64,000 nt of DNA from Eutreptiella sp. 'Long Island Sound 2002' (taxonomy: Eukaryota > Euglenozoa > Euglenophyceae > Eutreptiales > Eutreptiaceae), in assembly GCA_964036045.1 (NCBI GenBank), contig OZ038389.1:38635998-38699997 (forward strand). The letters run 5' to 3'. This document shows positions 1 through 64,000 of this stretch, in pieces (position 1 is the first letter of the stretch; every line of letters starts with the position of its first letter). Below the pieces are notes generated by a model that did not search any database, was not told where the DNA came from, and worked only from the letters and a program-made list of their open reading frames with translations. The position numbers and the translations under genes are program-made.

Positions 1-2209
1 TTCCTTTCCCACCCACAATGGCCAGCACGCCACGTCTTCCATGCGTACCTCCGCGCATGTGCTACAAAGGCAGGGCGCAACATGCCGGGGCCCAAGGACA
101 TCGACACGGCGTACACAGCCTTCCAGCGCCAGCACCCCCGGCCCCGCCCGAGCGAGCACGAGACCCCCAACTACGGCAGCACGACGCAGGAGGAGCCCCA
201 CCCGTCAGCCGAAGGCTGGACACCACCCACCATCCTGCTACTAGCACCAAACGGCCACAAACATGCTACCCGCACTGTCAAGCGACACCATGCCCCCTGG
301 TCCATCCCCAAACACAATGCAGCGGAGACCGATGTACCACCAGTCAGACACAGTGACCAGGGCATACCACGCACGTGCTGGCACTGCGGCCTGGCAGCCC
401 TCGACACTCCGTGGCCCCTGCTACACCTCATTTCCACCCACTACCACACCCCCACCGCCTCCGCCACCGCCGACCAGCAGGCATGGCTCTCCCTCTGGTT
501 TCACACGGTACCCCCAGACCATCCAGCACGTAGCCTGGACCCAAATACCCACGGCGACATGGACGTTCACCAACGAGCGGGCAGACCCGGACAGCGTGGC
601 CATAGAGTACGACCGCTGCGACCCACACCGCGCAGGACCTCAGGAGGCACCCATGCGCCCCCTACAGCACAAATGCCCCACCCTCCGCGGCAACAAAGAC
701 GACAAGGAGCGGCGACAGACCATCACGTGCCAGAAGTTCCACCCCAATACGGGATACCTCTTCCACCTGATTTACGCGTATATCACCCAGGGGCGCCCAG
801 ACAGGGGCCTTCTCCGCCTCACCCCACGAGCCCAGGTCATCATCACCCAGGGGATAGGCGTCTATGCGGCGCCACTACTACAACCCACGCAAATCACCGG
901 CAGAACCGCCCAAGGGAACCCCATCTACGTCTATCACCCCACAGCAATCGCCCGCCTACCCATACCCAGCGACACCGACATCATCTACTTCACTGACGCA
1001 TCCGGCACCCAGCAACGCACCCCCACGGTCGGTTGCGCCTCCGTGCGCATCACCCGGCACGCGGACGGCCTCCACCTGGAACACCACACCGGGGCCACCA
1101 TCTTTGGGGCGTCCTCCCACGGCAAACTGCGCACCATGGCGGACGCCGTCACCGCCACAACGCCACCCACAACAATCCGGCCCCGCAACATCTGGGTAGT
1201 CGTGGACGCCACGGTCTACATCCACCTCACCAGACGCCTTGCGGACCTGCCCCTCCCCAAGGCACTCGAGTCCGGCCTCACCACACAAGCGTTGGGACTA
1301 TGGATGGCCTTCAGGGGCATGCACCCCCAGGACGCCCTACACATCGTCAAACAGGAGTCACACCGCTACGCATACGGCAATGGACGCGCAGACACGCAGG
1401 CCAAACACCAGAACACCAGCCACACCACAGGGCTCGAACACGTGCAACTGGACACCCCACACCACAGCCACTTGCAGCATCTGCCCCTGATACCCCCGGC
1501 GACACAGCCCCCCCAATGGATGCCCGAGGACACGCCGTACACAGATCGAGACAAGCAGTACCACTACCCCACACCCATCCAGCAACTGGCCACCACACTG
1601 GGCCACCCAGCGAACACCGAACTCCTCCGACGCCTCGAAGACTCCGTCCACACCCCCCTCTACTACTCCGCCCTGCGCCCGGATAGCCCCCCAGCACACC
1701 TACAAAAATCCCGACTCCAACTCGCCCTTGAACAGCTTCCCCTCCTCACCCGATACCACCGATGGTATGCGCGCCGCTCGATCCATGTCCCCGCAGGATA
1801 CACCAAATGCATCTGTGGCCACGCGGAAGAAGAAACCTGGGACCACTTCAAGGGGTGCCCCCTCCACAGAGGACTGGACACCCTCACAGACTGGAACCCA
1901 ACCCACACCATCACACAGCACGCCGGATGGCTGACGCAGTCCCCGGCGACCCAGCAACTCACCACCGTCCTCAAGCAGACGGAGGTACTCGAGGCGGTCC
2001 ACAGGGGACTCGTCCCCACTGCCGTCTACACCTTGCTACGCACCCACGCGGAGGACCCCCAGGCCACGGCGGCGCACATGCAGCGGACGGCTGTTGCCAA
2101 GACAGCGGAGCAGCTCACATACCGCATTCACGAATACCTGCAGCATGCAGCAACCCTGCCCCAAACAGACCAAGCCCACCTCCTCAAACTCCTGTTCTAC
2201 CAACCATGA
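1..2209 (+). pseudogene. C-terminal part of LINE RT polyprotein with RNase H domain
   Basis: Two frames are joined. Bases 1 to about 525 read in frame 1 (PQWPARHVFHAYLRACATKA, then a CWHCG motif). From about 525 to 2209 the reading continues in frame 2. LINE-2 supports the junction because its protein runs straight through it (DHPAHVAWT). An RNase H fold begins near base 985: catalytic Asp in YFTDASGT, then VVVDAT, then GNGRADTQAK as the last Asp. The expected Glu motif reads HGKL here but HGEL in LINE-2, so the catalytic Glu appears replaced by Lys. A Cys/His cluster (KCICGHAEEETWDHFKGC) follows at about 1800-1850, as is common C-terminal to LINE RTs. The ORF ends with TGA at 2207-2209, which overlaps an ATG (ATGA). 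Confidence 0.75.
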
Positions 2210-2995
2210 GAACCTACCCCGTGACATACCAACACGGAACCCCCACCACGTCTACACACCATCCACCAAGCACAACACTGGCACGGCACACACGGGCACC
2301 ACAGGCACCGCACACACTCCCACCAGCATGCGCGCGCCGCCAGCCCCCATCCCCCCACGCCGCCGTCCGTCCACAGGTACCACCAACCGCCAGCCACCGC
2401 ATGTCCCCTCTGCGTACGCCAGCAGCTACCACAGACGGCCCTGCGCTGCAACCCAGACCACTGGGTCTGCCTGGGAGCCGCGCACCGCCTCACCCACTGC
2501 CCCCACTGCGGGGACCTCAACCCCCACCAGCGCGAGCGGCCCGCGGCCCCAGCCGCACCCCCCCCCCCCGTCAGCCACCCCAGCTTCTTCGGGTTCCTCA
2601 CCGACACCCTCCAGGACCACCTGGGAGGGTACTACGCGGCGGACGCGGCGGACCACGCATGGACCATAGCCGTGGCCACGGGCAGCACACCCCTGCCCCC
2701 CCACAGCCCACCCTTACGCCACAGCGGAGGCGGCTTGAACGCAGCGGCCCGCCACATCCTCCTCGCCCTATACCTCCACCACCGTGACCTACACCTCCCA
2801 GACCCACAACTCCCGGCCCCCCAAGCAGCAGCCTTGACGCCAGAAGCGTGGGCGGACACGGCACCAGAGGAGAGAGCAGCCTACCTCCGAATCACTTGCC
2901 GCCGGTTCAACACCGCCCTCGGCCGACGGAAGAGAACACCTTACCCACTCAGCGCACTCCTCTATCCGGCACACCAGCCCCACCCCGCACAATAG
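2206..2995 (+). pseudogene. LINE downstream ORF 2 with RING-like zinc finger
   Basis: An ATG at 2206 overlaps the TGA of the RT ORF, and the same ATGA exists in LINE-2. A 257-codon open stretch (2225-2995, frame 2) has no ATG in this copy; small indels after the ATGA separate it from its start. It shows a cysteine/histidine cluster beginning CPLCVRQQ and ending THCPHCGDL at about 2402-2510. The spacing looks RING-like or treble-clef-like. After a proline linker comes a globular segment (HPSFFGFLTDTLQDHLGGYY, then LLALYLHHRDLHLPDPQLPA) preserved in LINE-2. Function unknown. A zinc-finger nucleic-acid-binding protein (ORF1p-like) is a reasonable inference, though LINE ORF1 normally lies upstream of RT. 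Confidence 0.6.
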
Positions 2996-3068
2996 AAGCC
3001 CCCGGAGGGCTGGGCGTCTTTTCCGGGACGCCCACCTGGCGGCCCTCGACGAGGCCACCGCCACACGG

Positions 3069-4061
3069 ATGGGCCTCACAGACCAGCGCACCTACGTCAG
3101 AGGCCTCGAGACGAGCCTCCGAGAGGCACACCACTGGCAGGCCCGCTCCCCGTCGCCCCCACGGGGACAGGGGGGTTCACCCGCCCCCGACACCCACCAG
3201 GCGGAGAAGACCAAGACAGGTCAGGGGGCCCGCCAGCGCGCCGGCCAGCAGGGCGCGACACCCCGACCAGGGCCCGGGTCCAGCCACATCGCACCACCCC
3301 ACGCCCAGACCCCCGGGGCACACCAACAACACCGCCACCGCCAGCGCCCACCACCACCACCGTACCGCAGCACCCAAACCCTGCAGCCCAGTCAGCCACC
3401 ACCGCCCACACACGTCAGCACCATGCCAGGACCACCATACGCGCAGAGCCAGGGGACATGGCACCACCAACACCACCACCACGCCCCCGTCCCTCCCAAG
3501 CCCTACCCCCTAATGCCCCCATGCTACAGCGACCCCCACCAGCTACATCCCCCCCACGCCCCAGCACAACCAGGCCCCACAAACCACCCACCCCACATGG
3601 CACACATCACCGCACCACACCATCACGTATTCCACCAACACCAGCCCCTACCAGCACACCCACCAACGCCGGCGTACCACACACAACCAGCACACCCTCA
3701 ACAACACCACCACGCTGTCCAGCACCACCCGCCGCCCCCGCTACACGGGCCCACGACACACGAGCCACGGTACACCCCCATGGACCCGCGGGGAGCCGCG
3801 CACGCACACCAGCAACACCAGGGCCTAGTAGGAGCGCCCCACCACCACCAGCAGCCCCCCCACCCACACCCCATACCAGCGAGCACCATCCACCAGCAGC
3901 CACCCATTACATACGGACCACAGCCCCACCTGGACGCCCATGCGGCCGCCTCCCACCCACACCCCGGCACCACAACCAGTCAAGAACCGCAAGGACCGCA
4001 CGGCGCACACACGCAACACCCACACGACCCACAGGGACGCCCAGACCCCCGGCCAGCATAA
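3069..4061 (+). pseudogene. LINE downstream ORF 2, His/Pro-rich C-terminal part
   Basis: This is the continuation of the zinc-finger ORF after a frameshift near 2992; LINE-2 reads through the junction (LLYPAYHPHPTQLRPEEGWA). It begins with a short globular piece (GLTDQRTYVRGLETSLREAH) and a basic stretch. A very long low-complexity region follows, rich in His, Pro and Gln (HHQQPPHPHPIPASTIHQQP). The same His/Pro frame is kept in LINE-2 at 27693-28163, with many synonymous or conservative differences, so this frame is the coding one among several open frames. Likely disordered; possibly RNA- or metal-binding, but that is inference only. Confidence 0.5.
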
Positions 4062-5430
4062 CACCCACCCCCGCCCCCCCCACCACCAACAGCGCCACCC
4101 CCACACCACCCCCCCCGCCCCCCCTGCCCGAGACCAGGCCACAGACGCAACACGCGGCAGCCAGCACCAGCCAGTTGACATCGATGCCCCCGCCGACACA
4201 CGCCACCGCGAATTCCCCCTCCCGCGACCGCCAGAAGAGACCACATCACCGGACCCCACGCGCGACAACGACGACCACCCTCCCCAACCCACACCACCCC
4301 CCCCATCGCACCCCGCACCACCAGCCGCCGCACCAGCCAAACCCTACGCCCTACACAGCCCCGCAGCGGTACGGCAGCACCTCCGGGGACTCGGGGAACA
4401 GGACGTGCTTTGCCTCCTCACCTCCGGCACCAGCATCCGCATCCGGGGGGCCACCCTGGTCCAGGCGGCCAACCTGGGGGGAGGCGTCCGAGACTTCCTC
4501 TTCGACGCCTTCCTCCACGTCGCCCGACACGACCGCCCCCCACGCGCCACCCCAGACGGCGAGAGCCCGCCCCCCACGGGAAGCCGGATCCTGGTGCCCC
4601 CCATCGACTGGGGGCGACACCTAGTCGGACACCCCGTGCCGGAGCGGGACAGCACCCAGGGCCGCACCCGCTACCGCGAGCCCAACATGGCCCACCCCCC
4701 GCCCAGCGCCACCCCCAGCAACACGAAAGAGTGGGAGCGGGAAACATGGGTAGCCCGGATGGCCTCCCTGAGCAACTTCCGGCACCACGTCCCGGGGGAC
4801 ATCCCGACCCCCGACGACCGGCAGCCAACCCCCTCCGCGTACATGACCCTCATGTACAATCTGCACTACACCCTCTCCACCACCCACTACCACGCACCCA
4901 CTGACCACTGGGTGGTACACGGCACCGACTCCCACCTCCCCGCCGACTACGCCCCCCCCCCACACAACCCAGGGCTCGACACGTACGCCAGGGGGGACGA
5001 CCCGGACGACCCCCACATCTGGGGCACGCCGGAACGCAAATCCCTGGACACACTGCTCTCCATCCGCAAGGGCAGCCAGGGGCTTGGTAGGGCGATGTAT
5101 TGCCTCGCCAAGTGGACCCAACGGACCTGGGGGATCCCCACGGACCGGTGGGTGTGGGTGGTCACGCTGCGCCCCCAGCAGAGGGAAGCCCCCCCAAACC
5201 GCAGGGGACCCAGCCCCCCACGCCCCACCACCCTACAGCTCTGCCCATACATGGTGGCAGCCCGCCTCATGGCGCTGCTGTGGCCGGGCCCACACACCCC
5301 CACCAAAAACTACCCCCACCTCACAGAGGAGGACATGCCCGGCATCCAGCTATGCTTCTTCCGCACCCTCGACTACCTCCAGCAAACACACCCGCACGTC
5401 CTGGAGCAGATATGGCCACCCCCCGGGTAA
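3940..5430 (+). CDS. LINE downstream ORF 3, conserved unknown protein
   Basis: A 496-residue ORF that is intact in this copy. It starts at an ATG inside the end of the previous ORF, and LINE-2 keeps the equivalent MRPPPT start at 27736. Residues 1 to about 130 are Pro/Thr-rich linker. A conserved globular half follows, from about residue 135 to the end: SPAAVRQHLRGLGEQDVLCL, TLVQAANLGGGVRDFLFDAF, REPNMAHPPPS, QGLGRAMYCLAKWTQRTWGI, MALLWPG, and a C-terminus near LDYLQQTHPHVLEQ. Most of this is retained in LINE-2 at 24682-23670 on the minus strand. I recognise no family, no catalytic motif and no membrane segment. It may be a capsid-like or accessory LINE protein; confidence in coding is good, in function none. 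The stop is TAA. Confidence 0.65.
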   Translation: MRPPPTHTPAPQPVKNRKDRTAHTRNTHTTHRDAQTPGQHNTHPRPPHHQQRHPHTTPPAPPARDQATDATRGSQHQPVDIDAPADTRHREFPLPRPPEETTSPDPTRDNDDHPPQPTPPPPSHPAPPAAAPAKPYALHSPAAVRQHLRGLGEQDVLCLLTSGTSIRIRGATLVQAANLGGGVRDFLFDAFLHVARHDRPPRATPDGESPPPTGSRILVPPIDWGRHLVGHPVPERDSTQGRTRYREPNMAHPPPSATPSNTKEWERETWVARMASLSNFRHHVPGDIPTPDDRQPTPSAYMTLMYNLHYTLSTTHYHAPTDHWVVHGTDSHLPADYAPPPHNPGLDTYARGDDPDDPHIWGTPERKSLDTLLSIRKGSQGLGRAMYCLAKWTQRTWGIPTDRWVWVVTLRPQQREAPPNRRGPSPPRPTTLQLCPYMVAARLMALLWPGPHTPTKNYPHLTEEDMPGIQLCFFRTLDYLQQTHPHVLEQIWPPPG

Positions 5431-6867
5431 CCCACGTGCCCGCGCAGCCGAGACAACGCCGCCACACCAGCACCAGCACGCACGGATCACCAGGGAAAAT
5501 GCGCGCACACGCCCGGTGCCCGAACCCGCACCCTCGTTCTCGCTACTTGCAGGACCCAGCATCCTACGTCCGCCCCTGAAGCCCAGGACCCTCCGCCGTC
5601 TCCCACAGCCCTCTCCTCCGCCTCCGACTCCACAACCTCCACCACCACGACCACCTCATCCACCACCACCACCACGTCCTCATCCAGCACTCCACCCCCC
5701 AGGCCGCGGGGGACACCTCCCAAACGGGCCCCCAAACCCGCCCCCACCGCGAGCAACCCCGCCGCCGCGTAGGCCCATGCCCCGACGAGGCCCACACCCG
5801 CAACCCAGCCGAAACCCAAGACCGCCGCCAAACAGCCACCCAAACCCGTCAGCGCGCCACAACCGCAACCCGCAGCCAAGCCCAAACCCAAACCCACGAC
5901 CGCAGCGCGAGCCCGACCCACCGAGGACGTCCTCTATGACATTCGGCCCCAGCCGTCCCAGGCCCGGAGGCAGCAGCGCCCAGCACGGCGCCCCCCCACC
6001 GTCACCGACGCCGCCGCCACCACCTTCATAGCGAAGCGGGCGAAGCACGACGCACCTCGTCCCGCCACCTCTCAAAGCCCGCACCCCAGGCCCACGGACC
6101 GCCCCCGACCAGGCCAGAACGACGCCAGAGTCGGCAAGCAGCGTCCCCGCCCGCCTACCAACCCTCCATGACAGCCCACATACAGCGCATGCCCCGCTAC
6201 CGGCGCCGCCGCGAGTCCCCGCCCAACCCCGAGGCGGAGACCGTGCGCGCACACCCGCGGGTCCACATCCGCGCGCGCCCCCACTCCCCGCGCACCCCCA
6301 CGGAACAGCACTACGAGGAATCCCCCAGGCCCGCCAGCGCAACCGGTCCCCACGACCCCGTCACACCCACCCACGCCCACTCCTCCGCCCAAGACCGCAG
6401 GCCCGCCCAGGGACAGTGGTGGCAGCGCTGGACCCACACGCAGCTCTGGGAGCTGCGAAAGTGGGCCCGGGGAGAGCCCTCCCTCGAGGGCCTGGTCCAT
6501 CGGCCCCGCAAGGGGTCGGTGGAGAACTGCCGCCCCCGGCCGGCGGGGGGGTGGATGCCGCAGGCCGCATGGGAAGCCATGCTGGCCGATGCGCTCCACC
6601 CCCTGGGAGTCCACCCCCGCAACCTCCCCGCGCCCCAGGACCACCCGTATGTCCTCAGGCGCCTGCGCGAGACCCTCCAGGAGACACAGCAAGACGTCAT
6701 CTGCCTGTGGGACATCACCCAAAGCCCAGCCCCGCACACACACACCCCCTCACCACCCCACAAGCGTCGGCGCACCGACACCGGCGGCACCCACAGCACC
6801 CCAGGAGCCCTGCGCGCCACACAACACAACCTGCCTGACCCCCCGCCCTGCGGCGCCGCCACGTAAC
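5431..6867 (+). pseudogene. LINE downstream ORF 4, conserved Trp-rich C-terminal domain
   Basis: The first half is a long Pro/Ser/Thr low-complexity stretch in which several frames are open. The most natural frame includes TEDVLYDIRPQPSQARRQQ at about 5920-5980. After a frame change, 6168-6866 encodes MTAHIQRMPRYRRRRE, an Arg-rich region and then a compact domain: QWWQRWTHTQLWELRKWARG, EPSLEGLVHRPRKGSVEN, WMPQAAWEAMLADALHPLGV and HPYVLRRLRETLQE. LINE-2 preserves this domain at 23060-22408 on the minus strand (HTQLWELRKWVRTEPSLEG). The family is not recognised. The last protein-coding unit before the 3' UTR; function unknown. Confidence 0.5.
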
Positions 6868-7357
6868 CCCGTTACCCAGCAATCCACCACCACGGGGCGC
6901 CACGCCAGGCCCCGCCCAGAAGTCACCGAACGGACTGGACGCCAAAGGACGCCAACGCACACGACAACGGGCACCACTACGCCCAAAGGCACGGAACCCA
7001 GGCCCGCTACCGTCGCAACCGCCTAACCGAGCCAAAACCCAAACACAAATCAAACCCGAGCCACACCCCGAAACCGCTAACCCTTGACTCCTAACCAGGC
7101 CCGCCGAGGGAACAACGTAACACAGCCCACACCCACAGCCCACACAGCCGCCTAACCAGCCAGCTCCAGAGGCAAAGAGACACCTAACCAAACCCGGCCT
7201 GGCCCAAGCCCGTGTACATCAGGACGCGCGAGCCGCACCCCTGGGGCGCGACCGCCACCACAGCACCAGAGGACACAACACTATTGCACCGCCGCACCAG
7301 CTGCCCGTGCCTGTGCCTGCAGTGTACGTGCGCCCCTGTTATTCTTTCTGTTCCATC
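6868..7357 (+). other. LINE-1 3' untranslated region
   Basis: No conserved reading frame. The sequence is shared with the minus strand of 8563-9060 in LINE-2 (for example TGTACATCAGGACGCG near 7211 and GCAGTGTACGTGCGCCCC near 7320). The homology ends where each copy enters its own A-rich tail, which marks this as the element's 3' UTR. The tail at 7358-7372 is A9-CG-A4. Confidence 0.6.
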
Positions 7358-7372
7358 AAAAAAAAACGAAAA

Positions 7373-8489
7373 TTAGGGGGGGAGGAAGAGGGACACAACC
7401 ACCCATGGCACATGCGCACCGCACACAGCGCGCACACCGGTTAAAGGGAGCCAAGTGGCCCAGGACACCGCACACGCAACACAACACACCGAGCGAGCAC
7501 ACCGGTGAACAGGAGCCAACTGGCCCAGGACACCGCAGACGCAACACAGCAAACCGCGCGGGCACACTGGTGAACAGGAGCCAAGCGGCCCAGGACACTG
7601 CACACACGTAGGGCGGCCGAGGGACAGGAAAGAACCAACACCCCATGGGTCGGACGCACTGGGGCGACCCAGCCGACCCACCGGGCCAGTGGCAGGATCG
7701 GTACTCCAAGGCCACTGGTCCGAGCCGGGCCAGGCTGCATCCGGGACCATGGCAAACGTCACCCGGAGCCATGGAAGCAACCGGTGACAGGCGAGCCGGT
7801 ACACAGTCCAGGAGGGGGTCGCCTGCCAAGCAGAGTGGCCCCGCAACTCAAGCCACAAGGGTGAGGCGGTCGTACCGTAGACTAGCGGGAGCAATACCCC
7901 TTGTGGTGAGAGATACTCCACACGGCTGGGCAGCCCCCAGACCTGCCGCCCAAAGGAGGAGTCATGTGGCCCTACCCATGGACACATGTGGGGACAGCCT
8001 CCCACCTGGGACACATGGACCGGGTGGCCGCGACAATGCCTTCCCAAGCACATGCGGGAGCGGCTCAAGAGGCACCTGACACAGGGCAGTGGGAGGGACA
8101 GGACGTCCCCTTGGTAAGACCTTCTTCCTGCAATGTCAAAGGAGGCATCCCGAGCTCCCGAAGATACCTACCTACCTGTCCTGGGCCACTTGGCTCCTGT
8201 TCACCGGTGCGCCCGCTCGGTGTGTTGTGTTGTGTGTGGGGTGTCATGGGTCACTTGGCTCCTGTTCACCGGTGTGTCCGCTTGGTGTGCTGCTTTGTGT
8301 GTGCGGTGTCCTGGGCCATTTGGCTCCTGTTCACCGGTGTGCCTGGCCGTGGTGTCCCATCCCTTTGTTGTCCTTGGTGCTTGTGCGTGCGCGGTGTCCT
8401 GCCCCAGCCGGCGCCTGTTCACCGGCGTGTGCGCTGTGTGCGGTGTGCGTGTGCCGTGGGTTGTTGTGTCTCTCTTCCTCCCCCCCTAA
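7373..8489. repeat. Inverted repeat with tandem-repeat arms (foldback-like)
   Basis: The left arm (7373 to about 7610) begins TTAGGGGGGGAGGAAGAG. The right arm (about 8156-8489) is its diverged reverse complement and ends CTTCCTCCCCCCCTAA. Each arm holds 3-4 tandem units of about 63-68 bp built around CCGGTGAACAGGAGCCAA and GGCCCAGGACACCGC. The centre (about 7611-8155) is unique in this window and shows no convincing gene. Long terminal inverted repeats made of tandem units are the hallmark of foldback elements. The alternative is two target repeats facing each other, each hit by a LINE. Reading frames here are repeat artefacts. Confidence 0.6.
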
Positions 8490-9254
8490 TTTTTTTTCTT
8501 TTCGTGCCTTCTCGTCTCTTTTTTTTTTTCTGAAAAAATACACAAAACAATTTATTTTTTTTACAAAGAAGGGGGCGCGCGTACACTGCAGACACAAGCA
8601 TGGGCAACTGGTGCAGTGGTGCAATAGTGTCGTGTTCTCTGGCGTGTGTCGTCGGTGCTTTGGCGGCCGCGCCCCAGGGGTGCGGCTCCCGCGTCCTGAT
8701 GTACACGAGTATGGGTCAGGGTGGGTTTGGTTAGGTGCCTCTTTGCTTTAGGTGCTGGCTGGTTAGGTGGTCGTGTGGGCTGTGGGTGTGGGCTGTGGCT
8801 ACGTTGCTCCCTCAGCGGGCCTGGTTAGGAGTCAAGGGTTAGCGGTTTTGGGGAGTGGCTCGGGTTGGATTCGTGTTGGGGCTTTGGTTGGGTTAGGCGG
8901 TGGTGACGGTTGCGGGCTTGGGTTCGGTGTCATTGGGCGTAGCGGTGCCCGTTGGCGTGTGCGTTGGCGTCCTTCGGCTTCCGGTTTGTTTGGTGTCTTC
9001 CGGGCGGGGCCTGGTGTGGCGCCCCGCGGTGGTGGCTGGTTAGGCTGGTTGGTCAACGGGGTAAGGTGGCGGGGCCGCTGGCTGCGGGGTCAGGCGCGTC
9101 GTGTTTTGTGGCGCGCTGGGCTCCTGGGGTGCTGTGGGTGCCGCCGGCGTCGGTGCGCCGGTGCTTGTGGGGTGGCCAGGGGGTGTGTGTGTGCAGGGTT
9201 GGGCTTTGGGTGATGTCCCACAGGCGGATGGCGTTTTGGTGCGTCTCCAGGAGG
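8490..9254 (-). mobile_element. LINE-2 segment 3: 3' UTR and tail
   Basis: The reverse complement matches LINE-1 from about 6690 to 7350, including the end of ORF 4 and the 3' UTR. The A-rich tail (T-rich on the plus strand, 8490-8562) abuts the TTAGGGGGGG arm of the foldback repeat. The right end at 9254 is the GAGG duplicated by Gyp-1 insertion; LINE-2 continues at 22404. Confidence 0.75.
9251..9254. repeat. Gyp-1 target-site duplication, left
   Basis: GAGG immediately precedes the TGAAGCC start of the LTR. The partner GAGG is at 22404-22407. Uninterrupted LINE-1 has this tetranucleotide once at the corresponding position (reverse complement of about 6680). Confidence 0.75.
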
Positions 9255-11580
9255 TGAAGCCGGTTCGGACCCCCGTGGCCATCTTGGGGCCACTTGGGGT
9301 GTGTATCTATGTGCCGGCAAGCCGCCATTGGCTGATATCATACTCTCCCATCCACCTGATCTAACCCGATTTGATAGTGTGATAGGTTTGGCCATTCCGG
9401 CTCTGAGCAGCCATATTCAGTACCGAGGCGCCGCCAGCGGAGATTTATATATCAGAATATCAGGAATCAACAGGGTTCTATTATCATAATGTTTCCGTAA
9501 TTTTTCAGCCTTTCGTTCTGATGGTCAATGTATCGGCGACCGTCAGTTGGCTCGCGATATTGCGTTAACCGATTGGTTAACTGTTATTTCCAGATATTTT
9601 GGCGGAAACCCCGATGAAGGGTCAGATTTCATCAGTAAAGGGTTCGTTGCTCCCGCAATTTTCGAAATATGCACTCGAAATTTTATTCTGAATTTTTCGC
9701 GATGTCGAAACCGCAGTTGGTTTGGTCTTCTTAGAGTGGTCATACTCTTTTCCCTATGCCTGAATCAGGTTTCCCTTATACTTGCCACCCATTTGACTTG
9801 GAGATATAAGGGAAACAAAAGTGAATCGTGGGACCACTTTGAAGGGCCAGATCTACGAGCGAGTGTGAGGAAAGAGAATAAGAAAGGTTGCGTTGCAAGC
9901 GCCTTGGTCTCAACTTAATTTAGGAAGCATCAAACGCCTTTGGTGTGTACACATGCCTGGTATAGCAAGGGATAATGGTCAAGAGGGTAGAAAGTGATAT
10001 ATAACTCTTGGACCGTGCAACCGAATATTTTATTGCGACTTTCGAGTGTACCGCATGAGTGTTGGGGTTGCATAGATACTTTCCTTGGGTTCCCACGTAT
10101 TTTTAACGTGAAGTTATGTTCATGGAGGGGCATGGCATACCATGGTGGGAGCCACTTTTGAGGGTATGCGTTATATGCATGGTATGTGCTTCGATATGCT
10201 CACGCCCATGTTATATATCTTCGTGTGGCCGAAGAGATGGGGAGCCACACGTGACAAGGGTTTCGCCCATGTCCCAATTGTGGAATTCAAAGCGCTAGAC
10301 TAAGTCTACCGCATATGTATTGCTCATGGTATGTTTGGCAAGTAGATCCATGAGTGCACTCCCATTTTCATGGGGCATGTAGATACGAGTGGCGAAGGTA
10401 TCTCCATGCGCCCGATTGGGGATCCAAGTGGGGGAATTGTTCGCAAATGGTTCCAATCATTTGTATATTGAACCATGCGCGGATATCATGGGTGAGCATA
10501 GAGATATATTATCATGACAACTTTGTATTTGGACATATTTGCATGTTTTTGACCTCATTTTATGCTCATTTTTGTATTTTATGTGCTGAACTGGTCGGCT
10601 AACAGTAAAGTGCCTAGAGATCTGTGAACTATGGTATGTTCCTTATATGTTGGCGTATGCTTCGGTGTTGTACCTCACCATATGCCGGATCACATGGTCA
10701 CTTTGGCGTGGCACACGAGGCCTCACAAAATTAGGTCTCAAATTCATGAGTTGACTAGGGAAGCATGTCATGTACATAACCGGAGGGGTCTCGGAGCCAA
10801 TGATGGGATATTCTTGGGCATGGACCTTTGGTCTATATAACCCTTGTATATTACTTTCCCGTTTGACACATGCATGGAGCATTTGGGTATTTGCCATATG
10901 CAGTTTTGAGTATATAATTGAATATTGGGCACTATGGTGTGTTTTGCCTGATTTGGTTAGGTTGTGAGGTCACCTTCATGGGGCAGTTCTCCAAGCCCAT
11001 TCGACTCCAAGTCCAACCAAGGTTATGTCAGGGTAGGGCATGGTCCTGAGTGCCACTCTAGGCCATGACATGCCACCTCCCCTATTGGGCTAGGATTTAG
11101 AGGCTTGGGAGTGAACACATTTTTGGGGTTTGTGTAGTGACTTGTGACACATGGCATTCAGCTATCTCATTTGACTTGGTTCAGGGCAATATGTTTGTGA
11201 GTCAAGGGAAGGTCTTGAGTCCAGGGAATGAGGGGTTTATGGCTGTGAATGTGTATGTTTACCTCTTTCCCCAACTTTGCGTTATTTGTGTTCATATGCC
11301 AATTTCAGGGCTTTCCTCTTTGGTGCAATTCTTGTACATGCCCGCCACCGTGGGACGACCGGTGTGCTGAACGGAAGCCCGCAGTGTGGATTGGATTATT
11401 GCTGGATTTGTGGGATCTGGTTGCTGTTCAGGGTTGAAGGAGGATTGTATTTTATTTTCTATATTTTTGGATTTAGAACCCTGGATTTTGATAAATGCAA
11501 TCGTTGATCAGGAGCAAATCGGCAGGGGTTACAGGCGGAAGGGGCACAGCAGGGGCCGGTCCTGGTAGGGACCTTCTTGA
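9255..11580 (+). repeat. 5' LTR of Gyp-1
   Basis: It starts TGAAGCCGGTTCGG and ends GACCTTCTTGA, directly before the primer-binding site. It matches 20059-22403 along its whole length. It lacks a short segment of about 22 nt near 9710 that in the 3' LTR forms a hairpin (GATGTCGAA ... TTCGACATC). No gene is supported inside; small ORFs are shared by both LTRs and are AT-rich chance frames. The LTR would carry the promoter and polyadenylation signal; the exact TATA box is not certain. Confidence 0.88.
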
Positions 11581-11593
11581 TGGTAGCAGAGGC
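11581..11593 (+). other. Primer-binding site of Gyp-1 (initiator Met tRNA)
   Basis: TGGTAGCAGAGGC directly follows the 5' LTR. Its first 12 bases are complementary to the 3' end of animal-type initiator tRNA-Met (CCTCTGCTACCA). This fixes the LTR end and the element orientation. Confidence 0.75.
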
Positions 11594-11701
11594 TTACGTG
11601 CTGCCCCTACCTACCGCCGACCCGGGGACTTGGGCCCTTATGAGCCCTGCCCAAGTACGCCCCGGGTGCGTATTGTGGACTCGGTGGAGACCACGCCGGA
11701 G

Positions 11702-14601
11702 ATGGGAGCCATAGAAGAACCCAGACGTTCAAGAGAATGGCGAACTCCGGAAGTTGAAGCCCGAAGAGAAGTACGACATTCGGGAAGAGGAGGACGTGAC
11801 ATGGAGGACCTGGTCTCCATGTGTGAGCGTCGCTGCCGAAAGGCATGCAACCTCCGCTCCGCCGCGGAGGACTCTGATGAGGCCTGCCATTCAGGCAGCA
11901 GTGGAGGACGGGCCCGGCGCTACCGGAAGCGCGGGTCACCGGAGTCCGCGGCAAGGGACGCCGGGGCTATGGATACGGACCCTAGCCCGGGCAGGCTGTG
12001 GGAATCCGAGGGGCACTCCGAGGGCTATCGGACAGCCCATGAGCAACCCTCGGAGTCGGAGGAGACGGCCAGACCGCCCACAAGGGCGAACACGGCCCCA
12101 GAACCCAGCCTGGAGCACGACGCCGAGGGCTTGGAGAGGCCAGCCAGGGCCTGGACGGCACCTGTGCCCCGGCACACGGGACCAGAGACGGACGCCATAG
12201 GTGATACGCCCATGGGCGATGAGTCTGAGGCGCCGGGAACCGCGGGATGCGCTGGATCAGGCGGAAAGCACGCCGCGTGCCACTGCGAGCACTTGTCCTT
12301 CCTCATGGGCAAGTACCCGAAGATGGGGATGGACGTCATCGTGCACCGCCTGGACAGCCTGGACAACGCGAAGGACGGCCTAGAGACGGACGTCGCCGGG
12401 ATCCTGGATGACCAGTCGGCCGCGGAGAAAGACATGGAGGAGCTGCGAGCGGAACAAGACCGGTACCGGGAGAATCTGGAGCTGGCTCTGGAGAAGCAGC
12501 AGCGAGTGGTGGACAGCCTCCTCCACCTTGTGGAGGACATGTCGGGACGCCTGAAAAGGCTAGAGGAGCTACAGCCCCTCGCCTCGGGTTCGGAGCTCCC
12601 GGCGAAGCCGCGTCCGCGGCAGAGCTGGTGGAGCAGGTTAAGACCCTCAGGAGCGCCATGGATAAACCCATGGGCGGCCCTGCAGAGGCACCATACGCGC
12701 CTCCGCGTGTTGACCCGGGTGCGCTGCCGTTTGTTCCCATGCTCAGCGAATCCACAATGCTCGGGGAACACACGGCACCGGCTGGGTCCATGCGGGAAAG
12801 GCCCGTAACCACGGACCCCAGGAGCCTGACGGTACAGATGTCCCATGCCGCCCAGAATCTACCGATTACGACGAATATGGTAGTTTATGCGGAAGACGAG
12901 ATCCAGAACCAGACCATGCAGGGGCGAACCATGGGAAGCGCCGACGGACATGGTCGAGGCCATCCAAGCGGAAACCTGTGGGCGAAGGACCCCAATACGG
13001 GGATATGGACGGCCGATGGAGCAAGTCCTTCCCGCATTCCAAACCCTAGGGGTTCAGGCCCAACTGGACCGCACTCCATGGAGGAGAGGGATGTACGGAG
13101 AGTGTACTCACACCCCCCGGCCACAGGTGGTATCTGTCTCGGTGGAGTGGTGGCTGGGGACGTCGGAGACGCCATCAGGATTGACGACCTCAGGGGAATC
13201 AAAATCCCCTACTACGATGGCAACCCCTCCAACCTGGATGACTTCATCCTGGATTGGGAGGACTTCGCCGAGGAGGTCGTCGGCGAGATGCGGGGAGCGC
13301 CGCGGGACAAGTGGGTATGTCGGACATTCCCACACCGGCTGGCGCAGGACCTGAAGGAGGAGCTGCGGGATCAGATCCGGAAAGGACTGATCAGGACGGA
13401 GCAGGCCTGCCTCCAGTCGTTGGAGGATGAGGAGCGGGTGGACGCTCCGAACCAGAAGCTGGAGGACTTGTGGTGCATCCCGCTGCCGCTGGACCGCGGT
13501 GAGTTGCGGGTCCGGGAGTGGAACCGGTATCTGCGGAAGTACCGTAGATGCCTCAAGCTGGTGGAGGACTGGAACGAGGCCAGCGAGATCCGCCACTTGC
13601 TGAAGGACGTCCTCCCCGGCAACTGGAAGAGGAGAGTGGAGGACGAGGAGAAGAAGGGAGCGAAGAAGCACGTGGCGGTGAGGATCATGGCGGCGGAGGA
13701 TACCCATGCGGGTATCATGGAGTTCTTCAGGAGGAACCTGGGCGAGCCCAACCGGATGTTTGGACTGAAGAACGCCGTGTACGTGGAGGTATTTGGAGAC
13801 TCCATGGGGCAAAGATTGCTGCGCCTCTACAACGTGGAGTGGAGGCGCGGGGAGCCGTTGAGGATGCAGGTCATCTTCGCCCGCATGAGCCTGGACGAGA
13901 TCGTGAAGTACATCACCGTGGAGTTGAAGCTCAACGCGAAGAACGAGGCCCACGTGCAGGATCGACATGGTCATGGACAACGAGGCCACCGAGAAGACCG
14001 CCATCATCGGGTGATCCAGGAGGACACGGCCAACTCCGCGGAGGATGGTAGTGGAAGTGGCCAAGACCACTGGTCCCGGGAGGATCACGAGGAGGCCCAT
14101 TTCTTCGCGTTTGTGGCGCACAACGTGAGGAACAATGGGCAGGATCGGTCCAGATGGAGCCGGGTGGGACCAAGGGGCAAAGAGCCAAGGAGGATCGGGA
14201 ACCCACCGCTCTCGTTCCGAGAGTACAGGTCTCAGCACGACGGGTGCTGGGTCTGTTATGGCAAGGGAAACAACCATGCACACGACCACCGCCAGTGCAA
14301 GGTGTATGAGGCGGACAAGAAGGCCTACTTCGCCGCCCACCCCGAGAAGAAGCCCAAGGAGCAGCGGATTTCCGATTGGAAGGCGAAGGGCGGAGACGGG
14401 GGAAAAGGCCAAGGCAAAGGGCAAGGAAAAGGCGGAGGAAGAGGCTATGGTGGTGGACCTGGCCAAGACCGACGAGTGAGGTCGATCGAGGAGGTTGCTG
14501 AGGATATGTTGAGGACATTGGAGGAACTCAAAGCCCAGCAACGTGGTGGACAAAGTCCTGGCAGATCGCAGCCAGAAGGGGCTGCAGGAAGCCAAGTCTA
14601 G
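11702..14601 (+). pseudogene. gag: Gyp-1 gag polyprotein (frameshifted)
   Basis: The first part reads in frame 2 to about 12590: an acidic/Arg-rich N-terminus, a Cys/His patch (AACHCEHLSF), and a coiled coil (DMEELRAEQDRYRENLELAL). It then moves to frame 1 (AELVEQVKTLRSAMDK) up to TAG at 14599-14601. The capsid-like region follows at about 13190-13950 (IPYYDGNPSNLDDFILDWED, PGNWKRRVEDEEKKG), typical of retrotransposon gag. A zinc-knuckle-like motif (CWVCYGKGNNHAHDHRQC) lies near 14245-14300, before a Gly/Lys-rich basic tail. The true start codon is uncertain; one frameshift near 12590 breaks the ORF. Gag would form the particle and bind element RNA. Confidence 0.75.
14599..14601 (+). other. 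In-frame UAG between gag and pro-pol of Gyp-1
   Basis: GTC-TAG-AGG-AGC-CCC. The frame is open on both sides (gag before; protease continues without shift from 14602). Gyp-2 has TAG-CGG-AGC-CCC at the same place. This fits stop-codon readthrough of the gammaretrovirus type, though readthrough itself is inferred. Confidence 0.55.
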
Positions 14602-15903
14602 AGGAGCCCCCACGGGAGTGGGACCTCGGAGGTCTCTCCTCCGGAAATCAGTGGAATCCCAGAGAAAGCGAAGGCACATCGGGTGCCGAAGAAGGCTCCG
14701 GAAGAGCCAAAACCACTGAGTTTCGCCACTCCCAACCCCTGGAGCGCCCTGCCAAGGGAGATACATGTGGGTACGGGACATGGCAAGAAGGAAGGAGCGA
14801 CCACGGAGAGCCCCGTGGACGGGCAAGACCATCCCAGGATCTACACCATCCGTGACCATACCCTTGAAGTCCTGATGCACCCGGACGTGCTAGAGTTGCA
14901 TGCCGTGAGAGTCGTCCATACACCTCATGGCGACGAGCGGCAGTTGCACTTGAAAGTGCGAGTACGGTGCGGACGAGAGGAGAAGGTGGTGGATGTGTTG
15001 GTGGATACGGGTGCCCAGGTGAGCCTGGTCCGGAGAGGGTTGTTCAAGGACGAATTTCTGCAGCCCAGCCGGAGACCGGGCCGCCTGAAGGTCGCCAACG
15101 GAGAGATTATGGGTGGTGGCACCCATGAGGCCACTATCAGTATGGAATTCTGGGAGCATGAGCGCTTGAACCGCCCTGATCAGGCGAAGAGAAGCACTCT
15201 ATCCGGGAACTTCTACGTGGCCGACATTACAGATTGGGATATGATCATGGGGTATGACTTCATGGTGGCAAACGCCATTGGAGCCCTTCCCCATCGTGCA
15301 ACGCTGGTCCGGGAGGATGATGAATGCCTCAGATGGCTGTCCACGGATTATGCATGCGGATCATCCCAATGGAATGCTGAGGAAGAGGATCGGATCGTCC
15401 GAGCGGTGCAAGCTGTGGGTGCCAAGTCCAGAGGAGACCGCGGAGTTCAGCTCACGGAGTATGGAATGGCGCCGCAGGTGTATGCCAGGATGATCCAGAC
15501 GCTGGGAGCCGAAGCGCCCGAGACGGACGTCTTCGCTTCCCGGGATCCCCCACTTCTGCGGAAGTGTAGGAGACATTGGGATCGAGGAGACTCAGCCTGG
15601 CACAGGCATTGGGGTTTGAAGGAGTGGGGACCCATGAATTGGCATGGCTCCCTGGACAATACCAGACGTACGGTGGAGAAGATCATCGCGGATAGGGCGA
15701 AGGGGATCCTGGTCATAACCGGCATAGGATCCACCCCATGTCTGCTGGAGGGTCTCAAGTCGACGCTGGACTCCATCACTCTGAACGAGATGTCATTCGG
15801 GCCAGAGGAGGAGCTGTTCATCGACGCCAAGGGTGTATCAATGCCCTCCCCGGGTCAAGCGTGGGGTACCAAGGCTTTCCTGGTGGATGGGGCGCAAGCC
15901 TAG
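14602..15903 (+). CDS. pro: Gyp-1 aspartic protease region of pol
   Basis: Open in the gag frame from the readthrough TAG; the first ATG-type start is at 14683. The retroviral-type aspartic protease signature is VDVLVDTGAQVSLVRRGL near 14985-15040, preceded by a beta-rich stretch (LHLKVRVRCGREEKVVDVLV). A downstream region (DWDMIMGYDFMVANAIGALP) corresponds to the second half of the protease. A linker with a region like VFASRDPPLLRKCRRHWDRG follows; Gyp-2 has a matching linker. It ends at TAG 15901-15903, where Gyp-2 has a sense codon (apparently Gln), so this stop is best read as a nonsense mutation. The enzyme would cleave Gag-Pol. Confidence 0.8.
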   Translation, partial: RSPHGSGTSEVSPPEISGIPEKAKAHRVPKKAPEEPKPLSFATPNPWSALPREIHVGTGHGKKEGATTESPVDGQDHPRIYTIRDHTLEVLMHPDVLELHAVRVVHTPHGDERQLHLKVRVRCGREEKVVDVLVDTGAQVSLVRRGLFKDEFLQPSRRPGRLKVANGEIMGGGTHEATISMEFWEHERLNRPDQAKRSTLSGNFYVADITDWDMIMGYDFMVANAIGALPHRATLVREDDECLRWLSTDYACGSSQWNAEEEDRIVRAVQAVGAKSRGDRGVQLTEYGMAPQVYARMIQTLGAEAPETDVFASRDPPLLRKCRRHWDRGDSAWHRHWGLKEWGPMNWHGSLDNTRRTVEKIIADRAKGILVITGIGSTPCLLEGLKSTLDSITLNEMSFGPEEELFIDAKGVSMPSPGQAWGTKAFLVDGAQA

Positions 15904-17145
15904 CCCACGGGTGATGAAGCATTCATCCGTAGGGTGGAGGCGGTGCCCATGAAGGTCATGTTTGAGCCCAAGGAGGGGACGGATCAGCCAATCGATGGCA
16001 TTGACGTCCTGTCCCATGCCGAGATCGACAACGTCGTCAACTACATGCGGATGGGGATGCACGACCGTGTGGCAGCCAAGAAGAGGCGGGCCATGGTCAC
16101 ATCTCCGCATTGGTGGGATGACAAGATGTTGGTCACCGGCAAGTACGAGAAGGATGAGTTCGTGGCGAGGGTCATGGATCACATCGCGGACCAATATGAT
16201 GGTCCGGTTGGGTCGGACCCGCCGACATGGGGTTTTCGAAGAGTGGGAACTGATAGCGACGAGCACCAGCCCGAGGCCGCAAATTTTCGAAGATTATCGG
16301 TGGGAATCGCGATCCACGACGATGAAGACGGCATATCGGACGAGGAGAAGTCGGAATCGGACCCAGAAGAGGCCTATACCGCAGTGCGTTCGGTTGTATC
16401 TATACCGAAGCAAGCGGCGGAAGAGGCCCAGGAGAATCCGAAGGTCGCCGAGCTGAAGGAGAGGCTGATCAAGGCCTATCCGCGGCTATTCAGTGGCGTC
16501 GCCAACAAGAACCCTCCAGATCGTGGGAGGTTTGGAACAGCGAAGATCAAGCTGAAGCCGAACCCCAAGATCTATCGTCATCGGGAGTACCAACTTCAGG
16601 GCGATCGGGCCGAGGCCATGAAGAAGCTGTTGGCCGAGTTCATTGAGCGGGGATGGATCGAACCCTCCGACAGTGAGTGGGCCAGCCCAGCCTTCATCGT
16701 GCCCAAGAAGGAGAAGGGCGAGTGGAGGTTGCTGGTTGATTACAGAGGTTTGAACGAGCAGACGAAGCACGACTCATACTCGCTTCCCCTGATCGACTCC
16801 ATCCTCCAAAAGCAACAGAAAAATCGGATTTTCACGGTGTTAGACCTGAAACATGGCTATCACCAGATGCCGCTACACCCGGACTCCAAGCCCTGCACAG
16901 AATGTCGACGCCGCTGGGGCCCATGCAGTGGAAAGTGGTGCCTATGGGCGCCAAGTATGGCAACGCCGCTTTCCAGCGCATGATGGAGGACCTACTCGGT
17001 CCAGTCCGGGATTGTGCCGATCCCTTCGTGGATGACATCATCATCGGGTCCGGCACGGAGAACATGACTGAGGACGAGCTCATCGATGCGCATGAGAAGG
17101 ATCTGCGCCGAGTGCTCAGTGAGCTGGACAACACAACATGGTGTG
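15904..17145 (+). pseudogene. Gyp-1 reverse transcriptase (three frameshifts)
   Basis: Reads in the pro frame to about 16905 (FGTAKIKLKPNPKIYRHREY, EWASPAFIVPKKEKGEWRLL, VDYRGLNEQTKHDSYSLPLI, FTVLDLKHGYHQMPLHPDSK). It then shifts to another frame (MSTPLGPMQWKVVPMGAKYG, with the catalytic box FVDDIIIGSG near 17025) until about 17135. After that come a third frame (MVCKPTKASLFAKEVEFAGH) and finally the RNase H frame. All fragments are collinear with Gyp-2 RT. Known: Ty3-type RTs copy element RNA in the particle. This copy cannot make an uninterrupted RT. Confidence 0.8.
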
Positions 17146-19665
17146 CAAGCCCACCAAAGCCTCACTCTTCGCGAAGGAAGTGGAGTTCGCAGGTCACGTG
17201 GTTGGTCACGGGCAACGCCGTCCCATGCCTGGGAGCTGGCGTCCCTGCACCACTGGGAGAAGCTCCAGACCATCAGCGAACTCCGATCCTTCATGGGGTT
17301 CTGCAACTACTATTCGGGCTATGTCAGAATGTATGTAGAACTGTCGGGGCCGCTGCACAAGATGCTGCAAGTGGGCAAGTTCGATGGCCGGAAGGGGAGC
17401 AAGAAGAAGCTTGCCTGGACCCCTGAGGCTGAGGATGCGTTCAACCGCCTGAAGGAGCGACTCCTGGGGCAGTTGGGGCTGTTCCTGGTGGACCCGGACA
17501 AGGGATTCGTGCTACGGACAGACGCCCCGGACTATGCCATGGGGGCAGTCCTCGAGCAGGTCCGGGACGACGGGACTCATGTTCCCGTGGCGTTTTGGAG
17601 CAGGATCCTGGCCGAGGGCCAACGCCGAACATGGACCGCGAGGAAGAAGGAGACATACGCCATTGTATGTGCGCTCAGGAAGTGGGCTGGCCACATCGGA
17701 CTGCAGCCGGTGGTGGTTTGCACGGACCACCAGTCCCTACAGAGCTGGCACAAGGAGCATGTCGACACCCCCTCAGGACAAGCGGCTAGGAGGGCCCGAT
17801 GGCACGAGACGTTCGCCAAGTTCGACCTCAGCGTCGTGTACGTCCCGGGGAAGGACAACACTGTGGCAGATTGCGTCAGTCGCTGGGCCTACCCCGCGGG
17901 CAAGGCGTGGATGGACATATCCAGCCATGGCGACGCCGAGGAGACCAAGGAGGCCAAGCGCATCATCGAGATGGAGAAGGCCATGGAGCAAGAGGGGGTC
18001 AAGTGTTTTGTGGTGATGTCAAACCGTACAGACCTGGCCAAGTTCCGGGGCGCCCGAGTCCAGGCTATTCGAGAGGAAACCCTCGAGCAATGGATGGTGG
18101 CCCCTGTAGAGCTAGTCAGGTCGGTGCTCACAGAGAACTGGTCGGATGACTATGCGGTATCGGAGCACTGGAGCAAGTACTGGAACGCCGTGAGCGCCCC
18201 GTCGGACGATGAATGGCCGGAGGGCTTGGCCGAGGATGGGGACACGTTGTTCCTCAAGGACAAGCTGCTGGTGCCCGAGAACCAAGTGGAGGAGCTCATT
18301 GACCATTGGCACAACGCCCAGCTCATGCACCCTGGCCGAGACAAGATGCAGCAGGACCTCGAGTGGCGATTCAAGTTCCCTCCGGGGTACTACGCCATCC
18401 TGGATAGGTACTGCAGCGACTGTGCCGTGTGTCGGGCCACGAAGAGCCCCAACCACTCCACAGCGGGCAACCCGGTGTATACGGCTATACCGGAGGCCCC
18501 TATGCGGTCCGTGGCCATGGATGTATTCGCCATGCCCGAGGTCACCGTGCAAGGAGAGACCTACGACTGTGTCATCCTAGCGGTGGATAGGCACAGCGGG
18601 TATATCGTGGCGGTCCCGGGCAAGAAGTCCAAGAAAAAGGACAAGAAGGACAAGCATGGAGTGGGGCTGCAGGCCAAGACCGTCGCTAATGCCATGATCA
18701 GGCATTGGCTGACAATTTTCGATGTCCCAGCTGTCATCTGCAGCGATCGGGGCAGTCAATTCGTGGGGACGTGGTTCAAGACGATGTGCAAGCAGATGGG
18801 GATTCGACACGCCAAGACCGTGGCATACCACAGTCGGTCGAATGGCTGGGCTGAGGTGGCCGGGCGGCAGATGTTCGAGAAGTTCCGCCAGCTGCACATC
18901 GACGAACCGGGCCGGAACTGGTACAATTCGCTGTGGAGGGTGCTCCAAGCGTATCACGACCTTCCGGGGCCCACTGGACTGTCGCCCCATCGCATCCTGT
19001 TCCTACGGGATCGAGTGTCACGCACTCTCCCGTGGTTGAACCATGGCAAAGTGGCCCGGGATGCGAACGCCATGATGGCTGAGGCGGACGACACGGCGGC
19101 CAAGGTGTGCAAGGCACTTCAGGACGAGCATGACAAGAGGGCCAAGTACTTCAAGCAGGGAAAAGTCCAGAAGTATGCTCTCCAAGACACCGTGTGGGTG
19201 GAGCGGCACCACAAGGATGTCCTGTCCAGGCATCGGCAGGCGTCTTGGTATGTGCCGGGGGTAATCGTGCGGAAGGTCGGGCAGGATGTGTATGCGGTTC
19301 GTTTGGGGGATAACAAGATCCTGGACCGTGACCATACCCAGCTTCGTGCCCGAGCACCAGACCCCAGCGGACGTCCCGTCACCTTCGAGTTCACGGCCGG
19401 CGATGTAGACTCGGACGACGAGGGTGAGGACGACGACTTCACCGCTGAAAAGATCCTGGCGGACAAGCCGGACCCGGGGACGCCTGGGGGTAGGCTTTAT
19501 AAAGTCCGTTGGAAGGGATTCGCCGCGTCCAGAGATTCCCGGGAGCCTCCGAGCAGTTTTGTGCCGAGGTATACCACGGTCTGGATGGACTACCTGAAGA
19601 AAAAGAATATTTCTTTGGATGTCAAGGACGTATTGGTCCATTTGGTGGCTGCAGTAGCACCGTAA
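17146..19665 (+). CDS. Gyp-1 RNase H, integrase and chromodomain
   Basis: A long intact stretch. It carries the RT connection (FMGFCNYYSGYVRMYVELSG), RNase H (FVLRTDAPDYAMGAVLEQ; FWSRILAEGQRRTWTARKKE; CTDHQSLQSWHKEHVDTP) and a zinc-binding HHCC integrase start (HWHNAQLMHPGRD ... CSDCAVCRA). The integrase core has Asp in AMDVFAMPE, Asp in ICSDRGSQFVG and Glu in NGWAEVAGRQ. A C-terminal chromodomain at about 19435-19600 (FTAEKILADKPDP ... LYKVRWKGF) marks the chromovirus lineage and would guide insertion through histone marks. The usual Trp after DS in the chromodomain reads Arg (ASRDSREPPS), versus SHDTWEPVSS in Gyp-2. The stop is TAA at 19663-19665. Confidence 0.9.
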   Translation, partial: QAHQSLTLREGSGVRRSRGWSRATPSHAWELASLHHWEKLQTISELRSFMGFCNYYSGYVRMYVELSGPLHKMLQVGKFDGRKGSKKKLAWTPEAEDAFNRLKERLLGQLGLFLVDPDKGFVLRTDAPDYAMGAVLEQVRDDGTHVPVAFWSRILAEGQRRTWTARKKETYAIVCALRKWAGHIGLQPVVVCTDHQSLQSWHKEHVDTPSGQAARRARWHETFAKFDLSVVYVPGKDNTVADCVSRWAYPAGKAWMDISSHGDAEETKEAKRIIEMEKAMEQEGVKCFVVMSNRTDLAKFRGARVQAIREETLEQWMVAPVELVRSVLTENWSDDYAVSEHWSKYWNAVSAPSDDEWPEGLAEDGDTLFLKDKLLVPENQVEELIDHWHNAQLMHPGRDKMQQDLEWRFKFPPGYYAILDRYCSDCAVCRATKSPNHSTAGNPVYTAIPEAPMRSVAMDVFAMPEVTVQGETYDCVILAVDRHSGYIVAVPGKKSKKKDKKDKHGVGLQAKTVANAMIRHWLTIFDVPAVICSDRGSQFVGTWFKTMCKQMGIRHAKTVAYHSRSNGWAEVAGRQMFEKFRQLHIDEPGRNWYNSLWRVLQAYHDLPGPTGLSPHRILFLRDRVSRTLPWLNHGKVARDANAMMAEADDTAAKVCKALQDEHDKRAKYFKQGKVQKYALQDTVWVERHHKDVLSRHRQASWYVPGVIVRKVGQDVYAVRLGDNKILDRDHTQLRARAPDPSGRPVTFEFTAGDVDSDDEGEDDDFTAEKILADKPDPGTPGGRLYKVRWKGFAASRDSREPPSSFVPRYTTVWMDYLKKKNISLDVKDVLVHLVAAVAP

Positions 19666-20058
19666 TGGATTCCCCTTGGCATTTTTGTTTGTTTCTGTGC
19701 TTGGGAGACGGATGAGGGCGTTCATCCGGGGATTTTTCGGCCTTGAGTGGCCATATACCCCCTTCACTCGATCTCCACATATATATTTTACTGTGGTATA
19801 CTTATTTAGGTCGACCGACGACGTTTCTCTATCTTTGATCCCCTTGGTCCATGTTGTAGATCAAGGGGAGACCGGATATGGCGTAGGGCACCGATTATCA
19901 GTGTCCTCAGCCCTTCCATGGGGCGTGGGGGACGCCTACGACGTGTGTGGGGCCTCCATGTGTCCCTGGGACATGGAGGGGGGGGTCGGAGCCCATTGGG
20001 GTCCTCCCGTCCTCTCTTCAATGACTTCCGAGCGGTAACAACGCTCTGAGAAGGGGGG
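19666..20058 (+). other. Gyp-1 3' untranslated region with polypurine tract
   Basis: No coding sequence supported. It contains a palindrome-prone GC-rich section (about 19915-20030) and ends in GAGAAGGGGGG at 20048-20058, right against the 3' LTR. That is the expected plus-strand primer (polypurine tract). Confidence 0.75.
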
Positions 20059-22403
20059 TGAAGCCGGTTCGGACCCCCGTGGCCATCTTGGGGTCACTTG
20101 GGGTGTGTATCTATGTGCCGGCAAGCCGCCATTGGCTGATATCATACTCTCCCATCCACCTGATCTAACCCGATGTGATAGTGTGATAGGTTTGGCCATT
20201 CCGGCTATGAGCGGCCATATTCAGTACCGAGGCGCCGCCAGCGGAGATTTATATATCAGAATATCAGGAATCAACAGGGTTTTATTATCATAATGTTTCC
20301 GTAATTTTTCAGCCTTTCGTTCTGATGGTCAATGTATCGGCGACCGTCAGTTGACTCGCGATATTGCGTTAACCGATTGGTTAACTGTTATTTCCAGATA
20401 TTTTGGCGGAAACTCCGATGAAGGGTCAGATTTCATCAGTAAAGGGTTCGTTGCTTCCGCAATTTTCTAAATATGCACTCGAAATTTTATTCTGAATTTT
20501 TCGCGATGTCGAAATCGGATTTTCGACTTCGACATCGCCGCACTTGGTTTGGTCTTCTTCGAGTGGTCATACTCTTTTCCCTTTGCCGGAATCAGGTTTC
20601 CCTTATACTTGCCACCCATTTGACTTGGAGATATAAGGGAAACAAAAGTGAATCGTGGGACCACTTTGAAGGGCCATATCTACGAGCGAGTGTGAGGAAA
20701 GAGAATAAGGAAGGTTGCGTTGCAAGCGCCTTGGTCTCAACTTAATTTAGGAAGCATCAAACGCCTTTGGTGTGTACACATGCCTGGTATAGCAAGGGAT
20801 AATGGTCAAGAGGGTAGAAAGTGATATATAACTCTTGGACCGTGCAACCGAATATTTTATTGCGACTTTCGAGTGTACCGCATGAGTGTTGGGGTTGCAT
20901 AGATACTTTCCTTGGGTTCCCACGTATTTTTAACGTGAAGTTATGTCCATGGAGGGGCATGGCATACCATGGTGGGAGCCACTTTTGAGGGTATGTGTTA
21001 TATGCATGGTATGTGCTTCGATATGCTCACGCCCATGTTATATATCTTCGTGTGGCCGAAGAGATGGGGAGCCACACGTGACAAGGGTTTTGCCCATGTC
21101 CCAATTGTGGAATTCAAAGCGCTAGACTAAGTCTACCGCATATGTATTGCTCATGGTATGTTTGGCAAGGAGATCCATGAGTGCACTCCCATTTTCATGG
21201 GGCATGTAGATACGAGTGGCGAAGGTATCTCCATGCGCCCGATTGGGGATCCAAGTGGGGGAATTTTTTGCAAATGGTTCCAATCATTTGTATATTGAAC
21301 CATGCGCGGAAATCATGGGTGAGCATAGAGATATATTATCATGACAACTTTGTATTTGGACATATTTGCATGTTTTTGACCTCATTTTTTGCTCATTTTT
21401 GTATTTTATGTGCTCAACTGGTCGGCTAACAGTAAAGTGCCTAGAGATCTGTGAACTATGGTATGTTGCTTATATGTTGGCATATGCTTCGGTGTTGTAA
21501 TTCACCATATGCCGGATCACATGGTCACTTTGGCGTGGCACACGAGGCCTCACAAAATTAGGTCTCAAATTCATGAGTTGACTAGGGAAGCATGTCATGT
21601 ACATAACCGGAGGGGTCTCGGAGCCAATGATGGGATATTCTTGGGCATCAACCTTTTGTCTATATCACCCTTGTATATTACTTCCCGGTTTGACACATGC
21701 ATGGAGCATTTGGGTATTTGCCATATGCAGTTTTGAGTATATAATTGAATATTGGGCACTATGGTGTGTTTTGCCTGATTTGGTTAGGTTGTGAGGTCAC
21801 CTTCATGGGGCAGTTCTCCAAGCCCATTCGACTCCAAGTCCAACCAAGGTTATGTCAGGGTAGGGCATGGTCCTGAGTGCCACTCTAGGTCATGACACGC
21901 CACCTCCCCGATTAGGCTAGGATTTAGAGGCTTGGGAGTGAACACATTTTTGGGGTTTGTGTAGTGACTTGTGACACATGGCATTCAGCTATCTCATTTG
22001 ACTTGGTTCAGGGCAATATGTTGGTGAGTCAAGGGAAGGTCTTGAGTCCAGGGAATGAGGGGTTTATGGCTGTGAATGTGTATGTTTACCTCTTTCCCCA
22101 ACTTTGCCTTATTTGTGTTCATATGCCAATTTCAGGGCTTTCCTCTTTGGTGCAATTCTTGTACATGCCCGCCACCTGGGGCGACCGGTGTGCTGAACGG
22201 AAGCCCGCAGTGTGGATTGGATTATTGCTGGATTTGTGGGATCTGGTTGCTGTTCACGGTTGAAGGATTGTATTTTATTTTCTATATTTTTGGATTTGGA
22301 ACCCTGGATTTTGATAAATGCAATCGTTGATCAGGAGCAAATCGGCAGGGGTTACAGGCGGAAGGGGCACAGCAGGGGCCGGTCCTGGTAGGGACCTTCT
22401 TTA
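20059..22403 (+). repeat. 3' LTR of Gyp-1
   Basis: It starts TGAAGCCGGTTCGG and ends GACCTTCTTTA before the GAGG duplication at 22404. It keeps the hairpin segment near 20510-20545 that the 5' LTR lost. Few other differences are visible by eye. It is related to the LTR of Gyp-2 (minus strand, up to 55771), sharing the CGCCAGCGGAGATTT and ATCAGAATATCAGGAATCAA blocks. Confidence 0.88.
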
Positions 22404-22407
22404 GAGG

Positions 22408-23584
22408 GTCTCCCGCAGGCGCTTGAGGACATACGGGTGGTCCTGGGGCGCGGGGAGGTTGCGGGGGTGGACTCCCAGGGGGTGGAGCGCATCGGCCAGC
22501 ATGGCTTCCCATGTGGCCTGCGGCATCCACCCCTTCGCCGGCTGGAGGTGGCTGTTCTCCACCGACCCCTTGCGGGGCCGGTGGACCAGGCCCTCGAGGG
22601 AGGGCTCTGTCCGGACCCACTTTCGCAGCTCCCAGAGCTGCGTGTGGGTCCAGCTCTGCCACCACTGTCCCTGGGCGGGGCCGCGGTCTTGGCCGGAGGA
22701 GTGGCTGTGGCTGGGTGTGATGGGGTCGTGGGGACTGGTGGACGTGGCGGGCCTGGGGGATTCCTCGTAGTCCTGTTCCGTGAAGGTGCGCGGGGAGTGG
22801 GGGCGCGGGCGGATGCGGACTCGCGGGTATGCGCGCACGGTCTCCGCCGTGGGGTTGGGTTGGGACTCGCGGTGGCGGCGGTAGCGGGGCATGTGCTGTA
22901 TGTGGGCTGACATCGAGTGTTGGTAGGGGGGCGGGGACGCTGCTGGTGGACCGTGGCGTTGATCTGGTCCCGTCGGGGATGGTCTCTGGGCCTGGGGTGC
23001 GGGCTTTGAGAGGTGGCGGGACGAGGTGCGTCGTGCTTCTGCCGCGGCGCGCTCCGCCATGAAGGTGGTGGCGGCGGCGTCGGTGACGGTGGGGGGGCGC
23101 CGTGCTGGTTGCTGCTGCCTCTGGGCCTGGGACGGCTGGGGCCGAATGTCAGAGAGGACGTCCTCGGGGGGTTGGGCACGCGCTGCCGTCGTGGCGCCGG
23201 GCTTGGGCTAGGGTTTGGGGTTGGCTGCGGGTTGCGGTCGTGGCGTGCTGACGGGCTTGGGTGGCTGTTTGCCGGCGGTCCTGGGTTTCGGCTGGGTTGC
23301 GGGTGCGGGCCTCCTCGGGGCGTGGGCCTTGGCAGCGGCGGGGTTGCTCGCGGTGGGGACCAGTTTGGGGGCCCGTTGGGGAGGTTTCCCCCGTGGCTTG
23401 GGGGGTGGAGTGCTGGATGGGGACGTGGTGGTGGTGGTGAATGAGGTGGTTGTGGTGGTGGAGGTTGTGGAGTCGGAGGCGTAGGAGAGGGCTGTGGGAG
23501 ACGGCGGAGGGCCCTGGGCCTCGGGGGCGGGCGTAGGATGCTGGGTCCTTCAAGTAGCGAGAACGAGGGTGCGGGTTCGGGCAC
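22408..23584 (-). pseudogene. LINE-2 copy of downstream ORF 4
   Basis: The C-terminal conserved domain reads in one frame from 23060 (MSAHIQHMPRYRRHRESQP, HTQLWELRKWVRTEPSLEG, WMPQATWEAMLADALHPLGV, HPYVLKRLRETL). It is then cut by Gyp-1; its last residues lie in 8490-9254. Upstream, the Pro/Ser-rich part is open in more than one frame, and the natural frame changes near 23060. The protein is as for the LINE-1 copy: unknown function, conserved domain. Confidence 0.5.
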
Positions 23585-23669
23585 CGGGCATGTGCGCGCG
23601 CTTTCCCCGGTGACCTGTGCGTGCTGGTGCTGGTGTGGTGGCGTTGTCTCGGCTGTGCCGGCACGTGGG

Positions 23670-24682
23670 TTACCCGGGGGGTGTCCATGGTTGCTCCAGG
23701 ACGTGCGGCTGCGTTTGCTGGAGGTAGTCGAGGGTGCGGAACAAGCATCGCTGGATGCCGGGCATGTCCTCTTCCATGAGGTGGGGGTAGTTTTGGGTCG
23801 GGGTGTCTGGGCCCGGCCACAGCAGCGCCATGAGGCGGGCTGCCACCATGTACTGGCAGAGCTGTAGGGTGGTGGGGCGTGGGGGGGTGGGTCCCCTGCG
23901 GTTCAGGGGGGCTTCCCTCTGCCCGGGGCGCAGCGTGACCCTCCACAGCCACTGGTCTGTAGGGATCCCCCAGGTCCCTTGGGTCCACTTGGCAAGGCAA
24001 TACATCGCCCTACCAAGGCCCTGGCTGCCGCTGCGTGTCCAGGAATTTGCGTTCCCACGTGCCCCAGATGTGGGGGTCGTCCGGCTCGTCCGCCCTGGCG
24101 TACGTGTCGAGGCCTGGGTCGTGCGGGGGGGGGGGGCGTAGTCGGCGGGGAGGAGGGAGTCGGTGCCGTGCACGACCCAGTGGTCAGTTGGTGCGTGGTA
24201 GTGGGTGGGGGAGAGGGCGTAGTGCAGATTGTACATGAGAGTCATGTACGTGGAGGGGGCCGGCTGCCGGTCGTCGGGGGTGGGGATGTCCCCCGGGACG
24301 TGGTGCCGGAAGTTGCTCAGGGAGGCCATCCGGGCTACCCATGTTTCCCGCTCCCACTCTTTGGTGTTGCTGGGGGTGGCGCTGGGTGGGGGATGGGCCA
24401 TGTTGGGCTCGCGGTAGCGGGTGCGGCCCTGGGTGGTCTCCCACTCCGGCACGGGGTGTCCGACTAGGTGTCATCCCCAGACGATGGGGGGCACCCAGAC
24501 TCGGTTTCCCGTGGGGGGCATCTCTCAACGTCTGGGGTGGCGCATGGGGGGCGGTCCTGTCGGGCGACTTGGAGGAAGGCGTTGAAGAGGAAGTCTCGGA
24601 CGCCTTCCCCCAGGGTGGCCGCCTGGACCAGGGTGATCGCCCGGATGCGCTGGCTGGTGCCGGAGGTGTGGAGGCGCAGCAC
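23670..24682 (-). pseudogene. LINE-2 copy of downstream ORF 3, C-terminal half
   Basis: Two pieces are visible: 24682-24464 (TLVQAATLGEGVRDFLFNAF) and 24452-23670 (REPNMAHPPPS, SYQ-free HHVPGDIPTPDDRQPAPSTY, QGLGRAMYCLAKWTQGTWGI, LEQPWTPPG). A stop or shift near 24465 and a local scramble near 24060-24120 interrupt it. The N-terminal part lies beyond the LTR insertion at 27736-27497. Amino-acid conservation against LINE-1 supports real coding in the ancestor. Confidence 0.55.
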
Positions 24683-24718
24683 CTCCTGGTCCCCCAGGAC
24701 CTGGAGGTGCTGCCGTAC

Positions 24719-25610
24719 TGAAGCGGTAGGGTGGCCTCCACCCTACCAGCTGGCGCCACAGTGATAGTGGTGCTTGGGGATGCTGAATTTCAGCATCTCC
24801 CATTGAGATCTCACTGATTTCTTGGGGAATTCTTGTAAAATACCCCAGAAATCGTCATTTTTGGGGTGGCACCGACCTTCTTCGCCTGCGCGTCGCAGCC
24901 CCAGATCGAAGCTCTATTTCTCGATTTACGAAGATTTTAATCAATTTTATTATTGATTTATCGTTTTCAGAATTATAGAAATGAGCCGTGACCATTTTTG
25001 CGGCGTTCCGCGACGAAATTGGTCACGTAAAAGATTGTTCCAGAAAATCCTGAGGCGATCCCAGGAATCAGCCAGGCGCCCAAGGCGTGGCCCAACAGTG
25101 GCCCTCTTCATATATAATATGAATCGGAAAAGAGACGCCTCGTGTTGGCTACACGATGCGTTTCGGGGAGACACGCGAAAAGAGTTTTTTCGACTCAAAA
25201 AACACTATATTCACTGTTTTTCGCCCAAAAATCACTGTTTGGCCCAGTTTGGGCATGATCTCAGTGGAGATCCTGATGGCGACGACTCGTAGCCGTCAGT
25301 TTTTCTGATGGCGGCGACGCCGCCGCCTTCATTTCATCCTCTTTTCTAAGCTATTTTATAGTTTAGATGTGATACACGTACATAATACTAGTCTACGTGT
25401 CTCCTTTGTCTACATATACCTTCATCTCTTGCCTAGGACGCCAGATTGTGTCATGGCCTAGGCGAGGATCACAGAATTCTTTGGAGAAACCCAAACTGAT
25501 GGTACTTCAGCACGAATTTCAAGAGGAATTCTTGGATTTTCATGGGATTGGGGTTGTGCATGCCAAGGGAAGCTTGGAGGTGTCACCGTGCCCACCCCCC
25601 AATTTCTTCA
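24719..25610 (+). repeat. Left LTR of non-autonomous element
   Basis: Starts TGAAGCGGTAGGG, ends AATTTCTTCA. It includes a TATA-rich motif (CATATATAATATGAAT near 25110) that could be the promoter. It differs from the right LTR by scattered substitutions and a small indel near 25012 (the right LTR has an extra GGTCAATTTTTGAC-type segment). Confidence 0.85.
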
Positions 25611-26396
25611 AAAGAATTCTGCCGGCGCCAAGGCCACGCCAAGGCGGTGTGACGGCCTGCGGACGACGACGACGCCCAGACTGCAGGAGAATTGTCAACG
25701 ACGTCGACATCTGCAGGAGCTAAGGTCCAGGGCACCAACATGATGAAGGAGGAACTCTTTGACACCTACGATGGGTAGAAGACCCTATGGAGCCCCCAAG
25801 TCTATCCCTCCTCTGGGCGACGACCACAGCGACGACGACGCCATCTGTGAACCACCACAACCTGGAAGAGGTTGCAGGCGCGTTAATTCGTCGCCTTGGG
25901 TTGGCAACCAACCCTAAACAGGCGCGGGGCGCCTTGGGTAGGAAATGACCCTAAATGCACCAAATCAGGCGCGTTAATTTGTCGCCTTGGGTTGGCAACC
26001 AACCCTAAACAGGCGTGGGGCGCCTTGGGTAGGAAATGACCCTAAATGCAGGCGCGAGGAATTCGTCGCCTGGGGTTTGTAAATGACCCTAAATAATTTT
26101 TTCATTTGAATTTCTTGAATTATTAGTTTTCCATGCCCATGGGAAAAAAGGGCCAAATTGCATATTTCAGCACCTCCAGGCAGGTCCAGAGAGGCTGCAG
26201 CGCCTCTGTTCATGTAACTACAGGCCACAGGGAGTGGCAGGGACCATTGCTGTCGCCTGGGGGGCATTTGCCCTATGAATTTTAATATAAAAAGGCCCTA
26301 AAAACCCATGTTTTTACCACATGGGTCACCAAGACCCAAGCACCCCTCTTGGACCTGCCTTCCTTTGGATGTAGGCAAGCCTTCTAAGGAGGGGGG
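25611..26396 (+). repeat. Interior of non-autonomous LTR element with 89-bp tandem repeat
   Basis: About 786 bp. Two and a half tandem units of about 89 bp lie at about 25877-26095, each containing CAGGCGCGTTAATT, CGCCTTGGGTTGGCAACCAA and GGAAATGACCCTAAAT. No ORF of note and no homology to gag/pol is seen. Confidence 0.65.
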
Positions 26397-27302
26397 TGAA
26401 GCGGTAGGGTGGCCTCCACCCTACCCGCTGGCGCCACAGTGATAGTGGTGGTTGGGGATGCTGAATTTCAGCATCTCCCATTGAGATCTCACTGAATTCT
26501 TGGGGAATTCTTGTAAAATACCCCAGAAATCGTCATTTTTGGGCTGGCGCCGACCTTCGTCGCCTGCGCGTCGCAGCCCCAGATCAAAGCTCTGTTTCTC
26601 GATTTACGAAGATTCCAATCAATTTTATTATTGATTTATCGTTTTCGGAATTATAGAAATGAGCCGTGACCATTTTTGCGGCGTTCCGCGAGGGTCAATT
26701 TTTGACGAAATTGGTCACGTAAAAGATTTTTCCAGAAAATCCTGAGGCGATCCCAGGAATCAGCCAGGCGCCCAAGGCGTGGCCCAACAGTGGCCCTCTT
26801 CATATATAATATGAATTGGGAAAGAGACGCCTCGTGTTGGCTACACAACGCGTTGGGGGGAGACACGCGAAAAGAGTGTTTTCGACTCAAAAAACACTAT
26901 ATTCACTGTTTTTCGCCCAAAAATCACTGTTTGGCCCAGTTTGGGCAGGATCTCAGTGGAGATCCTGATGGCGACGACTCGTAGCCGTCAGTTTTTCTGA
27001 TGGCGGCGACGCCGCCGCCTTCATTTCATCCTCTTTTCTACGCTATTTTATAGTTTAGATGTGATACACGTAGATAATACTAGTCTACGTGTCTCCTTTG
27101 TCTACATATACCTTCATCTCTTGCCTAGGACGCCAGATTGTGTCATGGCTGAGGCAAGGATCACAGAATTCTTTGGAGAAACCCAAACTGATGGTACTTC
27201 AGCACGAATTTCAAGAGGAATTCTTGGATTTTCATGGGATTGGGGTTGTGCATGCCAAGGGAAGCTTGGAGGTGTCACCGTGCCCACCCCCCAACCTCTT
27301 CA
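26397..27302 (+). repeat. Right LTR of non-autonomous element
   Basis: Starts TGAAGCGGTAGGG right after the polypurine run and ends CCAACCTCTTCA. It is followed by the GTAC duplication and LINE-2. It matches the left LTR throughout. Confidence 0.85.
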
Positions 27303-27496
27303 GTACCGCTGCGGGGTTGTGTAGGGCGTAGGGTTCGGCCGGTGCGGCGGCTGGTGTTGCGGGGTGTGATGGGGGGGGTGGTGTGGGTTGGGAGGGGTGG
27401 TCGTCGTTGTCGCGTGTGGGGTCCGGTGATGGGGTTTCTTGTGGCGGTCGCGGGAGGGGGGACTCGCGGCAGCGTGTGTCGGCGGGGGCATCGACA

Positions 27497-27736
27497 TCAA
27501 TTGCCTGGTGCTAGCTGCCGTGTGTTGCGTCCGTAGCCTTGTCTCGGGGGGGGGGGGGCTGGAAGGGGTGGTGTGGGGGTGGCACTGTTGGTGGTGGGGG
27601 GCCCGGGGTGGGTGTTGTGCTGGCTGGGGGTCTGGGCACTCTTGTGGGTCGTGTGGGTGTTTTGTGTGTGCGCCGTGCGGTCCTTGCGGTTCCTAGCTGG
27701 TTGTGGTGCCGTGGTTTGGGTGGGAGGCGGCCGCAT
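27497..27736 (-). pseudogene. LINE-2 ORF 3, N-terminal fragment
   Basis: Begins MRPPPTQTTAPQPARNRKDR, matching the ORF 3 start of LINE-1. It runs out of frame near 27497 and the gene continues past the LTR element at 24718. Pro/Thr-rich, probably disordered. Confidence 0.45.
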
Positions 27737-29470
27737 GGCCGTCCGGGTGGGGCTGTGGTCCGTACGTAATGGGTGGCTGTTGGTGGATGGTGCTCGCTGG
27801 TATGGGGTGTGGGTGGGGGGGCTGCTGGTGGTGGTGGGGCACTCCTACTAGGTCCAGGTGTTGCTGGTGTGCGTGCGCGGCTCCCCCCGGGTCCATGGGG
27901 GTGTACCGTGGCTTGTGTGTCGTGGGCCCGTGTAGTGGGGGCGGCGGGTGGTGATGGGCCGCGTGGTGGTGGTGTTGAGGGTGTGCTGGTTGTGTGTGGT
28001 ACCCCGGCGTTGGTGGGCGTGGTGGTAGGGGCTGGTGGTGGTGGAATATGTGATGGTGTGGTGCGGTGATTTGTGCCATGTGGGGTGCGTGGTTCGTGGG
28101 GCCTGGTTGTGCTGGGGCGTAGTGGGGATGTAGCTGGTGGGGGTCGCTGTAGTATTGGGGCATCAGGGGGTGGGGGTTGGGAGGGACGGGGGCATGGTGG
28201 TGGTGTTGGTGGTGCCATGTGCCCTGGCTCTAAACGTATGGTGGTCCTCGCATGGTGTGGAGGTGTGCGGGCGGTGGTGGCTGACTGAGCTGCAGGGTTC
28301 GGGTGCTGTGGTACAGTGATGGTGGTGGGCGCTGGTGGGGGCGGTGCTGTTGGTGTGCCCCGGGGGTCTGGGCCTGGGGAGGTGCGGTGTGGCTGGACCC
28401 GGGCCCTGGTCGGGGTGTCGCCCCCCGCTGGCGGGCGCGCTGGCGGGCCCCTCGAGCTGTCTTGGTCTTCTTGGCCTGGTGGGTGTCGGGGGCGGGTGCA
28501 CCCCCCTGTCCCCGTGGGGGCGACGGGGAGCGGGTGTGCCAGCGGTGCACCTCCCGGAGGCGCGCCTCGAGGCTTCTGACGTAGGCGCGCTGGTCCGTGA
28601 GGCCCATTCGCGTGGCAGTGGCCTCGTCAGGGGCGGCCAGGTGGGCGTCCCGAAAGAACGCCCAGCCCTCCTCGGGCCTCAGCTGCGTGGGGTGGGGGTG
28701 GTATGCCGGGTAGAGGAGTGCGCTGAGTGGGTAGGGTGTTCCTTTCTGTCGGCCGAGGGCGGTGTTGAACTGGCGGCAGGTGATTCGGAGGTAGGCTGCT
28801 ATCTCCCCTGGTGCCGTGTCCGCCCACGCTTCTGGCGTCAGGGCTGCTGCTTGGGGGGCCGGGAGCTGTGGGTCTGGGAGGTGTAGGTCACGGTGGTGGA
28901 GGTACAGGGTGAGGAGGACGTGGCGGGCCGCCACATTCAAGCCGCCCCCGCTGTGGCGCAAGGCCGGGCTGTGGGGGGGCAGGGGAGGGCTGCCCGTGGC
29001 CACGGCTATGGTCCATGCGTGTTCCACCGCGTCCGCCACGTAGTACCCCCCCAGGTGGTCCCGGAGGGTGTTGCTGAGTGGCCCGAAGAAGCTGGGGTGG
29101 CTGGCGGGGGGGGGGGGTGCGGCTGGGGCCGCGGGCTGCTCGCGGTGGTGGGGGTTGAGGTCCCCGCAGTGGGGGCAGTGGGTGAGGCGGTGCGCGGCCC
29201 CCAGGCAGACCCAGTGGTCCGGGTTGCAGGGTAGGGCCGTCTGTGGTAGCCGCTGGCGTACGCCCAGGGGGCATGCGGTGGCTGGCGGCTGGTGGTACCT
29301 GTGGACGGACGGTGGCGTGGGGGGATGGGGGCTGGCGGCGCGCGCATGCTGGTTGGCGTGCGTGTGGTGCCTGAGGTGCCCGTGTGTGCCGTGCCAGTGT
29401 TGTGCTCGGTGGATGGTGTGTAGGCGTGGTGGGGGTCCGGTGTTTGGTGTGTCATGGGGTAGGTTCTCAT
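27693..29470 (-). pseudogene. LINE-2 ORF 2: zinc-finger and His/Pro-rich protein
   Basis: The start ATG at 29470 overlaps the TGA of the RT ORF (ATGA), as in LINE-1. The zinc-finger frame reads QTALPCNPDHWVCLGAAHRL and THCPHCGDLNPHHRE; the second Cys of the first pair has become Gly (CPLGVRQR versus CPLC in LINE-1). The globular part (GGYYVADAVEHAWTIAVATG, EIAAYLRITCRQFNTALGRQ) follows, then a coiled basic piece (MGLTDQRAYVRSLEARLREV) and the long His/Pro tail ending at 27693. At least two frame changes occur. Function unknown; probable nucleic-acid binding by the zinc finger. Confidence 0.55.
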
Positions 29471-31910
29471 GGTTGGTAGAACAGGAGTTTGAGGAGGTGG
29501 GCTTGGTCTGTTTGGGGTAGGATTGCTGCATGCCGCAGGTACCTATGGGTGCGTAATGTGAGCTGCTCCGCTGTCTTGGTAATGGCCGTCTGTTGCATGT
29601 GCACCGCCGTGGCTTTGAGGTCCTCCGCGTGGGTGCGTAGCAAGGTGTAGATGGCTGTGGGGACGAGTCCCCTGCGGACCGCCTCGAGTACCTCCGTCTG
29701 CTTGAGGACGATGGCGAGTTGCTGGGTTGCCGGGGACCGCGTCGGCCATCCAGCGTGCTGTGCGATGGTGTGGGTTGGGTTCCAGTCTGTGAGGGTGTCC
29801 AGTCCTTGGTACAGGGGGCACCCCTTGAAGTGGTCCCAGGTTTCTTCTTCCGCGTGGCCACAGATGCATTTCGTGTATCTTGCGGGGACGTGGATCGAGC
29901 GGCGTGCGTACCATCGGTGGTATCGGCTGAGGAGGGGAAGCTGTTCGAGGGCGAGTTGGAGTCAGGGTTTTTGTAGGTGTGCTGGGAGGCTGTCCGGGCG
30001 TAGGGCGGAGTAGTAGAGGGGGGTGTGGACGGAGTCTTCGAGGCGTCGGAGGAGTTTGGTGTTCGCCAGGTGGCCCAGTGTGGTGGCCAGCTGCTGGATG
30101 GGTGTGGGGTAGTGGTACTGCTTGTCTCGATTTGTGTACGGCGCGTCCTCGGGCATGCATTGGGGGGGTTGTGTGGCCGAGGGTATTCGGGGTAGGTGTT
30201 GCAGGTGGCTGTGGTGTGGGGTATCCAGTCGTACAAGTTCGAGCCCTGGGGTGTGGCTGGTGCTCTGGTGTTTGGCATGCGTGTCTGCGCGTCCGTTGCC
30301 GTACGTGTAGGAGTGTGATTCCTGTTTGACTATGTGTAGGGCGTCCTGGGGGTGCATGCCCCTGAAGGCCATCCATAGTCGCAATGCCTGTGTGGTGAGG
30401 CCGGATTTGAGCGCCCTGTGGAGGGGCATGTCTGCGAGGCGCCTGGTGAGGTGGATGTCGGCCGTGGCGTCCACGACTACCCAGATGTTGCGGGGCTGGA
30501 TTGTTGCGGGTGGTGGTATGGCGGTGACGGCGTCCGCCAGGGTGCGCAGTTCGCCGTGGGAGGACGCACCAAAGATGGTGGCCCCAGTGTGGTGTTCCAC
30601 GTCGAGGCAGTCCACGCGCCGGGTGATGCGTAAGGAGGCGCAACCGACCATGGGGGTGCGTTGCTGGGTGCCGGATGCGTCAGTGAAGTAGATGATGTCG
30701 GTGTCGCTGGGTATGGGTGGGCGGGCAATTGCCCTGGGGTGATAGACGTAGAGGGGGTTCCCTTGGGCGTTTCTGGTGGTGATTTGCGTGGGTTGCAGTA
30801 GCGGCGCTGCATAGACGCCTATCCCCTGGGTGATGATGGCCTGGGCTCGCGGGGTGAGGCGGAGGAGGCCTCTGTCCGGGTGCCCCTGGGTGATATGCGC
30901 GTACATCAGCCGGAAGAGGTATCCCGTATTGGGTTGGAACTTCTGGCACGTGATGGTCTGTCGCCGTTCCTTGTCGTCTTTGTCGCCGTGGAGGGTGGGG
31001 CATTTGTGCTGTATGGGGCGCACGGGTGCCTCCTGAGGTCCTGCGCGGCGTGGGTCGCAGCGGTGGTACTTCATGGCCACGCTGTCCGGGTCTGCTGGCT
31101 CGTTGGTGAATGTCAACGTCGCCGTGGGCGTTCGAGTCCAGGCTACGTGTGCTGGGTGGTCTGGGGGTACCGTGTGAAACCAGGGGGGGAGCCATGCCTG
31201 CTGGTTGGCGGTGGCGGCGGCGGTGGGGGTGTAGTAGTGGGTTGAGATGAGGATAGCACGGGCCACGGAGTGTCAAGGGCTGCCGGCCCGCAGTGCCAGC
31301 ACGTGCGCGGTATGCCCTGGTCACTGTGTCTGACTGGTGGTACATTGGTCTCCGGGGCGTTGTGCTTGGGGATGGACCAGGGGGTATGGTGTCGCTGGAC
31401 AGTGCGGGTAGCGTGTTTGTGGCTGTTTGGCGCCAGTAGCAGGATGGTGGGTGGTCTCCAGCCTTCGGCTGACGGGGTGGGCTCCTCCTGCGTCGTGTTG
31501 CCGTCGTTTGGGGTCTCGTGCTCGCTCGGGCGGGGTCGGCCGTGCTGGCGTCGGAAAGCCTTGTACGCCGTGTCGATGTCCTTGGGCCCTGGCATGTTGC
31601 GCCCTGCCTTCGTAGCGCATGCGCGGAGGTACGCCTGGAAGACGCGGCGTGCTGGCCATTGCGGGTCGCAAAGGAACGGGGCGTGGTGGGCGTCGCACGG
31701 AGCCATGACCTTCATCGTTGGGGTGATGTAAACTATGGTGATGGTGGCTTCCACGAGGTGCAGGGTGTCCACCTGGCCTGCCGGGTGTCGGTGGATGTCG
31801 GTGTGCGTGGCCACGAGTGGCCCCTGCTGATCGCAGTGGTGGTTGGTCAGGATGGCGTCCGTGTGGTGCGGTAGGAGGAGCTGCAGCTGGGCCCAGATGT
31901 CGGTGCCCAC
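29471..31910 (-). pseudogene. LINE-2 post-RT region with RNase H
   Basis: 31910-31143 carries the connector (QWPARRVFQAYLRACATKAG, CWHCG). From 31266 the RNase H frame runs on: YFTDASGTQQRTPM, GASSHGELRTLADAV with the catalytic Glu kept, VVVDATADIHLT and GNGRADTHAKHQ. A shift near 29960 moves to the last part with the Cys/His motif near 29830-29890 and the end KLLFYQP-type stop overlapping the next ATG. All acidic catalytic residues of RNase H are present here, unlike LINE-1. The region is broken by frame changes near 31250 and 29965. Confidence 0.75.
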
Positions 31911-32307
31911 GGAGGTGTGGACACCGTGTTGTGCCAGTATCCCCCGGGCAGGTGTTGCGGGCCATTTGCGCTTCTTTTATGCGTATGGCTGCCGCTTCGC
32001 GAACCTGGAGTTGGTGGTTGTGTGTCACCCTGTGTAGGAGGTGGGCTGCGTGTTTGGCATAGGCCAGGTCGATTAGGGTGCCTGTATTGTCCCCGTAGTA
32101 GCGCCAGTGGGCCATCATGGCCTCCTTGGGGAAAGACGTGGGCCAGCCTCCGTGTTGCGCCCATGCCTTCGTCACTTGCTGTCGAGCGTGGTGTAGGGCG
32201 TCTTAGGGGCGTGGGAGTCGCAGGGCTTGGTACCCGATGGCTGCTTTGAGCACCGCTTCCATGAAGTATGCCAGGCCCTGTGTGGACAGGAGGTCCCCCC
32301 TGGCAAA

Positions 32308-33387
32308 TTAGGGTAGCCGGGCGAGGCGCCCTTCCAGCTTGCTTGAGAGTGTGATGTGGTGGTGTCGCGTGGCCTGTGTGACTGCAAGATGGACTGTGGT
32401 GTCTTCCAGGTGTAGGGGTTCACCTTTCCGGATGTGGGGGGTGGGAGTCCCGGTGTCGGCTAGCCCGACCGATTTGCGGGGGTGCATCAGAAGCTGGTGG
32501 GCGTCCAGGTAGGTTTTGGTGAGTTGGAGAATGGCGGACGCTTGCTCCGTGGTCGTTGGTAGCCCTGCGGTCTCAGGGTCGCGGTGGCGGGTGGCCGTAG
32601 TTAGGAGGTTGTCGTCCGCGAAGTTGATGAGGGGGGACCGTAGTGGGTATGGGGCGTACCCCGGGTATACCCGTGCTAGCTCGAATGCCAGCGGTAGGGT
32701 GACGAGGAGGTAGAGGAAGGGGCCCTCGGCGCCACCTTGGGGGACCCCGCTGTCTGTGCCGGTCCAGGGGGTGAGGCCTGCGGCTGTGATTACGGCGTAC
32801 AGCCGAGTCTGGATGTACCCGTTCATGAAAGATAGGAATGGGAGGCCCATGGCATCCCATACCTCCGTGAGAAGCCGTTGTGGGGCATGGGGGAACGCGC
32901 CTTGGACGTCGAGGGAGGCAACGATCATCTCGTAGGGGTTCATGTCCAGCACGGTGTCCTGGAGGAAGATGGCCTCGTGGGGGGACCTGCCGGCCAAGGC
33001 CCCCCACATGCTGGCAGGCACGTGGGCGAAGACCGCCGGTGCGATGCGGCCCACGATGAGCGTCCACACCAGCTTGACCTCTGTGGTGGCGCAGACTATG
33101 GGCCGCCAGTTCTCTGGCTGCGCCCAAACCCCCTTCTTGTAGAGGGGGTGGACCAGGTTGGCCCACTCAGGGGGGATGGGCGTGGTGCCCGTGACGATGT
33201 CCCACAGGCGGGCTGCCCGGCGGGGCTTGATGGGCAGGGTGAGGCGTTGGTGCGCCTCGGCCGGTAAACCGTCAACGCCGGGGACGACCCCCTTTTTCAG
33301 GCTGTCCAGGGCGCGTTGCAGTTCTGAGATGCTGAAGGGGTCGTGTTCGATGGCGCGCCGCTGTTCCCGGATGAAGACCCTGGGCAC
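32308..33387 (-). CDS. LINE-2 reverse transcriptase domain
   Basis: A 359-residue open stretch with the ordered motifs of non-LTR RTs. These are a helix (SISELQRALDSLKKGVVPGV, DGLPAEAH), the fingers (WRPIVCATTEVKLV), motif A with Asp in IVASLDVQGAFPHAP, motif B TDSGVPQGGAEGPFLYLL, motif C INFADDNLLT and a thumb-like end (MHPRKSVGLAD). The FADD box is the catalytic pair. The stop at 32308 follows RLARLP. The enzyme would copy element RNA at the nicked target. Flanking frames are broken, so this copy is probably inactive. Confidence 0.85.
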   Translation of the reverse strand: MPRVFIREQRRAIEHDPFSISELQRALDSLKKGVVPGVDGLPAEAHQRLTLPIKPRRAARLWDIVTGTTPIPPEWANLVHPLYKKGVWAQPENWRPIVCATTEVKLVWTLIVGRIAPAVFAHVPASMWGALAGRSPHEAIFLQDTVLDMNPYEMIVASLDVQGAFPHAPQRLLTEVWDAMGLPFLSFMNGYIQTRLYAVITAAGLTPWTGTDSGVPQGGAEGPFLYLLVTLPLAFELARVYPGYAPYPLRSPLINFADDNLLTTATRHRDPETAGLPTTTEQASAILQLTKTYLDAHQLLMHPRKSVGLADTGTPTPHIRKGEPLHLEDTTVHLAVTQATRHHHITLSSKLEGRLARLP

Positions 33388-33431
33388 ATGCTCGCGGATG
33401 GTGCTTCGGGTATGGGGGTCGAGGTCGGGGA

Positions 33432-34221
33432 GGGCGTCCCCGCGTTGTGCCTAGAAGCTGTCCAGGACTGCCTGGAGGACGGCGCTCGGGTCGTTGGTGA
33501 GGCCTCCTCACCAGTGCGCACCGCGTAGATGGTACGTCGCCCCGTGTCTTCCAGGATGCGGCTGACGTACCGCAGGGACTTGTACGGCGTGTCGTTTCTG
33601 CCGTATCTTTCGCGTTTCTGGGCTGCGGCCGCTATGCGGTGGGCGTGCCATTCCTGGAGGTGGCTGCGGCGGGTGGTGAGGAGCGCGCGGAGGTGGGTGT
33701 CTCGGTCTCGTGCTTCCGGTGTGCTACGGCGCAGCAGAGTGGCAAGTTCCTCTTTAGTGGTCCAGATGTCATGGACGAGCTATTGGAGGTTGAGTTCCGG
33801 TGGTGTTCCAGTGTGGCTAGTGTCGCGCTCCATGCCGCATGCCAGTGCCGCCCGGCGCATGGCGGTGGTGAGTGATGGTGCATCCCGGCAGCGCAGGATG
33901 GCGTGTAGGGCCTTGTTATACTCGTGCCAGGCGCCGTGGTCGTTCTCGGCTGGGAACTGTAGTGTGGGTGGGAGGGTGTCGTCTGGCAGGGTGGCCGCGG
34001 GTGGGGGTACGTTGGGGATGATGAGGTCGATGTAGGGGGGTCGGTGGCCCGTCCCCGTAGGCTGCCTCGTGCACGCGTACTGTGGTTGGGTCCCTGTAGC
34101 ACGTCTCATGCGGGAGGGGTGGGTGCCGGCTTGGTGGGGGTAATGGGAGGGTGTGCTGGCGAGCCCTGTCGGGAGGTCGGTGAGGCCTAGTTGGTGCATG
34201 GCGTCCCGGCTTTCCGCCAGG
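33432..34221 (-). pseudogene. LINE-2 endonuclease-like region (truncated, frameshifted)
   Basis: Upstream of RT. The frame from 34221 reads SLAESRDAMHQLGLTDLPTG, then YIDLIIPNVPPPA and FPAENDHGAWHEYNKALHAI. The order IDLII ... NDH resembles the last motifs of APE-type LINE endonucleases (SRIDYIL ... SDH). The N-terminal catalytic half is missing. A further frame change occurs near 33780 before RT. The open frame extends beyond the LINE junction into actin-unit sequence (to 34355), giving a chimeric ORF with a stretch MDALDNGLAKPSNPHWR at the join. Confidence 0.45.
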
Positions 34222-34281
34222 CTCCTCCAATGTGGGTTTGACGGCTTGGCTAAGCCGTTGTCTAATGCATCCATGTGGTTA

Positions 34282-34288
34282 CATATAG
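34282..34288 (-). promoter_or_regulatory. Orphan actin-type TATA box beside LINE-2
   Basis: CTATATG on the minus strand, identical in position to the box upstream of the actin gene at 37517-37523. Here it points into LINE-2 in the sense direction, because the actin gene it should serve is absent. Function is inferred from position and conservation. Confidence 0.4.
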
Positions 34289-36051
34289 CATCATGTACCA
34301 TTGGAGGGTCGTAGACACAAAGATGCACTCCTCTAGTAACCCAATGAAAACTCATGCCAACATGTTGTTACCCCCAGTTGGCGTTGACATGTCAATGATG
34401 CATGAAAAAGCGAGTCATTTGGCCTGGCCCAGCTGCCGATCTACTGTGTTCCACCCTTTTGGTATTGTCCTTAAAACCTTCCACGAGTAGACTGAAGCGG
34501 CTTTCAAAAAGGTTTGATCATTCATCCTATGATTCCATTCGTCTGTGACCACTGCCCTATGGCGCCCAAAGAAGGGGAAGAGCTCAAAGCAGCGACGCAA
34601 CGCTTGCCACCCTGGTGACACCGCATGGGAGAATGAAACCACAATGCCCATGCCTGCTGCATTCTCTTTGTGTGGTACATCTTCCCGGCCACTATGCATG
34701 GTGCGGCGAAATCTCATCTTGTGGCACTCTATCTATCTATTATACCTCTGTGCACACCTTTTTTTATCCTTTTTTCATCAAAGAGGCCAGTACTCATTGT
34801 GCCAGGTGCCGCAAGGGCAAAGTTCGGCGATTAAGTACAGCGTTTGGCAGTGCCAGGGTGAACATACGGGCTCGTGACTGGGCCCCCATGGTTTCTCTGT
34901 GCACACCTTTCATATCAAGCAAACTTGGGCCTCATATCATTCAACCACACCCTATTGTCTATCTTTCAAAACTCAAGGCACTTCCAATCACCGCACCGGG
35001 TTACCACAAACCCCATGCACTACAACCGCGTGGACAACGTTTCCTCATTTGATTGATACCAAATCGTCTTCACTTGCATTGCGTAGATCGGGTACGTGCA
35101 CAACAAATTATTCACCAAGAACCCCCGCTGTCCCAAGAGATCAGAAACATTCAACAAGACCCACCACAAGCAATCCAAACTCTTTGCCTTGTGTCTCGAA
35201 TGCTGCATAACACGGGCATTTGCTATTGTTCTTTCAACCATCCCACACTCAGATTGTGGCATCTTTCAATGACATGACATGACGAAGGTATGAGAATATT
35301 GAGAAAAGGGTTGATGATGATGAATGAGCGACAAAAAAAAACTGGATCATCCTTCAGTTTGTCCAGTGAATCTATTTTTCTCTGCTTTTATTCATTTGTC
35401 CCTTGGGGCCTGTGGTGTTGGTTATTGAAGTATCCCTAACAAAGGAACAAGAAAACACACAACCAAAACCTTCCCATGTCCTTGTTTCATGAGATTGTGT
35501 GCTAACCACAATGGCAATATCACCTTGGGACGCCTGCCACTTTTGCACCCTTCCACAGTTGTGCTGCACAGCAAATGCAAAAACGCTAGAATGTCCACAG
35601 AGGTCAATACTGCTGTCCACAGGGAACTACTAGTTTCCAACTTGATGGCCCTGCACGTGCATCTGTATTGCGCACGCGCGGTGCATCAGGACGCACACAG
35701 AATCAATACAATGGTTTGTACTTCGGCGGATCACCAAACAAATCGGCATGGGATGTTACATTAAGAGAGTATATGCACAAAATGCCTTAATTGAATGAAT
35801 TCGGACAGCAGAAACGCCATGTATATAATGCATATATAATGTTGAAAATAGAGATGCTCAGCAATGCTTGTCGGTGCACCACAGCGGGGTTGCGGCTAGA
35901 CAAGAAGCAAAAAATGCACCATCCTGGAAACCCCGGAAATAATACAACACAAACCTTCAAAATGCAATACTGCCGGTCAAGTGCACAAGAATGCAAGGCA
36001 CAAACACCAACACACACACACACACACAAACACACACGTAGAGGGAGCATC
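34289..36051. other. Actin unit 1 spacer, no confirmed gene
   Basis: AT-richer spacer downstream of actin 1. It includes a CA microsatellite at about 36008-36036. A 100-codon minus ORF at 34717-34415 (VVSFSHAVSPGWQALRRCFE, GRHRAVVTDEWNHRMND) looks protein-like and is open in copy 3 but interrupted in copy 2, so it may be a relic. Another minus frame at 35262-35020 (SECGMVERTIANARVMQHSR) is disrupted in copy 2. I cannot identify either. Confidence 0.4.
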
Positions 36052-37446
<1,395 letters not shown>

Positions 37447-37516
37447 TCACCCCACCCTCCTCCGATGTGGGTTTGACGGCTGGGCTAAGCCGTTGTCTAA
37501 TGCATCCATGTGGTTA

Positions 37517-37523
37517 CATATAG
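37517..37523 (-). promoter_or_regulatory. TATA-like box of actin copy 1
   Basis: CTATATG on the minus strand, about 116 bp upstream of the shared actin ATG at 37401. The upstream block AACCACATGGATGCATTAG is conserved in all unit starts. Confidence 0.45.
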
Positions 37524-39287
37524 CATCATGTACCATTGGAGTGTCGTAGACGCAAAGATGCACTCCTCTAGTAACCCAATGAAAACTCATGCCAACATGT
37601 TGTTACCCCCAGTTGGCGTTGACATGTCAATGATGCATGAAAAAGTGAGTCATTTGGCCTGGCCCAGCTGCCGATCTACTGTGTTCCACCCTTTTGGTAT
37701 TGTCCTTAAAACCTTCCACGAGTAGACTCAAGCGGCTTTTAAAAAGGTTTGATCATTCATCCTATGAATCCATTCGTCTGTGACCACTGCCCTATGGCGC
37801 CCAAAGAAGGGGAAGAGCTCAAAGCAGCGACGCAACGCTTGCCACCCTGGGGACACCGCATGGGAGAATGAAACCACAATGCCCATGCCTGCTGCATTCT
37901 CTTTGTGTGGTACATCTTCCCGGCCACTATGCATGGTGCGGCGAAATCTCATCTTGTGGCACTCTATCTATCTATTTTACCTCTGTGCACACCTTTTTTT
38001 ATCTTTTTTTTATCAAAGAGGCCAGTACTGATTGTGCCAGGTGCCACAAGGGCAAAGGTCGGCGATTAAGTACAGCGTTTGGCAGTGCCAGGGTGAACAT
38101 ACGGGCTCGTGACTGGGCCCCCATGGTTTCTCTGTGCACACCTTTTATATCAAGCAAACTTGGGCCTCATATCATTCAACCACACCCTATTGTCTATCTT
38201 TCAAAACTCAAGGCACTTCCAATCACCGCAACCCAGGTTACCACAAACCCCATGCACTACAACCGCGCGGACAACGTTTCCTCATTTGATTGATACCAAA
38301 TCGTCTTCACTTGCATTGCGTAGATCGGGTACGTGCACAACAAATTATTTACCAACAATGCCTCGCTGTCCCAAGAGATCAGAAACATTCAACAAGACCC
38401 ACCACAAGCAATCCAAACTCTTTGCCTTGTGTCTCGAATGCTGCATAACACGGGCATTTGCTATTGTTCTTTCAACCATCCCATACTCAGATTGTGGCAT
38501 CTTTCAATGACATGACATGACGAAGGTATGAGAATATTGAGAAAAGGGTTGATGATGATGAATGAGCAACAAAAAAAAACTGGATCATCCTTCAGTTTGT
38601 CCAGTGAATCTATTTTTCTCTGCTTTTATTCATTTGTCCCTTGGGGCCTGTGGTGTTGGTTATTGAAGTATCCCTAACAAAGGAACAAGAAAACACACAA
38701 CCAAAACCTTCCCATGTCCTTGTTTCATGAGATTGTGTGCTAACCACAATGGCAATATCACCTTGGGACGCCTGCCACTTTTGCACCCTTCCACAGTTGT
38801 GCTGCACAGCAATTGCAAAAACGCTAGAATGTCCACAGAGGTCAATACTGCTGTCCACAGGGAACTACTAGTTTCCAACTTGATGGCCCTGCACGTGCAT
38901 CTGTATTGAGCACGCGCGGTGCATCAGGACACACACAGAATCAATACAATGGTTTGTACTTCGGCGGATCACCAAACAAATCGGCATGGGATGTTACATT
39001 AAGAGAGTGAATGCACAAAATGCCTTAATTGAATGAATTCGGACAGCAGAAACGCCATGTATATAATGCATATATAATGTTGAAAATAGAGATGCTCAGC
39101 AATGCTTGTCGGTGCACCACAGCGGGGTTGCGGCTAGACAAGAAGCAAAAAATGCACCATCCTGGAAACCCCGGAAATAATACAACACAAACCTTCAAAA
39201 TGCAATACTGCCGGTCAAGTGCACAAGAATGCAAGGCACAAACACCAACACACACACACACACAAACACACATGTAGAGGGAGCATC
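37524..39287. other. Actin unit 2 spacer
   Basis: Nearly the same as the unit 1 spacer. The minus ORF corresponding to 34717-34415 is shortened here by an in-frame stop (TTTTAAAAAGG near 37737). The CA repeat next to the actin stop is a few units shorter (about 39247-39271). No confirmed gene. Confidence 0.45.
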
Positions 39288-40658
39288 TTAGAAGCACTTC
39301 CGGTGAACGATGCTTGGCCCAGATTCATCATACTCTTCCTTGGAAATCCACATTTCCTGAAATGTAGACAGTGACGCCAGAATTGATCCCCCAATCCACG
39401 CACTGTACTTCCTTTCCGGTGGGGCAATGATTTTGATCTTCATGGTTGCCGGTGCCAAAGCCGAGATCTCCTTCTGCATCCGGGCTGCAACACCTGGGAA
39501 CATAGTCGTGCCTCCGGTCAATACGGTGTTGGCATACAGATCCTTCCGAATGTCCACATCGCACTTCATAATGGAATTATATGTTGTCTCATGTACACCC
39601 GCACTCTCCATCCCAATAAAGGCAGGTTGGAAGAGGGTTTCGGGGCATCTGAATCGTTCATTTCCAATTGTGATCACCTGTCCATCTGGAAGCTCATAAG
39701 ACTTTTCCAAACTACTTGAACTTGCAGCAGTCTGCATTTCTTGTTCAAAGTCAAGGGCAACGTAGCACAACTTCTCCTTGATGTCTCGGACAATTTCGCG
39801 CTCCGCAGCTGTGGTGAAAGAGTATTTCCGCTCCGTCAGAATCTTCACGAGGTAATCAGTGATATTTCGCCCGGCCAAATCAAGCCTTATGATGGCGTGT
39901 GGAAGAGCATATCCCTCATAGATGGGCACAGTGTGGCTAACACCATCACCAGAGTCCAACACAATCCCAGTGGTCCGTCCTGACGCGTACAAGGCCAATA
40001 CTGCTTGGATTGCCACATACATTGCAGGGGAGTTGAAGGTCTCAAACATGATCTGAGTCATCTTTTCCCTGTTGGCCTTCGGATTGAGGGGCGCTTCTGT
40101 AAGCAACACTGGGTGCTTTTCGGGCGCAACCCTCAGCTCATTGTAAAAGGTATGGTGCCAAATTTTTTCCATGTCGTCCCAATTGGTCACAATCCCAAAT
40201 TCGATAGGATACTTTAAAGTAAGGATGTCTCTTTTGGATTGAGCTTCATCACCCACATAGCTATCCTTCCATCTCTGAATACCATGAGCAGTAATGTTTT
40301 CTTGACGTTTGGGACGACCCACAATCGATGGGAAAACAGCTCTTGGGGCATCGTCGCCTGCAAACCCAGCCTTAGTCATCCCCGATCCATTATCAACGAC
40401 AAGGGCGGCCACATCCTCATCGTAATCGGCATTGTAACTAGAGCCAGACAAGCGGATTTCATGGCACAACTGCTTCCTCAAGGCATGCATAGAGCCATGG
40501 GAGCCCGCTGGTTGGGTCTGGCTCTGGGCTAGCATCCGAGCAATCATGAGCTCATTGGTTTGCCGAGCCAACGCCTGTGCCTGGGTATCAGCAACTTCTG
40601 GTTGACTCACGGGCTTGCGACGACAACAGAACATTGTGCTAAGCAAATTGGCAAGCAT
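39288..40658 (-). CDS. Actin, copy 2, divergent DNase-I loop
   Basis: Intronless, 456 residues from the shared ATG at 40658. The extension is like copy 1 with four more residues (NADY) before the core. The core has 378 residues because the DNase-I-binding loop is three residues longer and unrelated: [20 protein letters not shown] instead of [17 protein letters not shown]. His73, nearly invariant and usually methylated, is Phe ([13 protein letters not shown]). Other changes are [35 protein letters not shown] and [13 protein letters not shown]. Nucleotide-binding motifs ([31 protein letters not shown]) are intact, as is the KCF end with TAA. The D-loop contacts the neighbouring subunit in filaments, so this may be a functionally distinct isoform; a decaying copy is less likely since the frame is intact. 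Confidence 0.9.
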
Positions 40659-40773
40659 GTGAAACACGGATTTAGACACAAGGCCCCGAGTGACCACTGC
40701 CCCTCACCCCATCCTCCTCCACCGTGGGTTTAAAGGCTGGGCTAAGCCGTTGTCTAATGCATCCATGTGGTTA

Positions 40774-40782
40774 CATATATAT
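40774..40782 (-). promoter_or_regulatory. TATA-like box of actin copy 2
   Basis: ATATATATG on the minus strand, at the same distance (about 116 bp) upstream of the ATG as in copy 1. Homology with the other unit ends within a few bases upstream of it, so this box sits on the array boundary. Confidence 0.4.
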
Positions 40783-42784
40783 CCCTTTTATGCACTACCC
40801 TGCCTGCAGTTCAGCCAAAAAGACAATGTTTCTTAAAACACCGTGCAAATGACTTTTCAGCTCTACCCTGTCTTGCCCTGCAACTCAGACACAAAGAATA
40901 CTTTAACGTCGACTTTACTGCACACTGTCTTCTTCCTGGTCCAGCGCTAAGCGTGGGCCTTGAAAGAGGGGTCCCAGGATTCAACAGAGCTAAACAAAGG
41001 CAAGGCTACACATCAGGATATCAATACACACATGCATGCCACGCCTCAGGGTTGATGGAGGCACAGAGGCCAAAGTCAAATTTACAGATCCACTCACTGC
41101 ATGTGAATGACAGGCACACGCACGTGACACACACTGAAAACAAGACTTCTGGCGAATACAACTGGAGGCAGACGACGCTTATTTACCTTGGCGCTTGGGC
41201 GCAGCGCGGAGGTCGCCCCAGGCAGTGCTGCGTCGCCCTGACTTCACGCGTCGCCCTGACCTCACGCGCCGTGCGCGCAGTGCTGCTTCGCTCTGATTCT
41301 ACGCTCAGTGCTGCTTCGCCCTGACTTCACGCGCAGTGCTGCTTCGCCTTGACTTTACGCGCAGTGCTGCTTCGCCTTGAAGTCCCGCGCAGTGCGCGCA
41401 GGGCTGCTTCGCCCTGATTCTATGCCCATTGCTGAGGCTTGCACGTTGGTGGACGCATCACTGGAGCATGAGGCTTGCGCTTGCACAGGGAGAGGGGCTG
41501 AGGCCCGAACATACACGCCGCTCGTCAGTAGGGTGGTCATCACGCTGATCGCTGCAAGCTTCGGCGACGGGTTGCTTCATTTGGGCTTGGCGTCGGTGGA
41601 ACTTTTCTGACGCGGTTTTGAAGGGGTCTCCCAACTTCTTTTCCCCCACTCCTTTGACGTCTTTGTGTTTTCTGGATTTCACCGTGGTAGAATTCGTCAC
41701 GTTTCGCTCCAAAAATTCACGGACAAGGCACATGGTAGCACAGGAAGCACCAGCAGCAGCAAATTGGTACCGCACACGCCTATTTGTAGTTCCGCAGCTT
41801 CACTCATCAGTTCTCCCACTTCTGACAAGCTCGGCATGGCCAAAAAGTTCCATGGCCTTTGCCGCCCATGACACCACTGAGCTAAAAGCAAAATACAGAG
41901 ATGCAATGTGCATAAATCCGAAATTAATAATACAAACATGTGAAAAGCCTAAAAAATTGCTATTCTGCACGAATTGCGGTCCTGTTCTGACATGTCTGTG
42001 CCTGTGGTTTTTGAAATCCTGTGCATTTTAAAATCCTTCAGGTCATAGGCTCTGACAACGCAAAACATCGGACACGGCACAGGGGAAGTGCGCGCGCTAT
42101 GCCGCGGCAGGGGCCTGCGGGCCGTCGTTTGTTAAAACGTCGTTTGTTAATAAATTTCCCTAAGCGTAACAAACAAACGACCGTTCAGTCGCTAAACGCT
42201 CGCTTATCCCAACCCTGCATATAGCATCATGTACCATTGGAGGGTCGTAGGCGCCATACTTTCCCGACAGCAAGAACTCGTCCCGACAGCAAGAACTTTT
42301 ATTTATGCAAGCATTTCATTGAGTTAATCCAAAAATTGTTTCTGATTGCGTTTTTGTCCTCTTCTTTTCACATTTTCTTTTTATAGTTTCTGTTATGAAC
42401 ATGCTCTCCGTTATCTCAGACACACTAGCGCACCAGGCGGAAATAAAGGTAGGGACATGTAAAAAGAACGGGCGAATATGGAAAAAGCACAGATCAATGC
42501 CCATTCGTGAACCGAAGCTCCCCTAACCAAGATTTGATGTGTTTTCAATAGATTACGATTTATAGCATTCGCATCGACCAAATCTCACATGGCAAAGCAG
42601 ATTTTTCGTGAATGTCTATTTTCCTTGGTTTAGTTGTGTCTGTCATGCATTCAAGCAGCCATACACAGTGTGCTGCTATGTGAGCGTGCCCCATTGCATG
42701 GTTGAAGCGCTGTGGGTGGATTTCATCGAAATCGGCATCTGGGACAGGAACACTCGTCGCTAGAAGCAGTGGTGCGTCGCTGGT
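40783..42784. other. Intergenic spacer with minisatellite
   Basis: No gene supported. It contains a 28-bp tandem repeat (41222-41425; core GCAGTGCTGCTTCGCCYTGA), and a short copy of the actin-unit start (ATAGCATCATGTACCATTGG at about 42223). It also has an inverted pair around 42114-42181 (GTCGTTTGTTA / TAACAAACAAACGAC) and a short direct repeat TCCCGACAGCAAGAAC at about 42264 and 42283. Confidence 0.55.
41222..41425. repeat. 28-bp minisatellite
   Basis: About seven imperfect units around GCGCAGTGCTGCTTCGCC followed by TGACTTCAC. Units vary by substitutions and small indels. No coding role is evident. Confidence 0.65.
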
Positions 42785-45731
42785 ATGGCATGGGAACAAA
42801 CGGAATGGGTTTGCGTTCAGTGCGGTCGGCACCCTTCACATTGCTGGGGAAGGCCTTTGGATGACAATGAACAGGTCTACTATGCTCAGAAGCTATCACA
42901 GATGAGGCACCTTAAGAAAAGGAAAGGCCTCTGTTCGCACTGTGGCCGCCGGCGCGATGAGACCATCGCAGACCCATTCAGCCAGGAAAACTGGGACACA
43001 CAAACTCAAGAGAGAAAGCGTCGCAAATCAGAGTGCATGGATCCACCTTGCTCACAGCCTTCTCAAGACGAACCCATCTGTTCGCAGCCACTGCTGCCGG
43101 ATTATGATATGTTTGTGGGTCTCGCTGCCACTCCTGAAGCTTTCTTGCGACAGGTTGAAACATGGGCGAAAGAAACTGCTTCGAGTGAAATGCTGTTCAC
43201 ATATGCCGACTCCAAGCAGACAACATGGTTGAAGTCCTCTGTGGATTGGAAATCCAGGTACCTCTCTGCTGCGAACACTGTCAGGGCCCTGCGACGAGAT
43301 TACTTCCTGGTCAGCAAGCGTGCGACGCGTCGAAAAGGCAATGAGGAGACCAAGGAGTTGAGTGCGACTGAACAGAGTGCCCTAAGAGTCCTCGTCTAAA
43401 GGGCCATGTATGATCACCACGGCCTGAAGTGCATCAAGGTCCAGACTGGTGGCCGGCCTACGACCTTAATGCAAGTGACGAACCCTTCCAAGGACAGTGT
43501 CACTGCTCGCCAGGTCAGGAACAAAAAGGAAGCTGTCAACACCTTCGCTGAATGGACATGCCGTGGTCAAGTCCCCATGCATACTGCTGTTATGGAGAAG
43601 CTTACCAAATCTGTGCAGGATCCTGGGGTCATGCAGCTGGTGGTGCCACAGTATGGGACTCTGCAATTGAAGACGGATCTGCTGCTGTGCGACTCGCAAC
43701 TGCGCACCCTGCGACGCATCTTTGCCTCCTGGGGAGGCCACAAACTGGCCGGTTGGCGCCGGCTTGCGGCACAGGAGAAGAAGTTGAGGTATCCTCTGAA
43801 AGTCGAGTTAAAAGAGTTGGAGGTGGGTCAGGAAAAGAGCATGGAACCAGTGATGGTTGTTAGAGCACCTAGTGTTAAGAGCTGGTTGTTTCAGAGATTA
43901 GAAGTTCTGCGGTCTGCAGGTTGGTTCAGAGATCATGAGTACCTGGGTGGCCGTATAGCTGTTGTAGTTCATGCAGACTCAGGTCAAGGGTCCACAAAGG
44001 TTGCCCTCAGATTGCTGAACGTGCCCCATGACAAGGTGAGATCTGTGTCTAACCTTGACTGCATCTGTATCTTTGAAGGTAATGAGTCCTATGACAATTT
44101 AGAGGAGGCTTGTGGAGACTTGCTTAGAGAGATTCAGGCTATGCATGAAACTCTCATTCCGTTCGATGGTGCCATGAAGGAGCTTGTTTTCTTCCTGAGT
44201 TCTGACCACAAGATGCACAGCATTCTTGCAGGGCATCAAGGCCAGAGTGCAACCTTCTTCAGCATTTATGACTACCTCACCCTCAAAATGCGTGTGGCTG
44301 GTAAAGTGTGTGCCGGCGGCGTGTTGCAGAAGTATAGACACCTTGCCTCCCCTCCTGTAGAGAAAGTCCCTCCCAAACCTGCTGGAACTGTGGTGAAAGT
44401 CATAAGGCCTCCACTTCGAACTTTGTCTGAGGTCCAGGCAGATGCGGCCAGGTATGTTCAGGATGACTCAGCTCACCTAGGCCCTGCCCCTCTTGATGGA
44501 GTTGCCTACCGCAGTATTACGAAACCTCCCCTTCTCTTCCTGGGTGCCAATTACACCCTCGCAGCCCCTGTACATAACAATATAGGAGTTGTGACAGACA
44601 TTGTGCGAGAGCTAGAGGAAGAGTGCCAACATCTCGACTTGCAAGGCCTGGGCGGTGCCACTGAGGCAGTGAAAAGGCATAGAGAGAGCTGTCAGGCAGA
44701 GGTCGACAAATGCGACCAAACTATGCTACACCTTAAGGAACTCCATACCACACAGCAAGCTGTTGTCGCCACTCTGATGGACACTGTGGTCCGCGTGCGT
44801 AACCGTGTGGCTGACGCTGTGTCCTCATCCGAGTCCGAATCCTCTGACCAGGAGGGAGATGCTAGACCGAATGCACGACAGGCACACAGGGAGGCTGAGG
44901 GTATGGGGTGGTTGCCCACTCGTCGACAACAGACGCGCGGTCGACGGCGTCGATTGGCCACACGCGAAGCTGCGCGACAGTTGCGTCTGCGTGAGAGCGA
45001 GGAAGAGCTGTCGACGGCACAAGGAGAGCTGGCGGTGACCGAACAGAAGTTGCACAAGGCCGAGAAACTGTTAATTACTGCGAAGCACAATCTGAAGAAG
45101 GTTCGAGGTGATAGAATGCGTCTCCTAGAGAAGGCGTTGCTGGTGTTAGGTTTACGAAAGACGTGCTACTTTGGGCACGCATACATTGGTAAACACTGCA
45201 AAAGACTATGCGAATCTGAGGTCGCAGTGGCCATCACTGCCCCTCTGTTGTTTGGCTTCTCTCGCACTGATCGTCGTGAGCGCACTGATGCGTGGGTTCG
45301 TGCATGTCAAAGGCGTGAGGCGTGGGTCCTTAGATTGACCAAGTGGGGTGCTGTGCAGCAGCTTTTGGGAGGTAGCTACGACTTTGCTGCCATGCCCCAC
45401 CTGCTGCCTCAGCTCGTTGTCCGTGCAGCTAGCTTTGCAGGATTTGTTGCATCCCATTTCCCTTCCCATCGGCCCACTCCAAAAGAACTGTTTGCTGTCA
45501 GCCAAGGTGTGTATTTTGTGTAAAAGAAATCTGTTTTCAGGCTTGGCGGATGAAGAGCCAATGGAGGCACAGCACCTTGATTGGCTGCGCCGATGGGCCA
45601 GGTGGAAACATTGCAGGGACAGGAAGCAAGCTGTGGAGAAATGCCTGACCCATTTGCACGTTAGAAACAATGCCATATGCCTCATCCAAAGCTTTGTTGG
45701 TCCTGGACCTGATGCTAATGCTGGTGGATGA
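42785..45731 (+). CDS. Putative DDE-type transposase-like protein with introns
   Basis: Model: exons 42785-43356, 43402-45506 and 45541-45731. The N-terminus has two CxxC pairs (WVCVQCGRHPSHCWG, LCSHCGRRRDE), a likely zinc ribbon. A TAA at 43397 lies in the same frame as both halves; it falls inside a possible 45-nt GT-AG intron (43362 is not used; GTTGAG at 43357 to AAAG at 43401) whose removal keeps frame. The core shows VVVHADSGQGSTKVALRLLN and, about 90 residues later, LSSDHKMHSILAGHQGQSA. The C-terminal LGLRKTCYFGHAYIGKHCKR follows after an acidic, coiled-coil linker. This order resembles an unnamed transposon-derived family seen in invertebrates (from memory). A 34-nt intron (45507-45540) joins the last exon, which ends with TGA. 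Confidence 0.6.
45507..45540 (+). other. 34-nt intron in transposase-like gene
   Basis: CAAG|GTGTGTATTTTG ... TCTGTTTTCAG|GC. Splicing joins a Gly codon and extends the ORF by 63 codons (LADEEPMEAQHLDWLRRWAR ...) to TGA at 45729-45731. Unspliced, the frame stops at TAA within the intron. The length matches another intron at 46308. Confidence 0.6.
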
Positions 45732-46240
45732 TGTGTGTTCACATGTTGCATTGATTGTCCCGTTGCTGTGCCTTCTAATTTTGATTGCCTGTTTGCATGC
45801 CTGAAGCCTTATGTGCCTTTGTTTCTCAGATAGGTGTTTGGCAGAGGTGGGTTGAATATTGAGGTACCCCTGATTTTTGCCCTTGACCCTGCACCACCCA
45901 AATGAGCCCACAGGGTGAGTACCTCGGTTGGGGGAATAGGGGAGGAAGTGTCTTTGGGGTCCCCTAGACCCATAGACCTTATTTAGACCTTGTCCCCTAT
46001 TAAGGACTTTTTTTCCTCCCAACCAAGGGGCGGTGGGGTAGTGGACAAGGCCGCAAGAAGAAGAAACAAGAAAGAAAAGGTACTTATGTGTGTGTGTGTG
46101 TGTGTGTGTACAACGGGTGTACAACGCCCGCACAGCAGAGCGCAGCACCATTCAGCACCGTACGGCACAGCACAGCACAATTCAGCACCGCACGGCACAG
46201 CACAGCACAACTCAGCACCCCACTAATCTTCAATCTGCAG
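45732..46240. other. Spacer with GT microsatellite and 30-bp repeat
   Basis: It holds a GT run (about 46086-46110) and just over two 30-bp units (ATTCAGCACCGTACGGCACA..., about 46150-46218). The end, CTAATCTTCAATCTGCAG, looks like a branch point plus 3' splice site for the exon at 46241. A lysine-rich possible exon lies near 46040-46080 (before GTACTT). Not resolved further. Confidence 0.4.
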
Positions 46241-46626
46241 CGACACGCTGAAGCAAATGACGGAGCAGTTTGAGAACACACAAACACAACTGGTTGATCA
46301 AGTCCAGGTAATTCACTTTGCCAAAGTGCACTGCTTTTTCAGTTTGCCGCTTCCTCTCTGTCAAACAATGAATCACTATCTCAGACTATTATGAACAGTC
46401 TGTTGACGCAGTTTGACGATCTGAAGACTTTAACGGCTAATGTTGTCGACGCTGCTTGCGCAGAACTGAATGTATGTCGCAGAGGGTAGCATCGTCGAGG
46501 GCTTACACGTGCTTCGCACTTGTGCATTTTCAGGATTTGCACAAGGAAAACGTTGAGAACGATTTGCAAGTTTGCTGCACACGAGAGGACACACGGGGCC
46601 TGCTCGACGCCATCGCCAACGGTTGA
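46241..46626 (+). CDS. Spliced gene fragment encoding a coiled coil (unknown protein)
   Basis: Three exons in one frame: 46241-46307, 46343-46471 and 46534-46626, split by introns of 35 nt (GTAATT...TTTTTCAG) and 62 nt (GTATGT...TTTTCAG). The product includes DTLKQMTEQFENTQTQLVDQ, then LSQTIMNSLLTQFDDLKTLT and DLHKENVENDLQVCCTRED, ending LLDAIANG-TGA, or splicing onward from a GTTGAG at 46621. Heptad-like spacing suggests a coiled coil; motor or cytoskeletal tail proteins look like this, but no family is proven. The 5' part is not located. The intron-bounded open frames make it a real gene or a recent relic. Confidence 0.5.
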
Positions 46627-47000
46627 GACTCTTGCGCATCACTGTGATCTTGCACTGCTGACTGCGCCTATGCTGCCTGAAAGCTTAACGATGACGAACA
46701 TTTCGTAGTGCCAGGCACGCGCGTGGCTGTGTGTGCCTGTGCTGCCTTGGGACAACCGAGAGCCTTGGACTTTATGAGCTTTGTGGACTTCTTTGGTTGC
46801 TGTGGGGGGAATTGCATCCTTTGTTCTGTCGGATGATCGTGTGGAGGTTTCGGGATTTTTTCCAGCTTTCTCTATCTGGCACTGGTGTTCAAGCACACGG
46901 GAAGGGGTTTACGATGTGCCGAAATTTGGACAGTGCCTGGGGGCCGGTGTGGTATCGTAATAAGAGGAGCACTTGGTTGCTCTGAAGTGGGTGTGCAACG

Positions 47001-47465
47001 CAAACTCACCTTTTCGTGGTGATTGTTTGGAAACGCACCCACAAGGTAAGTTGAGTGTAGCACAATCGAACTTCAACCACCCTCTTTTCTCTGAGTGTTT
47101 GTTTGTTGGACCTTTGAGCGTGCACAAAGAAGCAGTGATGTTTCATGGCCCAGCCAGCACCATGAAGCATATTCAAGGCCAAAAGATGTCTCTCTCCTTT
47201 GTTTCAGGTTGCATGGTGCCCTGATGGTCAAGGCAAGTACCTGTTTTGCCAAGAGGGCCCAGTGTTCCTGATGTATTTCTATGCGTGCAACAGTACAGTT
47301 TGGGTAAAAATACCTTGGGTAAAGCTTATGCCCCAGTGTTCCAAACGGTGGGTAATCTCTCCCGCTGACGATATCTCAATCTTTGTAACTTTTCAGGCCC
47401 ACCGCCAAGACCCTGTCTTAAATGCATGGGATTCCACACACTGCCCAGTGGGGGAGCAAATGTAA
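47001..47465 (+). CDS. Possible spliced 3' exons of an unknown gene
   Basis: Exons about 47001-47045, 47208-47303 and 47397-47465, joined across GTAAGT...TTTCAG (162 nt) and GTAAAA...TTTTCAG (93 nt). Translation: THLFVVIVWKRTHK, then VAWCPDGQGKYLFCQEGPV, then AHRQDPVLNAWDSTHCPVG, stop TAA. The VAWCPDG piece is reminiscent of a beta-propeller blade, but one blade proves nothing. The relation to the preceding coiled-coil fragment is unknown; 46690-46840 also contains an open stretch (RALDFMSFVDFFGCC) after a TTTCGTAG splice-like site. Confidence 0.3.
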
Positions 47466-48408
47466 GAGGTGGTGTTACAATGCTGACCACCATTTTTGAT
47501 GACCAACATTAGGTGTAACATAGATCTCCACCCTTGGATAGATCATTTTTCATCAGGCCCAGGGGGCGTTGTAGCATGGGGTGGGTGGGTGGTAGTCCAA
47601 ATAATGTTCAGTTCAGTGTTCAAGGTTTGGAAATTATTCTCCCAAATACGCTAAGTGGATCATTGAAAGAACAGTGCAAGGCATAGATAAAAAAAAGTGT
47701 AGCATGTTTCAAAATGTTTTACATGCAAAGTAGAAGAAAATCAATGTAGAGTTTCAAAGATGATACCATGGAATGGTAGCAAAAAAAACATTGCAACAGC
47801 TTGCAAAATATTTTACGTGCAAAGTCTAGAAAAATAATCCATGGTTTTTGTAAAACACCAATTCTACAGGTACGTGACCAGGAGTAGGATTTGTATGAAA
47901 TTAGGAGGCAATACTAGTGGTCGGGGAGCGAAAAAGGGTTAAATTTCGGTTGCAAAACTTGCCTCATGGAGGTAGGGGGCAAATTTAAAGGTCTAAAATT
48001 GGTCATTCCGTTGTAGCACAAGCGTCATCACAAGCACCATGAATAGTGTCAGCACTCACATCATTAGGTTTGCACGTGTTGCAGAGCTGAGCGCAGACTC
48101 TGTATCATTGATAGAGAACCCTCTTTGCAGGAATCTACATTGCGATGAACCACTTTTGACACAAAAGGTGCAGTGGACGGGAAACAAGCCAAGCAATGTG
48201 TGACACAATGACGTCGGTGTTTTTCACATGTGATGTATGCCACAGCAACATTTTGGCACGTTTTGTGCCACATTATGGGCTTGGGCTGGGAATCCAAAGT
48301 TTCCTAAATGGTGGTGTGCAGTCTGTTTGCTCATGATAGTTTCGGGTGATTTGGGGTAGGAATGACAAGTCCCACCTAATGTCCGATGTCCCACCATAAG
48401 AGGTTGCA
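47466..48408. other. AT-rich intergenic stretch, no gene seen
   Basis: No ORF with convincing composition. Short A-runs and dispersed fragments. The sequence just before 48409 (AAGAGGTTGCAG) resembles a 3' splice site for the next coding fragment. Confidence 0.5.
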
Positions 48409-49201
48409 GTGAACCGAGTGTATGAAGAAAGTGAGGTAGTGTACCTGCTGGCTTTATGCACGCGCATGGGCCTGGATCAATGGGCAACTCTGGCCAACAA
48501 TGCAGCCCCATGGCGCACGCCAACTGCCTTGGGCTCAATCATTGTGAACAGCGAGCACGGCAGCTGGTTGGTGACGGAGCGCGGCAAGAGGATTTGGGCA
48601 AAGTATTGCGGGGTGAATACGGCCGATTGGCTGGCTGCTGTCAGGAAGCTACGGGAAGAGGTGTTGAAAAAGTACACGAAGTACGACACCCCGGCTTGGA
48701 ACATCAAGTTTTCGTCCTATTTCTTGAACATGGCCGAGATGTCTGCCAAGGACCTTGATGAGGCTCAGCGAGTGCGGGCACGTAGCTCCAGTGCACCACC
48801 TCCAGGGCCTTTGCATGGTACTGAAGCAACGGCCCGACGAAACGGAGAAGGGACGGTTGCAACGGGGCTTGGGGTGGCCCTGTTGGTAGTTTCCAACGCG
48901 CTGGGTGTTGGTCATGCAATGCCAGAGTGCTTGAGCAATCCAATGGTATGCCATTCCGTTGGAAGTGCACGGCGACCTGGGCACATCCCTACTCCTTCGC
49001 ATTCTTGGACGAGTACGTGCATTCTCCAACATCAAGAAGTTTGGCCCTTTTCATCGAGTTAAGAGCCGAGGTGGATCATACGAATATAATGAGTTGACCT
49101 ACTTTTTCTTGGCGGCGTGTGTACTACATGATTGTGAGATTCAGTTTGATTTGCAAAATGGTTGCGAGCCTACAGCTGAGAGGGCATGTAAATGTGCATA
49201 G
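48409..49201 (+). pseudogene. Unknown gene fragment with one frame change
   Basis: The first frame (48409 to about 48840) reads EVVYLLALCTRMGLDQWATL, SIIVNSEHGSWLVTERGKRI, WLAAVRKLREEVLKKYTKYD, FSSYFLNMAEMSAKDLDEAQ. It then continues in another frame from about 48940 to 49201: QWYAIPLEVHGDLGTSLLLR, ILGRVRAFSNIKKFGPFHRV, NELTYFFLAACVLHDCEIQF, stop TAG. The join may be an intron or a 1-nt indel; no clear consensus sites were found. Composition is protein-like with mixed hydrophobic and charged residues. No family recognised. An upstream exon is possible because 48409 follows a splice-like CAG. Confidence 0.4.
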
Positions 49202-49404
49202 TAGATCACCAAGGCTGTGAGGAATTTATGATTGTCAAACAATGCAAATGATTAGACCATCGATCTGCGATTTGCATCATTGCTTTGCACGCCTTTGGGG
49301 AGGTTTGCTAAGGCGAGATCTGACAATTTGGCATGAACAAAGAACATTTTTGTTACTATCGAACTGCCTGTTTGAGGTGTTTGTGGCTTTCCATCGATAG
49401 GGTA

Positions 49405-49918
49405 ACACATTGGGCGACAGGGAGGCGACAGGGAGGCGATAGGGAGGCGACAGGAAGGCGACAGGCAAGCGATAGGCAAGCGACAGCCTAGCGACAGGAG
49501 AGCGACAGGTTACCACGTTGGGCGACAGGGAGGCGACAGGGAGGCGACAGGGAGGCAACAGGGAGGCGGCAGGAAGACGACAGGCAAGCAAGGAGGGCGA
49601 CGGGGAGGCAACAGGAAATAGCGAGAGGAGAGCGAAAGGACGGAAGGGCAAGAGAGCGACAGGAGAGCAACAGGAAGGCGCTAGGCAAAAATTAGCATGG
49701 CGACAGGAAACAACAGGAAGCGACAGGAAGCGACAGGATAGCGACAGGAGGGCGGCAGGAAAGCGACAGGGAAGCGACAGGGGAGCGACAGGGGAGCGAC
49801 AGGGGAGCGAGAGGAGAGCGACATGCAAGCGACAGGGGAGCGACAGGGGGCTAAAAGTGCCAAAACAGCGACAGGGGGCCGACAGGGAGGCGACGAGATG
49901 GCGACAGGAGAGCGAGGT
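49405..49918. repeat. GCGACAGG minisatellite
   Basis: About 500 bp of 10-11-bp units (GCGACAGGGAG, GCGACAGGAGA and variants), almost pure purine/C on the plus strand with no T-rich units. Any reading frame through it is repeat-driven. It abuts the truncated left end of the third actin unit. Confidence 0.85.
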
Positions 49919-49931
49919 GGCCCGAATCTAA

Positions 49932-53347
<3,416 letters not shown>

Positions 53348-55771
53348 CAGCCCAAACTGAAATTAACTCAAAAATCCCCAAAATTGATCCCTCGTCCGGA
53401 CCCGCCAGAGGTAGGGACGAGGCAACTGACCCTATGCCCTTTGAGTACGAACCCCCTGGAGCCCTCACCCAACCTGGTTCCCTCTGAGGTCCCGGCATCA
53501 GGGCAACACGGATGAGTCATGTGGGGTCATGATGCCAAAATCACCAAAATTGGCGTCATTCCCAAGCGTGGCTCGCCCGGCCAAGGTAAGGCCAATGGCT
53601 CACAGGGTAGGAGGCAGGACCTAGGACTCATATCTGAGTGTACAACTTGCATTTAGGTCGGTGCTCCCTATGGGCTTAGAGAAATGGGGCCGCCAATTGA
53701 CCACACGGAAGGGGGAAATTGGGGTCCCAAAATTGGGTCATTTTGGCTGCTTGAAATGAGCCAAAATTCGGTGTGCTCCAAATAGTATATCTCCACGCCG
53801 GCTTGGAGATCGGATCCGCCATTCCATACGCAATCTGCCGGGAGTCCAATCAGGACTCCCATGCGCTTGGCTCTCAAAGATCTCCATGCCACTCGGCGTG
53901 GTGACGATCCCAATTGGGTCCACAAATGTCAAAATTGCAAAATTGCCCACACTCACTTTGGGCTAGCGCCTTAACGAAGGTGGCTCCGCTTCGCCCACGT
54001 GGTGTGTGGACCATGGGGACCATTACCCATAACACCCATGACATATATGGTCCATTGGTCCATGCGTCCGGCGTGCACGAAGGTTAGAACATGGGGCACG
54101 GCGGGCAGCAAAAGTGGAAAATTGCTCAAAATGGCCAAAAATGCGCACACTCATGGTTGGGGCAAATGAGGCACATGCCCGACTCGGACCGGAGTGTGCC
54201 ATAGGATTGGTATCAAGTCATATTGGTCCAACATATCTTTTGGGCGTCGCCCAACTCCTCCGATATTGGGAATGGCAGGGTCGCCAAGTGAGCCCATGAT
54301 TTGGGATAGTCCCAAATCGCCAACATGGCGGCCACGGTATGCCAAGCCTAAGAGGAGTTATTCGCCGGGTCCAAGATATGTTGGCTACCGAAGTATGTAC
54401 CCTCATAACATACTTGGGTCATGATGTCAATTGAGCGCAACGTTGAGATACACGGTCGCCACTTGACATCATGACGGGCCAAAAACGGCAAAATTGGCAC
54501 AAAGACAAACCAAAGTGCCTTGAAAGGCGCACAATTATATTATAATATCTTTGGCCTGGATCGTGCAATCAACTAATCCTTCTAAACACAATGACTTGAC
54601 ACCAATGACCTTCGATCCCACATATGTGCTCCACTTGGGGCGCCTTGAAAGGTTACGAGCGCTGCTTCCCAAGTGGGCACATGAAAATATGGAAACTTCC
54701 AAAATACACACCTTGCTCCCAACGCATCGCTTCGGGTTCACCACACAAGCTTCCCTTCACGAAGGTTAGGCTTGTAATTGATCGTAGGGAGTATGGAGAA
54801 GGGGCTTGCACAATATGAGGTCCATTGGCGGGCTTGTCTTGGAGCAATGGGCCCGCCAAATGGGCACGCAACACAACACATGGCACATACCACATATTGC
54901 CCAAAAAGGCAGCTCCCACCACGATATGTCATGCCCCTCCAAGGGCATACCTTTGTGTCAATCGCTCATAGGAACTCAAGGAGAGTTCCTATGCAACACC
55001 AACACTTGCGCGCTATACTCGAAAGTTATCTTAACGCATGCAATGCCATGGCCAAAGAGTTATAACGCAAACTCTACCCTCTTGACCATGATCCATTACA
55101 CTAGCGCGCACGTGTGGAAGCGCAAGGCATATAATGCTTCCTAAATTACGTCGGGAGTATTGTGAATACATCCCACGTTTCCTTATCGTAAATCCTCGCA
55201 AGCAACACGAGATATGACCTTCACAAGTGGCCTCACGAATCAACTTTATTTTGCCCATATCTTTACGACAAATGGGGGGCAAGGGAAAAGGAAAGTTGAT
55301 TCGTGCATAGGGAAGCACGTAGGTCCACTCGAAAGAGGTCAAATCAAGTGCGGGGATGTCGAAGTCGAAAATCCGATTTCGACATCCTGAAAAATTCGGA
55401 TTAAGGTTGCGAGTATTAATTATGAAAATTGCGGAAGCATCCATGCAGTTCCTGGCGACTTTGGAGCCTTCGTGACGGATAGCGTTAAAATTTCCATTAT
55501 AAACAGTTAAACTGGCGGTTACGGTAAAGTCGCGATCCAACCGCCAGCAGTCAAAACAGTGAGTATCAGAACGGAAGCATAAAAATTGACGGAAACAATA
55601 TGAAAGTAAAACCCTGTTGATTCCTGATATTCTGATACACAAATCTCCGCTGGCGGTGCCTCGGTTGCCGATGCGGGGCTTCACGGCACGGAACACGCCG
55701 TGCATGGGGTTAGTGGACCGGAGACCGGTTGTATGCCGCAACCTAGCCATGGGGTTCTGGGTACCGCTTCA
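53348..55771 (-). repeat. 3' LTR of Gyp-2 (outer end uncertain)
   Basis: On the minus strand it starts TGAAGCGGTACCC at 55771, right after a polypurine tract (CTAAGGAGGGGGG). It shares blocks with the Gyp-1 LTR in the same order: CGCCAGCGGAGATTT, TATCAGGAATCAACAGGGTT, GTCAAGAGGGTAGA, GGAGGGGCATG. Beyond about 54000 the match fades; the LTR may run to 52303, including the duplicated segment. It keeps the GATGTCGAA hairpin near 55350-55385. No genes inside. Confidence 0.7.
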
Positions 55772-57258
55772 CCCCCCTCCTTAGAGCAAACCCTGGGGGG
55801 GCTCGATAACACCCACGCATGGCAGCGGGTACCCAGGACCACTTCCTGAAGGGGGGGGGGGTGTCACATCCTCAGGTCAGTAAGTCACAGTAAGATAGGT
55901 ATCCCACAGTGGGATAGGTAGATGCTGTAAAAGCTCGTAGCACGTGTATAGTATCAAGTATCAAGTCCCGGGTCCTGGCGGCGATTGTTCGGCATCCAAA
56001 GGACCCGTTAACCCATACCAGGCGCACCGGGTGCCGGCTGCTACGGTCACCACCACAGTGGCAGTGGCATACACGGCCAACATAGGCGACACACGACGAC
56101 CGAGGTGGTCCCACAAGTCGAGAGCGACCACAAAGACCCATCAGGCTACCCCAAGCTTCCCAAGGCCCGCCGACTGGGGAGAGTCCCCACGGGTCCTTCC
56201 TCGGGCGCACCATGTCCATATCCATACGACGCGAGTCCAGAGTGCCATAGTCGAACTCCTTACGAACCCCAGATCGTAAGGGAACTCCTCCTGAAGGGAT
56301 CGGGCATCAAGGCCGTCTTTTCCCTCGCCCTACTGCCACGAAGGCCATACATGAGGGAGTCCTCATGCAGTGTGGGCGGAGGCGTCGACTCCTCAAACCA
56401 CCAGTTTCCCAGGCAGACTGACCGAGGTCAGGAGCACCGGAGGCCGCCATCCGAATGCAAGTGCGTCTGCGAATCGGTAGGCTCACACTGGGACTGACAG
56501 TGGCGGACCGCTGGGAGTGTAGTCAGGCAACTGGGCTTCCCGCCTGGCGCCATCAGGATCTCCACACATCACAGCGAATAGGGCAACACGGTATCACAGG
56601 CACTCAAACAGAAGAACATGTAATCAAGTACTGGTCCAGGCTGGACCAGGCTGTAAGAATATGTACACGGCGACTCAAGGCGCCTCTGTATCCCGATTCG
56701 TGGTGAAAAACAGTCCATCCCTCAGCGATGTGCTGATGACACTTAACATACAGATGCACATATCCTGGAGGGCAGAAAAACAAGCAATGATCTGGGTAAA
56801 TAGGCGTGTAAACACACTCTGGACAGAGTGCCAAACCACGCCACGGTCAGGATAAGGCAAATGCAGGAGGGCAGACAGGATAACGCCTGAGTTCAGGCAT
56901 ATATAGTCTCGAGACACACGTCGACTTGTCTGGATTCCGCAAGTGCCATGGAACCAGACCACACACCAAAAATTCGCAATGCCGATGACAGCGGCATCTG
57001 TCGCGCAACGTCGTATGGGCTTCAAGGCCCCAAGAGCTCAGAAATATGAAGGTCAGTCGCCCTACTTGGTTTCCCATGGATTCAGCAGGGGGGTGAGTGA
57101 CAAATAGAAGAAGAGAGGGGCCATCCTCCTCTGGATTCAGCAGGGGGGGGTATATGGCCACTCCGTCACCGAAAGATGGAAGAGAGCAAGCAAGTAAGGG
57201 ACGATTCGTCGGCCTCACAAGCGCTCCAAACGCATCAGGGGAGAGCTCAGGGCGCTGA
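55772..57258 (-). other. Gyp-2 3' region between pol and LTR
   Basis: About 1.5 kb without a conserved ORF, far longer than the 0.39 kb in Gyp-1. It begins with the polypurine tract at 55772-55784. Small frames occur on both strands but none is protein-like enough to call. Confidence 0.5.
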
Positions 57259-57729
57259 TCAGGCACCCCTGGCTGCAATCGCCCGGGTGAGCGCTGCCAA
57301 GTCCGAAACGTGGATCTTGGTCTTGTGCTTGCGGATGTACTCCATGAAGGGAGTATTGACCCGCGGCATAAACGAGGAGACGGGTTCCCAGGTGTCGTGG
57401 GACAGCCCATAGCCTCGCCAACGAACCTTGAACTCCAGACCTCCGGGTGCCGAGGCCTTCGGACGCTGAGCCAGGATCTTCTCGACAGTATAGTCGTCCT
57501 GCTCAGTATAGTCGTCGTCCGAATCGGCCTCATGTTTGGCGTAGTCCAGGGACACATGTCGGCCACGGAGGTCGGGTTCCCGCACACGGAGTTGACTCTC
57601 GTGGCGCTCCCGGAACTGTCCGTGACCCACCTTGATGCGGTAGGTGTCCTCACCAATCCTGCGGACCACCTCGCCGGGTGTGAACCAGGTCTTGGTCCGG
57701 TGGGTGCCCATGGGGCGGGGTCTGATCAC
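57259..57729 (-). CDS. Gyp-2 integrase C-terminus and chromodomain
   Basis: Continuation of the integrase frame after a TAG at 57737-57735. It has an SH3-like stretch (TKTWFTPGEVVRRIGEDTYR, HESQLRVREPD) and a chromodomain (YTVEKILAQRPKAS ... LEFKVRWRGYGLSHDTWEPV) with aromatic-cage positions that look intact. It ends near ALTRAIAARGA with TGA. The chromodomain would bind methylated histone and direct insertion. Confidence 0.8.
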   Translation of the reverse strand: MIRPRPMGTHRTKTWFTPGEVVRRIGEDTYRIKVGHGQFRERHESQLRVREPDLRGRHVSLDYAKHEADSDDDYTEQDDYTVEKILAQRPKASAPGGLEFKVRWRGYGLSHDTWEPVSSFMPRVNTPFMEYIRKHKTKIHVSDLAALTRAIAARGA

Positions 57730-57732
57730 CCA

Positions 57733-58638
57733 CTACGGGTCTCCCACCCTGAAGTTCTGCGCTGTCGAGCTCGGGGCGGACTTCTGACGCTCAGCATGCT
57801 CCTTCTCAAGCTGCTGGCTGATGTCCCGCGCCGTTTGCTCTTGCCGCGCGAAGAACTCCTTGGCATCCATAGCCATGCCATCACCAGACAAGGGAAGTCC
57901 CCTACCCAGGGGGTCCCTGCCAAACAGAATCTGGTGAGGGGACAAACCGCCCGGAGTGGGGGTGTCATGATGGGCCTTGAGAGCAGGCCACATCTCCTCG
58001 AACCAGTTCCGCCGTGGATTGGTGATGTGAATCTTGCGCAGCTTCTCGAACAGCTGCCGTCCAGCCACTTCAGCACGGCCGTTAGACCGGCTGAGATAGG
58101 CGACGCTCTTGGCATGACGTATCCCCATGAGGGAACACATAGCCTTGAACCAGCCACCAGTAAACTGGGGCCCTCGGTCACTGCAAATGGTGCGGGGGAT
58201 GTCAAAGACGGTCAGCCAATGACGAATCATCATGACTGCCACTTCCTTGGCAAGCAACCCCTTTTTGCGTGCCGGAACGGCTACAACGTAGCCGCTGTGG
58301 CGGTCCACACAGAGAACCACACAGTCAAAGGTCTCCTTGCCAATGTGCACTTCGGGCATGGAGAAGACGTCCATGGCCACGCTCTCCATGGGCTGGTCAG
58401 GAACCGGGGTCCATTGGGGTTCCCCCTTGACGTTCCGGTTATCGGGATTGCAGGCCTGACAGACCGAGCAACCCTTCCTGACCTTCTTGATGGCGGTGTA
58501 GAGAACGATATGGTCGACCTCGAACCGACGCTGCATCTCAAGGGCTTGCTTTTTGACCCCTGGGTGCAGCATGTGGTGGTGCCAAGCTCCACAGAGCTCG
58601 AGCACCCGGGACTCCGGGACTAGCAGCTTACCATTCCG
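57733..58638 (-). pseudogene. Gyp-2 integrase core
   Basis: Zinc-binding HHCC module (AWHHHMLHPGV ... CSVCQACNPDN). The catalytic core has Asp in AMDVFSMPEV, Asp in TICSDRGPQFTGG and Glu in SNGRAEVAGRQ, then HHDTPTPGGLSPHQILFGRD. The frame is continuous with RNase H upstream, except for TAA near 58641, and with the chromodomain downstream, except for TAG. These stops are unique to this element, so they look like inactivating mutations. Confidence 0.82.
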
Positions 58639-59148
58639 TTAGAGCTTGCCATCTTCCTCGGTCAGCCCCTTTGGCCACTTCTGCCCGTCGTCAGGGTCGG
58701 TCACAGCCCTATACTCGGCCGCAAAGGCCTCAGACTTGGCGTAGTCGTCGGTCCAGTCGTCCTGGAGGCAAGACTCCGGGAAGAGGTGCTTGTCGGACTC
58801 AGTTCCCACAGGGGGTGCCGGACCGGGCCTTCCGCCCCCGGCACCCACAGGGGCGAGTACACTGACCGCTCTGCTCACCCTCGAAGCGAGGGGGGCATCT
58901 GCAGCCATGACGACGAAGCATTTAGCACCCTCCTCCTCCATCAGGCGCTCCATTTCAATGATCCTCTTGGCTTCAGCGGTCTCAGCCTCATCGCCATGGG
59001 CAGAGATATCCTGCATGCCCTTGCTGGCGGGATAGGCCCACCTACTGAGACGGTCCGCCACGGTGTTATCCTTTCCAGGAATGTAAACAACCGTAAGGTC
59101 GAAATTGGCCAAGGTCTCGTGCCACCTTGCCCGTCGGGAGGCGGGACC
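58639..59148 (-). pseudogene. Gyp-2 RNase H tail and linker
   Basis: Follows a TGA at 59149-59151 where Gyp-1 has Ser (HVDTPSGQA). Contains VVYIPGKDNTVADRLSRWAY, ISAHGDEAETAEAKRIIEME and KCFVVMAADAP, collinear with Gyp-1. It ends at TAA (GKL-TAA-RNGKLLVPE). Confidence 0.75.
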
Positions 59149-60126
59149 TCAGGGGGTGTCCACGTGCTCCTTGTGCCACGATTGCAGACTCTGATGGTCG
59201 GTGCAGACGGTGACGGGATGGAGGGCTATGTACCCAGCCCATTTCCTGAGAGCCATGACGATGGCATACGCCTCCTTTTCACGGGGCGTCCACGTCCGTC
59301 TCTGGCCTTCCACCAGGACTCGGCTCCAGAAGGCCACGGGCACGTGCCTCCCGTCGTCGAGCACTTGCTCCAACACAGCGCCAATGGCGTAGTCGGAAGC
59401 GTCGGTGCGCAGGACGAACCCTCGGTCGGGATCCACGAGGTGCAGACCCACTGCGGATAGCAGCGCCTGCTTCATCCCCTCAAAGGCACGGTCGGACTCT
59501 TCAGTCCAGACCAGAGCCTTCTTGGACCCCTTCCTGGTCTCCTCTCGGTTGCCCTTGAGCATGGTCGTCATGGGGGCTGCATACTCGGCATACATTTTGA
59601 TATACCCCGAGTAGTAGTTGCAGAATCCCAGATACGCCCGTAGCTCAGAGACCGTCTTGGGCTTTTCCCAGTGCTCAATCGCAGCCACCTTGCCAGGTAT
59701 GGGCTTTCGCTGCCCGTTCCCGACCACGTGGCCAGCGAAGACCACCTCGCATACCGCGATGGTGGCCTTGTCACTGCTGCCCGTGAGTTTGTGCCGAACC
59801 AGAAGGTCCAGCACTCGAGTGACGTCCCTCTCGTGTGCCTCCAGGAGCTCCTCGTAGCTCATGCTGGGGTCCCCGGACGCGATGATCACGTCGTCCACGA
59901 AGGGGTCCGCACAGTCGCGCACCGGCTCAAGCAGGTTCTCCAGCATCCGCTGAAAGGCCGCATTGCCGTTGGTAACGCCCATGGGCATCACCTTCCACTG
60001 GAGAGGTCCAAGGGGGGTGCTCATGGCTGTGCAGGCACGGGACTCTTCGGCGAGAGGCATCTGATGATAACCATGTTTCAGGTCATTCACCGTGAAGATC
60101 CTCCGCCGGTGTTGCTTTTGCAGCAT
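59149..60126 (-). CDS. Gyp-2 reverse transcriptase and RNase H
   Basis: An open stretch with FTVNDLKHGYHQMPLAEESR, MSTPLGPLQWKVMPMGVTNG, the catalytic box FVDDVIIASG, FAGHVVGNGQRKPIPGKVAA, LGFCNYYSGYIKMYAEYAAP and RNase H (VLRTDASDYAIGAVLEQV, FWSRVLVEGQRRTWTPREKE). This is the part that is frameshifted in Gyp-1. Joined to protease upstream by one frameshift near 60180. Confidence 0.85.
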   Translation of the reverse strand: MLQKQHRRRIFTVNDLKHGYHQMPLAEESRACTAMSTPLGPLQWKVMPMGVTNGNAAFQRMLENLLEPVRDCADPFVDDVIIASGDPSMSYEELLEAHERDVTRVLDLLVRHKLTGSSDKATIAVCEVVFAGHVVGNGQRKPIPGKVAAIEHWEKPKTVSELRAYLGFCNYYSGYIKMYAEYAAPMTTMLKGNREETRKGSKKALVWTEESDRAFEGMKQALLSAVGLHLVDPDRGFVLRTDASDYAIGAVLEQVLDDGRHVPVAFWSRVLVEGQRRTWTPREKEAYAIVMALRKWAGYIALHPVTVCTDHQSLQSWHKEHVDTP

Positions 60127-60173
60127 GTCCTCAATGAGGGGCAGCGTATAGCTGTCGTGCTGCGTTTGGGCGT

Positions 60174-62279
60174 TCAGGCCAGGTAGTCGACCACGAGCCG
60201 CAACTCACCGGGCACCTTCTTGGGGACGACGAAGCACGGGGAGGCCCATTCGGAGTGGCACGGCTCGAGCCAGCCTCTCTGGATGAAGTCACGGAGGATC
60301 TTCTCCATGGCCTCTTTCCTCTCGCCCCTCAGGGCAAACTCCCGGTGTCGATACACACGGGGGTCCTGCTTCAGTCGTATCTTGGCCTCGCCATACGTTC
60401 CACGCACCGGTGGGGGGAACACAGGTTTTCCGCTGAAGAAGGTCTCGCCATACTTCTGCTTCAGCCTGGCCCTCAACGCCTGGATCTTGGGGCAGTCATC
60501 GGACTCCGCCTTGGCTTTTCCGGGCACTTGAACCACGGAGCTTACTTGAGGGGTAGCTACTCCGCTCGCTTTCGGCTCAGGCCGTCTTCCCAGGTGGCCC
60601 AAAGGGCCATCTCTGGTCTTGCCTCGGAACAGATCGCCGTAGGTGGGTGGGTTACCGCCAGGCGGCTCGTCTTGGCTGGACATGTGATCCAGCACCCTCT
60701 GTACGAAGGTGTTCCCGTCATAGGCACCAGAGACGATTGAGTCCACTTCCCACCAGGCTTTGTCCTGGCCTTTGCCCTCACGCTGGTTTCCCCAGTCGTG
60801 AAAGGGCTGATCCATATACCCCTGAACAAGATCCCACTCCTCTTCAGTGAGGGGGTCTTCGGAGTCCGATTCTTCGATGTCAACAGGGGGAACCGCAAAG
60901 CATTGCCTCCAAGGCTCTGCTATGATACGGTTGACACACACGAAGTCCGTGGTGTCGGCCTGATCAAGGCCCCCATCCACATAGTGGAATTCTGTTGGCC
61001 ATCTCTGGGGTGGCATGGGCTGTCCCTTAGCGTCCTGATAGACACTCTCTCCAGCCGGTAGGACGACCTTGTTTAAGGTCATGTTGGTCAATGAGGCTAC
61101 CCAATGTCGGGTACTTTCCTCCTCGGTGCATCCCATAGGAACAACCAGCACTGCCTTGGAGCGGTCCTTGCGAATCTTCGCTATCGCTCTTGGAATGTCC
61201 CCACGGGGGCAATGGATCCACATCAATCCCTGATGCGGACCCCAGTGCTTCTTCCACGCGGAGTCCTGGGCGCTCCAGTACTTCTCACATACCCGAAGAT
61301 GGGCGGAGGTTCCTGAAGAGAACGCATCCAGGGCCAGATCCGACGCTCCCAGGTCCGCGACCACTCGGTTCGCCACTTCGGGCCTTACGCCGTACCCCTG
61401 GTCTGCTGGCCCAGTGGGCTCAGTGTCCAGCGCGGCCAGTTCGAGCTGATTGCGTTCGGGGTGGATCCATTGGCATTCCACATGGTGCTCAGCTGACGAA
61501 AGCCACGAGAGCTGGTCGTCCTGGTACAGGGTCATGGAGGCCTGGGCCGGGAGGACGCCGGAGTCCGTCTCCATCATGAAGTCGTAACCGACGATCATGT
61601 CCCAGTCCATCTCGGCCTCGTAGAAGCGACCATGCAGGAGGATTTCCTTGCCGAGGTCTGGGCGGCTCAGCTCACGATGGTTCACGAACTGCAGCCCAAT
61701 GGCCGCTTCCTTCGTGCCTCCCACCATGTACTGGCCGTTCGCCACCTTCAGCCTGACAGGCTTCCGACTGTCGGTCAGACACTCTGGTGGAAGTAGGCCA
61801 GCCTTGACCAAGCTGACTTGAGCTCCCGTGTCGACCAACACGTCGAAAACCTTTTCCACTTCCCCGCATAGGGCACGGACCTTAAGATGCAACTGCCGCT
61901 CGCGACCGACACGGCGCACGGCGCGCAAACCCAGGATCTCCGGCCGTTCCAGAAGCTCCACAAGCGACTGGTGCAGGTCGTGGACAATGGGCTCAGGCTG
62001 CCCATCTGCAGCATCCAGCTGCGGTCCGGGTGATCCTCCGATACTCTCGGATAGATCCTGTAGTACATCAAACACGTTCTTGGTCGCGAAGGACGGACGG
62101 GTGCAAGGGTTCGTGCCTTCACTTGCCCTCACCCCGCCTTCGCGACTGGGCGCCGGACCGGGCCTTCCGCCCGCGGCAGTCCCCTTGTGCTTATCGACTC
62201 CCGACTGGGATGGTTCCGCGCTTCCCACGTCACCATCCTGCGACCGCCCTAGCTGGGGCCCTTGGCTGCAGGGGCTCCG
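60174..62279 (-). CDS. pro: Gyp-2 protease and N-terminal RT
   Basis: Starts after the gag UAG; the first ATG is at 62228. The protease signature is VFDVLVDTGAQVSLVKAGLL, then DWDMIVGYDFMMETDSGVLP. A long linker follows (FSSGTSAHLRVCEKYWSAQD, DLVQGYMDQPFHDWG), then the RT start (YGEAKIRLKQDPRVYRHREF, EWASPCFVVPKKVPGELRLV). It ends VDYLA-TGA, where one base is missing relative to VDYRGLN in Gyp-1, so RT continues in another frame at 60126. Confidence 0.82.
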   Translation of the reverse strand, partial: RSPCSQGPQLGRSQDGDVGSAEPSQSGVDKHKGTAAGGRPGPAPSREGGVRASEGTNPCTRPSFATKNVFDVLQDLSESIGGSPGPQLDAADGQPEPIVHDLHQSLVELLERPEILGLRAVRRVGRERQLHLKVRALCGEVEKVFDVLVDTGAQVSLVKAGLLPPECLTDSRKPVRLKVANGQYMVGGTKEAAIGLQFVNHRELSRPDLGKEILLHGRFYEAEMDWDMIVGYDFMMETDSGVLPAQASMTLYQDDQLSWLSSAEHHVECQWIHPERNQLELAALDTEPTGPADQGYGVRPEVANRVVADLGASDLALDAFSSGTSAHLRVCEKYWSAQDSAWKKHWGPHQGLMWIHCPRGDIPRAIAKIRKDRSKAVLVVPMGCTEEESTRHWVASLTNMTLNKVVLPAGESVYQDAKGQPMPPQRWPTEFHYVDGGLDQADTTDFVCVNRIIAEPWRQCFAVPPVDIEESDSEDPLTEEEWDLVQGYMDQPFHDWGNQREGKGQDKAWWEVDSIVSGAYDGNTFVQRVLDHMSSQDEPPGGNPPTYGDLFRGKTRDGPLGHLGRRPEPKASGVATPQVSSVVQVPGKAKAESDDCPKIQALRARLKQKYGETFFSGKPVFPPPVRGTYGEAKIRLKQDPRVYRHREFALRGERKEAMEKILRDFIQRGWLEPCHSEWASPCFVVPKKVPGELRLVVDYLA

Positions 62280-62282
62280 CTA
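62280..62282 (-). other. In-frame UAG between gag and pro-pol of Gyp-2
   Basis: CCC-TAG-CGG-AGC-CCC on the minus strand. Gag and protease are in the same frame, as in Gyp-1. UAG followed by CGG is a known leaky context in plant RNA viruses; readthrough here is inferred. Confidence 0.55.
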
Positions 62283-63900
62283 GGGGGCGTCGGTTGTGGA
62301 AGAGGGGGTGTTCTCCTCGGCCTCAACGTCGTTGACGCCCTTCTTTCTTCCCCCTTTACCTCCTCCTTTACCCTTCTTGTCCTTGTCCTTGTTCTGGTCA
62401 TTCTGGTTGTTCTCCTTGTTCTTGTTGTCTGACCTGGGGACCCAGTTCCTCTTGATCTCCTGGATCTCCTTGGCCAACTCGGTCCCCACCGACGACATCA
62501 GCTTGGCCAGCTCGTCCTTGTCGACCTCCATTTTGGCTTCCCGGATACCCGCGGGCGCACGCTTCTTCGACCCGTGCGCCTTCTTGTAAGCCTCCGTGTC
62601 GGCCTTGTGGACGGGGCATGTTCGGTGGTCATGGTTGAAGCCTTTCTTCCTCCCATAACACACGAAACAGCCCTGCGGGTGAGCTCGTATGAACTCCCCA
62701 AAGGACAGCGGAGGGTCGCCAATGCGGCGAGGGTCCCTCTTCTCCTGCTTCCTCCAACCCTGCTGCAGGGGCTTCCAGTTTCCCGGCTTGCTCCCCGTGT
62801 TCAGGTTCTTGGCCACGAAGGCACAAACGGCCACTTCGGCGGGCTCATCGTCGTCGTCATCGTCGACGAGAGTCTCATCGCCGCCGGCTCCCGCTGGGTC
62901 CATGGCAGATTCCCCGCCAGGTCCCTCGCCAACGTAGTTGACGTCGCGGTCGCCGGGCCTCAACCCGCGGGTGTGGTGGAGATTTCGGTACTCCTTGAGT
63001 ACTTCCTCGCCAACCCACTCCGTGATCTCGTCGCAGCTCATCCGCGCCGGGATGGGCTTCAGACGGATGGTCTGGCCGCTCAACTCACAATCGTCAAGGC
63101 GCCACATCGCGGTCTTCTCGCGATCGCCCGAGACGGTGATGAGAAGGGCGTTCCGCAGGGAGTGCCGTTTGACATCCCGGGCCACGTTCTTCTTCGCCCT
63201 TCCTTGGGGAGCATCATCTTGACCGTGTGGTTGGACTTGGCCCTCTTGGATTCCTCCTTGGTGACCCTCTTGATCCACGCTTCCGGCAGCATGGAGAGCA
63301 GGCGAATCTGCTCGTCACCCTCGTTCCAATCCTCCACATTGCGGCGGAAGAGGGTGTATTTCCCTCGGAAGTCACGCCAGTCCCGTAGGCGGATCTCCCG
63401 TCCATCATGCTCAAGCTTGATGGACTTCCAGCGCTTGGCAGCCACCTGCGGAGCGTCCACCCGCTCCTGCTCGTTGAGCCACTTCTTGGCGTCCTTGAGG
63501 GTCTTGATTTCCCCTCCTTGGTCGCCACGAAGTATAGCTCGCCGAGCACTTCCGGCAGGCGGTACCTGAACCGTTTGAAGACATATCTCTCCGCATCCGC
63601 GGGAGGTAGGTCCTCAGTGACGGTCAGCCCCCAATCGTCCAGCTTCTCCAAGAAGCGGTCGAGGTTGAGGGGGTTGCCATCGTACATGGGGGGCTTGATG
63701 TCCTTCAAGTCTTCCCACACGGCGGCGTCCGCGGCCTTAGAGACCATGAACGCAGGCCGTGAGGTCGACCGAGGTTCCCATCGGCCTCGCCCACGGACTC
63801 CCACGGCCGCCACGTCCATCTCCTCCATGGAGTCCCTGTGGCTACGCCGCGGTTCCTCCACGTACGCTGAACCAAAATGTTCACGCCGTACTGCATCCAT
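62280..63900 (-). pseudogene. gag: Gyp-2 gag (two frameshifts, N-terminus outside)
   Basis: Three frames in order: 63900 to about 63500 (MYDGNPLNLDRFLEKLDDWG, FRYRLPEVLGELYFVATKEG), 63460 to about 63200 (REIRLRDWRDFRGKYTLFRR, LLSMLPEAWIKRVTKEESKR) and about 63195 to 62280 (ALLITVSGDREKTAMWRLDD, MSCDEITEWVGEEVLKEYRN). A zinc-knuckle-like motif follows (CFVCYGRKKGFNHDHRTC), then a Lys/Gly-rich tail and the UAG. The region between 63900 and the window edge continues gag upstream. Homologous to Gyp-1 gag in order and motifs. Confidence 0.75.
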
Positions 63901-64000
63901 GTACGCATCCTCATCACGGCGCCGGCGGCTGCGTTCAGCGGCTTCCCGTCGTACACCACGCGGCAGGCTGATGTCGAACTCCTCCAGGTCCAGGTCCAGG

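What the first reader, a model, noticed from the sequence alone, without database searches (positions are those of the whole stretch)
39288..40658. Actin copy 2 has a replaced, longer DNase-I loop and Phe at position 73
Seen: copies 1 and 2 are almost identical over the rest of the gene and the spacer. In copy 2 the loop between Arg37 and Tyr53 is unrelated and three residues longer ([20 protein letters not shown]), and His73 is Phe. Known: this loop makes longitudinal filament contacts and binds DNase I and cofilin; His73 is nearly invariant. Inference: a swapped cassette, by gene conversion or selection, giving an isoform with altered polymerisation.
Basis: partly seen in the sequence, partly recalled or inferred. 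Interest (0 to 1): 0.75.

Follow-up and report, generated by a model that had tools for sequence, protein, structure and literature searches.

The report
Actin copy with a remodelled loop
One copy in a small, partly dead family of duplicated actin genes has a heavily rewritten, longer loop at the part of actin that links filament subunits; it is real and unusual, but the whole family has escaped actin's normal constraint, so a working special-purpose actin is possible and not shown.

Summary
Copy 2 (39288-40697, minus strand) is an open actin frame. Loop residues 39-49 are rewritten with net +9 nt, and His73 is Phe. The loop DNA was found once in the 2.28 Gb host assembly.

The context changes the interpretation. 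Copies lie on at least three scaffolds: four full-length open frames, the rest seen broken or partial. Copy 1 is no clean reference (R37G, Q41E, P70A, D187G, R196W). The loop is not unrelated: it keeps 16 of 30 bases in frame and shares G42E and G46A with copy 3, a gene split by a 38,184-bp insertion. Patch exchange between copies is shown; no loop donor was found.

Outside copy 2's private loop changes the family shows 89 replacement and 29 silent changes (omega about 1.2, interval 0.8-1.9): normal actin constraint is gone. Yet copy 2's private replacements elsewhere are mostly residues other actins carry (3 of 12 unseen, against 42 of 55 in the other copies, p=0.001), so residual selection is not excluded. 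The host also has two intron-split actins, about 78% and 68% identical to the family. Expression was not testable.

The parts
39288..40697 (-). actin copy 2, open frame of 469 aa (GTG at 40697; first in-frame ATG at 40658; MFCC ATG 40634-40632)
   Evidence: PF00022 E=4.9e-146
40425..40697 (-). N-terminal extension of copy 2 (codons 1-91), present before the actin core in the three other full-length copies and in 5' parts of broken ones
40269..40310 (-). rewritten D-loop segment (actin residues 39-49, net +9 nt), found once in the assembly
40197..40199 (-). codon 73, TTT (Phe) instead of CAT (His)
36052..37440 (-). actin copy 1, open frame of 462 aa, itself altered at R37G, Q41E, P70A, D187G, R196W
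51621..52302 (-). 3' half of actin copy 3; its 5' half lies about 38.2 kb away at C12:38726475-38727194 of the host assembly
37441..39287 (.). spacer between copies 1 and 2; the 3' spacers of the two units differ at 30 of 1828 aligned bases
34222..34287 (.). remnant of the next unit (5' flank only); array truncated here
40698..40779 (-). 5' flank of copy 2 with TATATGTAACC; homology to the other copies stops at 40779
40780..49929 (.). 9.15 kb without homology to the unit, between copy 2 and the copy-3 unit, with an ORF carrying DUF1280 (43406-45523)

Best explanation
Copy 2 is one member of a dispersed, intronless, N-terminally extended actin family in a large eukaryotic genome. The family was amplified in tandem and to other scaffolds, exchanges short patches between copies (shown), and is no longer under normal actin constraint (shown), with several copies frameshifted, truncated or split (shown). 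Inferred: the copy-2 loop was remodelled locally inside this family rather than imported as a cassette. An early version with G42E and G46A is shared with copy 3, and one or a few complex local mutations then added the other changes and the 9 nt. Inferred: copy 2 has kept its frame, perhaps under weak residual selection. If the protein is made, altered glycines, lost hydrophobic tip residues, an insertion and the loss of His73 predict changed D-loop contacts, cofilin binding and phosphate release, possibly a non-canonical actin that does not join ordinary filaments.
For: Family inventory with broken copies. N 89: S 29 outside copy 2's private loop events, omega 1.18 with interval 0.77-1.86. 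Recombination: 219 of 741 informative site pairs incompatible, at least 10 intervals, 86 of 5000 permutations as clustered. Copy-3 loop RPRHQEVMVAVGQKDRY shares E42 and A46 with copy 2, and V190/K197 as well. Loop DNA found once in the assembly. In-frame similarity 16 of 30. Events at residues 37-53 are in excess in the other copies too (9 of 28 replacements not private to copy 2, 3.2 expected, p=0.003; 7 of 26 when those shared with copy 2 are dropped, p=0.024). The double mutation G42A/G46A slows actin dynamics and inhibits cofilin binding (PMC7277580, abstract).
Against: Copy 2's private replacements outside the loop are mostly residues seen in other actins (3 of 12 unseen against 42 of 55 distinct ones in the seven other copies, p=0.001), which simple decay does not predict. 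Its private N:S is 26:3 (one-sided p=0.023 with the loop; 14:2 without). Changes present in at least one intact copy are N:S 48:10 (two-sided p=0.079) against 41:19 for those only in broken copies (difference p=0.088). No nonsense change among 118 substitutions (3.3% expected each, p=0.019). No template for the loop was found in the window. A slide of one codon aligns the loops about as well. A complex local mutation is an inference with no direct trace.
Confidence: 0.5

Rival explanations
1. Copy 2 is a working non-canonical actin. The loop and the other changes were selected, giving an isoform with its own filament contacts, placed by the N-terminal extension, while copy 1 and the fragments decay.
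For: Open frame of 469 codons with net +9 nt in the loop; mild private replacements elsewhere (3 of 12 unseen against 42 of 55); private N:S 26:3; replacement divergence between copies 1 and 2 above spacer divergence (3.4% against 1.6%, p=0.003). Precedent: Arp53D, a young actin paralog with a 40-aa N-terminal extension, positive selection by MK test (p=0.04), and the extension necessary and sufficient for localisation (PMC8291977, passages).
Against: Family-wide omega about 1. N:S of copy 2's private changes without the loop is 14:2, too few to stand above neutral. The replacement excess over spacer is absent for pairs with copy 3 (p=0.36 and 0.37). Of copy 2's five changes shared with other copies, four are residues unseen in other actins. 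No expression evidence available. Several tests were tried and the counts are small. For Arp53D itself the codon models found no recurrent selection.
Confidence: 0.3
2. The loop was pasted in by ectopic gene conversion from a divergent actin or actin-related gene.
For: Sharp edges: no silent change between the loop and residue 63. Patch exchange is shown in the family. The loop keeps Q41, G48 and in-frame similarity, as a true actin loop would.
Against: Only copy 2 carries the loop DNA at up to 3 mismatches in the assembly. Of ten distant actin loci examined, none of the six with the loop visible has it. E42 and A46 are already present in copy 3. A tract of about 40 nt without flanking silent changes would be unusually short. 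The assembly may be incomplete.
Confidence: 0.12
3. Assembly or polishing artefact in a near-identical array.
For: Near-identical tandem copies are error-prone. No independent record with this loop was seen in the 120 hits listed by each of three protein searches, although at 90% clustering copy 2 could be hidden behind P0001 or P0002.
Against: The loop and its insertion are in frame, flanked by correct sequence, and share E42/A46 with copy 3. The C7:92.93 copy's protein equals P0001 but for the first letter; P0001 comes from an ENA contig of 72,547 bases, so that copy at least stands in another record.
Confidence: 0.05

Closest known systems
Conventional cytoplasmic actin (human beta-actin, PDB chain 8rtt_A)
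   Same: Family core consensus 95.5% identical to human beta-actin and 98.4% to the second actin domain of a Tubulanus polymorphus gene model; PF00022 over the full core
   Different: Copy 2 lacks the conserved D-loop and His73; the four full-length copies carry an N-terminal extension of 87-91 codons in frame; each of eight copies examined has residues unseen in the other actins compared
Drosophila Arp53D (non-canonical actin-related protein)
   Same: Actin-derived gene with an N-terminal extension and fast protein change; its actin domain was judged too divergent to co-polymerise (PMC8291977, passages)
   Different: Arp53D is kept for at least 65 million years with known expression; here many copies are broken, the extension was covered only by P0001 and P0002 in the list, and expression is unknown
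Dictyostelium discoideum actinome (Act8 group, divergent isoforms, filactin, actin pseudogenes)
   Same: Many duplicated actins, clustered genes, divergent isoforms and seven potential pseudogenes; filactin is an actin with a long N-terminal extension (PMC2441452, passages)
   Different: The 17 Act8-group genes encode identical protein and are reported active; here the open copies differ in protein and show no purifying signal

Membership tests
Actin superfamily (PF00022) | full-length match above the gathering score | tested here: met
   486.9 bits against cut-off 27, residues 94-469
Conventional actin | conserved D-loop (residues 39-49) | tested here: not met
   8 of 11 loop positions carry a residue seen in none of the 264-269 actins covering them, plus three extra residues; with looser matching, four of these (40, 42, 44, 49) were seen once or twice
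Conventional actin | His73 | tested here: not met
   Phe; His in 99.6% of 272
Conventional actin | strong purifying selection (replacement changes far below neutral) | tested here: not met
   family omega 1.18, interval 0.77-1.86
Conventional actin | polymerises into ordinary filaments | not testable with these tools
   needs protein; both structure predictions were too poor to use
Pseudogene | disrupted frame | tested here: not met
   copies 1 and 2, C12:59.04 and C7:92.93 are open; C7:91.70, C4:19.97 and copy 3 are broken
Pseudogene | neutral pattern of change | tested here: inconclusive
   family as a whole neutral in N:S; copy 2's private replacements outside the loop milder than in other copies
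Non-canonical actin paralog (Arp53D-like) | retention across species with expression and localisation by the N-terminal extension | not testable with these tools
   no transcriptome or named relative at hand; in the list (120 of 7984 hits) only P0001 and P0002 cover the extension

The most novel reading that the evidence does not exclude
An animal-type intronless actin, unlike the host's own intron-split actins, was acquired (or survives as a relict), gained an N-terminal extension beginning MFCCRRK that could anchor it to membrane, multiplied in tandem, and is now being diversified at the D-loop by selection and patch exchange, copy 2 being the most advanced isoform.
Probability: 0.15. Interest if true: 0.75.

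Novelty: new variant of a known kind. Interest (0 to 1): 0.45.

Why it matters
The D-loop is one of the most constrained parts of one of the most constrained eukaryotic proteins. A natural actin with an open frame, a remodelled D-loop, loss of His73 and three extra residues, beside a partly changed relative in the same array, gives a ready-made series for testing what the loop must be for filament assembly, and how an actin copy leaves the conventional role. If it proves untranslated, it still shows patch exchange acting on actin copies, loop changes included.

Tried and rejected
Compensated frameshift of the standard loop as the origin: the other two frames of the standard loop do not read as copy 2's loop, and slides of 0 and 3 bases align best. 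Template elsewhere in the window: longest exact match 12 bases outside the two actin copies. Donor in the genome: none at up to 3 mismatches. Host intron-split actins and other distant actin loci as source of the copy-2 residues: no shared set. A listed actin of another species sharing copy-2 residues: at most 4 of 23 marker residues in one protein; one of these, P0078, has K39, R40 and W49, but its loop is otherwise different. Structure prediction: two AlphaFold jobs with small alignments gave mean pLDDT 39 and 33 and were not used. Splicing out the extension with the GTGAGT and TCTAG motifs: read by eye, with no tool, it gives a stop at once in copies 1 and 2. Relatives in viral contigs (copy-2 residues 22-206) and genome contigs (the extension and the first core residues): none confirmed. 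Host identity: not established. The Euglena gracilis assembly was considered and does not fit (largest chromosome 121.4 Mb, PMC11252322 passages; here C1 is 201 Mb). Searches for lineage markers (PF05149, RF01960, PF00504) and for the extension alone did not complete. Paper searches found nothing; one listed five papers that I did not use. A first neutral simulation used a cruder ancestor and one codon (354) was counted there as a double change in copy 2; I rely instead.

Full report
The observation. On the minus strand copy 2 reads as one open frame from 40697 to 39288. Its loop reads [20 protein letters not shown] against [17 protein letters not shown] in copy 1, and codon 73 is TTT against CAT. 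The two tandem units are 96.5% identical over 3.3 kb. The loop holds 15.3 replacement and 0.7 silent differences plus net +9 nt in a stretch where the rest of the gene predicts one or two. In a search of the 2.28 Gb assembly that contains the window, the 42-base loop core was found once, in copy 2 itself, with up to 3 mismatches allowed.

The family. The protein search of the assembly gave 64 matches, exon pieces and distant actins included. Besides copies 1 and 2, full-length open copies lie at C12:59.04 Mb and C7:92.93 Mb. Broken or partial ones include C7:91.70 (three single-base indels and a 15-nt insertion), C4:19.97 (one inserted base, truncated), C7:91.79, 91.77, 93.195, 93.586 and 88.03, and copy 3. 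Copy 3 is split at codon 149 by 38,184 bp, with CAGTGG at both edges, as a transposition would leave. The protein of the C7:92.93 copy equals P0001 but for the first letter, Val in my plain translation of GTG and Met in P0001; P0001 comes from an ENA contig of 72,547 bases. P0002, from a JGI contig of 1,815 bases, is a further variant. The four full-length copies share an in-frame extension before the actin core, 87-91 codons counted from the GTG.

The other loops. Of the six other copies that carry the whole stretch, all six have a loop of standard length: copy 1 (R37G, Q41E), copy 3 (G42E, G46A, M47V, S52R), C12:59.04 and C7:92.93 (standard, Y53I just after it), C7:91.70 (Q41E, M44L) and C4:19.97 (standard, with its inserted base just before). 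A seventh, C7:93.59, is broken inside the loop. Copy 3 thus shares two of copy 2's changes, and further downstream also M190V and G197K. The region 37-53 holds more events than expected in the other copies: 9 of 28 replacements not private to copy 2 (3.2 expected, p=0.003) and 7 of 26 absent from copy 2 (p=0.024); silent events 2 of 6 (p=0.14). I cannot separate a mutational hot spot from selection.

Exchange between copies. Over five copies (c1, c2, c3, C12:59.04, C7:92.93; C7:91.70 and the fragments left out) 39 informative two-state sites give 219 incompatible pairs of 741 and at least 10 recombination intervals; 86 of 5000 shuffles of site order are as clustered. Copy 3 matches copy 1 at some sites and copy 2 at others. 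Patch exchange within the family is therefore shown; import of copy 2's loop from outside is not.

Constraint. Counting each derived base once over eight copies and leaving out 13 events private to copy 2 inside residues 39-49, there are 118 substitutions: 89 replacement, 29 silent, 0 nonsense, against a neutral replacement fraction of 0.723. This is omega 1.18, interval 0.77-1.86. For an actin that is extraordinary: normal constraint has gone. Changes present in at least one of the four intact copies give 48:10 (two-sided p=0.079), those only in broken copies 41:19; the difference has p=0.088. The absence of nonsense changes has p=0.019 under neutrality and points the other way, towards frames kept open for part of their history. 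The extension gives 13:5, neutral as well, so its coding status is not established by this test.

Signals for copy 2. Of its 12 private replaced codons outside the loop, 3 carry a residue unseen in the 287 actins compared, against 42 of 55 distinct ones in the seven other copies (p=0.001), and 16 of 19 in the other three intact copies (p=0.002). Of five changes that copy 2 shares with other copies, four are unseen (two of them in the loop). The 287 are database hits that include imperfect gene models, and positions are covered unevenly. Private N:S in copy 2 is 26:3 with the loop (one-sided p=0.023) and 14:2 without it. Replacement divergence exceeds spacer divergence for copies 1 and 2 (3.4% against 1.6%, p=0.003) but not for either pair with copy 3 (p=0.36, 0.37). 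Copy 1 has lost R37, P70, D187 and R196, with 11 of 12 changed residues unseen. These counts are small and several tests were run.

Origin. The family core consensus is 98.4% identical to the second actin domain of a Tubulanus polymorphus gene model (P0009), 97.3% to a metagenome actin (P0293) and 95.5% to human beta-actin, but 77.5% and 67.9% to two intron-split actins of the same assembly on C2 and C1, whose exons I joined by hand with approximate edges. Piece by piece, those two genes are 45-88% and 47-80% identical to the core, with intron sequence read into one C2 match. Among the 64 matches no second gene appeared with exons near 90% throughout; the search scores only the best candidates and the assembly may be incomplete. 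The family is thus not a recent copy of those two genes. It may be foreign, or a relict of a lost conventional actin. The host was not identified.

Mechanism. Shown: duplication, patch exchange, loss of constraint, insertion into copy 3, a loop found only in copy 2. Inferred: the loop changed first at residues 42 and 46 and later by one or a few complex local mutations. Predicted from published work: the double mutation G42A/G46A restricts the D-loop, slows both filament ends and inhibits cofilin binding (PMC7277580, abstract), and His73 takes part in nucleotide exchange and phosphate release (PMC9499316, abstract; SETD3 as its methyltransferase, search listing only). D-loop sequence is also suggested to decide cofilin binding in Leishmania actin (PMC9200798, passages). 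A protein with both sites altered should not behave as ordinary actin, whether or not it is used.

Comparison. It could work like the non-canonical actins exemplified by Arp53D. It is a member of the actin superfamily but fails three tested features of a conventional actin. Copy 2 is not a pseudogene by frame, and the evidence on selection is mixed.

Noticed in passing
window 40425-40634 (-): The in-frame N-terminal extension, from its second in-frame ATG, begins [11 protein letters not shown], two cysteines followed by basic residues, which recalls (from memory, no call) palmitoylated membrane anchors such as that of GAP-43.
   Followed up: partly
C7:92.93 Mb and C12:59.04 Mb copies, actin codons 52-53 and 193-194: AGCTAT is replaced by AGTATT (Y53I) and CTGACG by CTAAAC (T194N): clustered multi-base changes that keep the frame, as in copy 2's loop on a smaller scale.
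   Followed up: no
window about 38003-38130: The spacer of the copy-2 unit holds a roughly 130-base dispersed repeat with 24 further matches of 84-90% identity listed (40 of 859 candidates were scored), SINE-like by size and spread.
   Followed up: no
window 43406-45523 (+): A 705-aa ORF between copies 2 and 3 carries a DUF1280 domain (E=8e-15), perhaps part of a mobile element.
   Followed up: no
window 52303-53348: Two tandem copies of a 525-base sequence, 94% identical, start at the point where copy 3 is interrupted.
   Followed up: partly
C2:28.3866-28.3884 Mb and C1:188.185-188.192 Mb (L036, L035): Two intron-split host actins with unusual D-loops (RPKTESAMMGTAKKD and TPRTENVMMGTAKKD), about 77.5% and 67.9% identical to the family core.
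   Followed up: partly
window 40698-40779: Copy 2's 5' flank loses homology just upstream of TATATGTAACC, 82 bases before codon 1, while four of five other copies compared share more upstream sequence, so copy 2 may have a different promoter context.
   Followed up: no
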